NCBI GenBank assembly: GCA_016795105.1
Contig: JAEUIH010000004.1
Span: 1-64,000 of the forward strand
Origin: Planctomyces sp.
Lineage (GTDB): Bacteria > Planctomycetota > Planctomycetia > Planctomycetales > Planctomycetaceae
Length of the DNA: 64,000 bases
Reading direction: 5' to 3'
Below are positions 1 through 64,000 of the stretch, one piece after another; the stretch's first letter is position 1, and every line of letters begins with the position of its first letter. The notes beneath the pieces were generated by a model that was given only the letters and a program-made list of their open reading frames with translations, was not told the DNA's origin and did not search any database. The position numbers and the translations under genes are program-made.

Positions 1-177
1 CGCAGGGGTGGCTCGGGCAGGAATGCCCAAGCTACGACTTGTCCCGCCCTGGTTCGAGTACTGCAGCGGCGCAGGGGCGGCTCGGGCAGGAATGCCCAAG
101 CTACGATTTGTCCCGCGCTGGTTCGAGTACTGCTGCGGCGCAGGAGTGGCTCGGGCAGGAATGCCCAAGCTACGATT
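1..177. repeat. 69-bp tandem repeat with hairpin core (family A)
   Basis: About two and a half head-to-tail copies of a 69-bp unit run from the window edge to the end of the neighbouring sigma-factor gene. The shared core GGGCAGGAATGCCC starts at 15, 84 and 153, so the period is exactly 69. The core can fold as a GGGCA/TGCCC stem with a GGAA tetraloop. Related sequence recurs at 9287-9500 and 58692-58720. The reading frames through it are not believable genes. Confidence 0.9.
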
Positions 178-780
178 TTATCCGAGGAACTCGCGGAGCT
201 TTCGCAGAACTCGGCTGCGGGCCTGACGGACGGCTGCTGTGTGGACGCCGAATTCTGTAGCGACTTCACTGGTGGGACGCAGGTTCACGACCGTCTGCCA
301 GAACATCTGCCACGTACGTGGCTCAAACTCTGCCTGAACGGCTCGAATGGCTCGCTGAGTCAGTTCATTCAGTTGTCCAGGGCCCGTCTGAGGATCCGGG
401 TCTTCAGACAGAGCCTCTGCAACAGTTGCCATTCGCAACCATGCGTCTGTACCTCCGGCCGCTGCTTCACGCTGTGACTTCGAGCGAAAGTATCGGGCCA
501 GCTGATTGCGAGTCAACACCCACAGGAATGCTCGAAAGCTGCCGACATGGCGGTGTTCAAAACGATGGAGCGAAGAGACCAGCCCTTTCAGAATTTCCTG
601 AAGCACATCTGCCGCGTCGGCCTCTGACACATGGTTGCGGCGAATCCAGTATGCCACTAACGGTCCATACACATCAACAAATACGCCCCACGCTGCCGCA
701 TCTTTTGCAACCAGTTTCCCCAGCAGAGTGGGTGATGTTGATGAGAACGATGATGGCGACGTTGGAGAAGTCATACTCAA
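178..780 (-). CDS. ECF-type RNA polymerase sigma factor
   Basis: A 200-residue sigma-70 family protein that would direct RNA polymerase to a small regulon. Region 2 is visible at about residues 35-100, with an acidic ADAADVLQEI segment followed by an aromatic and basic stretch (FRAFLWVLTRNQLARYFR). Region 4 is at about 145-198, ending in a helix-turn-helix (TSEVATEFGVHTAAVRQARS). The Ser/Thr-rich first 20 residues are typical of planctomycete ECF factors. The start could be Met1 or Met3. In planctomycetes such genes often precede a kinase or anti-sigma gene. Here the downstream side is the repeat and then the window edge, so a partner cannot be judged. The family assignment is firm; the regulon is unknown. 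Confidence 0.9.
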   Translation of the reverse strand: MSMTSPTSPSSFSSTSPTLLGKLVAKDAAAWGVFVDVYGPLVAYWIRRNHVSEADAADVLQEILKGLVSSLHRFEHRHVGSFRAFLWVLTRNQLARYFRSKSQREAAAGGTDAWLRMATVAEALSEDPDPQTGPGQLNELTQRAIRAVQAEFEPRTWQMFWQTVVNLRPTSEVATEFGVHTAAVRQARSRVLRKLREFLG

Positions 781-800
781 TTCCAGTTCTCCGACTCACT

Positions 801-1334
801 CTAAACTACGTCGGGACGAGACTCCGGATTTGCATTTGGCGGCAGGTCTGGGATGTTCGGAGCCGATGCAGGGCTGGATAGGAGTGACGTCAACTGCATG
901 ATCGGCTGTTGATTTCGATCACACAGCGGAACGCTGGGGTTTGGGTCCTGAAGTAATTCCGCGAGAGTCGTTGAGCGAAATGCGGTTTCCATGGACTGAA
1001 GTGCATCATCCATTCGACGGTGCAGAGCACACAGCCGAACTCCATGCGCCTTCAGGTCCAGTGGGCAGGTCGTAATTCGCTGAATTGGGTCGACCGCGTT
1101 CACAACGTCCAGGATCGTGAGCTCCTCGGGTGGCTTTGCCAGAGTCACGCCTCCGCCCACACCTCGTTGCAGGCAAACAATGTTCTTTTCTCGCAACCCC
1201 TGAAGGACTTTCGAAAGGTAGGCGTTCGGAACCTTCGTTGCTTCGGCAATGTCACTGGTTTTTTGGGGCTTTGGAGCATGTATCGCAAGCTGCACGACAG
1301 CACGCAGCGCGTATTCGACAGTTTGTGAAAACAT
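801..1334 (-). CDS. Rrf2-family transcriptional regulator
   Basis: A 177-residue winged-helix regulator of the Rrf2 family, which includes IscR, NsrR and CymR. The N-terminus has the classical signature (MFSQTVEYALRAVVQLA), the recognition-helix region (TSDIAEATKVPNAYLSKVLQ) and the wing (RGVGGGVTLAKPPEE). Cysteines lie at 54, 90, 102 and 138. The pair Cys90/Cys102 with His106 sits where family members bind a 2Fe-2S or 4Fe-4S cluster, although the canonical three-cysteine spacing is not exact. A proline-rich tail of about 35 residues follows. It is divergent from two heme-protein genes, and two matching palindromes lie in the shared intergenic region, so it probably represses them and itself. 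The ligand (NO, redox or Fe-S status) is not determined by the sequence. Confidence 0.92.
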   Translation of the reverse strand: MFSQTVEYALRAVVQLAIHAPKPQKTSDIAEATKVPNAYLSKVLQGLREKNIVCLQRGVGGGVTLAKPPEELTILDVVNAVDPIQRITTCPLDLKAHGVRLCALHRRMDDALQSMETAFRSTTLAELLQDPNPSVPLCDRNQQPIMQLTSLLSSPASAPNIPDLPPNANPESRPDVV

Positions 1335-1351
1335 GACACAACCTTCTCAAT

Positions 1352-1373
1352 AACAGGATGTTGACATCCTGTT
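1352..1373. promoter_or_regulatory. Palindromic operator 1 (probable Rrf2 site)
   Basis: A perfect 9-4-9 inverted repeat with half-sites AACAGGATG and CATCCTGTT. It contains a TTGACA hexamer at 1361-1366 that forms a good -35 box for the rightward genes. Its partner lies 40 bp downstream, centre to centre. Assignment to the adjacent Rrf2 protein is inferred from position and symmetry. Confidence 0.8.
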
Positions 1374-1389
1374 TGCTTGCCGATAAAGT
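1361..1389 (+). promoter_or_regulatory. Sigma-70-type promoter for the heme-protein pair
   Basis: TTGACA (1361-1366) and TAAAGT (1384-1389) are separated by 17 bp, the ideal spacing. The -35 box is embedded in operator 1, and the expected transcription start (about 1395) lies in operator 2. A protein bound at both would occlude the promoter. Inferred from sequence only. Confidence 0.6.
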
Positions 1390-1391
1390 GT

Positions 1392-1413
1392 AACAGGATA
1401 GAGTTATCCTGTT
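1392..1413. promoter_or_regulatory. Palindromic operator 2 (probable Rrf2 site)
   Basis: A second perfect 9-4-9 inverted repeat, AACAGGATA and TATCCTGTT. It shares eight of nine half-site bases with operator 1 and has the same spacer length. It covers the predicted transcription start of the DUF3365-like gene and lies on the upstream side of the Rrf2 gene. Confidence 0.8.
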
Positions 1414-1444
1414 TTGATAGGAAATCAACGAAAGGACAGATCTG

Positions 1445-1993
1445 ATGAGCCGAACGCCGCGTCAATGGTTGTCATTTGCCTGCGTGTTGTCGCTTTTTGG
1501 AGCCGCCGCCGCCACTTTCTGTGTGGGGGTTGCTCAGGAAAAAGCGGAAAAAAAGGAGGACCCTGCCCTCGAGCGAGCTCGACGCGAGGTCCGTTTGCTG
1601 GATGACGTGTACAAGACAAGCATAGTTTTGGTGACAACTCACTACGTACAAGACGAGAACGGACTGGCGGCGGGAAGTGCTTTTCGCAAATTATTTGAAG
1701 CAATGAAAGAAAAAGGCTGGCACGAAGCTCGTCTTCTCGACGCCACTGGTCAGCCCTATAACGACGAAAATCTTCCGAAAGAGGGTTTTGAGAAGCGTGC
1801 TGTTAAGGAGATTCTTGCAGGTAAACCATCATATGACGAAGTCATCACCGAAGATGGGAAACGATATCTCCTGGCAGCGACAATTGTTCCAGTTGTGATG
1901 GACAAGTGCATCATGTGTCACGAGAACTATCGTGAAGTGCCGAAGGGCAAAGCAATCGGAGCGATTGGTTACAAGCTGGAGATTCAGGAATAA
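1445..1993 (+). CDS. Exported DUF3365/Tll0287-like single-heme protein
   Basis: A 182-residue protein with a cleavable signal peptide (hydrophobic residues 9-30, ending near AQ). A c-type heme motif, CIMCH, is at residues 155-159. Its length, the segment around residues 45-95 (a helix, then an AAGSAFRKLFEAMK-like stretch) and the late CxxCH match DUF3365 (Tll0287-like) proteins, a heme-binding fold proposed to act in redox or gas sensing. The start has a good AAAGGA ribosome site. It is the first gene after the Rrf2 operators, with another CxxCH protein 84 bp downstream, so the two are probably co-transcribed. The family call is fairly confident. The ligand and redox partner are unknown. Confidence 0.8.
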   Translation: MSRTPRQWLSFACVLSLFGAAAATFCVGVAQEKAEKKEDPALERARREVRLLDDVYKTSIVLVTTHYVQDENGLAAGSAFRKLFEAMKEKGWHEARLLDATGQPYNDENLPKEGFEKRAVKEILAGKPSYDEVITEDGKRYLLAATIVPVVMDKCIMCHENYREVPKGKAIGAIGYKLEIQE

Positions 1994-2076
1994 GCGAAGA
2001 TCGTTAACACTGGTTCAATGCTGTAACGGAACCAAAAGGATGATGAATCCGGAAGTCGTGTTCGGGAGTTAGGGTC

Positions 2077-3396
2077 ATGATTCGAACAGCCTGTTTGTCC
2101 ATTGTCGCCGGAATTCTTGTCCACTGTGGATCTCCACGCGTCTCTGCCCAGCTGGATTACGAGCAGGATCCGATTCACTACAGTACAGCGACTGCGACTG
2201 ACCCTGTTGCCCGGCTTGCCGACAGAATCCGAGCGGGCGAAGCAAAGCTGACGTGGGATGCGAAGCACGGCTATCTGCCTGCGATGATGAAGGAGCTCAA
2301 CGTTCCTCTGTCATCGCAGGTACTTGTTTTTTCAAAGACAAGTCTTCAGATCAGCCGCATCACTCCACGGACTCCGCGAGCGATCTACTTCAACGATGAT
2401 GTCTATCTCGGCTGGGTACAGCATGGAGAGGTGGTTGAGATTTCCGCGGCAGACCCGGTACTGGGCGGAACTTTTTATACTCTGGCTCAAAAGGAAACGG
2501 AGCAACCGGAAATTAAACGTGAAACCGCGCACTGTCTGCAGTGTCACGGCTCCACACATACTCGGCGAACGCCCGGGCACATGGTTAGATCGGTCTATTC
2601 GGATGCGGGCGGGCTGCCCGTTTATCGACTTGGTACTCATCTGAATGATGATACAAGTCCGTTTGAAGAGCGATGGGGTGGCTGGTATGTGACTGGCACG
2701 CACGGGCGGCAAAGGCATATGGGAAATACGATTCTCCCAAAGGATTCAGAATCTGAAGAGCTTGACTATGAATCAGGGGCGAACCGGAAGACTCTGGAAG
2801 GTCTTGTAAACACAACGCCGTACCAATCAGCTCATAGTGACATCGTGGCGCTGATGGTGCTGCAGCATCAGACGACAATGCACAACATCCTGACAGCAGC
2901 CAACCATTCCGGGCAACTCACTGCTCGGGATTCTGAGATCATGAACAAGGCGCTTGAGCGTCCGGAAGACTTCGAGTCTGAATCGACAGCCCGCCGTTAT
3001 GCTTCGGCGGCTGAAAAGGTTGTGCAGGGGCTATTGTTTTGTGGAGAATATCGCCTGACGGATCCGATTGCCGGTACCAGCGGATTCTCGGAAGAGTTTG
3101 CGGCTCGCGGACCATTTGATTCTCAGGGGCGCAGCCTTCGGCAGTTCGACCTGCAGACGCGATTGTTTCGTTATCCGTGCAGTTTTTTGATCCACACGGA
3201 TTCCTTTAAGTCGCTGCCTCCGGGTGTGCTGAAGATTGTGTGGCGGCGGCTGGATGAGATTTTGAGCGGGCAGGACGAATCTCCAAAGTTTGCTCACCTT
3301 TCCTCGGACGATCGTCGTGCCATCCGTGAGATTCTGTTGGAGACTGTGGAAGGGACGCCGTGGAGCATTTCACAGGCAGTGCTTTCCAATCGCTGA
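2077..3396 (+). CDS. Exported CxxCH cytochrome-like protein
   Basis: A 439-residue protein with an N-terminal signal sequence (residues 1-24, SAQ cleavage-like) and one c-type heme motif, CLQCH, at 153-157. Histidine-rich, conserved-looking stretches follow (HTRRTPGHMVRSVY and GTHGRQRHMGN at about 160-220), which could supply the distal heme ligand. The C-terminal half is mainly helical and has no motif I recognise. A GGGAG ribosome site precedes the ATG. It is second in the apparent Rrf2-controlled unit and probably periplasmic. It resembles uncharacterised planctomycete cytochrome-like proteins. No catalytic role can be assigned. Confidence 0.7.
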   Translation: MIRTACLSIVAGILVHCGSPRVSAQLDYEQDPIHYSTATATDPVARLADRIRAGEAKLTWDAKHGYLPAMMKELNVPLSSQVLVFSKTSLQISRITPRTPRAIYFNDDVYLGWVQHGEVVEISAADPVLGGTFYTLAQKETEQPEIKRETAHCLQCHGSTHTRRTPGHMVRSVYSDAGGLPVYRLGTHLNDDTSPFEERWGGWYVTGTHGRQRHMGNTILPKDSESEELDYESGANRKTLEGLVNTTPYQSAHSDIVALMVLQHQTTMHNILTAANHSGQLTARDSEIMNKALERPEDFESESTARRYASAAEKVVQGLLFCGEYRLTDPIAGTSGFSEEFAARGPFDSQGRSLRQFDLQTRLFRYPCSFLIHTDSFKSLPPGVLKIVWRRLDEILSGQDESPKFAHLSSDDRRAIREILLETVEGTPWSISQAVLSNR

Positions 3397-3523
3397 TATT
3401 CTCGGCTCTGGAAGAATCCCAGGGCTGCAAAAACGTGAGAACTGACTCAAAAATTACCTGGGAATTGAATTCCAGCGGCTTTCACAGGTGACAAAGGTTC
3501 ATTTCGGCGGAACAATCCGCGCC

Positions 3524-4858
3524 ATGAACACACACTGGACACCCGATTCCTGGCAGACTCGGCCTGCGCTTCAGCAGCCGACCTATGACTCCCCGGCGGA
3601 ACTTGGCAGCGTACTCGAATTGCTCGGTTCTCTGCCCCCACTTGTGACCGCATGGGAGGTGGACCGGCTGCGCACTCAACTCGCCAATGCGGCTGCCGGC
3701 AAGTCATTTGTCTTACAGGGTGGTGACTGTTCGGAGAGTTTTGAAGACTGCAATTCCGGAACAATTCTGCGGAAACTCAAGGTTCTGATCCAGATGAGCC
3801 TGGTGCTGATCTGTGGATCGAAGCAGCGAATCGTCAGAATCGGGCGAATTGCAGGACAGTATGCCAAGCCTCGTTCTTCAGACCTGGAAAAACGGGGCGA
3901 CATTGAACTGCCAAGTTATCGGGGAGATATTGTCAATCACAGCGGATTTACGCCTGCCGAGCGTCGTCCGGATCCGCAGTTGATGCTGCGAGCGTACGAG
4001 CGAGCGGCCCTGACGATCAATTACATCCGAGCTTTGAGTGAAGGTGGATTCGCGGACCTGCACCATCCCGAAAACTGGGACCTCGAATTCGTCAGAAACA
4101 CGCCTGGGTCCCGCAAGTACCAGCTGTTATTGGAATCACTGAGTGATTCAATTCGGTTCATGGAAGCGGTTTCCCCCGGCGAACTGACTCAGCTGACTCG
4201 CGTCGATTTCTTCACATCGCATGAAGCTCTGTTGTTGTTGTTCGAACAGGCGTTGACTCGCGTCGAGCCTCGTCAGCGAGGATGGTACAATCTGGGTACG
4301 CACATGGCATGGATCGGCGACAGAACTCGTGCCATTGATGGAGCGCATGTTGAGTACTTTCGTGGAATCAGAAATCCGATCGGGGTGAAGGTTGGCAATA
4401 ATCTGGCGGCCGACGAACTGCTGGACCTGATCAGAGTACTGAACCCGGATAACGAACCCGGTCGGCTGACATTGATCCATCGATTTGGTTCCGAGAAGAT
4501 TCGTTCGCGACTACCGGCGCTCGCGGAGGCCGTTCGTCGCTCGGGTCATCATGTGCTCTGGAGCTGTGATCCGATGCACGGAAATACTCAAACGGCTCGC
4601 AATGGTATTAAGACGCGTTCCTTTGATGACATTACATCCGAGATCATCACCGCATTTCGAATCCATAAAGAGTGTGGCAGTCGACTGTCGGGAATCCATC
4701 TGGAGTTGACGGGTGAAGATGTGACAGAATGCACGGGAGGTCCGGGAAATCTGACGGAATCTGATTTGTCGAGAGATTACCGCAGCCAGGTTGACCCGCG
4801 ACTGAACTACGAACAGGCAATGGAAATCGCATTTCTGATTGCAGAACAGATGAAATAG
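3524..4858 (+). CDS. aroF: Class II 3-deoxy-7-phosphoheptulonate (DAHP) synthase
   Basis: Catalyses phosphoenolpyruvate plus erythrose 4-phosphate to DAHP, the first step of the shikimate pathway, in the cytoplasm. It is the plant/Mycobacterium-type (class II) enzyme. Seen motifs are LQGGDCSESF (metal-ligand Cys), RIGRIAGQYAKPRS (phosphate binding), DPMHGNT (metal His), HLELTGEDVTEC (metal Glu) and VDPRLN (metal Asp). At 444 residues it is a normal length. An upstream GTG at 3488 would add 12 residues, but the ATG at 3524 gives the start typical of homologs (WTPDSW follows at once). The next gene begins 10 bp after the stop, so it may share a transcript with the membrane protein. The gene symbol follows common usage for class II enzymes and is not certain. 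Confidence 0.95.
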   Translation: MNTHWTPDSWQTRPALQQPTYDSPAELGSVLELLGSLPPLVTAWEVDRLRTQLANAAAGKSFVLQGGDCSESFEDCNSGTILRKLKVLIQMSLVLICGSKQRIVRIGRIAGQYAKPRSSDLEKRGDIELPSYRGDIVNHSGFTPAERRPDPQLMLRAYERAALTINYIRALSEGGFADLHHPENWDLEFVRNTPGSRKYQLLLESLSDSIRFMEAVSPGELTQLTRVDFFTSHEALLLLFEQALTRVEPRQRGWYNLGTHMAWIGDRTRAIDGAHVEYFRGIRNPIGVKVGNNLAADELLDLIRVLNPDNEPGRLTLIHRFGSEKIRSRLPALAEAVRRSGHHVLWSCDPMHGNTQTARNGIKTRSFDDITSEIITAFRIHKECGSRLSGIHLELTGEDVTECTGGPGNLTESDLSRDYRSQVDPRLNYEQAMEIAFLIAEQMK

Positions 4859-4868
4859 GCAGCTCACT

Positions 4869-6305
4869 GTGACTCAAAATCAACACGCAGAAGAGCCTTC
4901 CCGCTGGGTTCAGCTGGCTCGGCTGATGGGTGTTGATCGTGCGGTTGGTTTTGCGGTTCTTAGTCGCATCTGGCAATTGTTGACAGGGCCGGTGACTCAG
5001 ATTCTGGTCGTCCTGAACTTCACGTCGATGCGTCAGGACTATTATTTCGCGTTCAGTAATCTGATTGGCACGCAGATCTTTCTGGAACTCGGACTGCAGG
5101 TCGTTCTGATCAGTATAGCGAGCCACGAATGGTCGGGCCTGCACATCATTGGCGACCGAATCGAAGGCGACTCGTCTGCGTTATCGCGACTCACATCACT
5201 TGGGCGTCGCATGCTGGTTTGGTACAGCATTCTGGCAATTTGCTTCATCACGATCATCTCTGTTGCCGGATTTCTGTTTCTGGCGGACACAACAGCACTC
5301 CGAGATGTGCAGGCACAGACTGACGAGACAATCTCGTGGAGACTTCCATGGCTGATGTTTGTCTTCATCAGTGGCCTGCAGTTTCCGCTGATGCCGGTGA
5401 CTGCCATTGCCGAAGGCTGTCAACAGTTGTCGGCGATTAACCGGATTCGCTTCCTTTCCGGAATCGCGGGTACACTCCTGGTCTGGATTCTTGTTGTATC
5501 GGGCGCAGGGTTGTGGGCACTGGTCGGTACCGCGGCCGTTCGTATACTTGGTGAATCGCTGCTTGTCTTCGGTCCATTGCGTCCGTTCATCAATGCCTTT
5601 GTTCAGCCACCAATGAGTGCAGTGATTTGCTGGCGGTCAGAGATTCTGCCGCTGCAGTGGAGAATCGCTGTGCAGGGAATTCTGCTGTGGGGCGTGAATC
5701 AACTGCCGGGGCTGATCATGTTTCGGTATCATGAAGGCGAAGCAACGCGTCTTGGAATGACCTGGACGATACTGACTGCACTGCAGTCGGCTGCTCTCGC
5801 ATGGATAGAAACTCGTCGACCTGTATTCGGAAAACTGATCGCTGAACGAAGATACTCGGAACTGGACCAACTGTTCTTTCGCCTGAGTCGCCTGTCGATC
5901 CTTGCGATGACAACTGCTGCATCAACGTTCTGTTTCGCAGTCTGGTGGATCGGAACTCGCGATGAATGGCTGTTTGTACGTCTTTCTGGTCGCCTGCTGG
6001 GACCTCGAGCCACACTCCTGTTCGCGGTTGCCATGATTGTCTATCAGTTGGCTCTCTGCACGAATCTTTATGTCAGAGCCCACAAGCGAGATCCGTTTCT
6101 CGCAGCTGCGGTGATTTCGAGTCTCACAATTGCATCTCTCGAAGTCGTTCTGGGTATACATTATGGTGGAGAAGGCGTTGCCTTCGGCTATCTCCTGGGG
6201 ATTTCGCTGGTGCAGGTCCCGCTGTGGACCGTCATCTGGTGGTGGACTCGACGAAGATGGCATGCGATCGAATCCGAGAGGAGCCCGACAGATGGCTCCG
6301 TCTGA
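4869..6305 (+). CDS. Polysaccharide flippase-like membrane protein
   Basis: A 478-residue integral membrane protein with about 12 hydrophobic segments spread over its length. The pattern resembles the MOP/MATE superfamily of lipid-linked sugar flippases (Wzx-like), with an FTSMRQDYYFAFSN segment near the first helix. It has a GTG start 10 bp after the DAHP synthase stop. Its last 14 bp overlap a methyltransferase gene, so the three are probably one transcript. The neighbouring methyltransferase suggests a role in surface glycan or lipid-linked oligosaccharide export. No substrate can be assigned. An uncharacterised export protein of a related fold is possible. Confidence 0.65.
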   Translation: MTQNQHAEEPSRWVQLARLMGVDRAVGFAVLSRIWQLLTGPVTQILVVLNFTSMRQDYYFAFSNLIGTQIFLELGLQVVLISIASHEWSGLHIIGDRIEGDSSALSRLTSLGRRMLVWYSILAICFITIISVAGFLFLADTTALRDVQAQTDETISWRLPWLMFVFISGLQFPLMPVTAIAEGCQQLSAINRIRFLSGIAGTLLVWILVVSGAGLWALVGTAAVRILGESLLVFGPLRPFINAFVQPPMSAVICWRSEILPLQWRIAVQGILLWGVNQLPGLIMFRYHEGEATRLGMTWTILTALQSAALAWIETRRPVFGKLIAERRYSELDQLFFRLSRLSILAMTTAASTFCFAVWWIGTRDEWLFVRLSGRLLGPRATLLFAVAMIVYQLALCTNLYVRAHKRDPFLAAAVISSLTIASLEVVLGIHYGGEGVAFGYLLGISLVQVPLWTVIWWWTRRRWHAIESERSPTDGSV

Positions 6306-7314
6306 TCCCGTGATTCGACTCATTTCGGTTGATTGCCCCCTGTGTGGCGGTGCAAAGCACACCGTGTATCTGCGAACAGGCGATTTTCTCGAAGGAATCC
6401 CGGGCAGCTTTACGGTCGCTCGGTGTGAAGGCTGCAGACACCGATTTATGAATCCGCGTCCGATTGATGAAGATCTCGCCGCCTGCTACCCGTCAACCTA
6501 TGGTCCTCATCAGACTGCGCCTGCGAACGACCAGGATCTTCACAGCAACAAAACAAATGCAGAAGAACTTCGTCCGTGGTACCTGCGGTATCTTCCGCTT
6601 CGCAGAATTCCGGGACTGCGGACGTTGTACTATTGGCTGATGAATGACGACAGTCAGCCTGTACGGGAGCCTGAAGGAAGTGGTGAGGCTCTCGAAATCG
6701 GATGCGCGACCGGCCTCTATCTGGATCGACTCAGAAGACTCGGCTGGAATGTCACGGGGATCGAACCCAGCGATGCGGCTGCGCAGATTGCACGCAGCGC
6801 GGGGCTTCACGTTCAGACCGGAACGCTGGATTCGGTCATGGTTTCCAGCAACACGTATGACCTGGCTGCGGCATGGATGGTGCTTGAGCACGTTCCCGCA
6901 CCCCGTGCAACACTCATGCAACTGCATGCGGCACTGAGACCCGGAGGTACATTGATGTTGAGCGTACCGAATGCGGGTTGCTGGGAAGCCTTTGTCTTTG
7001 GGAAATTCTGGTTTGGATGGGAGCCCCCCAGACACCTGCAGCACTTTACTCCTTTGACACTCCGGAAACTGCTGGAAGACTGCGGATATTCGGAGGTCCG
7101 CATCCTGCATCAGGCGAATCTCTCCTATGTCGTTGGCAGTCTGGGATTGCGATGGCTTGCATGGTTTCCTCAAAGCCGCGCAGGTCATACGTTCAAAGCA
7201 TATCCGGCAAATCCAACGACGGCAGGAAAACTCCTGCTTGCGCTGCCCGCAAAGATCCTGAGTGGCCTCTGTCAGGCGGGGCGGATTACGGTGACTGCGA
7301 AGTGCCGGAAGTGA
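6292..7314 (+). CDS. Class I SAM-dependent methyltransferase with N-terminal zinc-ribbon motif
   Basis: 340 residues. The N-terminus has CPLCGG followed by CEGC, a four-cysteine probable zinc site often seen in sugar or cell-surface methyltransferases. The Rossmann SAM-binding motif (LEIGCATGLYLDRL) is at about residue 136 and is followed by an acidic loop (GIEPSD). The later segment AAWMVLEHVPAP is a Methyltransf_23-type post-motif. I chose the ATG at 6292 because AGAGGAG lies just upstream; a longer reading frame would overlap the flippase deeply. It overlaps the flippase by 14 bp and the convergent TVP38 gene by 29 bp at its 3' end. The substrate is unknown; a sugar or lipid-linked intermediate is plausible from context. 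Confidence 0.85.
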   Translation: MAPSDPVIRLISVDCPLCGGAKHTVYLRTGDFLEGIPGSFTVARCEGCRHRFMNPRPIDEDLAACYPSTYGPHQTAPANDQDLHSNKTNAEELRPWYLRYLPLRRIPGLRTLYYWLMNDDSQPVREPEGSGEALEIGCATGLYLDRLRRLGWNVTGIEPSDAAAQIARSAGLHVQTGTLDSVMVSSNTYDLAAAWMVLEHVPAPRATLMQLHAALRPGGTLMLSVPNAGCWEAFVFGKFWFGWEPPRHLQHFTPLTLRKLLEDCGYSEVRILHQANLSYVVGSLGLRWLAWFPQSRAGHTFKAYPANPTTAGKLLLALPAKILSGLCQAGRITVTAKCRK

Positions 7315-8008
7315 GTTGCTTCCGGACGATTTGAATGACGAAGACCATATAGACAGCGCTGGCGATCAGGAGTGGGTAGATCAGAACAGGGAATCGATTG
7401 AACAAACTGTCAGACAACCACGATTGAATATAACACAGCGGTGCCATGCCGCACCCCGTTGCCAACATGACTCGCCAGACCGAAATTCGAGTAAATCCGG
7501 CGGCGTACGAAAGCAGGTCGGTGGAGGTGAGTGGATTCAATCGAAGGACGAAGATCAGCAGGGCACCGCGTTCCTCGAGTCGATCCTGAACCTTGCTGAC
7601 GGCACCTGAATCAAAAAACCGAGACATCCAGTGATTTCCAAGACTGCGTGCCAGCAGGCACGAGATACCCGCACCAATTGTGTTGCCGATCACTGCCAGT
7701 GTTCCGCCAAGCCATGGCCCAAAGACAAGCCCCCCCGGTGCGTACAACATCAGGCCAGGGATTGGTGCCACGATCACTTCGATCGTTACGAACACGACGT
7801 ACGCGGCCGGTGCAAACGGCCCACAGGACTCAAAGAACTCCCGTAGCCGGACAATTCGCTGGTCTGCAGACAGTTCAGACCCAAACAGGTCGTAACACAG
7901 GCCACCACTGTAAAACGACCAGCAGCCTGCGGCCAGAACACTGATCACTGCGATCCACAGCAGTGCAAGTGTCCATGGCAATTTTTTCTGCTGATTCGGA
8001 TCGATCAT
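7286..8008 (-). CDS. TVP38/TMEM64 (VTT/DedA-like) membrane protein
   Basis: A 240-residue protein with an N-terminal transmembrane helix (residues 10-35). A VTT domain follows, with the characteristic PGLMLYAPGGLVFGPWLGGTL segment, the re-entrant loop and FVLRLNPLTSTDLLSYAAG (the R-x-x-P-x-P/T-like motif). One or two helices close the protein. Relatives handle lipid or proton-coupled transport at the inner membrane. It is convergent with and overlaps the methyltransferase by 29 bp, which is unusual but small. It is divergent from the SMP-30 gene. The specific substrate is unknown. Confidence 0.85.
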   Translation of the reverse strand: MIDPNQQKKLPWTLALLWIAVISVLAAGCWSFYSGGLCYDLFGSELSADQRIVRLREFFESCGPFAPAAYVVFVTIEVIVAPIPGLMLYAPGGLVFGPWLGGTLAVIGNTIGAGISCLLARSLGNHWMSRFFDSGAVSKVQDRLEERGALLIFVLRLNPLTSTDLLSYAAGFTRISVWRVMLATGCGMAPLCYIQSWLSDSLFNRFPVLIYPLLIASAVYMVFVIQIVRKQLTSGTSQSP

Positions 8009-8105
8009 GTTTTCTCGGCTTCAAACGCATGTGTTCGTCTGTTCTTCTGATATGGTGTGCTGATTCTCATCTACATCATACCTTCTTTTCTTCAGGAGCA
8101 TCTCT

Positions 8106-9272
8106 ATGGTGAACACGAATCCCGCAGGACTCGACCGTGAAACCACTCTCCCGGTGACAATGGTAACAGGACAGCAGGAGCCCGCCCATACGATCGGGTT
8201 GCCTCGCAGAACATTCCTTGCCACCGCGGCTGCAATCAGTCTGTCCGCCGCCACACGAGGCGACGATTTCGGACCAAATGCAGCCCCTGTGAGATACCCG
8301 GACCCGCGTCTTGTTTCTTTCGATGATCGCGGGAAGAAGTTGATGCTTGGCAATACGCCCATTCAGCGATTGTATCACAGCAATAATATGCTCTGGGCGG
8401 AAGGGCCGGCGTGGAATGCGGTTGGACGTTACCTGGTGTGGAGCGATATTCCGAACAACGTTCAGATGCGCTGGCTGGAAGAGGATGGTCATGTCACCGT
8501 CTTTCGAAATCCTGCAAACAACAGCAACGGTAATACATTTGACTTCCAGGGTCGCCAGATTTCTTTTGAACATTTGACACGAAGCGTGGCTCGATACGAA
8601 CACGATGGGACTCGCACCGTACTTGCCAGTGAGTACAACGGCAAGAGCCTCAATGCTCCGAACGACGGTGCGGTTCACCCGAATGGCGATATCTGGTTTA
8701 CCGACCCCGGTTATGGGTCTCTGATGGACTACGAAGGCGCACTCGCAAAAACCGGATCCGTTCAGCCTTATCAAAAGGAAGCCATCTATCGCATTGAAGC
8801 GTCCACCGGAAAAGTCTTCAAAGTTGCAGATGACATCTATAAGCCAAACGGTCTGTGCTTCTCGCCTGACTACAAGAAGCTCTATGCTGCTGATACTGGC
8901 GCTTCTCATTACCCGGATGCCACGAAGTCCATTCGTGTCTGGGACATCGTGGATGGAAAGACTCTGGCAAACGGTCGCGAATTTGCATCGATGAAGATGA
9001 TGGTTGACGGCAAGGAAGTTGCCGGACTTGCCGACGGTATCCGTGCCGACCGAGATGGAAACATCTGGGCCAGCGCCGGTTGGGTGGGCGCCGGTTTCGA
9101 CGGCGTTCATGTCTTCGCCGCTGAAGATGGCGCCCGGATTGCTCAGATTCTTCTTCCCGAAATCTGCAGCAACGTCTGTTTTGGCGGCACCAAACGAAAT
9201 CGACTGTTCATGACCGGCAGCCAGTCACTGTATGCCGTCTACGTGAACACAAGCGGTGCTCACATTACATGA
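8106..9272 (+). CDS. Exported SMP-30/gluconolactonase-like protein
   Basis: A 388-residue beta-propeller lactonase. After about 32 N-terminal residues comes a twin-arginine-like signal (RRTFLATAAAISL), which suggests Tat export. The divalent-metal ligands of the SMP-30 family are visible: AEGPAWN (Glu), LNAPNDGAV (Asn) and LADGIRAD (Asp). They would support hydrolysis of sugar lactones such as gluconolactone in the periplasm. It has an ATG start and stands alone, with a repeat cluster downstream. The long pre-signal stretch could mean that the real start is internal, near residue 19. Catalysis is inferred from the family. Confidence 0.88.
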   Translation: MVNTNPAGLDRETTLPVTMVTGQQEPAHTIGLPRRTFLATAAAISLSAATRGDDFGPNAAPVRYPDPRLVSFDDRGKKLMLGNTPIQRLYHSNNMLWAEGPAWNAVGRYLVWSDIPNNVQMRWLEEDGHVTVFRNPANNSNGNTFDFQGRQISFEHLTRSVARYEHDGTRTVLASEYNGKSLNAPNDGAVHPNGDIWFTDPGYGSLMDYEGALAKTGSVQPYQKEAIYRIEASTGKVFKVADDIYKPNGLCFSPDYKKLYAADTGASHYPDATKSIRVWDIVDGKTLANGREFASMKMMVDGKEVAGLADGIRADRDGNIWASAGWVGAGFDGVHVFAAEDGARIAQILLPEICSNVCFGGTKRNRLFMTGSQSLYAVYVNTSGAHIT

Positions 9273-9509
9273 TTTCAATCAAGCGGGATGAGCATTCCTG
9301 CCCGTCTCAGCGCTGTTTCGAGTGCTGCCGCGGCGCAGGGTGGCTCAAATGTAGGATGGGCATTCCTGCCCGTCCCGTACTGCTTCGAGTGCTGCGGCGG
9401 CGCAGGGATGTGCTCGGGCAGGAATGCCCAAGCTACGACTTGTCCCGCCCTGGTTCGAGTGCTGCAGTAGCTCCCGGAGGAATCCCCAGGCTACATATCA
9501 TACGGACTT
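9273..9509. repeat. Intergenic repeat cluster (family A, both orientations)
   Basis: This gap holds at least three copies of the family-A hairpin core. GGGCATTCCTGCCC-type copies at about 9289 and 9359 are inverted relative to GGGCAGGAATGCCC at 9415, and the last is followed by the same CAAGCTACGACTTGTCCCGCCCTGG flank as at the window start (flank 9429-9453). Inverted neighbours could pair into a longer cruciform. There is no credible gene. Confidence 0.85.
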
Positions 9510-10514
9510 TCAATGGTAGTGGCTGGGTTCAATCCACGTGATGAACCACGCAAGAGAAATCCCGGCGAGCAGTGCGATGGTCAGGCGAGTTCGGTTGTGT
9601 GAATGAAACTCCATCTCGGGCAGCAGGTCGCTCAGGGAGATGCATATAAACACACCCGCTGAAAACGCGAGAGCTGCGGCAACAACAACCGGTTGAAGGC
9701 CGGGCAGGCTTCGAGCTCCCAGCAGGAACAGCGCGGCGCCGAGAGGACACATCAGAGCGAAACCGCCGTTCACCCAGTTGCGTGAAGCTCGTGACCATCC
9801 GCCGGCTGCCATCAGTGATGTGATTGACACTGCATCCAGCGGCTTATGAAGCATGATAGCCAGGAAAGTGCCGATTCCAAACAGTGATGAGCGACCCGGA
9901 TGAAGTGATTCGGCCTGAACGCTGGCGGCGAGTGCGATGCCGTCAATCAGAGTATGCAGCGACAGTCCGACAGCGATTCCGAGCCAACTCAATTCATGAG
10001 CATGATGACAAAGAGGACGTGAATGATCGATCGTACAATTGCCATGATCATGATCGTGATCATGGTCATGCAGCATTGGCAGCGGCGTATCTTCCACCAC
10101 TGTGGAAATCTCAAGCGGACCGTGATGATGGAAATGAAATGTACGGATCAGGAGAAACATCACCACGATTCCCGTAAGCATCCAGAAGGATGCGGACTTC
10201 AGTGATGCGAGGTCATGAGCTGCATGCGGCAGCATATGGAGAATGCCGATGCCCAGCATCAGTCCGCCCACGAAACTGATGATGGTCTGCATGCGAGTAT
10301 GAGTCAGCTCAAGCCACCGCGACAGCCAGCCTCCAAACACAGATGCACCAACGATCAGCAGGCAGTAAGAGGACAGCAGCACATAGTTCCACTGATGCTC
10401 GGCCGCACCAGCATCTATGGAGGAAGTCTGATCGCTGTTCGAGCCGCTGGCTTGAAGCAGTAATACAGGTAACACAGTGGCGAACAGAAGCTTCGCCAGC
10501 AGACTAACACTCAT
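9510..10514 (-). CDS. ZIP-family metal transporter
   Basis: A 334-residue inner-membrane transporter likely moving zinc or other divalent metal. Eight or so hydrophobic helices are visible. The metal-path helices carry LSLHTLIDGIALAAS and LAIMLHKPLDAVS, the paired His-x(3)-Asp signatures of TM4 and TM5. A cytoplasmic-type histidine loop (alternating His-Asp, then HH) lies between TM3 and TM4. I start at the ATG at 10514 because GGGAGG precedes it. The upstream extension would add 33 non-membrane residues. The first 24 residues look like a signal anchor. Metal specificity is not shown. Confidence 0.9.
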   Translation of the reverse strand: MSVSLLAKLLFATVLPVLLLQASGSNSDQTSSIDAGAAEHQWNYVLLSSYCLLIVGASVFGGWLSRWLELTHTRMQTIISFVGGLMLGIGILHMLPHAAHDLASLKSASFWMLTGIVVMFLLIRTFHFHHHGPLEISTVVEDTPLPMLHDHDHDHDHGNCTIDHSRPLCHHAHELSWLGIAVGLSLHTLIDGIALAASVQAESLHPGRSSLFGIGTFLAIMLHKPLDAVSITSLMAAGGWSRASRNWVNGGFALMCPLGAALFLLGARSLPGLQPVVVAAALAFSAGVFICISLSDLLPEMEFHSHNRTRLTIALLAGISLAWFITWIEPSHYH

Positions 10515-10993
10515 TCGCTGAATAACCTCCCTCGAACCCCCTCGTTGCGCCCCGGCTATGTCATCAGACAATACCGTTTTGCAGGCAGTATTGCGAATAC
10601 AGACAAATTGCACTCAGCCAATTCGCAGTCGGTTTCCCGCCAACGGGGAAAAGTGACGCTCGGCAGGCTTTCCTTCGAACTTGAATGAATCAAGTCGACA
10701 ATTTCATTTTTGTCAAAACGACAATGGATTCATCTTGACTCAGACGGCTTTTGCAATCTTTACCGCGCAGATTTTGCCTGATCGTCAGAGTCAACTTTTT
10801 CGTACCAGTTTTATAATTGACGTAACATGTTTATGGTGAATGGTTTGTGATTTTGTTGCGTTGAATCGCGAAATTTGAATCAGATTTGGCACACCGTTGG
10901 CTATGTACTTATCACGTTGACAACAACAAGTCCTGGTCAGAGTGAGCAGGACAAATGGTTTGTAGGAATCGAGAACATTGGAGGTACTCAGCC
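10515..10993. other. Intergenic region upstream of csrA
   Basis: About 480 bp without a convincing gene. It is AT-richer than the flanks and must hold the divergent promoters of the ZIP transporter and csrA. A TTGACA-like hexamer occurs near 10916 (GTTGACAACAAC), but no clear -10 partner stands out. No repeat from the other families is present. Confidence 0.6.
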
Positions 10994-11224
10994 ATGCTGG
11001 TCCTGACACGAAAACTGGAAGAAACCATCGTAATTGGCGAAGACATTGTAGTCAAAGTGATTCGAACCGGGAGCGGTTCTGTGAAGCTGGGGATCATCGC
11101 ACCTAAGCACATTCAGGTGTTGCGAGGTGAGCTTCTTGAGGCCGGCAAGCCGGAACCCCTTTTGCCACTGCCCGCCAATTTGCTGACTCGAGCCACCTCT
11201 GACCAGTTCCCACATGTTGCCTGA
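10994..11224 (+). CDS. csrA: Carbon storage regulator CsrA
   Basis: A 76-residue post-transcriptional regulator that dimerises and binds GGA motifs in mRNA leaders. The start [20 protein letters not shown] is diagnostic. RNA-contact residues Leu4, Arg6 and Arg44 are present, and [13 protein letters not shown] forms the last beta strand. A tail of about 25 residues rich in Leu and Pro extends beyond the usual core. The ATG at 10994 is preceded by GGAGG; an upstream in-frame codon at 10955 would add 13 residues that are not part of the family. Its own leader contains GGA triplets (ATTGGAGG), so autoregulation is possible. Confidence 0.96.
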
Positions 11225-11297
11225 TTCGATTCGACGTTCGATACCTCTGTTTCAAATAACCGACCCGTTCAAAACTGATTCTCAAGGAATGAAGAAC

Positions 11298-13415
11298 ATG
11301 AACCTTCGAAAACGCCTCTCCCGAATTGCTTTCGTTTGTCTGATGGGACTCTCTGCTGCTGCAAGTGCCCAGACATCTGTTCCCTATAACTGCTCAAATG
11401 GCCAATGCGTGCCGGCTGATGACATCTATGGTGGTGCCCGAACCAACTATGACTGGAGTCGGTCTTCCGGTTCTGACTGGAATCGGTCATCTGTTCGAGG
11501 TCTGACCCCGGTTTCCAGGAAGACAGTTGATGAGTTTCCCGAGCTGCCTGGTACACCATCCGGAAGAACACTCGACTGGCGTCTTTCACGAGAAATGAAC
11601 AGTCGTGATCTGAACAGTCGTGATCTGGAAACTCGTGACCTGAATCCGCGGCTTCCTATGAATCGCGACTGGAATGAAGATCTCCTGAGCGACGGTTTTG
11701 ATGCTCCGGCACCACGCTCGAACTCGAGAAATCGAAATGACTTTCAGGACTTTGGAGGCCGAAACACAAATACGGGTCGGCAGATGAATCGTCGTCCTGA
11801 ATACGGACAGCAGGAATTTGATCGCTTCCCGGAGCCTCTGTCAGGTCGAGATTCGCTGAGTCCTCTGGACGGACGTGACCCGTTTGTTCCTGCACCAGCT
11901 CCTCGAAACAACTCGAACTCCGAAGCACCTTCGATCTCTGAAATGATCACCTCTCGATATCAGAACCCGGTCAACGTCCGGTCTGTACGATCGATGACTT
12001 CAAGTCAGGCAGTCAATTTGTTTGCTGAAGTGTCTCGGAAGATTGATGAGCGACATCTTGAGCCGACAAGTTATGACGTGCGTGTCCGAAGGGCCCTGCG
12101 AAATCTGTACATTGCTCTGGAAACTCCGGCTTTCGTGCAGTCACTCGGGATTTCTGCGGATTCGTTCCGTGTGGATGGGTTTCGGGAGACTCTGAGTCGC
12201 CTCAGCAGCTCTATGCAGGTGAGCAACTACTCATCGGCACAGGCTGTGATGACGCAGGTCATGCAGCAGGCTCAGTCTGTTCCAGGACTGACACCCAGTG
12301 TTGTCGCCTTTGAGTTTGCAAATGCCAGCCTGGACACACTTGATAAGTTTTCGGGTCTTGAACCATCCGAAACGATGGCAGGATCAGGGGCCGGGGTCGA
12401 AGATAGTGTAAAGAGTGCTGCACTTGAAGATGAAATCGTGGGTGTTGGTGTTGAGGTGAAACAGCACGAGGAAGGATTGCTGGTCGTTAAGCCTCTACGA
12501 GGTGGACCGGCCGCTGAAGCTGGTATCGAAAGTGGTGACGTGATCATCGCAATCGATGGGCGATCGATCTCCGGAATGTCAATGGCCAACAGTGTTGACC
12601 TGATGAAGGGTGCATCCGGAAGTCGGATGACTGTTCGAATCTTTCGCGAAGGCCGAGGCGAAAAGAACTTTACTCTGGCTCGACGAAAAGTGCGTGTCTG
12701 GACCGTAAACGATGTCAAACTTCTTGCTGGAACAGACGTTGGTTACCTGACTCTCAGCCGATTCGCTCAGAATTCAACTGCCGAAATGGACGAAGCTCTG
12801 ATGCAGCTGCACAAACAGGGGATGAAGTCGCTGGTGCTTGACCTGCGAGGCAATCCAGGTGGGCTGCTGACAACCTGCGTCGAAATCAGTGACCGATTCC
12901 TGCCCTGTGGAACCATCGTATCAACGAAAGGACGACTCAGCGATGATAATATGGTGGAAACTGCCACTTACAATCGAACCTGGGCTGTGCCACTTGTGGT
13001 TCTGGTTGACAACGACAGTGCCAGTGCCAGCGAAATCTTTGCTGCTGCTGTTCAGGAAAACGGACGAGGTGTTGTGGTGGGAACTCAGTCCTATGGAAAA
13101 GGTACGGTTCAGACTCACTTTCCTCTCTCCGCGATCAATGGAAGTCTGCGTCTGACAACTGCTCGGTTCTATTCACCAAGCGGTCGTCCGATGGCCGGAG
13201 AGGGTGTCAGTCCGGATGTGGAAATTCATGATGCTGACGGAGTCGCAAATGGTGACGAAGTTCTGACAGAAGCCGTTCGAATCGCTCGAAGTTCTCGTCT
13301 TGCTGAAATGGCAAAGGCATCCGGCAGCTGCCGAAACCTGTCACCATCCGCCGGACGCAGCTCTTCAATCGATCAGATCAATGACCCTGCACATCCTTCA
13401 ACAGCAATTCGCTAG
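11298..13415 (+). CDS. Exported S41 family (carboxy-terminal processing) peptidase with PDZ domain
   Basis: 705 residues. The signal peptide (about 1-25, AASAQ) is followed by about 200 residues of Arg/Asp/Asn-rich low-complexity sequence containing short NSRDLNSRDLETRDLNPR repeats. An all-helical segment comes next. The PDZ domain is at about 380-465 and the S41 protease core at about 465-665. Catalytic Ser lies in DNDSASASEIF (about residue 575), and Lys about 26 residues later in YGKGTVQ, the normal CTP spacing. It would cleave periplasmic protein C-termini. AAGGA sits 9 bp before the ATG at 11298; the ATG at 11289 is also possible. The disordered N-terminal region is unusual and may anchor the enzyme in the envelope. 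Confidence 0.92.
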   Translation: MNLRKRLSRIAFVCLMGLSAAASAQTSVPYNCSNGQCVPADDIYGGARTNYDWSRSSGSDWNRSSVRGLTPVSRKTVDEFPELPGTPSGRTLDWRLSREMNSRDLNSRDLETRDLNPRLPMNRDWNEDLLSDGFDAPAPRSNSRNRNDFQDFGGRNTNTGRQMNRRPEYGQQEFDRFPEPLSGRDSLSPLDGRDPFVPAPAPRNNSNSEAPSISEMITSRYQNPVNVRSVRSMTSSQAVNLFAEVSRKIDERHLEPTSYDVRVRRALRNLYIALETPAFVQSLGISADSFRVDGFRETLSRLSSSMQVSNYSSAQAVMTQVMQQAQSVPGLTPSVVAFEFANASLDTLDKFSGLEPSETMAGSGAGVEDSVKSAALEDEIVGVGVEVKQHEEGLLVVKPLRGGPAAEAGIESGDVIIAIDGRSISGMSMANSVDLMKGASGSRMTVRIFREGRGEKNFTLARRKVRVWTVNDVKLLAGTDVGYLTLSRFAQNSTAEMDEALMQLHKQGMKSLVLDLRGNPGGLLTTCVEISDRFLPCGTIVSTKGRLSDDNMVETATYNRTWAVPLVVLVDNDSASASEIFAAAVQENGRGVVVGTQSYGKGTVQTHFPLSAINGSLRLTTARFYSPSGRPMAGEGVSPDVEIHDADGVANGDEVLTEAVRIARSSRLAEMAKASGSCRNLSPSAGRSSSIDQINDPAHPSTAIR

Positions 13416-13570
13416 TGAATGATTCGGTATCGGCCACAACTTCAGGCCGAAAACGGTGATGTGAGCGAAATGGACCATGACGGTTCATTCCTCCGTCTTA
13501 AACAGGGTTCAATCTGATCTCATGAGGAGAACTGCTCTGATGCAAGCATCCACTGCAATCCAGGAAAAAT

Positions 13571-13609
13571 GAAACCGGTTGACCAGCACCTGCCTGGCCA
13601 ACCGGTTTC
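13571..13609 (+). terminator. Strong hairpin downstream of the S41 peptidase
   Basis: An inverted repeat with arms GAAACCGGTTG (13571-13581) and CAACCGGTTTC (13599-13609), plus inner CCAG/CTGG pairs, gives a stem of about 15 bp. There is no clear U-tract, so it could be a factor-independent terminator of weak type or an mRNA 3' stabiliser. Confidence 0.5.
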
Positions 13610-13742
13610 GCGTTTCCGGGTGCTTCGTGTCTCTTGAAATTCGCAAAAGTTAGCTAATGTGGCTGGTCGGAATGCCACGAGAGAGAGTGGGGGAAGAAGG
13701 ATCGCAGTCGGAGGTTCGCGTTTGACTTATAAGCCTGCGTTC

Positions 13743-13899
13743 ATTGATCGCTGCTGAGATTTTCCAGTTACTGAACCATTCGGTCAGTGATCCCTACGAG
13801 CAGGGCCACTTCCCGCAGCGTTACCTCGAGGTTGAGATAAAGACACAGCAGTGCGTGAGGATTGTTCGTGAGGAAGGTCCAGTCAGTCGCCTTTTCATA
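13743..13899 (-). pseudogene. Remnant of a winged-helix (MarR/ArsR-like) regulator
   Basis: Reading the minus strand gives a fragment with [19 protein letters not shown], then [18 protein letters not shown], then a TAA stop at 13768-13770 and LENLSSDQ in the same frame. The pattern (T-N-x-x-H-x-L-L-C-L followed by L-R-x-V-A-x-x-V-G-I-T-x-R-x-V-Q) is that of small helix-turn-helix regulators. It has no start codon, a premature stop inside the recognition helix and no wing. I interpret it as a decayed gene. Confidence 0.65.
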
Positions 13900-14010
13900 T
13901 TTCCTGCAGGTTAAGTCCGGTGCCGGATTCCGGGGATCGGGATTCACGATGGAAGCATCGGGCGAGTTTTCATTGGATCAGAATGTAAGAAGCAGGCGGT
14001 CAGGCTCTGT

Positions 14011-14397
14011 TCAGGGCAGTTCGAGCTGCATACCGACACGAAGTAGATTTGGATTCGAACCGATTGCGCTCTTGTTCGCGTTATAGATTTCCATCCATCG
14101 GGAAGAGTTTTGGTAATATCTGTTGGCGATTGTAATCAGGTTTTCGCCTTTGGAGACTGTGTGTATTTTAATACCTCTGGTCCTTGTTGCGGTCAGAGGC
14201 TTACCGGACAACTCATCGAGTTTGCTCCTGAGCAATCCCGTTTCCAGTTGAGCTTCCTCAATTTTCTTTTTCAGGTTTCTTGTTGCGTTTCCTTGTGTCG
14301 ATGCTGATTGCTCGCTTCCTGTCGACTTCTTCAAAATCCACGAAAACGCCGGGGAGTTCGGCTGAGACGGCGTCAGCGAAGTCATGGATCCAGTCAC
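14011..14397 (-). CDS. Small LysM-domain protein
   Basis: 128 residues. A coiled-coil stretch (NLKKKIEEAQLETGLLRSKLDEL, about 42-64) is followed by a LysM domain at 78-127 (HTVSKGENLITIANRYYQNSSRW then IYNANKS and LRVGMQLELP). LysM binds N-acetylglucosamine polymers such as peptidoglycan. No signal peptide is visible and the start (GTG at 14397 or ATG at 14385) is poor. The frame continues upstream to an ATG at 14493, interrupted by one TGA at 14401-14403. The alternative frame over 14244-14566 is also open and protein-like. The gene may therefore be 5'-damaged. It lies 169 bp after the unrecognised 345-residue protein on the same strand. Confidence 0.7.
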   Translation of the reverse strand: MTGSMTSLTPSQPNSPAFSWILKKSTGSEQSASTQGNATRNLKKKIEEAQLETGLLRSKLDELSGKPLTATRTRGIKIHTVSKGENLITIANRYYQNSSRWMEIYNANKSAIGSNPNLLRVGMQLELP

Positions 14398-14566
14398 CGA
14401 TCACGATGTCGAAAAAATTACGAGTTGCACTTTTCCTCGCAGGGTCTGCAGGACGTTGCGTGCTCCTCCAAACCGTGAATGGAAAAATGACATCAGGGTC
14501 AGGTGGCGATGTTGTTGGGACGACACGGTCTCTGGCAGGCGAGTGGCGCGTCGCTGGTCTGTGGAA

Positions 14567-15604
14567 TCAGGCGAGCCGGATACCCACGGTCTTACCGGCG
14601 TCTACCTGATCGTACATCAAATCCTGGTATCTGGATTTCCGCCATTCAGGCGTGGCACCGTACATTGTGCGGTGTTCCTTCATCAGAGAATACCAGGCGT
14701 TCTCACCTCGGCTGGAAACATAGTCGACCATACACTGAATACCGTAGGCTTTTCCGGCTGTTTCACATTCGCCAAGTGCAAAGCTGGCGTCGTTACCATT
14801 ATCGATGTAAAGCTGTGCAAATGTCTTTAGCTTATACCTCCAATCCAGAGACTTATATCGCTGGAAATCAGACTGGCTGATGTTTGGCTTATCGGCCGTT
14901 CCCTCGGCGAGCGAAAATGCGAAGCCTTCGGCAAATCTGTACATTGCTGACTTGCCGCGGCCTTTCAAGAGTGCTTCCCCTGCCTGAACGAGACCCATCG
15001 AGAGGACATTGATCGTGATTACAGAGACGGCCGCTAAGGCATCTCTGACCACGCTTCCAATGCCAAACCAGACTCCGAGGACAGCCACGCCACCCGCGGT
15101 GAGCAATTTGGCATTCAGCCCCTTCTTGACCTGCCCGGCTGCGTCCTTTAAGCCAGTTTCTCCGGAAACACCCAGACCATCGTTCAGAGTATTCCCAAAC
15201 AGTCCTTCCTGAACTCGCTCCGAACGAGTCTGAGGCGATTTCCAATAGCCCGCTTCGGCATAAAGTCTGCTGTACCCTACTCCAAGCGCAGAAGCTCCGA
15301 CCGAACCGATTGAGCCTGGGGAGAGGTGCAGTTGGCTGGCACTAAAGCCGTCTTTCGGCTTGCACTTGATTGTTGACCAGCTCAGGTCGCTGAAATCGAG
15401 TTGTGGGAGAGAGACTTCCACTGTCGTTCCCGGGGTTCCGACTCCGACACCCAATAAGATGAAGTCTTCCCAGTAATTGATCGATTTGCATCGGAAGGAA
15501 AAGACCCAGCCACCTGCCGCAAAGCCACAACTCGCGCCTAACGAAAGGATTGACGCAAACTCCCAGTCCCTGGCTTTGGTGTCTTTACTCATATCGATCT
15601 CCAC
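14567..15604 (-). CDS. Unrecognised glycine-rich protein with central hydrophobic segment
   Basis: 345 residues with no family I can name. The first about 115 residues are Gly/Ser/Leu-rich and beta-like (GASCGFAAGGWVFSFR, LLGVGVGTPGTTVEVSLP, ending GVGYSRLYAEAGYW). Residues about 165-215 are hydrophobic (LLTAGGVAVLGVWFGIGSVV, then VSVITINVLSMGLV) and could form two membrane helices. The rest is polar and helical. Met5 (MSKDTK) is an alternative start. Glycine-rich beta segments of this shape beside a LysM gene recall proteins linked to contractile injection systems, but no such apparatus is present, so I give no function. The reading frame stays open for about 107 codons after its TGA. Confidence 0.6.
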   Translation of the reverse strand: MEIDMSKDTKARDWEFASILSLGASCGFAAGGWVFSFRCKSINYWEDFILLGVGVGTPGTTVEVSLPQLDFSDLSWSTIKCKPKDGFSASQLHLSPGSIGSVGASALGVGYSRLYAEAGYWKSPQTRSERVQEGLFGNTLNDGLGVSGETGLKDAAGQVKKGLNAKLLTAGGVAVLGVWFGIGSVVRDALAAVSVITINVLSMGLVQAGEALLKGRGKSAMYRFAEGFAFSLAEGTADKPNISQSDFQRYKSLDWRYKLKTFAQLYIDNGNDASFALGECETAGKAYGIQCMVDYVSSRGENAWYSLMKEHRTMYGATPEWRKSRYQDLMYDQVDAGKTVGIRLA

Positions 15605-15821
15605 TGAGGTTTTCAGGAATATGGATCATGTTTCCGATGTGTTCGAGCCGCTCGGAAAGTTCCAGCGAAAAATCTCAAAGGCGCGCTCCGCAGATTTTCC
15701 TGAAATCTTCGTTCTTGGCACGGAAGGCCGGAATTGACGTCCAACTTAGATGACAGTTCCGCAATTTTCCGCGTGGTATCGCCACTCGAGGCCGCGTTGT
15801 CTGCATTCCGTCCGGCGGGTT

Positions 15822-18311
15822 TCAGCCGAGAACTTCCATGACGAGCGGCGTGCCGGCGGGCATCGACTGGTGCAGATCGGACGGCGGAGCAAATCGAATG
15901 TTCGATCCTGGGACGAGGTCTCTCAGTGTCGACGACGCAAGGATTATTCCAGGGGCCGCCATTTCTGCGATCAGCGAAGCCCCGTCGATGGCGCTGCCGG
16001 TGACACGGTCTGGACGCAGCCAGCATTCTCCGACCGTCAACCCGATCTGTACGGAATGGCCCGCTCGCTGCACGAGATCCCGAATTCTCAGAGCCGCTCG
16101 AATTGCTCGAACCGGCCCGTCGAATGTCGCAAGCATAGAGTTTCCGTTCTGTTGTGTACGCGTGCAGCGAAACGATGAAAACTCTTCGGCAATTTGACGG
16201 CGCAGCGAAGCTTCGGCTTCAGTCGATCCCATCGCTCCATCGGCTGATCTGACGGCCAGCACTGTGGCGAGAATTCGGTCCACAGAAACTGCCGATCGCA
16301 TTCGCTGCTGGAATTCCTCGATGGCGCTCAATACTTCCTCCTGATTTCCAACGAATGGCAGATGGTCGGCCCCCGACAGTTCGACAAACCTGGCATCGGA
16401 AATCCGGCTGGCCAGGTAACGCCCCTCGTCGACACGCAGGCACATGTCGCCGGTACGATGAATCACCAGAGTTGGAACTCGGATCGCGCCGAGCACCGGA
16501 CGCACATCGACACGGGCATTCATTCGTGTCAATGCGACGGCAGCTCCCGGGCTGGCGCCCATTCGCAGGTAGTCGCACCACCAGCGTCGGAACAGTGGAT
16601 CGCTGCTGCGGCTGGGAGCTCGTGTTTCAATGCCGACGGGACCACCCCAGCCACGGCGAATCTGCTCAAGGAACTGTCCGTGTTCCACCTCGGTTGGTCC
16701 CCACGGATAATCGTCATCGCGCAACCGTCTGGCGTAGGCGCCGATCATGATCAGCGCTGCGGTTCGATCCGGATATGTCGCAGCAAACAGCGAGCACAGC
16801 GGGCCACCTTCAGAGACACCGCAGAGTACAGCTCGATCCGAACCGGCGGCTTCCATCACGGCTCGCACATCATCCATTCGCTGCTCAAGAGTGGGGAGCT
16901 GGTCGTTGGGAACCCGATCCGACAGACCCGTGCCGCGTTTGTCAAATAAAATCACACGAAACGAATCGCCAAGTCGCCTCAGGAATCGAGCAAACGACGG
17001 TTCTTTCCAGAACCAGTCGAGGTGTGAAACCCAGCCCATTACGAAGATCAGATCGAGTGGTCCGGAACCAATGACCTGGTACGCAATACTCACCTCGTCA
17101 CTTGTGGCGTAGTGGACTTCCGGAATCTGCAGATCAGTTGATGCTGGCTGTGCGTTTCCGGTATGACCAGGGACCACCGCAGGTTTGTCGCCTGCGACAT
17201 TTGTGGTCGAGTCATCTTCTTTGTCGTCAAAATGCCGACTGACGTCCTGCAGAACTTCCTGAGCACTTTGGTAACGATCGGCCGGATTTCCCGCCAGTAG
17301 CCGGCGAACGATCTGGCTCAGATTTACAGGAACCTCGGGAAACTCGGCTCGCAGGTCTGGCGGGAGTTCGTGGAGCACAGCGGCAATCGAATCCGCGCCG
17401 GTCGATCGAGCAAACGGAGGCCGTCCAGCCAGCATCTCGTAGATCACACAACCAAGGCTGAACAGATCGCTGCGTGCGTCGACTGGACCACCGCGAAGCT
17501 GTTCCGGCGACATATACCAAAGTGTTCCCTGAATCTGCCCAGGGTTTGTCAGTGCATTGGCGTTTTTTTCATCGGCACTATCGTTACCTTCCAGCTGTAG
17601 CTGTCGGGCGATTCCAAAGTCAAGGACCTTTACCAGTTGATCGGGGCGAACCATCACATTTTCGGGTTTCAGATCCCGATGAATCACACGGCGCTCATGT
17701 GCCGCGGCCAGCGCTCGTAAAAGCTGCCGAGTGATGGACAGTGCCAACTTGAGCGACAGCGGTCCGGACAGCAGCAGGTCCCTCAGTGTGCGACCTTCCA
17801 CGTATTCAGTCACCAGGCAAGGCACACCTTCTGATCGCAGGATCTCGTGGACCGTCAGAATGTTGGGATGGTTCAGCGTAGCAGCAGAATGAGCTTCACG
17901 TTCAAATCGCTGCAGCCATTTTGAATTCGCATCGGATGCATAGTGCGCACTGACGAACTTGATCGCCACCGGCCGCTGCAGTTCTTCATCGTGGCCCAGA
18001 TACACGGTTCCCATTCCGCCTGATCCCAGCCGACGGTGAATGGTATATCTTCCGATCCGCGTTCCGAGCTTTTCATCGAGTCCCGAAATGGGGCTCCCGA
18101 TCAGTCCTGGTACTTCGTCTTTGAGATCATCGAGCAACAGAATCGACGGAGTCTCCAGAAAGTCGGTTGCCGCTTCGTGAACACGCAGGAGTTCCTGGAT
18201 TTCTGCCAGTTCCGGAGACTGTTGGCCAAGTTTCCTCTGCAGGAAAGCTGCTCGGGCTTCCGGATCTTTCAATTCCACGACCTGAGCAAAGAGTTCAGCA
18301 ATGCGTTCCAT
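15822..18311 (-). CDS. Ser/Thr protein kinase fused to alpha/beta hydrolase and degenerate cyclase domain
   Basis: 829 residues in three parts. A Hanks-type kinase spans about 88-360, with GSGGMGTVYLG glycine loop, Lys118, Glu139, HRDLKPEN (Asp213), DFG (231-233) and APE-like MSPEQL. An alpha/beta hydrolase spans about 398-680, with nucleophile Ser500 in GVSEGG, an acid in HRTGDMC and His in GADHLPF. A C-terminal class III cyclase-homology domain spans about 690-829. The hydrolase-cyclase pair resembles mycobacterial Rv1900c. The cyclase has lost its catalytic residues: the metal-Asp strand reads VLAVRSADG instead of the usual TDIVGST, and the second metal Asp is absent in NGNSMLATF. It starts 6 bp after the sigma factor gene stop. 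It lacks an obvious transmembrane helix, so it is probably cytoplasmic. Confidence 0.9.
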   Translation of the reverse strand: MERIAELFAQVVELKDPEARAAFLQRKLGQQSPELAEIQELLRVHEAATDFLETPSILLLDDLKDEVPGLIGSPISGLDEKLGTRIGRYTIHRRLGSGGMGTVYLGHDEELQRPVAIKFVSAHYASDANSKWLQRFEREAHSAATLNHPNILTVHEILRSEGVPCLVTEYVEGRTLRDLLLSGPLSLKLALSITRQLLRALAAAHERRVIHRDLKPENVMVRPDQLVKVLDFGIARQLQLEGNDSADEKNANALTNPGQIQGTLWYMSPEQLRGGPVDARSDLFSLGCVIYEMLAGRPPFARSTGADSIAAVLHELPPDLRAEFPEVPVNLSQIVRRLLAGNPADRYQSAQEVLQDVSRHFDDKEDDSTTNVAGDKPAVVPGHTGNAQPASTDLQIPEVHYATSDEVSIAYQVIGSGPLDLIFVMGWVSHLDWFWKEPSFARFLRRLGDSFRVILFDKRGTGLSDRVPNDQLPTLEQRMDDVRAVMEAAGSDRAVLCGVSEGGPLCSLFAATYPDRTAALIMIGAYARRLRDDDYPWGPTEVEHGQFLEQIRRGWGGPVGIETRAPSRSSDPLFRRWWCDYLRMGASPGAAVALTRMNARVDVRPVLGAIRVPTLVIHRTGDMCLRVDEGRYLASRISDARFVELSGADHLPFVGNQEEVLSAIEEFQQRMRSAVSVDRILATVLAVRSADGAMGSTEAEASLRRQIAEEFSSFRCTRTQQNGNSMLATFDGPVRAIRAALRIRDLVQRAGHSVQIGLTVGECWLRPDRVTGSAIDGASLIAEMAAPGIILASSTLRDLVPGSNIRFAPPSDLHQSMPAGTPLVMEVLG

Positions 18312-18317
18312 GTTCAG

Positions 18318-18944
18318 TTATGTCTCTCCGGAATCAGACGTTGTCGACGTCGACACAGATTCTGACATCCGATGCCCCGCGCCAGCAATTTGGATTCGCC
18401 GATATAACCACGTTTTGGCATACGTCCAGTGACGATGTGCCGTCGTGCGAGAAAGACCGAGAACTTCACAAGCCTCTTCGATTGACAGGCCGCCGAAGTA
18501 CCGCAGAGTCACAAGTTGTGCTTTCGCAGGGTCCTCTCGCCCCAGCTCCTGAAGAGCCTCCTCAAGAGCAAGCAGCTCGTCGTCTCGTTCTGCAAGTGCC
18601 ACTTCGTCAATCTCGTGAGACACCCGAATGTATTCGCCCCCATGCCGCGCAGCGCGGCGCCGACGCGCGCGATCGACAAGCAGGTGTCGCATGGTCGCCG
18701 AGACCGTGGCCAGAAAATGGTTGGGAGATGTCCATTGTCTTGCTGCTGTCTCACTTCCAAGTTTCAACCAGACTTCGTGGACAAGAGCGGTGGTCTGAAG
18801 TGTCTGACCAGAACCTTCCCTTCGCAATCGAGAATGAGCCAGTCGCCGCAACTCCGCATAGAAGGCAGTAAACAGGTCCGATGTCTCTCCGCGTACAGAC
18901 CGCTCCACTGCGCTGGTGATGGGATTTCCGTCTCCTTCGCTCAT
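18318..18944 (-). CDS. ECF sigma factor of the planctomycete TIGR02999-like type
   Basis: 208 residues. Region 2 is at about 22-85 (LFTAFYAELRRLAHSRLRRE, TTALVHEVWLKL, NHFLATVSATMRHLLVDRAR). Region 4 is at about 130-190 (VTLRYFGGLSIEEACEVLGLSRTTAHRHWTYAKTWL). This matches ECF factors that precede Ser/Thr kinases in planctomycetes and act in kinase-controlled signalling. The ATG at 18944 has GAAAGG upstream; an extension to 19097 would add 51 residues unlike the family. The kinase gene starts 6 bp downstream, so the two form an operon. Confidence 0.93.
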   Translation of the reverse strand: MSEGDGNPITSAVERSVRGETSDLFTAFYAELRRLAHSRLRREGSGQTLQTTALVHEVWLKLGSETAARQWTSPNHFLATVSATMRHLLVDRARRRRAARHGGEYIRVSHEIDEVALAERDDELLALEEALQELGREDPAKAQLVTLRYFGGLSIEEACEVLGLSRTTAHRHWTYAKTWLYRRIQIAGAGHRMSESVSTSTTSDSGET

Positions 18945-19121
18945 GATAGGCCTTTCAGGTAAGTACATCGGCAGTCCTGCGATCGTTTCGAGGATCAGGA
19001 TTCGCAGGAGTGTACTATATGGTCGCCTCCGGATGGAACTCGGCTTATCAGGATGTATGGCCAACTCAGCCGAATACACGCGAGGATTTAATTGCAATCA
19101 CACCCAACTTCGCTCCGCGCC

Positions 19122-19202
19122 GCGGACCATGGCAGGAGAATGTCGGCAAAAGAATGCCAGTGTGTTCCATTCTCCTGCCGCCATTCTTTTGCAAGGGAGG
19201 CG
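19122..19202. repeat. Palindromic intergenic repeat (family E)
   Basis: ATGGCAGGAGAATG faces CATTCTCCTGCCGCCAT, with GCAAAAGAATG and CATTCTTTTGC as a second nested pair, so the segment can form two overlapping hairpins. A diverged relative (GGCAGAGCACTGCATTC then TTCTGCCCCCATACTCTTGCC) lies just after ribF at about 42290-42331. Confidence 0.7.
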
Positions 19203-19210
19203 CGAGGCGA

Positions 19211-20494
19211 TTAGTTGCTGCCAATCGCGTAGAGTTTGTTGCTCGATCGAATGAACAGCGTTCCGTCGGCCAGAGCGGGCGTTGACCAGAATCGAACATC
19301 GTCAGCGACAGGCAGAACATTTTTTGTAACAACACCGAGAGTTCGATCTGGTTGCAGGACGAACGTCCGGCCGCTGGCGTCGAGACAGTAAATCTTACCT
19401 TGATTCGACCATGGCGAAGCCCAAAATTCACCGGCTTCGGGAAGACGACCCTGAGTGACAAGAGTTCCCGTTTCTGACTCAACAATCGTTACCTTGCCGC
19501 CTCGTCCGTCCAGCAGATAGATCAACCCGTCAACGATCACCGGTGAAGCTCGGTGCGGGCCGAACTCGCGAGTGTTCCATGCAACGAGTGAGATTGCATT
19601 GCCTGTGCGAACAGATGCCAATTGGTCGTCTGTTCCGCTGCGAATAGCGAAGAAACTTGTCCCACCGCGTCCACTGCGCCCCACGACCAACAGGTCGCCG
19701 CTTGCCGTTGGAGTCGCGTTCAGTCCGCCGTTGCCAATGTCAACTTGCCACAACAGGTCGCCTGTGCCGGGGTCATACGATCTTACGATCGCCCCGCCTG
19801 TGACGAGTTCCCTGCGATGGCTGTTTTCCCAGATGATCGCTGATCCCCAATTTGATCGTTCATCACGGGGTTGCCGCCAGACTTCATCGCCAGTCCGGAT
19901 ATCGATCGCGACGACAAACGAAGCTTCTTCATTATCGACCTGAACGAAGACCTTGCCATCAAGAATCGCGGGCGAACTGGAAGTCCCCCAATCCTGAGCC
20001 ATTGGGTGAAGACCGAGGTCTTTCTTCCAGATCAGTACTCCGTCGAGGTCATAGCAGTACATTCCCATCATACCAAAGTAGGCAAGGATGTACTTTCCGT
20101 CGCTGACTGGCGTCTCTGAAGCGTATGTGTTGTCTCGATGTGTCTCCAGCCGCGGGTTGCCCTCAAGAGCGGTCTTCGTCCACAGAATTGTTCCAGTCTT
20201 CGCATCGAGGCACAATATCTCCCATCGATAGTTGCTCGACTTGTTTTGTGGCCCGTCTGTGACCGCCGTCGTTACGAAAACCTTCCCGTCGACGACGATG
20301 GGGCTGGACCACCCGGCGCCCGGAATGTCCGTCTGCCATTTCAGGTTTTCATTGACGCCCCAACTCGTTGGAGCAACCGCATCATTCGTTACGCCGTTTG
20401 CTTTCGGACCACGGAATTGTGGCCAATCGGCAGCGAAACACATCTGCGACATGGTCAGGCAGAGAAAATACAGTACAAGACTTGAACGCTTCAT
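19211..20494 (-). CDS. Exported PQQ-like beta-propeller repeat protein
   Basis: 427 residues. The signal peptide (residues 1-22, CFAAD) is followed by DWPQFRGP, the hallmark of planctomycete PQQ-like proteins. Repeated propeller strands follow, with W-x-x-D and SSPIVVDGKVFV/ASPVIVDGLIYLLDG-type blades. These proteins lie in the periplasm and resemble the propeller of quinoprotein dehydrogenases and BamB, but no metal- or PQQ-ligand set can be confirmed here. The ATG at 20494 is preceded by CAGGAAG; a longer open frame upstream lacks a signal. It is divergent from the PVC-type cytochrome gene, which suggests a shared extracytoplasmic oxidation role. Confidence 0.87.
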   Translation of the reverse strand: MKRSSLVLYFLCLTMSQMCFAADWPQFRGPKANGVTNDAVAPTSWGVNENLKWQTDIPGAGWSSPIVVDGKVFVTTAVTDGPQNKSSNYRWEILCLDAKTGTILWTKTALEGNPRLETHRDNTYASETPVSDGKYILAYFGMMGMYCYDLDGVLIWKKDLGLHPMAQDWGTSSSPAILDGKVFVQVDNEEASFVVAIDIRTGDEVWRQPRDERSNWGSAIIWENSHRRELVTGGAIVRSYDPGTGDLLWQVDIGNGGLNATPTASGDLLVVGRSGRGGTSFFAIRSGTDDQLASVRTGNAISLVAWNTREFGPHRASPVIVDGLIYLLDGRGGKVTIVESETGTLVTQGRLPEAGEFWASPWSNQGKIYCLDASGRTFVLQPDRTLGVVTKNVLPVADDVRFWSTPALADGTLFIRSSNKLYAIGSN

Positions 20495-20803
20495 GTGAGC
20501 TTCCTGATTCAGGTTTGCCATCCGAACGGCATAGCCTGACAGGAGCATAACCAGACTGGAAGCCGATTCCATGAGATACAGAGGAAGTTGCTCCGAAACA
20601 GGCACTTCCGGCGATCCGTCTTCAGTCATGGACGGTGTACTCATTGCCACGTCCGCCCGAAAAAGCCAATTGCGAAAAACATCAGGCCCCCGATCTCCTT
20701 GTGGGGGCAGTCTGGGTATACTGCTTCTGCAGGATGCCGGAGACCGGACACAGATCTCCAGACGATCTTTGAACCTCGCGCCTTAATGTTTGAGAGTCTG
20801 TAA
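20495..20803. other. Divergent promoter region
   Basis: 309 bp separating two divergent exported-protein genes. I see no gene, RNA or family repeat. Promoters for both sides must lie here, but no consensus pair stands out. Confidence 0.5.
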
Positions 20804-23800
20804 ATGACGCACGTCTTTCAAGTCGGTATCTCGCTGTCCATCGCCAACTGTCAACTATCACGATTCGCTGCACATGTTTCCTTAGTTTCATGCCTGATTG
20901 CGATACTGCTGCAGGTGATCACAACGACAGCGGCAATGGCTGAGGACCCCAAACCTGACGGCACTCAGGCAGCGACAGCAGCCATGGCCGCGTTTCGATT
21001 GCCGGAAGGTTTCATTGCTGAGCTGTTTGCAGCAGATCCAATGCTCACAAATCCAATCGCGTTCTGTCTCGACGATCAAGGCCGTCTTCATGTCGCAGAG
21101 GATCATCGGTTTCTTGAAGGGACTCCTGAAAATCGCTCGCACAGCTTTATGCTGGACGACGACTTGCAGGTCGTCACTCTGGCAGATCGACTGGCGATGC
21201 AGACAAAGTGGGCAGACAGGTTTGACAAAGGGCTCGACTGGTTCACACAAAAATCCGACATCGTCCGCCAGCTTGTTGACAGTGATGGCGACGGCAAGGC
21301 AGATCGGTCGACTGTGTTCGCCGATGGCTTTGATGGTCCACTGGACGGGCTTGGTTCGGGAGTCATTGCGCGGGACGGCAAGGTCTGGTATACGTGCATT
21401 CCCAGCCTATGGCTGCTGAGCGATCGCGACAACGATGGCAAGGCCGATGAAAAGGCTGCATTGCTGGAAGGTTTTGGTGTCAATGCAGGATTCTATGGGC
21501 ATGATTTGCACGGGCTTGTCTGGGGTGTCGATGGCAAGCTGTATTTCTCGGTCGGTGACCGCGGCGGCCATGTTATCACGAAGGAAGGCACGACAATTTC
21601 AAATCCCAGACGCGGCGCGGTCTATCGCTGCAATCCGGATGGCACCGAACTGGAACGGATTCATCAGGGTCTCCGGAATCCTCAGGAGCTGGCGATTGAT
21701 CAGTACGGCAACCTGTTCGCCGACGACAACAACTGTGACAAAGGTGATGATTCGCGACTGGTGTACATTGTGCCCGGTGGCGATAGTGGCTGGAACATGG
21801 CCTACCAGCACATTCCAGAACCGTATCTGACCGGACCGTGGCATGCAGAAGCGATTTGGCATTTGCAGCATGATCTACAGCCAGCGTATGTCGTTCCGCC
21901 CGTCGGGAAGATTGGAGCGGGGCCATCGGGTTTTGTGTTTTCATCCGGCACAAGTCTGTCGCCCCGATATCGTAATCACTTTTTCTATTGCAACTTCACA
22001 GGGAACGGCGGCGTAGAATCGTTCGCAGTGGAACCTCAGGGTGCGGGTTTCACGATCGTGGACCATCATGATTTCTGTAAGCCGATTATGGCCAGCGACG
22101 TAGACTTCGGCTACGACGGAAAGATGTATCTCTCCGACTATCCGACCAATCCTTTCGACAGAACGACGTCCGGAGGGCGTATCTACACAGTGTTCGATAA
22201 ATCGCGGATCGAACAACCGATTGTTGTTGAAACACGTCGCCTGTTTGAAGAAGGCTTTGAACATCGAAACCCGAAGGAACTGGTGGCGCTGCTGTCTCAC
22301 GATGACATGCGAGTCCGACTGCGGGCGCAGTTTGCACTTGCGGCTCGCGGGAGCGAATCCGCCAGCGACCTGACGGCTATCGCCAATGGTGCTGAAAACC
22401 AGCTCGCTCGACTTCACGCCATCTGGGGGCTCGGTCAGATTGGCCGAACGAGCCACCCGGATGTGCTAACGTCTGTCGTAAGATTGCTGACCGACAAGGA
22501 CAATGAGATTCGTGCGCAGGCCGCGCGAACTCTGGGAGATGCCAAATACGAAGCGTCCGCCGTGCACCTCACGCAGCGTCTGACAGACGAATCCGAACGT
22601 GTTCGATTTTTCGCAGCACTCGCGCTGGGTTCACTGAAACATCAGGATGCCGTTGAGCCGATTTTGGCGATGCTCCGAGACAACAATGGCAAGGACCGAC
22701 AGCTTGCTCATGCGGGTGTCGCAGCTTTGGAATTCATTGGTGATCGTGATCAGGTTCAGCGGTTCGCGAATGATGCCTCGCCGGCGGTACGAATGGCAGT
22801 GCTGCTTGTGCAGCGTCGCTGGGCCGATCCTCGCATCGTTCAGTTTCTCGATGATGCGGAGCTGAAGATCGTTACTGAAGCCGCTCGAGCCATCAACGAT
22901 CTGCCACTGCTTACGGGCCGCGAGAAACTCGCAGGCCTGGCGTTGCGATATCAGAATGCGTCAGGCGATCAGACGGTGCCACTGCTGCGTCGCATCGTGA
23001 ACGCCAACCTGCAGTTGGGCGAACGAGAGAATGTCGATGCGGTGATTGCAATTGCCACGAGCGAAAAGCAGCCACTCATAATTCGCCGCGAAGCGATCGC
23101 AGCGCTGGCTGCGTGGCAGGGATCGACAACGCGTGACAGAGTCACAGGATTCTGGCAGCCCATTGAAACTCGCGATGGGTCCACTGTCCGCGACGCTGTT
23201 CAGCAGGCTGCAGCCAGATTGCTTGCAACTGCGCCCGATGCATTGCAGGCGGACATCACTGGTCTGCTGGTCACGCTCAACGTGGACACCGACGACCGAG
23301 TCTTCGCGAGCTGGGTTGTTGATACAAGCCGGTCACCCGATGTTCGGATCGCCGCCCTTCGTCTGCTGAGCAGTCGACAATTTGCAGAGCTTTCTGAGAT
23401 CGTTGACACTCTGCTGACCTCGGAGAACGCAAACCTGCGATCCGAAGCCCGCGATCTCCTTGCTGTTCATGACGAAGAGCGGGCGACTTCGCTCATCTCG
23501 CAACTGCTCGATGATCAACAGGCAGATATGACCGAGCAACAGCGAGCGTTCGCGACGCTCGCGCGGATGAAGTCCGCTCATGCCGGCCAGATTCTGGACG
23601 CCTGGGCAACTCGGCTGCGCGAGCGACGCGTTCCGGTATCACTGCAGCTCGATCTGATCGATGCTCTCACGACGTCCGCAACGGAATCACACCTTGCGGC
23701 AATCAGCGAGTTCAAGGCCAGCGGCGATTCATCAGATGCACTCGCCGCATGGCAGGTTGCTCTGGCCGGTGGCAACGCCGAACGCGGACGAGACTTGTTC

Positions 23801-24211
23801 CTCGGTCATGCCGTCGCGCAATGCATTCGTTGCCATGCCATTGGCGGTCGCGGTGGCGTTGCAGGTCCGGACTTGTCGGGCGTCGCCCATCCCGACCGAA
23901 ATGTGGATCGGCGATATCTCCTGGAATCAATGGTTCTGCCAAACGAAAAGATCGCGAAGGGTTTTGGTACGATCACACTGGTGTTGAATACGGGAAAACT
24001 TATCGCAGGCACGATCAAGGAGGAAGACGCCGATTCACTGACCGTCGTGACTCCCCTGAACGAAACATTTCGAATCGCTCGGGATACGATCGAAGATCAA
24101 ACCGCCTCAACATCGGCCATGCCCGCCATGACGAGAACCCTCACACTTCGTGAACTGCGTGATCTGGTCGAATATCTTTCCACCCTGACGGCACCGATTA
24201 AGCCACAATAA
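20804..24211 (+). CDS. PVC-type membrane-bound dehydrogenase: propeller, HEAT repeats and cytochrome c
   Basis: 1135 residues, exported by an N-terminal signal (hydrophobic stretch about 22-45). Part 1 (about 60-470) is a glucose/sorbosone-dehydrogenase-like propeller of the TIGR02604 type (FRLPEGFIAELFAADP, GLRNPQELAIDQYGNLFADDN, GGDSGWNMAYQ). Part 2 (about 490-960) is an array of HEAT repeats (VRLRAQFALAARGS, IRAQAARTLGDAKYE and so on). Part 3 (about 990-1135) is cytochrome c with CIRCH at about residue 1005, followed by GGVAGPDLSGV. This three-part layout is characteristic of planctomycetes and verrucomicrobia. The substrate, probably a sugar or alcohol, is unknown. Acidic DSDGDGKAD and DNDGKADE stretches look calcium-binding. 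Confidence 0.93.
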   Translation: MTHVFQVGISLSIANCQLSRFAAHVSLVSCLIAILLQVITTTAAMAEDPKPDGTQAATAAMAAFRLPEGFIAELFAADPMLTNPIAFCLDDQGRLHVAEDHRFLEGTPENRSHSFMLDDDLQVVTLADRLAMQTKWADRFDKGLDWFTQKSDIVRQLVDSDGDGKADRSTVFADGFDGPLDGLGSGVIARDGKVWYTCIPSLWLLSDRDNDGKADEKAALLEGFGVNAGFYGHDLHGLVWGVDGKLYFSVGDRGGHVITKEGTTISNPRRGAVYRCNPDGTELERIHQGLRNPQELAIDQYGNLFADDNNCDKGDDSRLVYIVPGGDSGWNMAYQHIPEPYLTGPWHAEAIWHLQHDLQPAYVVPPVGKIGAGPSGFVFSSGTSLSPRYRNHFFYCNFTGNGGVESFAVEPQGAGFTIVDHHDFCKPIMASDVDFGYDGKMYLSDYPTNPFDRTTSGGRIYTVFDKSRIEQPIVVETRRLFEEGFEHRNPKELVALLSHDDMRVRLRAQFALAARGSESASDLTAIANGAENQLARLHAIWGLGQIGRTSHPDVLTSVVRLLTDKDNEIRAQAARTLGDAKYEASAVHLTQRLTDESERVRFFAALALGSLKHQDAVEPILAMLRDNNGKDRQLAHAGVAALEFIGDRDQVQRFANDASPAVRMAVLLVQRRWADPRIVQFLDDAELKIVTEAARAINDLPLLTGREKLAGLALRYQNASGDQTVPLLRRIVNANLQLGERENVDAVIAIATSEKQPLIIRREAIAALAAWQGSTTRDRVTGFWQPIETRDGSTVRDAVQQAAARLLATAPDALQADITGLLVTLNVDTDDRVFASWVVDTSRSPDVRIAALRLLSSRQFAELSEIVDTLLTSENANLRSEARDLLAVHDEERATSLISQLLDDQQADMTEQQRAFATLARMKSAHAGQILDAWATRLRERRVPVSLQLDLIDALTTSATESHLAAISEFKASGDSSDALAAWQVALAGGNAERGRDLFLGHAVAQCIRCHAIGGRGGVAGPDLSGVAHPDRNVDRRYLLESMVLPNEKIAKGFGTITLVLNTGKLIAGTIKEEDADSLTVVTPLNETFRIARDTIEDQTASTSAMPAMTRTLTLRELRDLVEYLSTLTAPIKPQ

Positions 24212-24286
24212 GGCGACTCCAACCAATGGGGCTTTGTTGTTTGCACTCAGTCTTCGCTGTGCTCAACCACAAAGCAGAATCACAGG

Positions 24287-24387
24287 CAGCGTGATTGGTA
24301 ACCACGAAATGCACAGAATCAACGGAATTCCAGTCACCAAAAGCCAACACCTTCCACTTCCGTGACCTCCGTGTCTTCTGTGGTTAA
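24287..24387 (-). repeat. Palindromic dispersed repeat, copy C1
   Basis: An inverted-orientation copy of the family-C element. An ATCACGCTG-like end (AGCGTGATTGG) is followed by AACCACGAAATGCACAGAATC. The opposing arm is CCGTGTCTTCTGTGGTTAAG. The outer arms can pair into an imperfect hairpin. See also 36237, 42365 and 46998. Confidence 0.75.
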
Positions 24388-24458
24388 GAACGACAGCACT
24401 GCCTGTGGCTTCAGGTTTTGGCTTCACAGCCGGTCTCACGGACAGCAGCACGGGACGT

Positions 24459-25394
24459 TCATTTCTGTGGCTCACTGTTGAGCCAATTGACCATCGTCCG
24501 TGTGACAAAATCTGCCGCATCCTGCTGAATGAAGTGATCTGCTTCGGGCACAGTTACAAGTGTCAGGTCTTTATCGATCCAGAGCCATGTGTCATTCAAG
24601 GCGCCCGGCAACAGAGCTTTGTCCTTGAGTCCATGAAACATCAGCACGGAACATTGAATTTTTGGGCCAGTGCTGTTCGGTGCCGGATAGGGCTCACGAG
24701 GATAATTGGCTTTGTAGTAGTTCAGCATCCCTTCAAACGACGATCGTCGAAACGCCTGGATGTATTTCACACGAGCTGACTCATCACGCACCCATAGCGA
24801 CAACGTCTCGGCTGTCATTTGTGAAGCTGCCTCAGGGGTTTGAAAATAGCGGGCATACGCACTGTTCTTCTGTTGTTCCGGGTTATTGGCCAGTTCGCGA
24901 AGCAGTCCGTTCGGGTGAGGCAGATTGAGGATGATCAGTTTCTCCGTCATCTCCGGATGAGCCATGGCAAACGACCATGCCACCATCCCGCCCCAGTCGT
25001 GCCCAACGATGATTGCTTTGTCCTGTTTGAAATGCTGCACCACTGCACGTACATCACCCACAAGCTTTTCCATCGAGTAATTGTCAATACCCTCCGGCTG
25101 ACCGCTCTCGTTGTACCCTCGCTGGTCGATAGCGACCACCTTGAAGTTCTCTGCCAGGGCCGGCATTTGTTTTCGCCACGTGTACCAATAATCCGGGAAG
25201 CCATGAATCATGACCACCAGCGGCCCCTCTCCTTTGGTGACATAATGAATGCGTACATCTCCCGATTGCGCAAAGCCATGAACCCCGAGGTCGTCATCAG
25301 CAGTTGATCCTTCGCGAGAGAGTTCGTCACTGAACGCTGCACTCAGCGACACCAGTAAAATCAGTAGACACTGTAACGTTCTGAATACTCGCAT
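24459..25394 (-). CDS. Exported alpha/beta hydrolase, epoxide hydrolase-like
   Basis: 311 residues. The signal peptide (about 1-21) is followed by an alpha/beta-hydrolase domain. HGFPDYWYTWRKQMP is the oxyanion/HGXP segment, VGHDWGGMVAW carries the nucleophilic Asp of epoxide hydrolases and haloalkane dehalogenases, and EADHFIQQD carries the catalytic His. The cap contains Tyr residues (YARYFQTPEAA, MLNYYKANYP) that could polarise an epoxide. The ATG at 25394 is preceded by AGGAA; upstream codons would add 19 residues before the signal. It likely acts in the periplasm. Epoxide hydrolase is the best guess over dehalogenase, but substrates are not shown. Confidence 0.85.
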   Translation of the reverse strand: MRVFRTLQCLLILLVSLSAAFSDELSREGSTADDDLGVHGFAQSGDVRIHYVTKGEGPLVVMIHGFPDYWYTWRKQMPALAENFKVVAIDQRGYNESGQPEGIDNYSMEKLVGDVRAVVQHFKQDKAIIVGHDWGGMVAWSFAMAHPEMTEKLIILNLPHPNGLLRELANNPEQQKNSAYARYFQTPEAASQMTAETLSLWVRDESARVKYIQAFRRSSFEGMLNYYKANYPREPYPAPNSTGPKIQCSVLMFHGLKDKALLPGALNDTWLWIDKDLTLVTVPEADHFIQQDAADFVTRTMVNWLNSEPQK

Positions 25395-25466
25395 TGTGGA
25401 GTTTCCTGATTGATGAATAGATTCGATCGTTGCTCGTGTATCGCGTTCCATGCGAAGATATTTCGT

Positions 25467-27029
25467 TTACTCAAACACCATAGAGTAGAGATCAGCTTCC
25501 TGCATCCAGATTTTGAGTACAACAGACTTGCCGATCAGGGCGGCGACACTGGTATTGCCCTTCCAGCTGACGCGATAGTTGAGTGAGTCGCCGAAGATCA
25601 GGTCGCAATCGTCTCGAGTAAACCCGGGAATGAGTGTACCGTCAGGATTCAGGAGAGCGATCTGGACCTTACCTGCGGCACTGGTCGCGACATTGAGCGA
25701 GAGCTCCTGGCCGGTGAAGGTGATCGGTTTCGTTGTAAATTCACCCGGCTGTAGCTTCGCATGCATCGATGAGAATCCGTCGATTCGCATTGAGTACCTC
25801 CGCAGTCGCGAGTTTCGCCCGGTAAAGTACGACTCGGTGGCGTAGAGCGAGAGTTCACTCGGCGAGTCGTCCTTTGTTGAGCGTGTTTCCACGACATGCC
25901 GAGCGATGTAGTTGTCACCGTATGACCAATTGTGTCTTGTGCGCAGTCCCGGCGACAGGAAGACGTCGTTACTCTGGCGGAAGTTCCTGCCATCGCGACT
26001 GGTTATGAAAACTGAGTCGGTGAACGCCGTGCCATAGCGGGGAGTCACGGTCATGCGTTTTTCTCGCAACTCCCATTCCGGTAGTTGCCTGGTGGATTGT
26101 GTCAGGCCATGGTCCACATATCGAGCCGGGAAACCGATATAGAGGTGCGGGGCTCGGTCATAGGGCTTGATCTGGTTGACGTAGAACTGCGCCATGAACT
26201 GCGGACCTTCTCCCTCGGGGAAGGAAATCGAACCTTCGTCAGTCCAGTGAATAAAGTCCTTTGATACAGCTCGGTTGACGAGGCGAGTACCTTTGAAGCC
26301 GGGTTCGGAGAAGATGCGGTAGTACAGAACGTATTGTTGTTCCTGTGCAGACCAGAAGGAAACGTTTTGTGAGTCGAACGCACCCTTCGTAAAGACCGGG
26401 CTGGTCGCCATTGGGGTCCAGTGAATACCGTCGGCGGACTGGTACGCCCAAACGCCTTTATCGGTTTGCATGCTCGCTCCGGTCGCTTTAAAGCGAGCTT
26501 CGGGTGTGGCGTTTGGGTTCTCGTCAATGAAGGGCGAAAAGTCGTGACACTGCGAGCCATCAGCCATCCTGTCGAGGATGATATTGTTATCCATTGAGCC
26601 CCGAAAATCGCAGATGCCCAGGTTCGGTCGCTCCCACACAATCCCGTCGCGGCTCTGACGGTACGCGATCGTGAGGGGAAAGTCCGGCTCTTCGCCTTTG
26701 ACGCCGGTCGGAATCTGCCATGCGTGATAGTACATATGGTAGATCGAGTCTCTGGCATCGAACAGGACTGAGTAATATCCACAACCGTTGCCTTCCCAGG
26801 GAGCGTCGCACTCGGCCACAATCTCCTCGCGGACCGGCTGGTGAACCAACAACTGAGTGTGCTTCATTTCGGAGATGAGGTAGTCATCGATGAACAGCTC
26901 GCGGCGGTTATTGAGCTCAATGGGAGCGGGATCCTGAGCGAAGATGTCTGAAACGCAGGCTCCTCGGAACACGGTCAGAAAAAGCAGCAGACCGAGTAAC
27001 CGACAACTGGCGAGCTGCATGGTATTCAC
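25467..27029 (-). CDS. Exported glycoside hydrolase-like propeller protein (GH32/43-like)
   Basis: 520 residues, with a signal peptide (about 1-31, IFAQD). The rest has the layout of a five-bladed propeller carbohydrate enzyme. It opens with LNNRRELFIDDYLI, seen in exported planctomycete proteins, then has sugar-enzyme-like blades (YSVLFDARDSIYHMYYHAW, AYRQSRDGIVWERPNLG, WAYQSADGIHWTPM, AVSKDFIHWTDEG). A beta-sandwich-like C-terminal region of about 100 residues follows. Acidic residues suitable for a GH32-type active site cannot be assigned with certainty. It follows the epoxide-hydrolase-like gene in reverse order, 73 bp upstream on the same strand, and they may be co-transcribed. The substrate is unknown. 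Confidence 0.72.
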   Translation of the reverse strand: MNTMQLASCRLLGLLLFLTVFRGACVSDIFAQDPAPIELNNRRELFIDDYLISEMKHTQLLVHQPVREEIVAECDAPWEGNGCGYYSVLFDARDSIYHMYYHAWQIPTGVKGEEPDFPLTIAYRQSRDGIVWERPNLGICDFRGSMDNNIILDRMADGSQCHDFSPFIDENPNATPEARFKATGASMQTDKGVWAYQSADGIHWTPMATSPVFTKGAFDSQNVSFWSAQEQQYVLYYRIFSEPGFKGTRLVNRAVSKDFIHWTDEGSISFPEGEGPQFMAQFYVNQIKPYDRAPHLYIGFPARYVDHGLTQSTRQLPEWELREKRMTVTPRYGTAFTDSVFITSRDGRNFRQSNDVFLSPGLRTRHNWSYGDNYIARHVVETRSTKDDSPSELSLYATESYFTGRNSRLRRYSMRIDGFSSMHAKLQPGEFTTKPITFTGQELSLNVATSAAGKVQIALLNPDGTLIPGFTRDDCDLIFGDSLNYRVSWKGNTSVAALIGKSVVLKIWMQEADLYSMVFE

Positions 27030-27330
27030 CTGTTTTCTGTAAAGGCTCTGAACACTCTGAGATGAATTCTAAACGAGGTCGTTCCGTCTCTGCGGCTGGC
27101 TTCCCCGAATTTTCTGGAAGCCAACCCCAGGGATCTTGATCCTTCCATCAGATTCAGAGAAGCCAGCAGATTGAATTTGGTCGCGAGTTTTTCGATTTCC
27201 TTCATCGACAGGATCCCGGAGAACTACTACCAACGCGCAGTTGCTGGCAGGAAACCGAAGGTCACTGGACTGGTTGAGCTCCTGGTCAGGGAAAAGAGAC
27301 AAACACAGAAGAATGATCCTGACTGATGAG

Positions 27331-28040
27331 GGAAATTTAACGCGGAGACGCAGAGAGGACATGGAACGGAGTGAGAAATTCTTTGCGTCTCCCCGCCTCT
27401 GCGCCACTGTGTTAAATTCTTGCCTTGAGTCGCGATGCTGGGATTTGATTACAGTCCAATGATCCCGCTGGTTTCTGAAAAACGGAACGCAGAGACGCAA
27501 GGACGCAGAGTAAACAGGCGCCTGAGTGAGTGATTCTTTGCGCCTCCGCGCCTCTCCGCCTCTGCGTTAAATTTTTGCGTTGAGTCGCGATGCTGGCATT
27601 TGAACACAGTTCAATGATCCTGCGGGTTTCTGAAAAAGGAAACGCAGAGACGCAAAGGCGCAAGGACGCAGAGTAAACAGGCGCCTGAGTGAGTGATTCT
27701 TTGCGTCTCCGCGCCTCTCCGCCTCTGCGTTAAATTTTTGCGTTGAGTCGTGATGCTGGGATTTGAACACAGTTCAATGATCCTGCGGGTTTCTGAAAAA
27801 GGAAACGCAGAGACGCAAAGGCGCAAGGACGCAGAGAAAACAGGCGCCTGAGTGATTGATTCTTTGCGTCTCCGCGCCTCTCCGCCTCTGCGTTAAATTT
27901 TTGCGTTGAGTCGCGATGCTGGGATTTGAACACAGTCCAATGATCCCGCGGGTTTCTGAAAAAGGGAACGCAGAGACGCAACGGCGCAAGGACGCAGAGA
28001 AGGCATGGGCAGGAGTGAGTGATTCTCAGCGTTAAATTTT
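27331..28040. repeat. Tandem array of about 160-bp palindromic repeats (family B)
   Basis: Five units, the outer ones partial. A landmark GAGTCG(C/T)GATGCTGG recurs at 27427, 27582, 27745 and 27908, giving periods of 155, 163 and 163. Each unit holds an arm of the type AACGCAGAGACGCAAAGGCG, about 35 bp of spacer (TGAGTGAGTGATTC), then the complementary arm TTTGCGTCTCCGCGCCTCTC plus CGCCTCTGCGTT. Each unit can therefore fold into a long imperfect hairpin. An additional diverged copy lies at 32676-32871. The open frames through the array on the minus strand are by-products of the repeat and are not genes. Confidence 0.93.
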
Positions 28041-28103
28041 TCCCCACAGCTGTCTATGCTGCGGCAAATGCGGCTACTCCACGTGCTACGAGGTCTGGAA
28101 ACG

Positions 28104-29165
28104 ATGAATTGTCGTGCATTATTTTGCCTTACACTGGGCGTTTGTTGGTTTCCGGCGTTGGGCTGTTCTAAGCCGACCGCAGCGACAACCGGATCGGCGT
28201 CAGCCGTTGTTGAACAACTGAAATCAGACACCGATCTTAAAATCGACGTCGACTCAAAGTCTGAAATCGGTGCCGTCATACGATCTGTGTTTCAGGATTC
28301 ACGTGGAAACCTGTGGATAGGCGGCGAAGGTGACTTGTTCTGTAACGATGGAAAAACACTGACCAGTTACGACATCAGGGATGATCGCGGTCATGAAGTC
28401 ACGATCAAGCGGATCATTGAAGACAAGGATGGCAAGATATGGTGTGGCACCACGGGAGGCATCACCCGCATTGATGGGAAATCATTCACAAGTTTTGGTG
28501 AAAAAGACGGTCTGATCAGTCCCGATGTTTGGAGCATGGCCGTAGATCACAACGGGATAATTTGGATCGGGACCATTGAGGGCGTCTGTCGATTTGACGG
28601 AAGAGCGTTTACTGCTTTTGAAATTCCGGAGGCTGAGCCCGACCATACACGGGGCATTACCAGCGGGAAGATCGTGCACTGCATTATGGTGGATCGCAGA
28701 GGGAGTATCTGGTTCGGCACAAATGGAGGAGCATACATCTACAACGGAGAATCCTTGTCCAATATTTCAGAGAAGGACGGACTACCGAATGTCAACGTCC
28801 ATAACATACTCGAGGACAAGTCGGGGAACATGTGGTTCGGAACGACTCATAACGGAATCTGCCGGTTTGACGGAAAGAAGTTCTCAAACTTTACCGCTGA
28901 CGGAATTGTTGATGGCGAAGAGATCTGGTGCATTCACGAGGATCAAAGCGGGAATGTCTGGTTCTCCGGCAAGGGTTTTGGAGTCTACCGATACGATGGA
29001 AACGCATTCACCAATTTCGATAAGCAAGACGGTCTGACTTCTCCGGGACTGATGACCATCCTTCAGGACAACAGTGGACGCCTTTGGCTTGGGGGAGCTC
29101 ATGGGCTTTTTCGTTATGACGGTGATTCATTTGTCCGCGTCACAAATAATGGTCCCTGGCGATAG
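28104..29165 (+). CDS. Lipoprotein with Reg_prop beta-propeller repeats
   Basis: 353 residues. Residues 1-21 form a lipoprotein signal with lipobox FPALGC, so Cys21 is probably acylated. Six or seven propeller units follow, each about 45 residues, with the Reg_prop pattern D-x-x-G-N-L/I-W-x-G-T/G (DSRGNLWIGGEGDL, DKDGKIWCGTTGG, DHNGIIWIGTIEG, DRRGSIWFGTNGG, DKSGNMWFGTTHNG, DQSGNVWFSGKGFG, DNSGRLWLGGAHG). In hybrid two-component systems this propeller is the periplasmic sensor. Here no kinase is attached, so it is a stand-alone ligand or partner binder. The ATG at 28104 follows a GGAAA sequence; an in-frame start at 28056 would hide the signal. Confidence 0.88.
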   Translation: MNCRALFCLTLGVCWFPALGCSKPTAATTGSASAVVEQLKSDTDLKIDVDSKSEIGAVIRSVFQDSRGNLWIGGEGDLFCNDGKTLTSYDIRDDRGHEVTIKRIIEDKDGKIWCGTTGGITRIDGKSFTSFGEKDGLISPDVWSMAVDHNGIIWIGTIEGVCRFDGRAFTAFEIPEAEPDHTRGITSGKIVHCIMVDRRGSIWFGTNGGAYIYNGESLSNISEKDGLPNVNVHNILEDKSGNMWFGTTHNGICRFDGKKFSNFTADGIVDGEEIWCIHEDQSGNVWFSGKGFGVYRYDGNAFTNFDKQDGLTSPGLMTILQDNSGRLWLGGAHGLFRYDGDSFVRVTNNGPWR

Positions 29166-29323
29166 CGCCCGAAGAATGCCCAATGAGAACTTGTGAGACA
29201 GCAAGGCCGTAGACCGACAAGTTCTTCTTATGTCATGCACATGGCCGGAAGCTGGTTTTCGCAGGCGTAATCCATAACAAGTTGAACCATCAAGTTCAGG
29301 CACTTTGGTTGCCTCTGGTGGCG

Positions 29324-29643
29324 TTACTTCTGGACCACCTGCTTTTGGGCTGATAACCAGCAGGCCTGAAGCCAAAGCTGTTCTTCGCGCCCCAGAATCA
29401 GATCCGCAACCTTCCCGTTTGTGACGTTCAACTTCGTGTTCCATCCAAGTCGCCGCCTCGTAGTGTCGCATTACCGGTCTGCCGGTTCATGGAGAATATC
29501 CACTGTTCCCCGTGCGGATTCTCGAAGTATCCCACATAACAATTCTCAGCGCTTCCATCAACGATGGGTGAATCACCGCATGAGGCTGCTTTGCAAAGAA
29601 AACCCTTCGGCGTCAGAATGGTCTCCGTTATCGTAGTCGTCAA
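29324..29643 (-). pseudogene. Frameshifted small conserved-looking gene
   Basis: The minus strand reads a protein-like segment (AENCYVGYFENPHGEQWIFS, NRQTGNATLRGGD) that ends prematurely in one frame. It resumes in the next frame as WNTKLNVTNGKVADLILG and REEQLWLQACWLSAQKQVVQK, ending with TAA at 29324-29326. The switch lies about 29443-29447. Joined, the pieces give about 105 residues with a normal composition. The N-terminus (TTG at 29643, or an ATG in a third frame) is uncertain. It could be a real pseudogene or a single-base sequencing error. No function is assigned. Confidence 0.7.
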
Positions 29644-29657
29644 TATTTACCGGAGTC

Positions 29658-31277
29658 ATGCCAGTGTTCGACTACAGTAGTTGGTTTGACCGTGCCGCGA
29701 GATATTTGGAAACGCTCAAGGTGCTGCCGGGCGAGATCATATTCGCGGGTAGCATTTGCCCACCGATTTCACATGAAGAAGTTGATCGCCTCGCAAATCG
29801 CAGCAGGCTCCCGATTCCGATGGAAATGCGACAACTGTGGACGGAAGGTGCGTCGCACAGCAACCTCACTTATAGCTGGGAATCAATTCCGAGCACACTC
29901 CGGCGACAAGTCGCTGTCGCAAGCTGTGATCGCTTCAATGACGTGATTTGGGGAGGTCCGGAATTCCTCTCTCCGAAAGAAATCGTTGAGCTTTCTCACG
30001 ATTTCCCCGACTGGGCGAAAGGCATGCGGCCCGACAATCCTAAAGATGCGAGGATTTGGGACCATTCACTTCCGTTGATACCTGTCGGAAATGGAGACTA
30101 TGTTGGACTGTATGTCGAAGTCGAAAAAGCGTATTGCCCTGTCGTTTACCTTTGCCATGAGGCATCTGGCGGCAGCTGCGTTATCGCGCACAGTCTCGAG
30201 GAATTCTTAGCGAGTTGGGAGGAGCTTTGTTACGTCGGCATCGACTTCCTGATGACCTATCGCAGTCCGGAGTCTGACTTGCTGGCGACTTCGGAACACT
30301 TGATCAGAGTAGAAATGTTGAGTTCGCTCTTGCGTGGTAAAGAAAGAGATGACCTTGTCGTGCCATCAATGGTAACGTCTGAGCAGGACTGGCTGACTGC
30401 ACGCTCACCGGATCGTCTGCTGAAGTGGCTTGAAGAAAATGGATCGCTGCAAGAACGAAAAACCAGACTGTATTGCTGTGCCTGTTGTCGCCGTGTCTGG
30501 AATCAGCTTGGCGCAAGTGGACAACATGCAGTCGAAGTTTCAGAACTCTATGCGGATGGGAGAGCGAACGACCAGGAACTTTCCGAAGCTCGAGCCCAAC
30601 TGTCTGGCGGGATTGATCTGTCCGAACATGTGAATGAGCGATTCTTCGATGCGATGAAAGCGATATCCGAACGTTATAAGAATGGGGCGAACGACCAGGA
30701 ACTTACCGAAGATCTAGCCCAACTGTCTGACGGGATTGATCTGTCCGAACATGTGAATGAGCGATTCCTCGATGGGCTGAACGCAATATCCGAACCTTAT
30801 GAGAATGGGGCGAACGACCAGGAACTTACCGAAGATCCAGACCAACAGTCTGACGAGATTGATCTGTCCGAATATTTGAATAATGGATTCATCAATGCGC
30901 TGAACTCGATAGGAGAATTTCAACGCCGCGAAGGGATAATGCAGGGCGCGGCATACGCCGCGGTCGACGCGCTTTGGTACATCTCCGAACAAATTGTGCA
31001 ACACTTAGATGACCCGCATGTCGAGAAGGAGCGACGTGCACATGCTGAGATTGTCCGGCACATCTTCGGCAATCCGTTTAGAACGGTTGTAAAGCCGATA
31101 AATCTGAATGACAATTTGAGGCATCTCGCACAATGCGTTTATGAAGGAGAGGAGTTATCTTTCCAATTGAGCAGTGCCCTCAAAGAAGCAGGTTACGTCG
31201 AACTCGCTCAACATTTCGAAATACCGATGCATCCCAGAGGATGTTGGGCACTTGAATTGCTGCTGGGCGATGATTGA
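29658..31277 (+). CDS. SMI1/KNR4-like (SUKH) protein with a triplicated 41-residue segment
   Basis: 539 residues. The N-terminal part (about 1-200) resembles SMI1/KNR4 (SUKH) domains, with ISHEEVDRLANRSRLPIP, WGGPEFLSPKEIVEL and DYVGLYVEV. The middle has the planctomycete motif SEQDWLTARSPDRLLKWLEE and CCACCRRVW (about 273-281). Three direct repeats follow at 298-339, 340-380 and 381-421, sharing N-D-Q-E-L-(S/T)-E and I-D-L-S-E. The C-terminal motif HIFGNPFR leads to RGCWALELLLG, common in planctomycete proteins of this class. SUKH proteins often act as toxin immunity factors or protein-interaction hubs, but no toxin is adjacent. The repeats look recent. The domain calls are moderate. Confidence 0.75.
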   Translation: MPVFDYSSWFDRAARYLETLKVLPGEIIFAGSICPPISHEEVDRLANRSRLPIPMEMRQLWTEGASHSNLTYSWESIPSTLRRQVAVASCDRFNDVIWGGPEFLSPKEIVELSHDFPDWAKGMRPDNPKDARIWDHSLPLIPVGNGDYVGLYVEVEKAYCPVVYLCHEASGGSCVIAHSLEEFLASWEELCYVGIDFLMTYRSPESDLLATSEHLIRVEMLSSLLRGKERDDLVVPSMVTSEQDWLTARSPDRLLKWLEENGSLQERKTRLYCCACCRRVWNQLGASGQHAVEVSELYADGRANDQELSEARAQLSGGIDLSEHVNERFFDAMKAISERYKNGANDQELTEDLAQLSDGIDLSEHVNERFLDGLNAISEPYENGANDQELTEDPDQQSDEIDLSEYLNNGFINALNSIGEFQRREGIMQGAAYAAVDALWYISEQIVQHLDDPHVEKERRAHAEIVRHIFGNPFRTVVKPINLNDNLRHLAQCVYEGEELSFQLSSALKEAGYVELAQHFEIPMHPRGCWALELLLGDD

Positions 31278-31433
31278 CACGAACGTCTACCTTTGTGTCT
31301 GTCGCGTCTCGCATTTTTCCCGATTCAAACGCCGGCAGAAGTGTACCGTAGTGGTCGGATAAAACGCGACGTTCCCTCTATCTAAGTAACGCGCGGCCGT
31401 GGTCCTGGAACTGGGGTCCACTTCACTCAGCAG

Positions 31434-31655
31434 ATCGAACTCGAATACCGCCGAGAACGACAAATCGCCGGAATCCGAGTCGCCCGAACTCATGGCATCT
31501 ATCAGGGCCGAAAATCCGGAACCACCAAAGCCATCCCCAAACGAGCCCTGGAACTTCGCAATCGAGGTCTGAAAATCCCCGAGATCGCCAACGCTCTGAA
31601 CATCAGCGAACGAAGTGTGTTCAGATACTTGGGCCAGTTTGACGAGGCATCCTGA
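31434..31655 (+). pseudogene. C-terminal remnant of a serine recombinase (resolvase/invertase)
   Basis: The + strand encodes IELEYRRERQIAGIRVARTH, then GIYQGRKSGTTKAIPKRALE, then LRNRGLKIPEIANALNISERSVFRYL before a TGA stop. This matches the end of resolvase-family recombinases: the linker E-R-x-x-x-G-I, then G-x-Y-x-G-R-K, then an HTH DNA-binding domain. The catalytic N-terminal domain is absent, and a stop (31383-31385) precedes the open stretch in this frame. It lies just before a toxin-antitoxin pair and is probably a relic of a mobile element. Confidence 0.75.
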
Positions 31656-31723
31656 AGACACAACAGACTGCGTCTTGAAAAGAGTATTTGCCTGTTCAGT
31701 GAATTCAGTGATATAATTCGACC

Positions 31724-32005
31724 ATGGACACAACAACGACTAAGAACGTGATGGATATTCCCGCCAGCGATCGACAGGCACTGGAGCATCTGCTCGGTAC
31801 CCCGCTTGAGCCGCAACAACGGGTAATGATCTTCACGTACACTCCGGGCCAGTTACCTGTGGACGAGACACGTGAAGTTGCCCGACGTCAGATCGAGCAA
31901 ATGATCGCCACCAATCAGCAGTTGGCCATCAATGCCGAGATTACAGCAGAAGAAGCCGACGCTGCCATCGACGAAGCCATGTCACTTGTTCGGCCTCGTT
32001 CCTGA
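31724..32005 (+). CDS. Probable antitoxin of a PIN toxin-antitoxin pair
   Basis: A 93-residue protein, mostly helical and acidic. The stretch IPASDRQALEHLLGTPLEPQQRVMI resembles the small partner proteins encoded before PIN toxins of the COG1569 type. Its ATG is preceded by purine-rich sequence. Its stop overlaps the start of the toxin (TGATG at 32003-32007), so translation is probably coupled. No DNA-binding motif is evident; the antitoxin role is inferred from position, size and overlap. Confidence 0.75.
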   Translation: MDTTTTKNVMDIPASDRQALEHLLGTPLEPQQRVMIFTYTPGQLPVDETREVARRQIEQMIATNQQLAINAEITAEEADAAIDEAMSLVRPRS

Positions 32006-32442
32006 TGCGGATTGTTCTCGACAGCAATATTCTGGCACGAGCCGCCTGTGGACCACCGAGTCCCGCTGCCGAGTTGCTGATCAGAACCCTGCGTTCACCA
32101 TATACAATTTGCATGTCTCCCGTTTTGCTGGATGAACTCAATCGTATCCTGCGATACGACCGAGTCCGCAAAATGCACCGAATGCAGGATTCCGAAATCG
32201 ATGCCTTCATTGATCACTTGAGATTGTCCTGTCTCATGGTGGAACCCACGAAATCCAAAACGCCCGTTTCCACAGATCCTGATGATGACTGGGTGATCGC
32301 AACGGCCCTTCAAGCCGAATCCAAAGTGATTTGTACTCTCGACCGTCATCTGAAAACTGCCGCTGTGATTGAGTACTGTCAGCAGCGTGGAATTGAAGTC
32401 CTGAGTGATGTCGAATTACTTGCACGACTGAAGTCCGCATAG
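32005..32442 (+). CDS. PIN-domain toxin (putative ribonuclease)
   Basis: A 145-residue PIN domain protein of the COG1569 type. Acidic catalytic residues are visible: Asp6 in RIVLDSNIL, Glu45 in VLLDELNRIL, and Asp91-Asp94 with Asp112 in TDPDDDWVIA and CTLDRHL. PIN proteins of this kind cleave RNA with Mg2+ or Mn2+ and act as toxins in type II systems. The start overlaps the antitoxin stop. The neighbourhood (recombinase relic upstream, tRNA gene downstream) suggests acquisition on a mobile element. The residue numbers are approximate. Confidence 0.9.
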   Translation: MRIVLDSNILARAACGPPSPAAELLIRTLRSPYTICMSPVLLDELNRILRYDRVRKMHRMQDSEIDAFIDHLRLSCLMVEPTKSKTPVSTDPDDDWVIATALQAESKVICTLDRHLKTAAVIEYCQQRGIEVLSDVELLARLKSA

Positions 32443-32675
32443 TGTGATTCGCATTTGCGCGTAGTCACTTCGACCGTCCGCCAGTTCCGGTCGCTGCAGT
32501 ACCTGCCTGCTACTTACAAACAAAACGGATGACTGAAAGTGGATTTCATTCGTGGTCAAATGCCCTTCGAGTATTCTCTGTCGAGAGTTGATCGAAGCGC
32601 TAGAATTCGATTCCTTCATAGTCGTCCAGCCATCCATCTTTTTGGGAATCGTCGCCGCGGAGTGGATTAGGAAAG

Positions 32676-32871
32676 AGAAGGAATGGGCAGGAGTGAGTGA
32701 TTCTCTGCGTCTCTGCGCCTCTGCGTTCAATTTTTTGCGTTGAGTCGCGATGCTGAGATTTGATCAAAGTTCAATGATCCAGTGGGTTTCTGGAAAAGGG
32801 AACGCAGAGGCGCAAAGGCGCAAGGACGCAGAGAAGGCATGGGCTATGGCAGTGAGTGATTCTCTGCGTCG
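32676..32871. repeat. Dispersed copy of the family-B palindromic repeat
   Basis: This copy has the same order as a unit of the 27.3-28.0 kb array: GTGAGTGATTCTCTGCGTCT, the complementary CGCAGAGGCGCAAAGGCGCAAGG arm (printed here in sections), then GTGAGTGATTC again. It differs at scattered positions and carries an inserted TATGGC near the right end. It lies between the PIN toxin and the tRNA. No gene is seen between 32443 and 32980. Confidence 0.85.
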
Positions 32872-32899
32872 CCACGGACGATTGATACAAACGCGTTCT

Positions 32900-32936
32900 A
32901 AAAGAAAAGGACCTGGAGTGGTGTGCTCCAGGTCCT
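32900..32936 (-). terminator. Rho-independent terminator of tRNA-Arg
   Basis: On the minus strand an 11-bp perfect stem (AGGACCTGGAG / CTCCAGGTCCT, 32908-32918 and 32926-32936, loop 7) is followed by TTTTCTTTT. It lies 45 bp after the tRNA 3' end in the direction of transcription. Confidence 0.9.
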
Positions 32937-32980
32937 GTCGAATTTTGCGTTTTGTGCTGTTTTCGAATCTTGAAAACGAG

Positions 32981-33054
32981 TGCACCCGGTAGGGCTCGAA
33001 CCTACAACCTTCGGTTCCGAAGACCGACGCTCTATCCAATTGAGCTACGGGTGC
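32981..33054 (-). tRNA. tRNA-Arg (anticodon UCG)
   Basis: A 74-nt gene with an acceptor stem of GCACCCG pairing CGGGTGC plus discriminator A. The D-arm region is GCTCAATTGGATAGAGC, and the anticodon stem TCGGT/ACCGA encloses loop CTTCGGA, giving anticodon TCG. The T-arm has TAGGTTCGAGCCCTA. The 3' CCA is not encoded. It reads CGA (and possibly other CGN) codons. Confidence 0.96.
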
Positions 33055-33238
33055 GTGGCTGTGAGGGGGCAAAGTTTAATTCGGAAATGAGTTTTCGCAA
33101 GGGTTGAAATTGGGCGATTCGAGGAACTGATCGTAATTCCACCTTCAGCAACGCTTTTCTCAGCCTCGTCAAACAGGTAAAATCCGATGTTTGGCTCCTC
33201 GATCGTCTGATCCCGACCGAACCGAAAAGAAGCTGCTC

Positions 33239-33805
33239 ATGGCATCCAACCTTCAGGGACAGTTTCTGGTGGCAACTGACCGCCTGATTGACCCAAACTT
33301 TTATCGGACTGTTGTTCTGCTGCTGGAACATTCCGCAGAAGGTGCAATGGGGCTTGTGATCAATCGGCCGTCTTCAATGTCGATTGAGAAGGCGCTTTCA
33401 GAGCATTTATCGATGGATTCGTCGGAAACGCCTGTCTTCATTGGCGGGCCGGTGGATGCATCGTCGCTGTTCATACTCCATAATTGCCTGAACCTCGGTC
33501 AAAAGGATCAGGAAATTGTCCCAGGTGTCTTTCTCGTCGGCAGCCACGATACATTTGCCAGCGTGGTTCGTGACGGAATGAAGCCTCAATCCGGTATTCA
33601 GTTTCGTGTTTACTGCGGATACTCAGGCTGGGATGGCGGTCAGCTTGAAGCAGAGATTGACCGCGGTGACTGGATGATCCTGCCTTCCGACGGTGCAACG
33701 GTACTTGAACACGATCCTTACGGTATCTGGGATCAGTGTGTCAGGAAACTGCACCGGGCCAATCGAATCCTGCCGCATAACGTTCGAAATCCTGAGTGGA
33801 ACTGA
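33239..33805 (+). CDS. YqgE/AlgH family protein
   Basis: A 188-residue UPF0301 protein of unknown function that is widespread in bacteria. Diagnostic segments are LQGQFLVATDRLIDPNFYRTV, LLLEHSAEGAMGLVINRP, VFIGGPVDASSLFILH and YCGYSGWDGGQLEAEIDRGDW. Proteins of this family are linked to transcriptional or stress roles in some bacteria, without a defined activity. The ATG at 33239 matches the family start; codons to 33191 add 16 residues with no similarity. The next gene starts 27 bp later. Confidence 0.95.
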   Translation: MASNLQGQFLVATDRLIDPNFYRTVVLLLEHSAEGAMGLVINRPSSMSIEKALSEHLSMDSSETPVFIGGPVDASSLFILHNCLNLGQKDQEIVPGVFLVGSHDTFASVVRDGMKPQSGIQFRVYCGYSGWDGGQLEAEIDRGDWMILPSDGATVLEHDPYGIWDQCVRKLHRANRILPHNVRNPEWN

Positions 33806-33832
33806 AGTTCACTCGCCTTTGAGGAGCCATTC

Positions 33833-35299
33833 ATGTTATTCACACGAAGCATGGCTGTCACCATGCCAACCCTTCTTCGCGCGTGCGCAGTCAATGCCTC
33901 CGTCTTTGGTGCGATGCTCATTGCCGCCGCTTTCAGTGGAACTCCGGCCTTTGCCGATGTGGGCGTCGGTGCCAAACCGATTGACGGTGCGGAGGTGCTG
34001 ATTGATGGTTCCCGCGAAATGCTGGATGCAAAATGGACCTACTGGCAGGGACCCGGGTTTCGATCATCACTGCCCATCAAATGGAAGATCGTTGACGATC
34101 CTGTTGATGGAGGCACAGCAGTTCAAACGGATGACCCCGCAGCAGCCGGTGGACGCTTTGGCGCGGCCGATATCGTGACAAAGAAGGAATACCGCGACTT
34201 TCGCCTGCATGTCGAATTCCTGATTGTGAATCCCGGTGGTAACAGTGGTGTTTATCTGCAGAATCGTCACGAGATTCAGGTGCTCGACGGTGACCAGACA
34301 ACTCATGGTCTCGGTGCTGTGATCAATGAAACCGAATCCCCCTACCATGCTTACAACGGCCTTGGTCAGTGGAACTCGTATGATATCACCTACCGAGCGG
34401 CCCGATTTCGTGATGGCAAGCGAGTTGAGAAGGCTCGAGTCACGATGTACTTCAACGGTCAGAAAGTGCACCGAAACTTTGAGATCAATCAGGTTTGGGG
34501 TGGCCCGAACTCCGGGATTGACGGCGGCAACGACGATGGCAAAGGGATCACTGATACGCCCGGGGGAATCAAGCTCCAGTGCGAAGGTCACGATGTTCGA
34601 TATCGCAATACCTGGATTCAGGAGCTTGATCTGAAATCCCCCAATACGGACTTTGATGAACCGACGGTTGCTGAATCACTGATTCCGGCAGCTGAAGAAG
34701 TCAAGCAACTGTTCAATGGACATGATCTGGCTGGCTGGCAGGGAGATTTGAAATCATGGACGGTCAGCAAGGGGATGATCCGAGGAGCAAATTCGGATCG
34801 GGTTCCCAGCAGCACTTACCTGTTCACGGAAGACTCGTATCGAGAATTTCGGCTGATCTTTGAAGTTCGCCAAACAGTCGGACAAGGATTCTCCACGATG
34901 CATTCAGCCGTGGCAGCTCTGGGTGAAAAATTCACGGATGCCGGTGACAATCCATTCGGCTTCCGAGGTCCTCTGCTGATGTTTTGCCATGACTGGGGCA
35001 TCTGGGATGCTCATCGAAGAAACCGAGTTGTTCCAGGTGATGCAGGGTTAAAGGCTGAACGCCGCGGTGAATGGAACCTGGTCGAAATCCTGGTCAAGGG
35101 AAATCGGATCCGATTTGCAGCGAACGGTCAGGAAGTGTTTGATTTCACAGATCAGCCGGAAATGCTGATGTCAGGCCCGATCGGACTTCAGCTGCACAGC
35201 AACGATCAGCCTCAGGAATATCACTTTCGAAACCTGCTGCTTTCGGCAAAACCGTCGGATCAGCTGGTGACAGTGAAGGCGGGCGGAGATTCGCGGTGA
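33833..35299 (+). CDS. Exported protein with two DUF1080 (3-keto-disaccharide hydrolase) domains
   Basis: 488 residues. A signal peptide (about 1-41, AFADV) is preceded by an extended n-region. Domain 1 spans about 50-275 (KKEYRDFRLHVEFLIVNPGGNSGVYLQNRHEIQVLD then GLGQWNSYDITYRAARF). Domain 2 spans about 290-485 (LFNGHDLAGWQGDLKSWTVSKGMIRG, YREFRLIFEVRQTVG and a closing LQLHSNDQPQEYHFRN). DUF1080 is a concanavalin-like beta sandwich, and some members hydrolyse 3-keto-glucosides. It is very common in planctomycetes. GAGGAG precedes the ATG. Two copies in one protein suggest one may be a binding module. No signature catalytic set can be read for either. Confidence 0.87.
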   Translation: MLFTRSMAVTMPTLLRACAVNASVFGAMLIAAAFSGTPAFADVGVGAKPIDGAEVLIDGSREMLDAKWTYWQGPGFRSSLPIKWKIVDDPVDGGTAVQTDDPAAAGGRFGAADIVTKKEYRDFRLHVEFLIVNPGGNSGVYLQNRHEIQVLDGDQTTHGLGAVINETESPYHAYNGLGQWNSYDITYRAARFRDGKRVEKARVTMYFNGQKVHRNFEINQVWGGPNSGIDGGNDDGKGITDTPGGIKLQCEGHDVRYRNTWIQELDLKSPNTDFDEPTVAESLIPAAEEVKQLFNGHDLAGWQGDLKSWTVSKGMIRGANSDRVPSSTYLFTEDSYREFRLIFEVRQTVGQGFSTMHSAVAALGEKFTDAGDNPFGFRGPLLMFCHDWGIWDAHRRNRVVPGDAGLKAERRGEWNLVEILVKGNRIRFAANGQEVFDFTDQPEMLMSGPIGLQLHSNDQPQEYHFRNLLLSAKPSDQLVTVKAGGDSR

Positions 35300-35331
35300 T
35301 GGAGTGTGTGAGGCGATGGAGTGTGTGAGGC

Positions 35332-35363
35332 GGACGGCACTCGGAGTGTGCCTGCTACTTTGG
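35332..35363. repeat. Palindromic repeat, family D
   Basis: GCGGACGGCAC and GTGCCTGCTAC flank a short spacer (TCGGA), so GGCAC/GTGCC pairs form a hairpin. Identical ends with different spacers recur in tandem at 54632-54816. It is preceded by two copies of a 17-bp GATGGAGTGTGTGAGGC unit (from 35299). Confidence 0.8.
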
Positions 35364-35377
35364 GGGACGAGTTTATT

Positions 35378-35992
35378 ATGAATATGCTGGAGCCTGAAGG
35401 ATCACCACGGGAATGGCCGCCACTGGGGCTACCTGTGGGAAGTGTACGAGCCTTGTTGACGTTGTTCGTTGTGGCTGTTGTCACAATGAATGTTGCGCGG
35501 GGGCAGGATTTGGATCTGATCTGGACGGAGACGCTCCTGATTGCGATGGCCCACTACTTTACATCACGACGATTTGTAGCGCTGCCACCGGATGTGCTGC
35601 AGCGAATTCAGAATGAAGGAGTTCTGGAGCAGGAGCGGCATCCATTGTTTCTGCCGCGTCACAGTATTCGTTTTCTGATACTGGCTGCCTTCACGGGGCT
35701 GGGAGTCTACCTGTACCGTGAAAACCGGCTGATGGAATCTCGGTCTCTTTCGCTGCTTGGTATTATTGCTGCATATGTGCTTGGCGCGTTTTTCAGAAAC
35801 GTGAGCTACTGGCTTCGAAAGACGACTGGTCGCAAGGCATCATCCATGTGGGGTGACCTGAAGGCAATTGTCGTATTGGCAACGGTTGGACTTGCCGGAC
35901 TCCCGGAACTGTTTGGCATGCCCGAAGTTTTGCCGGATGATGCTCATCGTGTTGCCCTTGCCATGATGCTGTTTTACTTTGGGTCGAGGTAA
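35378..35992 (+). CDS. Unrecognised membrane protein
   Basis: 204 residues from the ATG at 35378 (one at 35384 is nearly equivalent). Hydrophobic segments fall at about 22-41 (VGSVRALLTLFVVAVVTMN), 95-112, 123-143 and 157-175, then a terminal hydrophobic stretch (ALAMMLFYFGSR). A proline-rich N-terminus (PREWPPLGLPVGS) precedes the first helix. No enzymatic motif is seen. The upstream in-frame codons come from the family-D repeat and are not part of the gene. It stands alone, with 78 bp to the DUF1080 gene. Function unknown. Confidence 0.65.
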   Translation: MNMLEPEGSPREWPPLGLPVGSVRALLTLFVVAVVTMNVARGQDLDLIWTETLLIAMAHYFTSRRFVALPPDVLQRIQNEGVLEQERHPLFLPRHSIRFLILAAFTGLGVYLYRENRLMESRSLSLLGIIAAYVLGAFFRNVSYWLRKTTGRKASSMWGDLKAIVVLATVGLAGLPELFGMPEVLPDDAHRVALAMMLFYFGSR

Positions 35993-36236
35993 TCTGTACG
36001 ACTCACGGATGAATTCCGTATTGTGTTGCAGAGCTTTCATCCCGGGCGACGAGCATCAGTGCTCTTATGAGTGACGTTCATTTTCGTCATTCATCCACAG
36101 CCTTCACGCATTCACCGCTATTGCAGTTCCGGGACGTCGGTCACCCCTTCAGGGTTACTGCCCTGCTTCTGTGCTGATCCCTGGGGCAATGCCCCAGGCA
36201 ACCTTAGTTTGCCCCGTTGGGGCGTTTGCGCACGGC

Positions 36237-36376
36237 CAGCGTGATCGGAATCCACGAAATACACGAACCACACGAAAAACCACAATCGGACCCTTCTGCG
36301 ATTCTTCCGTCTATTCCGCGTCTTCCGTGGTCAAAACGCCAACCCTGCCTGCGATTCGAATTCAGCCAACTGTTTG
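36237..36376 (-). repeat. Palindromic dispersed repeat, copy C2
   Basis: An inverted copy of family C running from CCAGCGTGATCGG to the end motif CCTGCGATTCGAATTC. The arms CCACGAAATACACGAACCAC and the GTCTTCCGTGG-type arm can partly pair. The rest of the gap 35993-36689 shows no gene, only short frames and a GGGGCAATGCCCC hairpin at about 36183-36195. Confidence 0.8.
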
Positions 36377-36689
36377 ATTCAATCGACTGACATTGACGAC
36401 GCACGGTGCGGCAGGCGTGGACTTAGTCGCATGTCGCAAGCCGATAAACTGAGAAAGCGAGCAGGGGTTTCCCGCACTCAAAAAGTCCCGAGTTGTTATA
36501 ACCGGACTGGAACTGGATTCTTCGAATAATTGGCTTTGTAAAGCCGATAGTCCTGAATGCGAACATTTCCTGTACGAAGACCGTTTTCGAACGGTTTCCA
36601 GCTGTCGCCGTCATCGTTCAACCCCCTCTGAACGGTGACGGCGATTTTCGTTCCGGCATCGGGATTTCAGGTATTGGGGTTTTACCAGC

Positions 36690-37646
36690 ATGGCACGCCG
36701 AAAGCAGCCTCCTGTCGGCAGTCAGTTTGCATCGACTTCGTTCCGTGATCCCTCTCTTTGGCAGACTCCGTTTCTGGATTATCTGGAAGCGGAATGCGGG
36801 ATGTCTGACAACACATTGCAGGCATACCGTCGTGACCTTGAAAAGTTTTTCAAGTGGAATCAAACAACCGGTCGGGAGTCTGTTCAGCAGATTGGGGTTG
36901 CCACGCTGACGCGATACCTTGAATTTCTGCAGGAGCTGAATCTGGCTCCGAGCAGCATAGGTCGCAATCTCGTGGCCATTCGGATGTTTTTCCGTTTTCT
37001 GATGCTGGAGGGTATTGTTGCGGAGACGACTGTCGATCTGATCAGTTCGCCGAAGCTCTGGCAGCGTCTCCCCAAAGTCCTGAATCCTCAGATGGTGGAT
37101 GAGCTTTTGGTATCACCGGTGGCGGCCCATGATCGGTACTATCGTCGAGATCGAGCAATTCTCGAGGTGATGTATGCGACAGGTTGTCGAGTTTCTGAAG
37201 TGGTGGGGCTGAAAATTTCGGACATGCAGTTGCACGAACGATACTGTCGCTGCACGGGTAAAGGTAACAAACAGCGGCTTGTGTCTTTGTCTCCGAGATC
37301 CGTCGAAGCCATTCAGGCCTACCTTCAGCACGAGAGACCAGCGCTGATTGCAACCGCCGGCAAAGACGAAGATTATCTGTTTGTGACTCGCAGCGGCCGA
37401 CGACTGAATCGAGAAACAATCTGGGCCCTCGTTCAGCGATATGCGTCACGGGTTGGCTGTGGACCGGAGATCAGTCCACACACACTCCGGCACAGCTTTG
37501 CGACTCACATGCTGGCCGGAGGTGCAGACATCAGAGCTCTGCAGGAAATGCTTGGGCACGCCAGCATTCGCACGACGCAGGTCTATACTCACGTTGAACA
37601 CAGCCGTTTAAAGGCTGTCCACAAACAGTGTCATCCTCGCGGTTGA
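36690..37646 (+). CDS. xerD: Tyrosine recombinase XerD
   Basis: A 318-residue site-specific recombinase that resolves chromosome dimers at dif with XerC and FtsK. The N-terminal SAM-like core-binding domain spans about 25-115 (FLDYLEAECGMSDNTLQAYRRDL). The catalytic residues of the C-terminal domain are visible: Arg in ATGCRVSEVVGL, Lys in GKGNKQRLV, His-Leu-x-x-His/Arg in HTLRHSFATHM, His/Trp-region GHASIRTTQ and Tyr in VYTHVE. The N-terminal extension of about 25 residues is longer than in Escherichia coli XerD. It is convergent with the zinc-ribbon protein; the stop codons are 1 bp apart. Confidence 0.93.
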   Translation: MARRKQPPVGSQFASTSFRDPSLWQTPFLDYLEAECGMSDNTLQAYRRDLEKFFKWNQTTGRESVQQIGVATLTRYLEFLQELNLAPSSIGRNLVAIRMFFRFLMLEGIVAETTVDLISSPKLWQRLPKVLNPQMVDELLVSPVAAHDRYYRRDRAILEVMYATGCRVSEVVGLKISDMQLHERYCRCTGKGNKQRLVSLSPRSVEAIQAYLQHERPALIATAGKDEDYLFVTRSGRRLNRETIWALVQRYASRVGCGPEISPHTLRHSFATHMLAGGADIRALQEMLGHASIRTTQVYTHVEHSRLKAVHKQCHPRG

Positions 37647-37647
37647 A

Positions 37648-40191
37648 TCATGGGTTTGCAAGATTAGGTTCAGCAGATGGTGTAACAGGATTGGCGACCG
37701 GTGTCTGGAGCATCCCCACGGCAATGCCGTAAAGCAGAGTGGCCTGTTCAGTGGCTGGCATCGCGGATGCGGAATCCAGCCACTTCTCAGTTTGTTCCGC
37801 CATTCCTCGGCGTGCGAGCAGCATTCCGACATTCAGATAAAGTTCTTCTCGCCACACGGGATTCTGCATTGATGCCACAGCGGCGAGCATCTTTTCGGGG
37901 GAATCTGCTTTCATCGCTGCAAATTCAGCGATCTCATTCGCGACAGCTTCTCGCAGTCCCGGCAACTCTCCGCCTTTCTCCATTTCAGACAATGCAGCGA
38001 TCAGGTTCGCCTGTTCGATTTGTCCCCAGCCGCGTGACAGAACCGGCGAAATCGTGACTTCACTGAGAGCGGTTGCGCGGGCCGGGACGGCGATTCTGAG
38101 AGCGGCGTCAACCCCCGTGATTTCGGGAAGAGTTTGTCCTGAACGGACTGCCGCAATCGCGATGATGTTCGAAAGAGGATCCACCGCCAATTCGGGGAGA
38201 AGTCGGGATGCGGAGTCCATCAGGACTGTCTGAATGGCCGGCGTACCGCCACTGCGAGCAATTCTTGCAAGACGCTGAATCAGCAACAGTCTTCGCTCTT
38301 CGGCAGCTTGTGCAAACTGATCGATTTTTCTGCGATAGTTTCTGAATGTCGTTGTGATTTCGTCATCACTGGTGAGACTCATCGCAGCGGCGAGCTGACG
38401 CCGCACTTCAGTTTCCCCAATGTCGTTGGCATCGACGGCTTTGCGAGTTGCGGTAACAGGAGGTGCCACGGATAACAGGGATTGAGTGACCTTACGAACT
38501 GCGAGTTCCGCTTTGGCCATATCACCACAGGCAGCGGCAGCACGACCAAAGTCCGAGGCCGCCGATGCAGACAGCCATGCGTCCTGTGAATTGGGAAGAT
38601 CAGTTCGGAGTGCAGCAGCAAATCCGGGCAGTTCCATAGGGGCCGATGTCGGCAGGGATTCTATTGAGGCGGCAATCGCGTTGAGACGGTCGACACTTTT
38701 CAGTTCAGCCGCCAGCACTGCCTGAGTGCGAAGACCAATTTGAGCGTGAAGCTTGCCGGCTGCATCCATAATGGCTTGCTGTTCGGCTGGTGTTGCCTGA
38801 AGCAAAGTTGATAGGTGCGCGATCACGGCGAACGAATCGGATGCTTCGCGCAGATTATTCTTCTCCGACGCCCAGGTGATTGCCTCTGTCCAGCGTTTAC
38901 GGCTGGCAAGCTGAGCAGCAACAGCAGTGCGAAGTGGATCATTCCATGCATAGACGTCCACGGCAGCCAGAGGCGAAGTCTTGAGCTCCAGCATTCGGTC
39001 CTGAACATTGAACCAGGCTGAACCACTCATCAGGTCTCGATTTGCAACTACCTGTCGATCCTTCTGAAACTTCTGCAGAACGGTGTTTGCCTCTGCCACA
39101 GATCCTTCAGCGACCAGAGCAGCCGCGAGACTGATTGCGGCCTGAGCGGCCAGTTTGCCTTCCGTGGGGAGACCGGCAATTTCTGAGGAAGCCTGTCGAA
39201 ACAAGTCCGCGGCCCCCGACTGGCCAGCCGACTTCTGTTTCCAGTATTCACGAAGCAGCGGTTCCACTTTCATGAATCCGCCGTTTCGATTGACCTGCAG
39301 TAACTGGCCGAACTCCTTTGCGGCGTTCGCCGGATCACCCAGCTGGAAGTACAGGTCACCGCTCAGACGTCGAGCCAGCGCTTTATCACGGTTTTTTTGC
39401 TGTCGGGCCGCCTGAATCATTCGCTCAGCGATCCGATGTGCTTCGGCAACAGGATCTTTAGTCTTCGGTGTGGCATCGGTTGGTGTCACTACCGGTTCAT
39501 CTTCAGAATCGTCAACTCCTCCACCAGCTCCACCCAGACCGGCAATTGGGCGGTTGAGATCTGCCCCGGCTTCAGGAGGACGATTCAGGTACTGGACGAG
39601 AGGAATTGCCAGAAGCAACAGGATTCCGCCTACGACGGCGTAAATCACCAGAGGATTTCGACGCTTTGCGGCTGTGGTGACATCAGCTTTCGGAGATTCA
39701 CCAGAGGCACCAGGTCTGCGAGTTGGCTTGTCGGACTTCGCATCATCCGGGTCCGGGACAGTAAATACAGGTACCATGCATTTTTCGTTTGCACAACGGA
39801 CCTGTTTTCCGATGGCTGATTTAGAAACAAAGCCGGCCTTCTCGCACATCGGGCAAACGACTCGATGCAGCTTCCCTTTTTCAGGTTTGGCAAGTGCCTG
39901 GATAACACCCGCATACTGAGTCTCGTTCGCGGTTCCGAACGGATCATCATCGTCGGCCGTTGTCTTGCCGGCTCGCATCCCGGCCTGAACTGGCTTCGAT
40001 GAACTTCCGGAAGATTCACCGGTTGTCGGTGCAGCAGGTTTTGGCGAGGCGGGTTTCGCAGCGGGCTTTGAAGGAGGAACAGGTTTTTTGCCACCACCGG
40101 ACCCATCCATTGCAGCGCCGCAAAACGGACATGTATCGACGTCATCGTCCAGGACTGACTGGCGGCAGGAAGGGCAAAGCCTGAGGTCCAT
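37648..40191 (-). CDS. Membrane protein with two N-terminal zinc ribbons and large helical domain
   Basis: 847 residues. Zinc ribbon 1 uses Cys6, Cys9, Cys21 and Cys24 (LCPSCRQ ... TCPFCGA). A Pro/Ala/Lys-rich linker follows. A second four-cysteine motif is at Cys113, Cys116, Cys133 and Cys138 (CPMCEKAGFVSKSAIGKQVR). One transmembrane helix is at about 180-202. The remaining about 640 residues are alpha-helical, with TPR-like features (LYFQLGDPANAAKEFGQLL), outside the membrane. The start is the Met directly before the ribbon; a Met 31 residues upstream is possible. Function unknown. The cysteine knobs suggest an interaction or regulatory anchor. It is convergent with xerD, 1 bp apart. Confidence 0.72.
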   Translation of the reverse strand: MDLRLCPSCRQSVLDDDVDTCPFCGAAMDGSGGGKKPVPPSKPAAKPASPKPAAPTTGESSGSSSKPVQAGMRAGKTTADDDDPFGTANETQYAGVIQALAKPEKGKLHRVVCPMCEKAGFVSKSAIGKQVRCANEKCMVPVFTVPDPDDAKSDKPTRRPGASGESPKADVTTAAKRRNPLVIYAVVGGILLLLAIPLVQYLNRPPEAGADLNRPIAGLGGAGGGVDDSEDEPVVTPTDATPKTKDPVAEAHRIAERMIQAARQQKNRDKALARRLSGDLYFQLGDPANAAKEFGQLLQVNRNGGFMKVEPLLREYWKQKSAGQSGAADLFRQASSEIAGLPTEGKLAAQAAISLAAALVAEGSVAEANTVLQKFQKDRQVVANRDLMSGSAWFNVQDRMLELKTSPLAAVDVYAWNDPLRTAVAAQLASRKRWTEAITWASEKNNLREASDSFAVIAHLSTLLQATPAEQQAIMDAAGKLHAQIGLRTQAVLAAELKSVDRLNAIAASIESLPTSAPMELPGFAAALRTDLPNSQDAWLSASAASDFGRAAAACGDMAKAELAVRKVTQSLLSVAPPVTATRKAVDANDIGETEVRRQLAAAMSLTSDDEITTTFRNYRRKIDQFAQAAEERRLLLIQRLARIARSGGTPAIQTVLMDSASRLLPELAVDPLSNIIAIAAVRSGQTLPEITGVDAALRIAVPARATALSEVTISPVLSRGWGQIEQANLIAALSEMEKGGELPGLREAVANEIAEFAAMKADSPEKMLAAVASMQNPVWREELYLNVGMLLARRGMAEQTEKWLDSASAMPATEQATLLYGIAVGMLQTPVANPVTPSAEPNLANP

Positions 40192-40350
40192 TAGAATGTC
40201 CAGTTCTGATGCAGGATTGTGGGTGACAGAATTGCCACCTCGTTGTAGGCACTTCAGATCATCGAATGTTGACCGATCAGGCACAAACTCGTCAACTACG
40301 GTCTCATCACAAGAAACGATTTTCGGGCCGCACTCTCCGGATAGGCAAAT

Positions 40351-40381
40351 AAAAAGGCGGTACCGGAAACCGGCACCGCCT
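40351..40381 (-). terminator. Rho-independent terminator of the cysteine-rich protein gene
   Basis: On the minus strand a 12-bp stem (AGGCGGTGCCGG / CCGGTACCGCCT, one G-U pair, TTT loop) is followed by TTTTTATTT. It lies 35 bp after the stop codon. Confidence 0.92.
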
Positions 40382-40415
40382 CTGAATCAGCAGATTCTCA
40401 GGTCAGTCGACTGGA

Positions 40416-40826
40416 CTAGTCCTGATAGTCAACTTCGATGTAACCCTTCTTAATGCGAATGTCGATCGCGTACTTTCCGTAATCGTAACGGACGCGATCG
40501 CCGTCCTTCTTGCAGCTGATCAGTTCACAGCCGCATGATGGAACGCAAATCTGAATGTTGACGCACTTTGGTCCACAGCAATCACAAGGATCGTTGCATG
40601 CACAAGGATCCTTAACGGTGACGATCTTTGGAACGGCACAAGGAGCCATTTCGTCAAGGTCTTTGTACTTCACGTTCGTGAACAGCGGAGTTACGTACTC
40701 ATGAACATGAGCGTGTGGAACTTCCGGAACCGGGGTGAGAACCTGATGATGGTCCGCTGCAACAGCAACACCGGCAATCAGGGTCAGACACAGCGACAGC
40801 AGGCTTGCTACAGTCTTCATTTTCAT
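40416..40826 (-). CDS. Small exported cysteine-rich protein
   Basis: 136 residues. The signal peptide (about 1-24, GVAVAAD) is followed by a His-rich stretch (HHQVLTPVPEVPHAHVHEY) and a Cys-rich centre (DPCACNDPCDCCGPKCVN, CVPSCGCELISC) with about ten cysteines. The C-terminus ends YDYGKYAIDIRIKKGYIEVD. Histidines and cysteines together suggest metal binding or disulfide-rich surface structure, common among planctomycete wall-associated proteins. It has its own terminator. No family name is assigned. Confidence 0.85.
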   Translation of the reverse strand: MKMKTVASLLSLCLTLIAGVAVAADHHQVLTPVPEVPHAHVHEYVTPLFTNVKYKDLDEMAPCAVPKIVTVKDPCACNDPCDCCGPKCVNIQICVPSCGCELISCKKDGDRVRYDYGKYAIDIRIKKGYIEVDYQD

Positions 40827-41282
40827 ACCTCTTCTTTTAAAATCTTCGTCCGTGCGAATGCCAACGACAATGCGAATGCCAACAACAATGGGAATCTACA
40901 AGAGGCCGTGACAAACAGTGGCCCTAAGCTCCGTAAGAGTTGCCCTGGAACCGGGTCTGGTCAAGTCCCGATTTTTTTTTGGGCCTGGGTTTTGGTCCGG
41001 GCCTCTCCTGATGCAACACATAACACTAATCTACTCAGTAGGATAAATTGAGAATTTGGGGAACCTCAACGGCTGGCGCAGACATTTCCGGGAATTTTTA
41101 CCGATTGAGAAGACGGCGGGATCTGCGAAACCTGGGTTGACTTGTGGCAGCAAATGTGTCCTGATGGCCACATTCGATCTCAAATGAACGAACTTCGAAC
41201 GCCGATTGAGTCAATACGTCGCATTAGAATAAGCGGGAAGAGTGCGTGGAACGATAAAGGACTCAGGGATGGCACAGGTTTC
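40827..41282. other. Intergenic region before ribF
   Basis: About 455 bp. It contains a short degenerate AATGCCAACGACAATG repeat (40857-40893) and a run of nine to ten Ts at about 40972-40981. GGGCC / GGCCC-like halves flank GTTTTGG at 40981-41003. I see no gene. The promoter for ribF should lie here. Confidence 0.5.
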
Positions 41283-42272
41283 ATGGTGAATCCGGGAATG
41301 GGGAATCCACCGCATCCCGCCGGATGTAAGCCCGGTGGCTGTATCGCAATCGGGAATTTCGATGGAGTTCATCTTGGCCATCGCTCAATGCTGCGGGGGT
41401 TGAGAGATCTGGCGGACTCGTTGGGTACCCACACGGTCGCCGTGACGTTTCACCCTCATCCGATCGCAGTTCTTCGGCCGGAGCAGGCCCCCCCATTGCT
41501 GACATCAATCCCGGAACGAAAGCGGTTGCTTCTGTCGGCAGGTGCCGACTTTGTTGAAGTGCTGCAGGTCACCGAAGAGTTGTTGAGAATGAGTGCCACT
41601 GAGTTTTTTGAAGATTACATTTTGGGGCGATATCAGGCATCCGGTGTAGTGGAAGGTGTCAATTTTCGTTTTGGCTATGACCGACAGGGAGATGTGGGAC
41701 TTCTGGAAGCGTTAAGTGCCAGGCACAATCTGGCATTTCGAACTGTGCAGTTGTTGGCGGGATCCGTCGAGGCCGTTCGGGATCCAGTGGGAGTGAGTCA
41801 TAATGCAGAAGTGTCATCCAGCCGGATTCGGGCACTGATTAGTGAGCGGGAAATCGCTGCAGCGGTAGCACTTCTGGGGCATCCATACACAATCCGTGGT
41901 GTGGTCGGAAGTGGAGCCAGGCGTGGTCGACAGCTGGGATTTCCGACAGCGAATCTCGAAAGAATCGAGACATTGGTGCCTGGCGATGGAGTTTATGCCG
42001 GGGAAACAGTGCTGGACGGAGTTCGAAAGACGGTTGCCATCAACATTGGGCCGAATCCAACGTTTGGCGAGACATCGCGCAAAGTGGAATGTCATGTTCT
42101 GGATTTTGCGGGTGATCTTTATGGGAAGCAACTGTCGGTGGACGTTTTGAGCGAGGTTCGGGGGCTGCGTAAATTTTCAAGTCGTTCAGAGTTGATGGAT
42201 CAGATTCAGATTGACCTGCAGACCTGCAAACGAATCGCTTTAGCGGCTGACACTGGATCGAGTCGTGGCTGA
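41283..42272 (+). CDS. ribF: Bifunctional riboflavin kinase/FAD synthetase
   Basis: 329 residues. The N-terminal FAD synthetase domain carries IAIGNFDGVHLGHRSML (nucleotidyltransferase signature) and VAVTFHPHPIAVLRP. The C-terminal flavokinase domain carries GSGARRGRQLGFPTANLE and VAINIGPNPTFGETSRKVECH. Together they make FMN and FAD from riboflavin in the cytoplasm. I start at the ATG at 41283. Codons at 41184 and 41142 are open but give an N-terminus unlike the family; the true start may lie in this range. No FMN riboswitch is evident upstream. Confidence 0.93.
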   Translation: MVNPGMGNPPHPAGCKPGGCIAIGNFDGVHLGHRSMLRGLRDLADSLGTHTVAVTFHPHPIAVLRPEQAPPLLTSIPERKRLLLSAGADFVEVLQVTEELLRMSATEFFEDYILGRYQASGVVEGVNFRFGYDRQGDVGLLEALSARHNLAFRTVQLLAGSVEAVRDPVGVSHNAEVSSSRIRALISEREIAAAVALLGHPYTIRGVVGSGARRGRQLGFPTANLERIETLVPGDGVYAGETVLDGVRKTVAINIGPNPTFGETSRKVECHVLDFAGDLYGKQLSVDVLSEVRGLRKFSSRSELMDQIQIDLQTCKRIALAADTGSSRG

Positions 42273-42282
42273 CAGCACTGCT

Positions 42283-42335
42283 GAAGGAGGATGGCAGAGC
42301 ACTGCATTCTTCTGCCCCCATACTCTTGCCAATGG
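42283..42335. repeat. Diverged family-E repeat after ribF
   Basis: GGAGGATGGCAGAGCACTGC leads to ATTCTTCTGCCCCCATACTC, then TTGCC. It is similar in layout to the element at 19122-19202, with less perfect pairing. Only the order and the C-A-T-T-C-T motif are clearly shared. Confidence 0.55.
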
Positions 42336-42364
42336 AGAATACTCCGGGAAAGAGTTTGTGGCTT

Positions 42365-42570
42365 TGAATTCGAATCGAAGGCAGGGTTGGTCACTTAACC
42401 ACGAAAGACACGAACCACACGAAAGAGTCGCAGGGGGATGCGGGATTGCCTGATAGCGGGGATGAAACAACAGCGACGGTTTTTGGCTGAAGGGTCACTC
42501 CATTCCATCGTGCCGGTACTCGTTTGTTTTTGTGTGGTTCGTGTATTTCGTGGTGACCAATCACGCTGGC
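42365..42570 (+). repeat. Palindromic dispersed repeat, copy C3
   Basis: This copy begins GAATTCGAATCG, continues GGCAGGGTTGG and has arms AACCACGAAAGACACGAACC and GTGGTTCGTGTATTTCGTGG, ending CCAATCACGCTGG. The arms are 100 bp apart and almost perfectly complementary over about 23 bp. It lies between ribF and the M28 peptidase. The rest of 42571-42900 has no gene. Confidence 0.9.
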
Positions 42571-42900
42571 TACACGCTGGATGACATCGGAATCAACCGA
42601 CGGCCATCCTCGCTGCACAAAACGCCGACAACAAGCGACTTACACAACTTGCCGTAGAAAACCATTGCGGCTCGAAAAGAACTCAACTGTCAGTAATAAA
42701 AAAGGTTGTTCAAACAAATTTTTGCTGCTGAATAAGTTTTGTACAGTTTTCGAGCACGCCCGGGGCGGGTAGAGTTCTGAATTGCTGATGAGACAGGCTG
42801 TGGTCTGACGTCCTCGTTCGATCAGTGTCGTCCAATCAGATTTGTCATCTTTCACTACTCTTGTCATTCCGCAGTCCACTTTCACGCCGAAGGTCTCCCA

Positions 42901-44763
42901 ATGAAATGGTCTCGTCGCCTGATGGCTTTACTCCTGCCTGGAACACTGCTGTTCTTCTGGTCATCGCAAGCGATGGCAGACGGAGCAGAGAACGCTGAAG
43001 TCGTGGAGCGAGTTCGGAGTGACATCGAGTACTTCGCATCAGACTCGCTGGAAGGCCGCGGGATTGATACTCCGGGAATTGAAACAGCCGCAAAGCGAAT
43101 CCTTGCGGAGTATGAAAAACTGGGATTGAAGCCAGGAATGCCTGAGGGGTCTTATCGGCAGTCTTTCACAGTCGCAATGGGTGACACCGTAGTGACTGAA
43201 GGGACTCATGTGACTCTGAAGTCATCCGAAGAGAATCAACTGGCATTGGAGATTGGGAGCCAGTTTCAGCCGATTCGTCGCGGTTCTGAAGGTTCAGCGA
43301 CTGGTGGGCTGGTCTTTGTTGGCTACGGGATTTCTTCAGAAGAAGATCAGTACGATGACTATGCTGGCATTGATGTTGAAGGCCGCATTATTGTGATGAT
43401 GCGACGCGAACCTCGTCAGGGGCGGAGCGATGGTGGATTCAAAGGAACTGAAACGAGCAGTCATTCGTTCATCGATCGAAAGCTGGAGCTTGCCGCTCAG
43501 CACAAGGCAGCTGGGATCATCTTTGTCAACGACTACTTCAGTGTTTCGACAGCAGAAGCAGACGAGTTGACAGCCCCAAGTGGATTCGGAAACGAAGGTG
43601 GAAGTGTTCCATTTGTACACATCAAACAGGCTGTCCTGAATCAGATTCTTGGAACATCTCCGCTCAAGGTCGAAGGCGATAAGACCTTGTCGAATCTTGA
43701 GCAGGTGACCGCATACGTCGACGAAAGCCTCAAGCCCGTTTCACAGGAACTCGCGGGCTGGTCAGGTGATATTTCTGTAGGCTTTAAAGTCAATACGGTT
43801 TCAACAGACAACCTGATTGGAGTCGTTGAGGGCGAAGGGCCACTGGCGGATGAGACGATTGTGATTGGCGGTCACTATGACCATATTGGATACGGTGGAT
43901 TTGGCTCACGAGCTCCCACTCGCAAAGGCGAGATCCACAACGGAGCTGATGACAACGCAACTGGAACTGCAGCAGTCGTTGAACTGGCTCGTCGAATCGC
44001 TTCCGGGCCAAAACCAAAGCGCCGCATGGTCTTCATTTGTTTTTCGGCGGAAGAAAAAGGTCTTTTGGGTGCGAATCACTACACGAGGAATCCAGCGTTT
44101 CCGCTGGAGAAAACTGTATTCATGCTCAATTTTGACATGATCGGCCATCTGCGGGATAAGACGGTCGAAATGCATGGTGTTGGAACAGCGGTGGAGTTCG
44201 CAGATCTGATCCGAAAGATTGATGAAGCATCACCGTTGGAGACGCGAATCATTGAAAACCCGTTTGGAGGAAGTGATCACCTGCCGTTCTTCCAGAAAGA
44301 CATTCCGGTGATGTTCTGTCACACGGGCCTCACCGACACGTATCACACTCCGGATGATGACTTCAGCACTCTGAACATCGAGGGAGCGGTTGAAGTCATC
44401 GACTACAGCGAGCAGGTGTTGCGGGCCATTGATCAGATGGAAGCGAGACCAACCTTTAAGACTGTGTCTCGCGGAGATCGCCGACCAAGTCGTTTGCCGT
44501 ACCTGGGGCTTTCTCCGGAACTCTCTGGCTATGACGGAGAAGGCGTGATGGTCCGAGCGGTTCGTGAGGGATCACCGGCCGCAACAGCGGGGGTGATGGT
44601 GGGAGATGTGGTGTTGAAGGTCAGCGACAGCAAGCTGGAGTCATATCAGAATCTGATCGAAATCCTGACAAAGTCAAAACCCGGCGACAAACTGAAACTG
44701 CTGGTCAAACGCGGTACAGATGAAACGGAAATTATCGTTGAACTTGGGCCTCCGCGGGGCTGA
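42901..44763 (+). CDS. Exported M28 family zinc peptidase with PDZ domain
   Basis: 620 residues. The signal peptide (about 1-26) is followed by a protease-associated-like insert at about 105-260. The M28 aminopeptidase core is at about 295-505. Zinc and catalytic motifs are GGHYDHIGYG (His/Asp), NGADDNATGTA (Asp), CFSAEEKGLLGANHY (Glu-Glu), FDMIGH (Asp) and FCHTGLTDTYHTPDDD (His). A C-terminal PDZ domain is at about 528-615 (YLGLSPELSGYDGEGVMVRAV and ATAGVMVGDVVLKVSD). It likely cleaves peptides in the periplasm. It begins with a good ATG after a long gap and is followed by a strong terminator. Confidence 0.93.
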   Translation: MKWSRRLMALLLPGTLLFFWSSQAMADGAENAEVVERVRSDIEYFASDSLEGRGIDTPGIETAAKRILAEYEKLGLKPGMPEGSYRQSFTVAMGDTVVTEGTHVTLKSSEENQLALEIGSQFQPIRRGSEGSATGGLVFVGYGISSEEDQYDDYAGIDVEGRIIVMMRREPRQGRSDGGFKGTETSSHSFIDRKLELAAQHKAAGIIFVNDYFSVSTAEADELTAPSGFGNEGGSVPFVHIKQAVLNQILGTSPLKVEGDKTLSNLEQVTAYVDESLKPVSQELAGWSGDISVGFKVNTVSTDNLIGVVEGEGPLADETIVIGGHYDHIGYGGFGSRAPTRKGEIHNGADDNATGTAAVVELARRIASGPKPKRRMVFICFSAEEKGLLGANHYTRNPAFPLEKTVFMLNFDMIGHLRDKTVEMHGVGTAVEFADLIRKIDEASPLETRIIENPFGGSDHLPFFQKDIPVMFCHTGLTDTYHTPDDDFSTLNIEGAVEVIDYSEQVLRAIDQMEARPTFKTVSRGDRRPSRLPYLGLSPELSGYDGEGVMVRAVREGSPAATAGVMVGDVVLKVSDSKLESYQNLIEILTKSKPGDKLKLLVKRGTDETEIIVELGPPRG

Positions 44764-44795
44764 TTTTCGGCTTTTCAGGTGATTTTCATACAGAC

Positions 44796-44828
44796 AACAG
44801 CCGCACAATTCACTATTGTGCGGCTGTT
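44796..44828 (+). terminator. Rho-independent terminator of the M28 peptidase
   Basis: A 14-bp perfect stem (AACAGCCGCACAAT / ATTGTGCGGCTGTT), loop TCACT, followed by TCTGTTT. It lies 33 bp after the stop. Confidence 0.92.
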
Positions 44829-44868
44829 TCTGTTTGAAGAGCGTGCCATCGACTCAGGGAGGTGATCG

Positions 44869-46167
44869 ATGAAGAATGTTGCTGGACTATGCCTTTTTGG
44901 GGTCACGTTATTTTGCGTCGGGATTGTTGCAGGGCGGCAACTTAAGCAGTCATTGCTTCCGAATTCGGCCTCTGCCGGGCACACGCCCCTTCATCAAAAT
45001 CTCCATCAAAATGGCGTTTTGACGACTCAATCCTCTGAAACATATCAAAGCTCCTCATCAGGGATCGTAAAGGCCTCTTTCAGTCCGGCCGACGAGCTTC
45101 CTTCGTTGTCTCCGTCGGTACAACCACTGCAAATTGGTATTGGCAGTGCGCCAGCGGTCGCAAAACCGCCAGGCGGTGCCGGTTTGCCTGTCGGTGCTAA
45201 CCCGCCAGGCGGTGCCGGTCTTCGGCAGGTTCCAGTTGAGGGGCGTGATGTTCGATCCATCATTCGGAAAGCATGGCCGGAAGTCGATGCTGAGACAGCC
45301 GACGTGTGGGCTGAAGAGATGGCTGATATGTCGGACGATGATATTCAGTTCATGATTGAGCAGCGAAAGAGATCGGGACTGCGTTCGTTTGGCTCATCGC
45401 TTCCAAAGGCTTCCAGCATGCTTGAAGATGTTCAGCCTCCCCAGCTGAGTATTGAATCTGCCATTGGGAGTCCCGCGACAGGAACATCGTGTCCGACCGC
45501 GATTCAGCAGGCCATTGCAGAATCGCTGAAAAATCTGTCCGCAGGAAATGCGATTGGCTACCGCCGGTCCGTGACCTTTGTGAGTCCAACTTCAGGCAGC
45601 ACCGAGGCTGAGCATCCACTTCCGACCTGGACGTTCCATTCTGTGAGAGACTTTCGTCCGGCCGGAGAGCAAAGAACATTCAAGCCATTGCACGCAGCCC
45701 TTCCCGCGGATCCGGAACTTATGTTTTGTCTTGCGGACTCACTGCTGACACGACGAGGTGATTTCCAGATACTCCCGGACCAGCGACTGGGACTGATGGC
45801 CGGATCGACCAGCATCGCGGTCGACGGGGTCGAACCAATACCTGAGAACTCTGTCGGCGTTGAGATCAAAGAAAACGGAACCGTTCAGCTAACGACGCCC
45901 GAAGGTGCGACGAAGGTACTTGGCAAACTCAGGATCGCTCGGATTCGAAACCCGGGCACATTGACGACAACTGATGGAGTACTATTTCAATGTCCGCCAG
46001 AGCAGTTGATTCTGGTTGGTGAAAGCGATCCGTTTCGCCTTCTGCCGGGTTTTGTTGAACTATCGAATGTTGAACTGGAAGCTGAATGGAAGGCACTCGA
46101 ACACTTCCGGAAACTTGAAGGCGAGCTGATGCGATTTTCGGAACCGGAGCCACTGATCGCCTTTTAG
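44869..46167 (+). CDS. Exported protein with a divergent flagellar-rod (FlgG/FlgF)-like domain
   Basis: 432 residues. An N-terminal hydrophobic segment (5-22) may be a signal anchor, followed by a low-complexity spacer that includes a duplicated NPPGGAGL-type motif. The region about 211-415 follows the order of FlgF/FlgG rod proteins. It has an N-terminal helix with SLKNLSAGNAIGYRRSVTF (resembling N-x-x-N-V-N-T-x-G-F-K-R-S), then LTRRGDFQILPDQRLGL, then KLRIARIRNPGTLTTTDGV, and it ends LPGFVELSNVELEAEWKAL, the rod end-helix motif. No flagellar genes are nearby and the usual termini are shifted inward. It may be a cell-envelope protein derived from a rod subunit. Moderate confidence. Confidence 0.55.
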   Translation: MKNVAGLCLFGVTLFCVGIVAGRQLKQSLLPNSASAGHTPLHQNLHQNGVLTTQSSETYQSSSSGIVKASFSPADELPSLSPSVQPLQIGIGSAPAVAKPPGGAGLPVGANPPGGAGLRQVPVEGRDVRSIIRKAWPEVDAETADVWAEEMADMSDDDIQFMIEQRKRSGLRSFGSSLPKASSMLEDVQPPQLSIESAIGSPATGTSCPTAIQQAIAESLKNLSAGNAIGYRRSVTFVSPTSGSTEAEHPLPTWTFHSVRDFRPAGEQRTFKPLHAALPADPELMFCLADSLLTRRGDFQILPDQRLGLMAGSTSIAVDGVEPIPENSVGVEIKENGTVQLTTPEGATKVLGKLRIARIRNPGTLTTTDGVLFQCPPEQLILVGESDPFRLLPGFVELSNVELEAEWKALEHFRKLEGELMRFSEPEPLIAF

Positions 46168-46252
46168 CCTGGAAAAGGCAGGAAACTGAGCCGCTCTTTG
46201 AGTAAGATCAGGGCATCTCCTTTTCAGAAACCTCTTTGCCGGATATTTAGTT

Positions 46253-46843
46253 ATGACGTTGCATGGAACTTCATTTTTCGGCGTGCCATCCACCCTCCTG
46301 ATCTGTGTTATGCTCGTGATGTGTTCGACACATGCAGACGAGAAAGCTCCTGAGGAAGTTCCGGCACCTCCCGAGGTCGCGTTGACGGCGGGTACATGGG
46401 AGAACGTTCAGGAGTTCGTTGCGAAGCACCCAGGCAAGATTGTGATCGTGGACATCTGGTCTACATCGTGTCTGCCCTGTATGACAGAATTTCCAGGTCT
46501 GGTTGCACTGAAGAAGGCTCATCCTGAAGACGTTGTCTGCATCAGCTACAATGTGGACTACAGCGGCATCAAGTCCAAGCCTGCTGAAACGTATCGAGCT
46601 CGGGTCGAAAAGTTCCTCGTCAAAAACGAAGCCACCTTTACGAACATCCTGTCGACTCAGGCAGCTGATGAAGTGTTCGAGAAGCTCAAGCTGGCCTCGA
46701 TTCCGGCCGTATATGTCTATGGTCGTGATGGGAAACTGGCCAAACGATTCGATGAATCTCTGCTTGAAGATGGTGAAGAAGAAGCATTCACCTATAAAAA
46801 GGACATCAACCCGTTCGTCGAAGATCTGGTTTCGAAGAAGTAG
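46253..46843 (+). CDS. Exported TlpA-like thioredoxin-fold protein
   Basis: 196 residues. The signal peptide (about 1-27, STHAD) is followed by a thioredoxin fold with redox motif SCLPC in WSTSCLPCMTEFPG, and a cis-proline region (LASIPAVYVYG). It would reduce or shuffle disulfides in the periplasm, for example of cytochrome c apoproteins. It starts 85 bp after the rod-like gene on the same strand. A weak ribosome site is seen. The two cysteines are the only pair suited to redox chemistry. Confidence 0.9.
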   Translation: MTLHGTSFFGVPSTLLICVMLVMCSTHADEKAPEEVPAPPEVALTAGTWENVQEFVAKHPGKIVIVDIWSTSCLPCMTEFPGLVALKKAHPEDVVCISYNVDYSGIKSKPAETYRARVEKFLVKNEATFTNILSTQAADEVFEKLKLASIPAVYVYGRDGKLAKRFDESLLEDGEEEAFTYKKDINPFVEDLVSKK

Positions 46844-46997
46844 CGTCAAGTCGCGTGTTCCTGTTCCTCATCACGCTCCCATAGAGTACTTATCACGCTC
46901 CGTCGTGATGACGAGTCACTGGAACTTACGACTGCAAAATCCCAGCGCGGCTTCGCTCAGCCGCAACCAAGTTCAGTCGAGGGAATTGAGCAGTTGT

Positions 46998-47140
46998 TTG
47001 AATTCGAATCGCAGGCAGGGTTGGCGTATTGACCACGGAAGACGCGGAAGAAACGGAAGAATCGCAAAAGCACCCGGTTGTGCTTTTCCGCGTCTTCCGT
47101 GTATTCCGTGGTTACCCATCACGCTGACTACGCGCTGGAG
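46998..47140 (+). repeat. Palindromic dispersed repeat, copy C4
   Basis: GAATTCGAATCGCAGGCAGG is followed by GGTTGGCG, then arms GACCACGGAAGACGCGGAAG and CGCGTCTTCCGTGTATTCCG, ending CCATCACGCTG. The GACGCGGAAG/CTTCCGCGTC-type pairing gives a stem of about 20 bp. No gene is seen in 46844-47264. Confidence 0.9.
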
Positions 47141-47264
47141 CCAGTCGGTATCAACTCACCCTATAAAATCTCTGCGGATCGAAAATAAATCAACAGTTGG
47201 TAGTACAGGAATCCCGGTGCGGTTCGACATCACGACGGCGCGTGATGAGTACTTTGGGGTGGGA

Positions 47265-50200
47265 TCAGGATTTTAGTTTCAGGCTGCGACCATCGACTTC
47301 AACGAGGTGCTCGATCGACTTTTGTCCTTTCCGAAACTCGGCTGGAGAACAGCCGATGGTTGCTCGCAGGTTTGTCGACGAGAGTTTTGGCTTTCCTTGC
47401 GCGGCAGCTTCTCGGAGCAGTTCCAGAATCCTGATTCCCACGAGATCCGTTTCAGTGGTGATCGTGGGTTCGGCAGGTTGAGGAGTTTTCGATCCTGGCA
47501 CAACAATCTTCGAAGCGCCCGCACGTTGGCGCTGGATGCGGATTTGGACTGGAATCGCGTCAGCCATCTCCGAGACGTGTGAAATCACGCCCACTTTGCG
47601 TCCCTGTGCTTCGAGCTGCATGAGGGCACCAATTGCGGTATTCAGTGTATCCGGGTCAAGGCTGCCGAAGCCTTCATCGATAAACAGAGATTCGATTCGA
47701 AGTCTGTTGGAGGCAAGCGAAGCCAGCCCCAGAGCAAGAGCGAGTGAAGCCAGAAAGGTCTCTCCTCCGGACAAAGAATGTACGGATCGCCGTTCGTCAC
47801 CCATGTCGCGGTCAACAACGGACAGATTGAGTGATTCTGAACTTCGTTCGAGTCGATATCGCGGAGATAACTGATCGAGATGTGCGTTTGCGTAACTGAG
47901 CAGAATATCAAGAGTTCGCCTCTGGGCGATGACACGGAACTTCGCTCCATCTGCGGAACCGATTAGTTCATTCAATCGCTCCCAGGGCCGAATTCGAAGT
48001 TCCTGTGCTTCTCTGCTGGCAGCCAGAGCAAGGTTCTTCTGGATGTTCGCAGCGTCTGTTGAGATCACTGCTTTGGCGGCGTCCAGTTCCTGCTCTACTG
48101 AGATTCGTTGCTGAAGCAAGTCCGCATGTTCGGCTGCGAGGGATTCAAAGTCTGGCACATCGGAGCGTGATTCCCGATGTACCGCAATCTGTGCTTCGAT
48201 CTGGGTCAACCTACCCTGTCGTTCGCTGACCTGATGAAGGTATCTGTCAAGCCAGGCTTTCTCTGTCCTCACCCAATCGTCGTCCCTCGAAAGCACGCCG
48301 TCGATAAACTCACGAGACCGTTCCGAATCGGCAAGCTGAGTCGCCTGCTCGATCCATGAATCGACGCTCCCTTTTGCCGAATTCGCATCTTGTTCCGCCA
48401 GAGTCAGGCTTTCCTCAAGCGAACGTGTTTCCGCGTTCATGGACGCCACAGAGAGCCGATGCTGGTCCAGTTTCAGCCTGGCTTCCTCGACTTTCCTGAT
48501 TGCAGTTGTCAGCTGGACTTTCAACTGTTGTTCAACCTGTTCCGGGTCAAGTCCATCAAACAGAGTTGAGCGTTGAAGAATGATGCCATTCAGCTGTTTC
48601 GTTGCCGTGTCCAACTCATTCTGCTTCGTCGTTTGTTGCCCTTTGAGGCCACGCAAACCTTCTTCAAGAACGCTCAGTTGTTTTGAATTCAGCTCCCGCG
48701 ATGACGTGATGGACTGAATCTCGCCGCGAATCGACCGACACTTCGCTATACTTGAACTGAACTCACACAGGAACGATTCCGCAGAATCATCGAACCTCCG
48801 TTCTGATCCTGCGACAGACTCGAACAGCGGCTTAAGTTCTAAACGCACCTGCTGGAAGCGTGCTGCTGCGTTTAATTCGTCACGCGTTGAAACGTTTGAT
48901 CGTTCGTGACATTGCGAGATCTCGATCTGAAGTGATCGTTCTTTGTCTGCATGTTCTGCCTGAACTTTTTGCAGTGAAACCAATTCCTTCTGCAGCAATC
49001 CGGCTTGTTTTCGAATAGCCAGGATTCGAACTTCATGGGCCTCCAGCTTCTGAAGTTGTTCCTTCAGGATCGCAATCTGTGCTGTGATCTGTACCTTGGT
49101 AACGTCAGTGACAGGTGCAAACTCTGAGTACTGACGATGACCGGCGATCGTCTCCTGTTTTTGCGTACGTTGCTGATTGAGGGCTGTGATCTTTGGAACG
49201 ACCTGTTCCAGCATCTGCCCCGTTGTGCGGATATCGGCTCGTGTTCGGGCAAGTTCACTTTGCAGATCATCTCGCTTTTGCGCGGCCTGACTGACGGCTG
49301 ATTCCGCAACGCTGAGGGCGATTGCATCGATGTGTGGTGGGTTTTGCGAATACGGGTGATCCGTTGATCCGCAGACTGGACATTCATGACCATTCTGAAG
49401 TGCGAATCGAAGTCGAACGGCAGCATCATCAATTGCCGTCTTCATTCGTTCAAAGGTTTCAGTGGCTGATTTAGCGACTGCTGATGCGGTGAGCAGTTCT
49501 ACCTGAAGCCGCTGTTGGTCAGTATTCGCCTTTTGCAAGTCAATTCGAATTCGGGATTCCTGCTCGGTCAAATCGTGCAGGTTTTGTTCGATTGACGACA
49601 ATTGTTCAAGCCATTGCGACAGGGTGCCCAGATCAGAAACATCGATTCGCTGTTGCTGAATCAGTTTCAGGTTTGCTTCGTCATCAAACGAAGACAGTTC
49701 ATCGTCCAGTGGCTGCTTTCTAGTAAGCAAGTCTCGAATCTGGGTGGCCAGTTTTTCAGTGTGAGCCTGATGCGACTTCAGCTGCTGATCACACCGAGAG
49801 AGGGAGGCCTCAGCCTGAATGCGATCCTGAGTCCGTTGCTGCCAATTGAGTTTCTGGTCGATGGCTTCTTTCACAAGTCGCTCAAAGAATTCTGCTCTGT
49901 CCTGTACGGGCTCAAATCGTTCGCAGGACTTGAATTCAGTCAGTAGATTTGCGATTTTCTCAGCCAGTCTTTCATCGTTAGCGCGAACTGTGTCAAATTT
50001 CTTCTGCTGCGCATCTACTGCATTTGTAAGCTCCTCCGTTTCCAGCCTTAGACGCTCGACCTGCTGATGACTCACATCGATCAGAAGTTTCAGTTCTCGT
50101 CCCTTTTCGAACTTTGAATGCAGGCTCTCGGACTGTTGAATCAGCTGAACTCGGTCAGCGTCGGCTGTGAAATGCAGTATCTGAAGTTCCGCTTCAAGCA

Positions 50201-51227
50201 ACGCTGCACGTTTGGATTGTATAAGTTTTTCACTGAGCTGATGCCGCACTGATGCGACTCGTCCGGATTCCCGCAACTCATTCGTTCTGAGTACTTTGGC
50301 TCCGCGCAGAACAGTCTCTGTGATTTGCAGAGTTCTTTGACGTGTGTCTGCGATGGTTCGTTGACCAGTCACTTCCGCCAGGTCTCTCTGAGCGGTGAAC
50401 TGCTGGTCGGAGAGGTTCCGAAGTTGCTCATACCACTTCACCCAGACGGTAATGTCCGCCAGTCGAGTGTCAATCTGTGTCAGCGTGGATTGGACGGCCT
50501 GAACTCGTTGTTCTGCTGTGATTCTCTCTTCAGCGCTGAGCGGTACCATACCGCTTTCGAGAGTGGTCAGCGCATCGAGTTGCCTGCGTTCGTCAGCGTA
50601 GCGTCGATAGACCGAAACCGAGATTTGTTCGAAGAGCTCAGTTCCGGTGAGCAATTGGAGAATTGCTGCTCGTTCCTTATCCTCAGCCTTCAGGAACTGT
50701 GCAAATTCGTTTTGAGCGAGAAGAACCGCGCGAGTGAACTGGCCGAATGTCAGTCCAACTTTTTCACGAATCGCATCGCGTACGTCGGACTTGTTTCCGC
50801 TGACTTCGAGCTGCCCATTTTCACCCGGCGCAGGCATACCTCGAAACAGGGCCATTTCGGTGTTTTGAAGTGCACCATCGGCTTTCCCATAACTTCTGCG
50901 AACATTCCAGCGCGCCGTCCATATCTCGCCGTCAATGCCGCAGAATGAGACTTCTGCAAATCCTTCCGCGGTGCCGCGTCTCAGGAGTGCCCTTGGATCG
51001 TTTGGTTTTTCGCCCTGAACTTCCGTCAGTCGACCAATGCGCTCGAGACGTGGCGTAGTTTCGTAGAGAGCAAGGCACATTGCGTCGAGCAGACTGCTCT
51101 TACCAGCGCCTGTTGGTCCGCAGATCGAATACAGGCCAGTGGAGCGGAGCGGGTCTTCTGTAAAGTCAACGATCTGAGTCCCGGCGATTGAGGCGATGTT
51201 GCGAAGAGCGATACGAAGAATCTTCAT
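47265..51227 (-). CDS. sbcC: SbcC exonuclease subunit (AAA ATPase, zinc hook)
   Basis: 1320 residues. The Walker A motif GPTGAGKSSLLDAM is near residue 39, long coiled coils lie on both sides of a zinc hook CPVCG at about 616, and the Walker B/signature region is at about 1180-1250 (LSGGETFLASLALALGLASL then FIDEGFGSLDPD). SbcC with SbcD processes hairpins and double-strand ends. The last about 80 residues past the SHVSEMADAIPVQIRI motif (from about 1240) are an additional, mainly helical tail. The sbcD gene precedes it, with a 4-bp overlap. This function may matter for the many palindromes in this genome. Confidence 0.94.
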   Translation of the reverse strand: MKILRIALRNIASIAGTQIVDFTEDPLRSTGLYSICGPTGAGKSSLLDAMCLALYETTPRLERIGRLTEVQGEKPNDPRALLRRGTAEGFAEVSFCGIDGEIWTARWNVRRSYGKADGALQNTEMALFRGMPAPGENGQLEVSGNKSDVRDAIREKVGLTFGQFTRAVLLAQNEFAQFLKAEDKERAAILQLLTGTELFEQISVSVYRRYADERRQLDALTTLESGMVPLSAEERITAEQRVQAVQSTLTQIDTRLADITVWVKWYEQLRNLSDQQFTAQRDLAEVTGQRTIADTRQRTLQITETVLRGAKVLRTNELRESGRVASVRHQLSEKLIQSKRAALLEAELQILHFTADADRVQLIQQSESLHSKFEKGRELKLLIDVSHQQVERLRLETEELTNAVDAQQKKFDTVRANDERLAEKIANLLTEFKSCERFEPVQDRAEFFERLVKEAIDQKLNWQQRTQDRIQAEASLSRCDQQLKSHQAHTEKLATQIRDLLTRKQPLDDELSSFDDEANLKLIQQQRIDVSDLGTLSQWLEQLSSIEQNLHDLTEQESRIRIDLQKANTDQQRLQVELLTASAVAKSATETFERMKTAIDDAAVRLRFALQNGHECPVCGSTDHPYSQNPPHIDAIALSVAESAVSQAAQKRDDLQSELARTRADIRTTGQMLEQVVPKITALNQQRTQKQETIAGHRQYSEFAPVTDVTKVQITAQIAILKEQLQKLEAHEVRILAIRKQAGLLQKELVSLQKVQAEHADKERSLQIEISQCHERSNVSTRDELNAAARFQQVRLELKPLFESVAGSERRFDDSAESFLCEFSSSIAKCRSIRGEIQSITSSRELNSKQLSVLEEGLRGLKGQQTTKQNELDTATKQLNGIILQRSTLFDGLDPEQVEQQLKVQLTTAIRKVEEARLKLDQHRLSVASMNAETRSLEESLTLAEQDANSAKGSVDSWIEQATQLADSERSREFIDGVLSRDDDWVRTEKAWLDRYLHQVSERQGRLTQIEAQIAVHRESRSDVPDFESLAAEHADLLQQRISVEQELDAAKAVISTDAANIQKNLALAASREAQELRIRPWERLNELIGSADGAKFRVIAQRRTLDILLSYANAHLDQLSPRYRLERSSESLNLSVVDRDMGDERRSVHSLSGGETFLASLALALGLASLASNRLRIESLFIDEGFGSLDPDTLNTAIGALMQLEAQGRKVGVISHVSEMADAIPVQIRIQRQRAGASKIVVPGSKTPQPAEPTITTETDLVGIRILELLREAAAQGKPKLSSTNLRATIGCSPAEFRKGQKSIEHLVEVDGRSLKLKS

Positions 51228-52480
51228 GGATTGAACTCCGCAGCTGACAATAACTCCTTCAAAGCCCTGACAAGTGCTTCATCTGGTTCTGTGCCAAAGC
51301 GACTGCGATGAACTTCGTTCAGGAGGTGTTCCGGATCCATTCGCCGCAGCTCGTCGAGTGACATCAGATGAGTCAGATCCGCCGCAATTCCCTCGGGCCG
51401 AACGGATTCGAGCTTGATCGAAGCGAGTCTGGCCGCTTTTCCTTCGAGTGCCTGCTCGACTTTTCTTCGTCGCGCAGGGTCAGGACCTGTTTCCAGAATT
51501 CGTACTTCCAGAAACGGATGTTGTTCAGCGGGGACAGATTCCGACAGAGGAATGGAGGCAATGAGGGAAAGGACTTCATCAATATCTGCGGCATGTCCCG
51601 GAGGAATCGAAATAAAGTCGACCTCGCGAGGTACTGGCAGGCTCTCCACTGAACAGAATGCAGACTGATTAAAGTTCAGTTTAAGAATGCGATGTTTGTA
51701 GCCGGATTCAGAAAAGGACAGTGGAATCGGACTGCCGCTGTAGCGAATCACTTCGCTGCCAACATGCTGAGCCTTATGAAGATGGCCAAGTGCTGTGTAT
51801 GCAAGTTCAGAAGGGAAGACATCTGGAGCGAGGGCTTCGGCTCCGCCAATCACAAGGCGACGTTCTGAGTCACGTGATTCCTGTCCGCCCTGAACGTGAC
51901 AGTGCCCCATTGCTATCAGCGGAATCTTAACGCCGGAAGTTTGTCTCAGTGACACGGCAGCGTCTACGGCCTGCCGGTACAGTTGCCGAGTTCCGTCGAG
52001 CCACGGGTCTGCGGCGTCGGTGAGAAACGGAAGATCAGACGGCCTCAGGAAAGGCATCGCAATCACAATCGCCTTTGGAATCCCCGACGAATCCAATACC
52101 GGCACGACAAGCTTAGAGACGTCGATCGAGTCGTCTTCCCGTCGCGTAATTGTGCCGATCACGGAAATATTGAGTGATTCCAGCAAACCCGAAGGAGCCT
52201 CGAGTCTTGCAGCAGCATCATGATTCCCGGCAGTGATGATGACGCGAGTCCCCGGGGCTCGCATGATGGTTTGGGCCAGAAAATCGAAGAATCGTCTTTG
52301 TGCGGTCGCTGAGGGATTGATTGTGTCAAACACATCCCCGGAAATCAGTAAAATGTCCGGACGTTCAGATTCCAGCTGCGACAGCAGCCATTCAAGGAAC
52401 TTCCGGTGTTCGAAGTCTCGGTCGAAGCCAAAGAAAGACTGGCCGAGATGCCAGTCTGCTGTATGAAACACTGTCAGCAT
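51224..52480 (-). CDS. sbcD: SbcD exonuclease subunit
   Basis: A 418-residue calcineurin-like phosphoesterase. The metal-binding residues fall in FHTADWHLGQ, ISGDVFDTINPS, ITAGNHDAAARLE, MGHCHVQGG and ALGHLHKAQ. The enzyme needs Mn2+ and degrades DNA hairpins and double-strand ends with SbcC. Its stop overlaps sbcC by 4 bp, so translation is likely coupled. The C-terminal about 100 residues contain the SbcD-specific region. The start codon gives a standard N-terminus (MLTVFHTADWHLG). Confidence 0.96.
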   Translation of the reverse strand: MLTVFHTADWHLGQSFFGFDRDFEHRKFLEWLLSQLESERPDILLISGDVFDTINPSATAQRRFFDFLAQTIMRAPGTRVIITAGNHDAAARLEAPSGLLESLNISVIGTITRREDDSIDVSKLVVPVLDSSGIPKAIVIAMPFLRPSDLPFLTDAADPWLDGTRQLYRQAVDAAVSLRQTSGVKIPLIAMGHCHVQGGQESRDSERRLVIGGAEALAPDVFPSELAYTALGHLHKAQHVGSEVIRYSGSPIPLSFSESGYKHRILKLNFNQSAFCSVESLPVPREVDFISIPPGHAADIDEVLSLIASIPLSESVPAEQHPFLEVRILETGPDPARRRKVEQALEGKAARLASIKLESVRPEGIAADLTHLMSLDELRRMDPEHLLNEVHRSRFGTEPDEALVRALKELLSAAEFNP

Positions 52481-52614
52481 GAATCAACCTGGAATACAAC
52501 TACGATGTCAACAATTGCAGACGGACCGAGCCCCTCGCGAACGAGCGGCTTCGAGTTCTCAGATGATGTAAGTATCAGAACAGATTTTCAGCAGATTCGC
52601 GACGGAGTTGGGGC

Positions 52615-53937
52615 ATGTCGTTGTCAGAAGGTCGATCTCAGCAGCTGTACCGTGAAGCGAAGTCGATCATTCCCGGAGGGACTCAACTGCTGAGCAAGCG
52701 GCCTGAGATGTTCGCGCCGGATCAGTGGCCCGCCTATTTTCAGAGAGCCGCAGGCTGTGAGGTGACCGATCTTGATGGCCGTGAGTACCTCGATTTTACC
52801 CACAACGGTGTTGGTTCCTGTCTGCTTGGATACGCCCATCCACAAGTTGTGAACGCAGTCGTGAATCGAGTTCAAAACGGATCGATGAGTTCTCTGAATA
52901 GTCCGGAAGAAGTCTGGCTAAGTCGAGAGTTGATTGCTCTGCATCCATGGGCAGATCAGGTGCGGCTCGGCCGTTGCGGTGGTGAAGCAATGGCGATCGC
53001 CGCTCGAATTGCACGAGCATCAACGGGTCGTGACGTGATCGCCTTTTGTGGTTATCACGGATGGAGTGACTGGTATCTGGCTGCAAACCTGAATACCGAC
53101 AAGGCGCTGGATGGACATTTGCTGCCGGGTTTAAGTCCGTCTGGTATTCCGAGAGGGCTGCAGGGAACAGCACTTCCGTTCGTGTACAATTCGACCGAGG
53201 AATTGCGTGCAATTGTAGAGCAGCATGGGAAAAACCTTGCTGCGGTGATCATGGAGCCGACGCGAAACATGCAGCCCAAACCAGGGTTTCTTGAATCGGT
53301 TCGAGAATTGAGCGATTCGTGCGGGGCTTGTCTTGTGTTCGATGAAGTGACAACTGGATTTCGATTTCGCCCTGGAGGCATTCATCCGGAGTATGGCGTT
53401 GAACCGGATATCGCCGTGTTCGCCAAAGCACTTGGCAATGGACATCCGATTGCTGCCGTGATCGGCAAAGCCCGGATCATGGAGGCTGCTCAGCGGTCAT
53501 TTATCTCCAGCACGTACTGGACAGAAGGGGTGGGACCTGCCGCTGCATTGGCCACGATTGAGGTCTGTCGTACGCAGGATGTCGCGGGGCATGTCCGTCG
53601 AATCGGCGAACAGTTTCAGGCCATGTGGCGTCAGCTGGCAGTTGAGTTTGAAGTGCCAGTCCAGGTGGGTGGCTATCCGGCTTTGACCACGATCAGTTTT
53701 CAGCATCCACAGAGTGCGGCGTTACTGACCTTATTGACGGTGCGAATGCTCGCTCATGGCATCCTCGCTGGCGGCGGCTTCTATCCGACATTCGCTCATC
53801 AGTCGGAACACATTGCACGATATCGAAGTGCTGCGGAAGCAATATTGCCGGAGATTGGCGCTGCGATTCAAATGAACAATATAGAAAGCCTGATCGGAGG
53901 GCCGGTCAGGCACACAGGCTTCGCTCGTCTCACATAG
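52615..53937 (+). CDS. Class III PLP-dependent aminotransferase (glutamate-1-semialdehyde mutase-like)
   Basis: 440 residues. The N-terminus (SQQLYREAKSIIPGGTQLLSKRPEMF) resembles glutamate-1-semialdehyde aminomutase-like enzymes. The PLP-binding Lys is in VFAKALGNGHP; Asp in VFDEVTTGFRF binds the pyridine nitrogen, and CGYHGWSDW and STYWTEGVG contact the cofactor or substrate. True HemL normally has more conserved SGTEAV/TTLGKI segments, which here read CGGEAMAIA and FAKALGNG. It is therefore more likely a sugar- or amino-acid-type aminotransferase. The sbcD gene is divergent upstream. Substrate unknown. Confidence 0.85.
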   Translation: MSLSEGRSQQLYREAKSIIPGGTQLLSKRPEMFAPDQWPAYFQRAAGCEVTDLDGREYLDFTHNGVGSCLLGYAHPQVVNAVVNRVQNGSMSSLNSPEEVWLSRELIALHPWADQVRLGRCGGEAMAIAARIARASTGRDVIAFCGYHGWSDWYLAANLNTDKALDGHLLPGLSPSGIPRGLQGTALPFVYNSTEELRAIVEQHGKNLAAVIMEPTRNMQPKPGFLESVRELSDSCGACLVFDEVTTGFRFRPGGIHPEYGVEPDIAVFAKALGNGHPIAAVIGKARIMEAAQRSFISSTYWTEGVGPAAALATIEVCRTQDVAGHVRRIGEQFQAMWRQLAVEFEVPVQVGGYPALTTISFQHPQSAALLTLLTVRMLAHGILAGGGFYPTFAHQSEHIARYRSAAEAILPEIGAAIQMNNIESLIGGPVRHTGFARLT

Positions 53938-53985
53938 ATGCCGAGCCGACGCCTGCGGCTTGCCGTTAAACTTTGAGATGTGGAA

Positions 53986-54384
53986 CTATCTAAGACCGCC
54001 GGAGAGGATTCGCTGACCATTGACGAAGACTTCCACGAAAGAGCCGGTTGGCATATTTGGAACGGCCTGGCGGCGTTCCGTGGACAATTCAAGCTTGAGT
54101 CGTCCGAGTGCGATGGTTGCGCTGCCAACTTTGCTGCCATTTACGGAGATGTCAGCGGTTCGACCGTTGAGTGATGCTAAGTTTTGAGCTTCGACAGAGA
54201 AGTTTGTGCGGCTGGCGGAAACGTCATACTTTGCTTTACCCTTCGCCGCAGCAGGTGCTCCTGCGACAGGCAGCAGAGTTGCTGAAAGGATCGTTCGAGG
54301 ACCTTTTGCAGCGATTTCAGTTCCCTGAACAAGAACCAGTGCGGCAAACAGCATGGTTGCACAGCGAATCAATGTGTTCATCAT
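53986..54384 (-). CDS. Small exported protein of unknown function
   Basis: 132 residues. The signal peptide (about 1-26) is followed by an Ala/Lys-rich linker (PVAGAPAAAKGKAKYDV). A beta-like domain carries repeats of the kind TADISVNGSKVGSATI, RLKLELSTERRQAVPNM and SFVEVFVNGQRILSGG. The last resembles an extracytoplasmic adhesion or lectin-like sandwich. No family is recognised. It is convergent with the aminotransferase. ATG at 54384 or 54381. Confidence 0.7.
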   Translation of the reverse strand: MMNTLIRCATMLFAALVLVQGTEIAAKGPRTILSATLLPVAGAPAAAKGKAKYDVSASRTNFSVEAQNLASLNGRTADISVNGSKVGSATIALGRLKLELSTERRQAVPNMPTGSFVEVFVNGQRILSGGLR

Positions 54385-54631
54385 TTTTCATCTCCGAGTA
54401 CGTTGTTTGAAACAGATTAGCGACAACAACGAGAGCCGAAGAAAGCCGTCTGATCCGCCACAGAATTTAAAAAGATTCCGAAACCGAAAATCCCACACTG
54501 GTGGCCGTCGGAGAGAAAAGCAAAGAATAAAAGGCGGATGAATGACCTGAATTTCGCTACTTTCTTTGTCCTGAAGTTCTCTTTAAACTGCCGTGCGGCA
54601 TTAAGAATGTTAAGAAAGCAGCCAACAGACC

Positions 54632-54816
54632 CATCTGCCGTCCGCAAAAGTAGCAGGCAGACTCCGTCTGCCGTCCGCGAGAATCCGGGCAGGGGTGTCG
54701 CGGACGGCACATGGAATGTGCCTGCTACTTTACGGACGGTGGGCGGACGGCACATGGAATGTGCCTGCTACATTGCGGACGGTGGGCGGACGGCACATGG
54801 AATGTGCCTGCTACAG
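54632..54816. repeat. Tandem palindromic repeat array, family D
   Basis: Three copies of GCGGACGGCACATGGAATG, each followed by TGCCTGCTAC (from about 54700, spacing about 44 bp), and two diverged inverted copies (54636-54679, GTAGCAGGCAGACTCCGTCT type). Each unit can form a short hairpin GGCACA/TGTGCC. The same family is found at 35332-35363. No gene is seen between 54385 and 54851. Confidence 0.9.
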
Positions 54817-54851
54817 TTGGGCACGTTAATATTTGAAAGTGAGAGATTTCC

Positions 54852-55514
54852 TTGAGTGATGGCCAGCAGACAGAGCCAAGTGATCAATCGCTGCTCCGCC
54901 GATTTCAGGTTGGGGAGCAGGACGCAGCGACGCGTCTTTACATGCGGTATGCTCGGCGACTTCACGGATTGGCTGTCAAGCAGACGGGAAGTGAATTGCG
55001 GACACGACTGGACCCTGAGGACATTGTTCAGTCGGTGTTTCGGACGTTCTTTCGCCGCGCGAAGGAGGGTTTCTACGAAGTGCCGGACGGGGAAGAGTTG
55101 TGGAAACTCTTTTTGGTGATTGGGCTGCATAAGATTCGGGATGCAGCCACCTTTCATCGGGCATCTCGAAGAAGTGTGAGTCGAACTCAGGCGATGCCCG
55201 AGATTTCAGAGGAACTGACCGACCGAAGGACTCAGGATGCGTTCGCCGAAGAAGCACTTCGAATTGTGATTTCCGATTTGCTGGAACAGTTGTCAGAGTC
55301 TCAGCGTCAGATCGTGATGCTGCGTCTGGACGGTTCTCAGGTTCAGGATATTTCGACACTGACTCGCCGTTCGAAGCGAACTGTTGAACGAACTCTGCAG
55401 AAATTCCGCGACATGCTGCGACAGCAGCTTGGAGAGAGTGTGTCGGGATCCGACGCAGTTGACGAAGGCACTGCAGACGGGAGCAGTGCGGCAGATGAAG
55501 AGGGTGAGCAATGA
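54852..55514 (+). CDS. ECF-type sigma factor in a kinase operon
   Basis: 220 residues from a TTG start (no ATG lies upstream in frame after the repeat). Region 2 covers about 15-85 (RRFQVGEQDAATRLYMRYARRLHGLA, LDPEDIVQSVFRTFFRRA). Region 4 covers about 145-200 (LSESQRQIVMLRLDGSQVQDISTLTRRSKRTVERTLQKF). A Ser/Asp/Glu-rich tail ends the protein. The stop overlaps the following kinase start by 4 bp (ATGA). This sigma-then-kinase order is a common planctomycete design, in which the kinase may control the sigma factor. Confidence 0.9.
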   Translation: MSDGQQTEPSDQSLLRRFQVGEQDAATRLYMRYARRLHGLAVKQTGSELRTRLDPEDIVQSVFRTFFRRAKEGFYEVPDGEELWKLFLVIGLHKIRDAATFHRASRRSVSRTQAMPEISEELTDRRTQDAFAEEALRIVISDLLEQLSESQRQIVMLRLDGSQVQDISTLTRRSKRTVERTLQKFRDMLRQQLGESVSGSDAVDEGTADGSSAADEEGEQ

Positions 55515-58450
55515 ATGATGTGCCGCAGGCCATATCCTCTGAATCTGAGGATCGGATTGAAGACTTCGAGACGCGGCTTGCCGAGGGGGGCGAGTTATCG
55601 TTGCGGGATTTTCTTCCGGAGGCTGGGGATGACGAATATCTGGTCGTCCTGCAGGAACTGATTCGAATTCATCTTGAGCATCAACTGGGTTCCGGAAAAG
55701 CGGCAGATCTGAAGGACTACTTCAAAGAATTTCCTGAGTTGCGTGATGATCCGACCATCGTTCAGGCGTTGGCATACGAAGAGTTTCGTCTTCGTAAACA
55801 GGCCGGGCTTCCGGTTGATACCGAGGAATTGAGAAGCCGATTTGGAAGTCAGATCGAAGGCTGGAGTTCGCTTGCCGGTATTTCATCGGGAGCTGGATCC
55901 TCCGGTGTCGACGAGCAATTCGAGCCACCGACTCTGAAAGCCGGCGACACACTTCTTGATTTTGCAATCGTTGGACAGCTGGGTCGGGGAGCATTCGCAC
56001 GAGTCTACCTTGCTCGCCAGAAATCACTGGCAGATCGTCTCGTCGTCCTGAAGCTGTCCAGTGCTCGACTTCGAGAAGCCCGCAGACTCGCTCGGCTCCA
56101 GCACACCAACATCGTGCCTGTCTATTCTGCAGCAAATGTTGGTCAAATGTCGGTGTTGTGTATGCCGTGGTTCGGGGCAACCACGTTGCGGCATGTGATT
56201 GACGGCCTTTCCGGCAAGTCAAAATCTGTCGCAAGCGGCATTGAGATGTTGAGCACGGTTACGGCATTTGATTCGCGGACATTAAAATCCTTTGAGCTGC
56301 GACCGGCGGATGTAACCGGAGAGGCGACGGCGACTGAATCTCTTGCGACTGTAGATCGAGCCCCCCAGTGCATTCTCGCAGGGCTCAATCACGAGGAGGC
56401 GTGTCTTTGGGTTGCTTCGCGGATCGCTGAAGGATTGAGTCAGGCGCATCAGAGAGGAATTCTGCATCGAGACTTGAAGCCTGCAAACATTCTGCTGACA
56501 GAAGATGGTCAGCCAATGATCCTCGATTTCAACCTGGCATCTGAACGCAATTCTCCGGACGCCGGCGAAATGATCGTTGGGGGTACTCTGCCCTATATGA
56601 GTCCAGAGCAATTGGATGCCGTTGAGACCTTAAAGCCGATCGATGCACGCAGTGATCTGTTTTCTCTGGGAGTCATGTTGTTCGAGTTGTTGTGTGGACG
56701 ACTTCCCTTTGAACTGATCACGACTCAGACAAGGCGAATGATCGAAGAACGCCGAACAAAACAGATCAGTTTTCAGACATCGGGCCGATTGATTACTCCC
56801 GGAACGATTTCGATCCTCCAGAAGTGCCTTAAGCCGGAACCTGCAGACCGATACCAGTCTGCGGAAGAACTGATTCTCGACATCAATCGTCATCTGAGCG
56901 CATTGCCACTGGTGCACGCACTGAATGTGTCGCGTGTGGAAAGAGTACAGAAGTTTGCGAAACGGCACCCGTCATTAACATCCGTGACTGCCATTAGTAC
57001 CGCGGCTATCATGACGATTGCCGCGGTCGGTGCGCTTTGGCTCAGTGCTCAGAACCGAGTGAAGATTCACGAGGCTCAGGAGGCGTACTCCAGTTTCATG
57101 GTGGAGGTCCCTCGAGTCCGTTCCATGGCATTGGCGACCGTTCTTGGCGATGTTGGAGAAGACGCTGCCGAGCAGGAGTTGAGTCGGCTTCTGGATTCGC
57201 TGAAGTCTGCAGACGACGGAAGTGGTCGACAGGAACTTCAGACAGCCCGACTCAGTAAATCGGATCAAAAGACTTTGGCGTCCGTCGTAGTTGAATTGCA
57301 GACACTTCAGGCTCTGGTGCGAAACTCAACTCCTGCGGATGAACAGGCTGCGCCAGATGATCGGGCCGAGGCCAATAAGCAGTCTGAATCGACTCGAGGC
57401 AAAGACCAGGGCTCTCAAGCCGTTCAACCGTACTTCGTGGCACTGAATCAGCTGATGCGGGGTGAGTTTCATTCGGCAGAATCATCGCTGCGAGAAATCG
57501 TGGGAAAAGACCCGAGCAACTTTTCGGCCGCGTTTCTATATGGATTGGCTCAGCGAGGATGTCTTCGGCCCGAGTCTGCTGAAGATCATTTTTCAGCCTG
57601 CATAGCACTTCGACCGGATTTGGCGCAGTCATGGTATCAGCGTGGCGTATGTCGGCTGGCGATGAAAGACTTTGCCGGAGCGGAGTCTGATTTCAGCGCA
57701 GCACTGGAAGTTGATGCTCGTTACACAGCTGCTTTGTTCAGTCGAGCCCTTGCGTCACGAGAACGGCCTGATGGAATTCAGTCGGCGATTCACGACTTGA
57801 CCTCAGCAATCGAAGCCGGTTTTGATGAGACTCGAATCTACTTTGTTCGTGCAGACTTGTATGAGCAGCTTGGGAACGCAGAACTGGCGAAACAGGATCG
57901 GGAGACAGGTCTGCGATTGCCACCGACGGACGTTCGAAGCTGGGTTGCTCGAGCTCTGAAGAAGCTGCCTGATGATCCGGCCGCTGCTCTTATGGATCTG
58001 GAATCCGGTGCACTGCTGGAACCCGATTCACATGATGTGCTCCGCAACAAGGCCATGTTGCTTTCAGAACACCTCGGAAGAGAGGCGGAAGCGATTCAGG
58101 TTCTGGATCGGGCCATTGAGATTTATCCATACGATGCGTTTTTATGGAGTGGTCGAGCAGTGCTGCATGCCCGTCATGGCTCAGCCGAATCGGCGATGTC
58201 TGATATTTCAAAAGCGAGAGAACTTTCAGAAGAACCGATGGTCACTTATCAGGCAGCATGCGTTTATGCGATCCTGTCGAAGTCTCTGCCGGATCAAAGA
58301 CTCGAGGCTCTGAAATTACTGGAGGAAGCGTTTCGCCTTCGTACACAAATCGCACGAATTGCCTGGACAGACAAAGACATGGACGCGATCAGGGATGACA
58401 TGGAATTTAAGCGGCTGCTGGCAGCGTCAGAGATCCTGAATCCCAAGTGA
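55511..58450 (+). CDS. Ser/Thr protein kinase with transmembrane helix and TPR domain
   Basis: 979 residues. The N-terminal about 145 residues carry a helical region (LQELIRIHLEHQLGSGKAADL) often found before planctomycete kinases. The kinase domain is at about 150-470: glycine loop GQLGRGAFARVYLA, Lys181 in VVLKLSS, HRDLKPAN (Asp321), and LDFNLAS, where DFN replaces DFG. SPEQL, DARSDLFSLGVMLFELL and DRYQSAEELI follow. A transmembrane helix is at about 480-503. The C-terminal about 460 residues contain TPR units (LAQSWYQRGVCRLAMKDFAG, YTAALFSRALASRE). Membrane-anchored, with sensing or docking outside. It overlaps the sigma factor by 4 bp. Confidence 0.93.
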   Translation: MNDVPQAISSESEDRIEDFETRLAEGGELSLRDFLPEAGDDEYLVVLQELIRIHLEHQLGSGKAADLKDYFKEFPELRDDPTIVQALAYEEFRLRKQAGLPVDTEELRSRFGSQIEGWSSLAGISSGAGSSGVDEQFEPPTLKAGDTLLDFAIVGQLGRGAFARVYLARQKSLADRLVVLKLSSARLREARRLARLQHTNIVPVYSAANVGQMSVLCMPWFGATTLRHVIDGLSGKSKSVASGIEMLSTVTAFDSRTLKSFELRPADVTGEATATESLATVDRAPQCILAGLNHEEACLWVASRIAEGLSQAHQRGILHRDLKPANILLTEDGQPMILDFNLASERNSPDAGEMIVGGTLPYMSPEQLDAVETLKPIDARSDLFSLGVMLFELLCGRLPFELITTQTRRMIEERRTKQISFQTSGRLITPGTISILQKCLKPEPADRYQSAEELILDINRHLSALPLVHALNVSRVERVQKFAKRHPSLTSVTAISTAAIMTIAAVGALWLSAQNRVKIHEAQEAYSSFMVEVPRVRSMALATVLGDVGEDAAEQELSRLLDSLKSADDGSGRQELQTARLSKSDQKTLASVVVELQTLQALVRNSTPADEQAAPDDRAEANKQSESTRGKDQGSQAVQPYFVALNQLMRGEFHSAESSLREIVGKDPSNFSAAFLYGLAQRGCLRPESAEDHFSACIALRPDLAQSWYQRGVCRLAMKDFAGAESDFSAALEVDARYTAALFSRALASRERPDGIQSAIHDLTSAIEAGFDETRIYFVRADLYEQLGNAELAKQDRETGLRLPPTDVRSWVARALKKLPDDPAAALMDLESGALLEPDSHDVLRNKAMLLSEHLGREAEAIQVLDRAIEIYPYDAFLWSGRAVLHARHGSAESAMSDISKARELSEEPMVTYQAACVYAILSKSLPDQRLEALKLLEEAFRLRTQIARIAWTDKDMDAIRDDMEFKRLLAASEILNPK

Positions 58451-58573
58451 CAATCCGGCCGACAAGCTCGCCAACGCACTCATCACGCTCCGCCGCGATG
58501 ACGATCCCTGGGTTCGCCCCTCGCAGTCGTCGCCCGGGCGGTTGCAGGACGGTCTGGGGTTGTGGGAGTGCAA

Positions 58574-58704
58574 GGCGGGCAGGGGTGCAAGACGGGCAGG
58601 GTTGCAAGACGGGCAGGGTTGCAAGGCGGGCAGGGGTGCAAGACGGGCAGGGGTGCAAGACAGGCAGGGGGGCAAGGCGGGCAGGGGTGGGGACGGGCAG
58701 GAAT
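58574..58704. repeat. 17-bp tandem repeat merging into a family-A copy
   Basis: Eight units of the type GACGGGCAGGGGTGCAA start at 58574, 58591, 58608, 58625, 58642, 58659, 58676 and about 58692. The last runs straight into GGGCAGGAATGCCC and CATCCTACGATTTGG, the family-A sequence. The minus strand would read Cys/Pro-rich (CPPCTPARLA) frames, which I judge non-coding. Confidence 0.92.
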
Positions 58705-58711
58705 GCCCATC

Positions 58712-59203
58712 CTACGATTTGGGGATTTCTTCGAAGATGCCGAGAGTTCGATTTTTTCGGGTGGTTTTGGGGTCGAAGATTTGACCGCTCATCGCCAGCC
58801 AGACGCCTTCGGGGCGAGATAGAACAGCTCCGATCGCGACTCCGACATTGAAAACCGCGTCGCTGCTGCGAAAGTTGGCGGGTTGCATAGCGCCGGTAAG
58901 TACAATGCACTTATCGGGAATATTCAGGAGCTGCATGGCGGTATCGATCATGGTGTCAGTGCCATGAGTAATAATGACATGACGTTCCGGGCAGGCGGCG
59001 ACAGTGGTTCGGACGAGCTCACGATCTTCGGGCGTCATATCGAGGCTGTCCTTGCGCATTACAGATTCAACCACATAATCAAATGAGACTGGCAGTTCCT
59101 GGAGCATTCGCTCGACGCCGGGAGATCCCACCTGATATTGGCTGAGAGCATCAAAATAGACTTTGTCGATGGTGCCACCGACGGTTATGAATCGAATTTT
59201 CAT
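58712..59203 (-). CDS. Short asparaginase-like protein
   Basis: 163 residues similar to the N-terminal domain of type I/II L-asparaginases. It has the first Thr motif ITVGGTIDKVYFD and the second motif HGTDTMIDTA, where Thr and Asp are catalytic, with VLTGAMQP between. The length is half that of classical asparaginase (about 330), so the C-terminal domain that completes the active site in some enzymes is absent. Proteins of this short kind are annotated asparaginase-domain. The start at 59203 gives the family N-terminus (MKIRFITVGGTID); codons to 59290 are less convincing. Activity unproven. Confidence 0.83.
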   Translation of the reverse strand: MKIRFITVGGTIDKVYFDALSQYQVGSPGVERMLQELPVSFDYVVESVMRKDSLDMTPEDRELVRTTVAACPERHVIITHGTDTMIDTAMQLLNIPDKCIVLTGAMQPANFRSSDAVFNVGVAIGAVLSRPEGVWLAMSGQIFDPKTTRKNRTLGIFEEIPKS

Positions 59204-59381
59204 TAAAAACGGAACTTGATTGAGAAGACCATCAGGTGCGGAGGCATTTAAGACAGTAATCTGAGCGGACTCATTATTAACACTGCTCATTCACTGTACC
59301 TGACAGCCGGAAAATCGAAAACGGCTGGGAGACAGGTCAGTCGGACTTTTCACGTGCTTCAGCCGCCTCTACATTCCCGCC

Positions 59382-61310
59382 ATGTCACTCCTTAGCCTGA
59401 ACAAACTGTCGTTTTCGTATTCTGCCCCTGCATTACTGAACAATGTGACACTTCACATTGAACGCGGTGAGCGAATTGCGCTTGTTGGTCGAAACGGGGC
59501 AGGTAAGTCCACCCTGATGAAGCTGATCGCCGGAAGAATTCGCCCGGATGATGGTACAATCGAAACGTTTCCCGACACCGTAATTGCTCAGCTTGATCAG
59601 GAAGTTCCTCTTGGGGGGGAGAAGACGTCGTTTGAAGTTGCCGCGGAGGGATTTGGGGAGCTGGGACAGGCAGTGGCCGTCTATCGGAACCTGAATCTTC
59701 GACAGGCTGGCGGCCATTTGCTGGATCGTGAAGAGCAGGACATTTACGAAAAGAGCAGTACTCAGCTGGCCGACCATGATGCTTGGGGGTGGTCGGATCA
59801 GTTGGAAGCGTTGATGGATGAGATGCAGCTGTCCCCGGATACTCCATTCAAGTCGCTATCGGCCGGAATGAAGCGTCGAGTACTGCTGGCACGGGCAATG
59901 GTTCGCCGTCCGGACATCTTGCTGCTTGATGAACCCACGAACCATCTGGATATTGAGTCAATTGTCTGGCTGCAGGGTTATCTTCGTCGATTTACCGGTA
60001 CTCTGATTTTTGTGACTCACGACCGAGTCTTTCTTCAGGAGCTGGCGACACGTATCGTGGAGGTCGATCGAGGCCGGTTGTTTGACTTCACCTGCGACTA
60101 CGCAACATTTCTGGATCGCAGAGATCAGTTACTTGCGGCAGAAGCTGTGGAGAATGCTCAGTTCGACAAGAAGCTGGCGGAAGAAGAGCGATGGATTCGT
60201 CAGGGTATAAAAGCTCGGCGAACTCGCAACGAAGGTCGCGTTCGAGCACTGAAAAAGATGCGGGAGGATCGAAGCCAGCGCCGCGAGAAGCTGGGTTCGG
60301 CCAAGATGAAGATCCAGGAAGCCGAACGGTCCGGGATGCTGGTTGCACGGCTCGAAAACGTCAGTCATTCGTTTGGAAGTGGCGACGTAATTCGAAACCT
60401 TAACACCACGATCTTCCGAGGAGACCGAATCGGGATTATCGGACCAAACGGGGCCGGTAAGTCGACGTTGCTCAGGATCATTTTGGGCGACCTTCAGCCG
60501 ACATCGGGGACTGTACGCCTGGGGACAAATTTGGCAGTTGGCTATTTTGACCAGCTTCGGAATCAGCTCGACGAGAACAAGACGGCGCGGCAGAACATTG
60601 AAGACGGGACTGACTTTGTGATGGTTAATGGTCAGAAGCGTCATGTGATGGGATTTTTGCAGGACTTCCTGTTTTCACCCGATCGTGCACATACTTTGGT
60701 CAGTTTCCTGTCCGGGGGGGAACGCAATCGGCTGCTGCTTGCCAAGATGATGTCCCGCCCGGCAAACGTACTCGTATTGGACGAACCCACCAACGACCTT
60801 GATGCAGAAACACTTGAGCTCCTGGAAGAGATGCTGCCGCAGTTTGCGGGAACGATTCTTCTGGTGAGCCATGATCGAGCATTTCTGAACAACGTTGTGA
60901 CCAGCACAATTGCCTTCGAAGGTGACGGAAATGTGTCGGAGTACGACGGCGGATACGACGACTGGCAGCGGCAGAAACAGGCCAGAGATCTGGCGGCGGC
61001 AACTGCTCTCGCCAAACCGGCAACAGCTGAATTGGCGTCGAATTCTCAGCCAGTTGCCGTCGTGGCCACGTCGGAGACACCTTCGGCTCGGCAGAAAAAA
61101 CTGAGTTATAAGGAACAGCGAGAACTTGAGACGCTGCCGGCAAAGATCGAGAAGCTGGAAGCGAAGCAGAAGCAGTTAAGTGCATTGCTGGCGGATCCTG
61201 AAGTCTATCAGACTGGTGGAACCCGGGCTGCTGACATTGGCCGAGAGCTTCAGGGTGTCGAAGAAGAGCTGCTCAGCTGCCTCGCACGCTGGGAAGAACT
61301 GGAATCCTGA
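59382..61310 (+). CDS. uup: ABC-F ATPase, Uup-type
   Basis: 642 residues with two ATP-binding cassettes and no transmembrane part. Walker A motifs are VGRNGAGKSTLMK and GPNGAGKSTLLRI. The ABC signatures are the LSAGMKRRVLLARAMV- and LSGGERNRLLLAKMM-type, and the Walker B segments are ILLLDEPTNHLD and VLVLDEPTNDLD. The linker (about 240-305) is basic and helical. The C-terminal segment SYKEQRELETLPAKIEKLEA is a coiled coil, as in Uup, linked to DNA/ribosome-associated roles. No close neighbour shares its transcript clearly; the next gene follows after 109 bp. Confidence 0.93.
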   Translation: MSLLSLNKLSFSYSAPALLNNVTLHIERGERIALVGRNGAGKSTLMKLIAGRIRPDDGTIETFPDTVIAQLDQEVPLGGEKTSFEVAAEGFGELGQAVAVYRNLNLRQAGGHLLDREEQDIYEKSSTQLADHDAWGWSDQLEALMDEMQLSPDTPFKSLSAGMKRRVLLARAMVRRPDILLLDEPTNHLDIESIVWLQGYLRRFTGTLIFVTHDRVFLQELATRIVEVDRGRLFDFTCDYATFLDRRDQLLAAEAVENAQFDKKLAEEERWIRQGIKARRTRNEGRVRALKKMREDRSQRREKLGSAKMKIQEAERSGMLVARLENVSHSFGSGDVIRNLNTTIFRGDRIGIIGPNGAGKSTLLRIILGDLQPTSGTVRLGTNLAVGYFDQLRNQLDENKTARQNIEDGTDFVMVNGQKRHVMGFLQDFLFSPDRAHTLVSFLSGGERNRLLLAKMMSRPANVLVLDEPTNDLDAETLELLEEMLPQFAGTILLVSHDRAFLNNVVTSTIAFEGDGNVSEYDGGYDDWQRQKQARDLAAATALAKPATAELASNSQPVAVVATSETPSARQKKLSYKEQRELETLPAKIEKLEAKQKQLSALLADPEVYQTGGTRAADIGRELQGVEEELLSCLARWEELES

Positions 61311-61419
61311 AAGATTCCGGAAGAATGATTGTCGGCTGGACTTCTGCCCGGCAGAATGCTGGCTCCGTCCACTCGACGCAATTTCTTCCCCCTCTCTATT
61401 CAATTGAAAGTCCGACCTG

Positions 61420-62826
61420 ATGAGTTCCGGAACAGCGAGTACTCAGCGGGGTGTTTCTTATCTCTACATGCTGGCAGCGTTCTTTATTGTGACCGCCGGG
61501 TTGCGATTCACAAAAGACATAGTCCAGCCGCTGTTGTTGTCCATTTTCATTGCGGTCATAGCAGTTCCCGTATATTCGTGGCTTGTTGAGAAGCGAATTG
61601 CGTCATGGCTTGCATTGATGCTCGTGATTTCCAGCGTCGTAGCTTCGATGCTGTTTGTGTTCTTGATCGTCATGACCAGCCTTGCCGACTTTATGGCTCG
61701 ACAGGATCACTACGCGGACCAGTTGCGTATGCGGACGAAGCCTGTTCGGGATTTTGTTGAAGGGTTGATTCCGGAACCAAAGGTCATGAACGAGGGGGGG
61801 CCGGGTGCGAATATACCGGAACAGAAAATACCGGTCGAAAACGGTGCGGTTGGGAATCGCAGTGATGCGAAAACGGACCAGGACAGGAATTCCCAGGAAG
61901 GAACAGCAGGTTCTGGAGTCGTCGAGAAAGATGCCGATGTATCTCCTCCGGCTGAAGGCAACCCTCAGGATTTGAATCCAGACATCGGAGAGCAGGAATT
62001 GAGCTCTGGGGGAGAGCAGAGTGGATTGGCTGACGGTGAGGCGCCTGCGAAACCGGCGAACGGCGAGATCCGGGGGGTAGAGTTGCTTGAGGAGAAGCTC
62101 TCGGAAGATCCCTGGTTTCGGGACACGGCCCGTGTGCCGCCACCGCGAACTCGCAGCAGCTGGAAGGAGCTGGTGATGTCGCAGTTCGACCCGGGGATGT
62201 TGATTTCGCTTGCGGCGTCTGTGATCGGGAATATCGGGATGATGTTGAGCGACACGGTGCTTGTGCTGTTGACTGTGGTGTTCATTCTGCTGGAAGCGAG
62301 CAGTTTTCCTCAGAAGCTGAAGGCTGCATTTCAGGGGCATGAGAACCCTCTGGGGCCATATATGCAGATCATTTCCAGTGTCCGCAGTTATTTGATCATC
62401 AAGACCGGGATCAGTGTCCTGACGGGTATTTTCATAGCGGTCTGGCTTTGGTTGTTTGGAGTTCCGTATGCCGGTTTGTGGGGAATGGTTGCATTCCTGC
62501 TGAACTTCATTCCAAATATTGGATCGATTATTGCGGCCGTTCCAGCGCTGATTGTTGCCTGGTTGGATCTGGGTGTTTTGCCGTGTGCAGCATGCGGGGT
62601 TGGTTATTTGGCTGTGAATATGGTCATTGGAAACATCATTGAGCCACGGATGATGGGGCGCGGCATGGGGCTATCCGCGTTGGTCGTGTTTTGTTCGATG
62701 GTGTTCTGGGGATGGGTTCTGGGGCCGGTGGGAATGCTGTTGTCGGTTCCGCTGACGATGGGAGTTCGAGTAGCCCTCGAGTCTTTCGAAGATACTCGCT
62801 GGATCGCCACGCTCCTTGGAGGTTAA
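61420..62826 (+). CDS. AI-2E family transporter with polar insert
   Basis: 468 residues. It has the AI-2E/TqsA-type layout of about eight transmembrane helices. The first part (about 10-100) has YMLAAFFIVTAGLRFTKDIVQPLLLSIFIAV. The second (about 245-460) has LISLAASVIGNIGMMLSDTVLVLL, then GVPYAGLWGMVAFLLNFIPNIGSIIAAVP and IGNIIEPRMMGRGMGLSALVVF. The family exports small molecules or acts as a Na+/H+ antiporter in some members. A hydrophilic insert of about 110 residues (about 113-225, Gly/Glu/Pro/Asp-rich) separates the halves and is longer than usual. The substrate is not indicated. Confidence 0.88.
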   Translation: MSSGTASTQRGVSYLYMLAAFFIVTAGLRFTKDIVQPLLLSIFIAVIAVPVYSWLVEKRIASWLALMLVISSVVASMLFVFLIVMTSLADFMARQDHYADQLRMRTKPVRDFVEGLIPEPKVMNEGGPGANIPEQKIPVENGAVGNRSDAKTDQDRNSQEGTAGSGVVEKDADVSPPAEGNPQDLNPDIGEQELSSGGEQSGLADGEAPAKPANGEIRGVELLEEKLSEDPWFRDTARVPPPRTRSSWKELVMSQFDPGMLISLAASVIGNIGMMLSDTVLVLLTVVFILLEASSFPQKLKAAFQGHENPLGPYMQIISSVRSYLIIKTGISVLTGIFIAVWLWLFGVPYAGLWGMVAFLLNFIPNIGSIIAAVPALIVAWLDLGVLPCAACGVGYLAVNMVIGNIIEPRMMGRGMGLSALVVFCSMVFWGWVLGPVGMLLSVPLTMGVRVALESFEDTRWIATLLGG

Positions 62827-63034
62827 GCACCGGCAAAAAGTGCCGAGCGAGGTGTTGGAAGTCGCAAAACGCGGTGTTTGTGCGTTGGAATGTTTGACTT
62901 AACCGTCAGGACCCGCAAATCCGTACAGACCGGAATAATTGAAGCAAAGTTCAAAGTCGTTACAGGTCGATATCGACGGCAGCAGACTTTGTTTCCTGCG
63001 CGTTCAGACTCCTTGCAAAAAGGTCCGGCTCGAC
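62827..63034. other. Intergenic region before the outer-membrane gene
   Basis: About 208 bp. No gene, repeat from the other families or clear hairpin was found. The promoter of the BBP7-like gene must be here or in the end of the transporter gene. Confidence 0.5.
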
Positions 63035-64000
63035 ATGCTCCGCCCGAACCTCTTATCACTGGCGACCGCTTTGGTCATATTCTCTTCAATTGCATCCAAT
63101 GCGCGAGCCCAGTACGGTCCACCGCAGGGAGGTTATCAGCATCAACCGCTGATACAGCTTCCGCAGTCGACCTATCAGGCGCCGATCGTAGATCACTACG
63201 TTCAGCAGCCTCCGCGTCTCTGGGACTCGGAGCAGCCGATCGAAAAGTTTCTCACCGAGGTGACTCGGCGAAGCTGGATCAAGGTGGAGTACCTCCACTG
63301 GGACTTCGATGTTGCCGGCGGCGACACACTGGGTGCCCCGGTGAACGGGATTCGCGATCTGTCTGATACGTTTGAGGGATTTGATAATCTCAACGGCGGT
63401 GCATCCGTCGGAGAGACTCTGATTCCCACAACGACATCGCTCGGCATCAGTGACGCATCGGGTGTCCGAGGCACGTGGGGCCTCCATCTGAACGGCGGCG
63501 AGATGGAAATGAACTTCTTTGGGACTGAGCAGGCGGATGGGAGTTATGACATCCGAAATATTGCTGCCTTCCGACCAGCAGCAACTCCGGCGATCGGTAC
63601 AGCGATCCGTCCGAACTATGCGATTCCACTGTTGTTGAATGGTGTTCCTGGGGACACATCAAATCTCAATGCGATCATCATCGACGACAGCCTGAGTATT
63701 GGCATGTCGTCTCAAATCTGGGGTGCGGAAGTCACCTTGCTGACAGACGCATATCTTCCCGGAGAAGGATTCAAGTGGCAGTGGCTTGGTGGTTTCAGAT
63801 ATGTGAGCCTTGATGAGAGTTTCAATCTGCGAGGCGTCTACAACAACGGTGGAGCGGATCCGGATCGGATTACGAGCATCAATTCATCGGCCGTCAACAA
63901 TGTTTACGGACCCGAAATTGGTGCGAGAGCATCTCTCGTTCATCGCTGGTTCACTCTTGCTGCGACTCCACGTGTGACATTCGGCCTGAACGACTACACA
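63035..64000 (+). CDS. BBP7-family outer-membrane beta-barrel protein (partial, runs off the window)
   Basis: At least 322 residues, cut by the window edge. The signal peptide (about 1-25, NARAQ) is followed by a Pro/Gln-rich region, then LWDSEQPIEKFLTEVTRRSW and KVEYLHWDFD. Beta-hairpins with aromatic girdle residues follow (WGLHLNGGEMEMNFFGTEQ, WGAEVTLLTD, WLGGFRYVSLDESF). This matches the planctomycete BBP7 outer-membrane barrels. The ATG at 63035 follows AAAAAGG. The frame is open to the end of the window without a stop. Function beyond barrel formation is unknown. Confidence 0.9.
   Translation, partial: MLRPNLLSLATALVIFSSIASNARAQYGPPQGGYQHQPLIQLPQSTYQAPIVDHYVQQPPRLWDSEQPIEKFLTEVTRRSWIKVEYLHWDFDVAGGDTLGAPVNGIRDLSDTFEGFDNLNGGASVGETLIPTTTSLGISDASGVRGTWGLHLNGGEMEMNFFGTEQADGSYDIRNIAAFRPAATPAIGTAIRPNYAIPLLLNGVPGDTSNLNAIIIDDSLSIGMSSQIWGAEVTLLTDAYLPGEGFKWQWLGGFRYVSLDESFNLRGVYNNGGADPDRITSINSSAVNNVYGPEIGARASLVHRWFTLAATPRVTFGLNDYT

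Follow-up and report, generated by a model that had tools for sequence, protein, structure and literature searches.

A conserved double palindrome at heme-protein, hcp and nar promoters of planctomycetes and the Rrf2-family regulator encoded beside it

The Streptomyces Rrf2-type regulator RsrR has a redox role, with a redox-switched [2Fe-2S] cluster. For the related regulator NsrR, PMC5411485 describes a three-cysteine cluster motif together with an acidic ligand near residue 8, and DNA recognition by NsrR, IscR and RsrR is treated in passages of PMC9338935. In the relevant passages of Rodionov et al. (2005; PMC1274295), NsrR is assigned the motif gATGyAT-N5-ATrCATc, hcp is listed among its targets, and tandem NsrR sites are predicted to overlap the promoter of B. 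subtilis hmp; hcp is controlled in other phyla by HcpR, with the consensus TTGACnnnnGTCAA. NsrR homologues were found by BLAST in magnetotactic bacteria, Planctomycetota included, according to parts of PMC11014258, and those parts contain no planctomycete regulon. Titles and abstract openings of the open-licence literature on Rrf2, NsrR, hcp, protoglobin, narG and planctomycetes likewise gave no description of the regulon presented here.

In this study we analyzed two palindromes in a stretch of 64,000 nucleotides (hereafter the window), together with similar sites in related genomes. We consider it likely that the palindromes form a double operator of an Rrf2 repressor that carries an Fe-S cluster and controls nitrate respiration as well as nitrosative defence, a reading in which DNA binding, repression, the cluster and the NO signal are the parts that we infer.

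The double palindrome and its promoter in the window

The Rrf2-family regulator (177 aa) is encoded on the minus strand at 801-1334 (PF02082, 105.8 bits, cut-off 30; TIGR00738, 107.9 bits, cut-off 73.3). Divergent from it, on the plus strand, are the gene of a Tll0287-like (DUF3365) protein of 182 aa with one CxxCH motif (1445-1993; PF11845, 34.9 bits, cut-off 24.1) and, downstream, the gene of a 439-aa protein that also has one CxxCH motif (2077-3396). We take PF11845, Tll0287-like, to be the former DUF3365. The palindromes are located between the Rrf2 gene and these two genes, which are probably co-transcribed. The preliminary description of this DNA had named the same three neighbours, in agreement with the profile scores and the CxxCH motif.

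The 439-aa protein matched no Pfam or NCBIfam family, and a fold search with its model, which is of moderate quality (pLDDT 76.7) and poor around the heme motif, found no PDB match at E 0.001. Relatives were detected by blastp in 17 of 80 Rrf2 loci (the best 80 of 184). Identity to 15 aligned relatives was 43-68%, and Cys and His outside the CxxCH motif were also invariant. These CxxCH proteins apparently form an unassigned family. On the other side of the intergenic region, an ECF sigma factor gene (178-780, minus strand; PF04542, 40.5 bits; TIGR02937, 59.2 bits) is located about 20 bp downstream of the Rrf2 gene in the same direction and may share its transcript. At the start of the window (1-170), a direct repeat of roughly 69 bp (GGCTCGGGCAGGAATGCCCAAGCTACGA...) was seen by eye in about three copies.

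Direct reading and a repeat search showed two perfect 22-bp palindromes with centres 40 bp apart. The Rrf2-proximal palindrome at 1352-1373 (AACAGGATGTTGACATCCTGTT, hereafter operator 1) has arms of the form 10-2-10, and the distal one at 1392-1413 (AACAGGATAGAGTTATCCTGTT, hereafter operator 2) has arms of the form 9-4-9. Two inverted repeats of this length and distance had been reported before, both as 9-4-9; this is exact for operator 2, whereas operator 1 is better described as 10-2-10. The pattern AACAGGATN6ATCCTGTT occurs exactly twice in the 8.9-Mb genome, both copies being at the locus of the window, and the reversed-pattern control gave none. We therefore concluded that the palindromes are real and not due to chance.

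A promoter scan located the -35 hexamer TTGACA of the DUF3365 promoter at 1361-1366 on the plus strand, inside operator 1, and the -10 hexamer TAAAGT at 1384-1389 on the same strand, after a spacer of 17 bp. This promoter has 10 of 12 matches and was the single match in 900-2000 (shuffled sequences: mean 0.6, sd 0.8). The transcription start expected from the -10 alone lies at 1394-1398 on the plus strand, near 1396, and thus within operator 2. The claims that the first palindrome holds the -35 and that the second covers the expected start were both borne out by these positions. The sequence TTGAC is absent from operator 2.

Recurrence of the operator in related loci

Relatives of the Rrf2 protein were retrieved with short peptide patterns, which included residues 1-8 and 138-145. 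The best 80 of 184 confirmed relatives (57-85% identity in the best segment) and the window made up a comparison set of 81 loci. Upstream of many of these relatives a general operator form, AAnnGGAY-N6-RTCCnnTT, was found, in which the GGAY/RTCC core and its distance from the promoter are maintained and the outer and central bases are variable. The expectation that the inverted pair recurs in relatives therefore holds for this wider form; the exact AACAGGAT form is present only in some close relatives. Using a weight matrix trained on 66 sites from the same 81 loci, sites of at least 8 bits were found in 50 of the 81 upstream regions, which are the training loci themselves, as compared with 0.9% of dinucleotide shuffles. 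Within 130 bp, two such sites were present in 34 of the 81 loci (window included), one in 16 and none in 31. The paired sites of the 34 two-site loci are 38-51 bp apart, with a mode of 44.

The presence of the site was associated with the neighbouring gene. When the partner was defined as a divergent heme-protein gene starting within 700 bp, and the site as one of 10 bits within 500 bp, the site was present in 50 of 51 loci with such a partner versus 3 of 29 loci without it (Fisher p 1e-16; best 80 of 184 relatives), although the p-values here and below are only indicative since the loci share descent, some hcp sites being identical, and the value of 50 of 51 is partly circular since the matrix was trained on sites of the same loci. 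The preliminary description had stated that absence of the palindromes from orthologous loci would speak against it; the operator is present in 50 of these 51 loci, and the claim was not refuted by this check. The divergent partners in the 51 loci were protoglobin (36), DUF3365 (9) and the 439-aa family (6). Among the protoglobin-divergent loci, 35 of 36 had the site, and the exception (L074) shows a degenerate site by eye. The protoglobin partner exceeded the PF11563 cut-off of 25 with 118 bits in one such locus (L088), and Blastopirellula marina DSM 3645 has a double site with a divergent protoglobin (L096).

The promoter layout is also conserved. At the position of the window's TTGACA in the Rrf2-proximal site, TTGA was found in 38 of 43 loci (TTGACA in 19, TTGACG in 8). 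Downstream of it in the 38 TTGA loci, most occurrences of TAnnnT were at a spacer of 16 bp (15), 17 bp (19) or 18 bp (2), the remaining spacers between 10 and 25 bp giving 5 in total. With +1 predicted at a fixed distance from the best -10, the second site starts from 5 bp before to 7 bp after +1 in the 31 two-site loci listed, and +1 is inside the second site in 16 of them. Since the positions of the -35, the -10 and the second site recur across loci, an operator over the -35, a -10 and an operator at about +1 constitute a conserved design, and the promoter straddled by palindromes that had been described for the window is an instance of it.

Self-control of the Rrf2 gene had also been proposed. 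A promoter in the Rrf2 direction with its -10 abutting the distal site was found in 20 of 34 two-site loci, where autoregulation is plausible judging from the sequence. No recognisable Rrf2-direction promoter abuts the distal site in the window. Since the window is not among these 20 loci, self-control in the window is without support from a visible promoter.

The genome of the window has double sites at three promoters, namely those of the DUF3365 gene, of hcp-protoglobin and of a cytochrome c gene that leads narGHJI. The double site before the hcp-protoglobin operon (contig C363; 1 and 2 mismatches, 45 bp apart) precedes genes that both score over their cut-offs (hcp, TIGR01703, 603.4 bits; protoglobin, PF11563, 127.7 bits, cut-off 25), and the -10 at this hcp promoter is not clear-cut in the sequence. 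The double site before the nar genes (contig C386) is weaker (10.4 and 13.2 bits, 45 bp apart), and has TTGACA in the first site, TACGCT 17 bp on and then the second site. It is followed by a two-CxxCH cytochrome c gene, narG, narH, a narJ-like gene and narI, of which narG, narH and narI are over their cut-offs (TIGR01580, TIGR01660 and TIGR00351) and narJ is just below that of TIGR00684 (51.4 vs 59.35). In this genome a looser consensus gave 7 sites vs 1 in the control. Four of these lie at the double-site loci, all three of which are represented; in the C363 and C386 pairs, the second site falls outside the consensus pattern. The remaining three sites (C33, C88 and C210) are single and may be due to chance. 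Allowing up to 3 mismatches to the AACAGGAT form gave 75 forward matches vs 7 in the control.

The family was then represented by 170 genomes. Their hcp and nar promoters are outside the training set of the matrix, though the genomes overlap with those of the training loci, and both tests count the loci of the own genome from which they arose. The hcp gene was found in 51 genomes (52 loci), and a site of at least 8 bits was present within 200 bp upstream in 27 of the 52 loci vs 1.2% of shuffles; at 14 bits, the values were 19 of 52 vs 0.1%. The other 25 hcp promoters had no site at 8 bits within 200 bp upstream. Three of these siteless loci (L155, L182 and L199) show, beside an Rrf2 relative, a related palindrome that keeps the GGAC/GTCC core and has TTGAC built in, and whose outer parts are TTGTGGAC/GTCCACAA or close to it. 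Contig ends truncate some of the 52 hcp stretches; in 46, a protoglobin gene adjoins hcp. The nar genes were found in 16 of the 170 genomes at E 1e-60 (17 loci, two from one genome). In the 450 bp around the cytochrome gene start, 14 of 17 loci had a site of at least 8 bits vs 2.2% of shuffles, and 13 of 17 had one at 10 bits vs 0.8%; three nar promoters had no site at 8 bits in these 450 bp.

Genes for Rrf2 relatives adjoin hcp in 11 of the 52 loci (8 at 48-52% and 3 at 31-32% identity) and nar in 3 of the 17 stretches. Judging from coordinates, an Rrf2 relative lies within about 4.2 kb of narG in four more genomes (G017, G043, G159 and G160). Three Rrf2 genes whose products are about 80% identical to that of the window (L047-L049; genomes G132, G131 and G125) have no site at their own gene, and the hcp genes of the same genomes have a double site 45 bp apart (L144, L137 and L147). 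In one genome, hcp, protoglobin, Rrf2 and narG are located within about 12 kb of a single contig (L202, G043:C166), possibly as a compact regulon.

The loose consensus taken alone is a weak predictor, since 12 further genomes gave 35 forward matches vs 12 in the reversed control. Among nine such places inspected, a double site before protoglobin (L230) and a site before a gene of the 439-aa family (L232) fit the pattern; at L233, a site of 27 bits lies 124 bp from the gene of a CxxCH protein, with no clear link between the two, and six places (L231, L234, L235, L236, L238 and L239) showed no evident link to target genes. L237, the Rrf2 locus of G013, is not one of these matches. The compact heme-protein switch proposed in the preliminary description was supported in that the operator is tied to a divergent heme-protein gene. 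It was too narrow, however, as protoglobin is the commonest partner and hcp-protoglobin and narGHJI are included by motif.

The Rrf2 protein, its paralogue at hmp and the rival readings

The residues E7, C90, H97, C102 and H105 are invariant in all 81 Rrf2 sequences (the best 80 of 184 and the window) and C138 in 80 of 81; as E7 and C138 lie within the retrieval patterns, their numbers are subject to bias. Only C90 and C102 are conserved as Cys in the cluster region, with H97 between them, giving the motif C-X6-H-X4-C-X2-H. The best match of the AlphaFold model (pLDDT 83.1) was RsrR (6hsm; E 2.8e-9, 32% identity), and the fold search also found CymR, IscR and NsrR. Since the Cys and His residues are invariant and the nearest folds are Fe-S Rrf2 sensors and CymR, the protein likely binds an Fe-S cluster or another metal centre through an unusual set of ligands. 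Its scores are far below the family cut-offs of NsrR (50.3 bits vs 182, NF008240), IscR (54.0 vs 207.55, TIGR02010; 42.3 vs 275, NF008110) and RirA (58.6 vs 193, NF008886), and also far below that of CymR. As for residue-base covariation, Rrf2 residue 37 was high for one base, but C-terminal residues were equally high, and the signal is confounded by descent.

Hmp was over its cut-off in 33 of the 170 genomes, that of the window included, and protoglobin in 124. The idea that protoglobin replaces Hmp was rejected as a general statement, given these 33 genomes. We examined 20 of the 35 hmp places over cut-off for sites of at least 6 bits within 400 bp upstream, and found a window-type site in three (L271, L276 and L281). 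The sites at L276 (G053) score 10.5 and 6.9 bits and are 43 bp apart, and that at L281 (G095) scores 20.6 bits, both being upstream of hmp. From these sequences, hmp may belong to the regulon in some genomes. The hmp of the window's own genome has no window-type site at 6 bits within 400 bp.

A divergent Rrf2 paralogue with the motif CPLGLxSHTxLCPLH is encoded beside hmp in 14 of the 20 loci. In the own genome, where this is also the case, the second Rrf2 (CPLGLPSHTSLCPLH; L266:600-1086, near 239,500 of contig C336) is accompanied by a different palindrome, TTGAATTCTACA-N8-TGTAGAATTGAA, which has TTGACA at its centre; six more of the 20 loci (L267-L269, L274, L282 and L285) have similar palindromes that contain TTGAC. 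Beyond this Rrf2 gene, an ORF cut by the end of the stretch (L266:2-535, minus strand) appears DUF3365-like by eye and has no Pfam match. Because hmp in the own genome has a separate Rrf2 and another operator, the regulator of the window cannot simply be taken as this cell's NsrR. The hmp-adjacent paralogue nevertheless supports, at the level of gene neighbourhood, a nitrogen-oxide role for the wider Rrf2 subfamily.

The adjacent Rrf2 is the most likely protein to bind the window palindromes. An Rrf2 dimer, probably with an Fe-S cluster, would bind both palindromes and obstruct the -35 together with the point at which the DUF3365-cytochrome transcript begins. Nitrogen oxides, namely NO, perhaps made from nitrite during nitrate respiration, would damage or modify the cluster and thereby release the protein. 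The same Rrf2 would act on the hcp-protoglobin and nar operons of its genome, and the locus of the window would therefore be one branch of a planctomycete regulon.

It is worth noting that there are other possible interpretations. The Rrf2 protein may bind both sites in response to a signal other than NO, such as iron, Fe-S status, oxygen or another redox cue, with nar, hcp and protoglobin forming an anaerobic programme. Since hmp is mostly siteless and has its own Rrf2 paralogue, the signal may indeed not be NO itself. Cluster-type residues combined with scores far below the NsrR, IscR and RirA cut-offs, the redox role of the closest fold, RsrR, and the presence of nar, which would suit an anaerobic switch, point in the same direction. 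The recurrent partners hcp and protoglobin are, however, NO-linked genes, and we regard a signal other than NO as rather unlikely, while giving it more weight than the two interpretations that follow.

Another regulator, for example a CRP/FNR-type HcpR or another Rrf2 paralogue, might bind the palindromes, the neighbouring Rrf2 being incidental. The own genome has 7 matches to the window Rrf2 at E <= 0.001, and HcpR is the regulator of hcp in other phyla (passages of PMC1274295). The core GGAY-N6-RTCC differs, however, from the HcpR consensus given there; the sites are within 500 bp upstream of the Rrf2 gene itself in nearly all loci with a divergent heme-protein gene, and the distal site of the window, as noted, does not contain TTGAC. 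These facts make such a regulator improbable. The palindromes could also be RNA hairpins, acting as an attenuator or a terminator, as the transcript would begin with operator 2, which could fold. Operator 1, however, contains the -35 and precedes the expected start, the pattern of varied outer and central bases around a fixed core is kept at a fixed spacing to the promoter, and a terminator scan called none at either palindrome, so that this last explanation seems very improbable. We retain, as the likely reading, a double operator bound by the adjacent Rrf2 repressor.

A broader and more tentative proposal, to which we give somewhat less than even weight, is that planctomycetes have their own pair of Cys/His-cluster Rrf2 sensors, both with Glu7. 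One, with C-X6-H-X4-C-X2-H, would serve hcp, protoglobin, nar and DUF3365, and the other, with C-X6-H-X3-C-X2-H, would serve hmp. Both would use palindromes with the -35 TTGACA in the middle, and a second operator would be placed at +1 in the first case.

Comparison with described systems

The analysis provides a testable nitrogen-oxide regulon for a phylum that is important in the nitrogen cycle. It links protoglobins, the function of which is to our knowledge still unclear, to hcp and nitrate reductase, offers a likely physiological setting for DUF3365 and the 439-aa CxxCH family, and hints at a cysteine/histidine version of the cluster site of Rrf2 proteins. If the proposal of two sensors is true, the pair would constitute a counterpart of NsrR in nitrogen-oxide regulation, one that uses a new set of metal ligands and has protoglobin as its most frequent effector.

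HcpR and NorR share with the present system the target hcp and the nitrogen-oxide context (passages of PMC1274295). They are, however, FNR-like and sigma-54-dependent, respectively, and have other motifs. RsrR is the best match both in fold and in PDB sequence and, like the window protein, has two rather than three Cys in the region, but the Cys spacing of RsrR is longer and the partner residues differ. The [2Fe-2S] ligands of RsrR are presumably Glu8, His12, Cys90 and Cys110, and the window protein has R11 where we take the RsrR ligand to be His. IscR, with what we take to be C92, C98, C104 and H107, agrees in the spacing of 12 from first to last Cys and of 3 to the following His; its presumed middle Cys, C98, is replaced in the window protein by a His one place later.

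The likeness to NsrR lies in the Rrf2 fold, in hcp and globin-type NO defence, which is matched here by motif only (27 of 52 hcp and 35 of 36 protoglobin loci), in a regulator gene next to its target and in tandem sites over the promoter. The differences are in the operator, which is AAnnGGAY-N6-RTCCnnTT and not gATGyAT-N5-ATrCATc, in the family score, in C-X6-H-X4-C-X2-H instead of the three-cysteine motif, with the acidic E7 present, in protoglobin as the globin, in the inclusion of nar and in hmp, which is mostly siteless (3 of 20 loci with a site). The best reading is thus that the regulator is NsrR-like in its regulon, and not in its operator, family score or cysteine set. Most likely, the system represents an NsrR-like nitrogen-oxide control with a different motif, a different ligand set and a different gene content.
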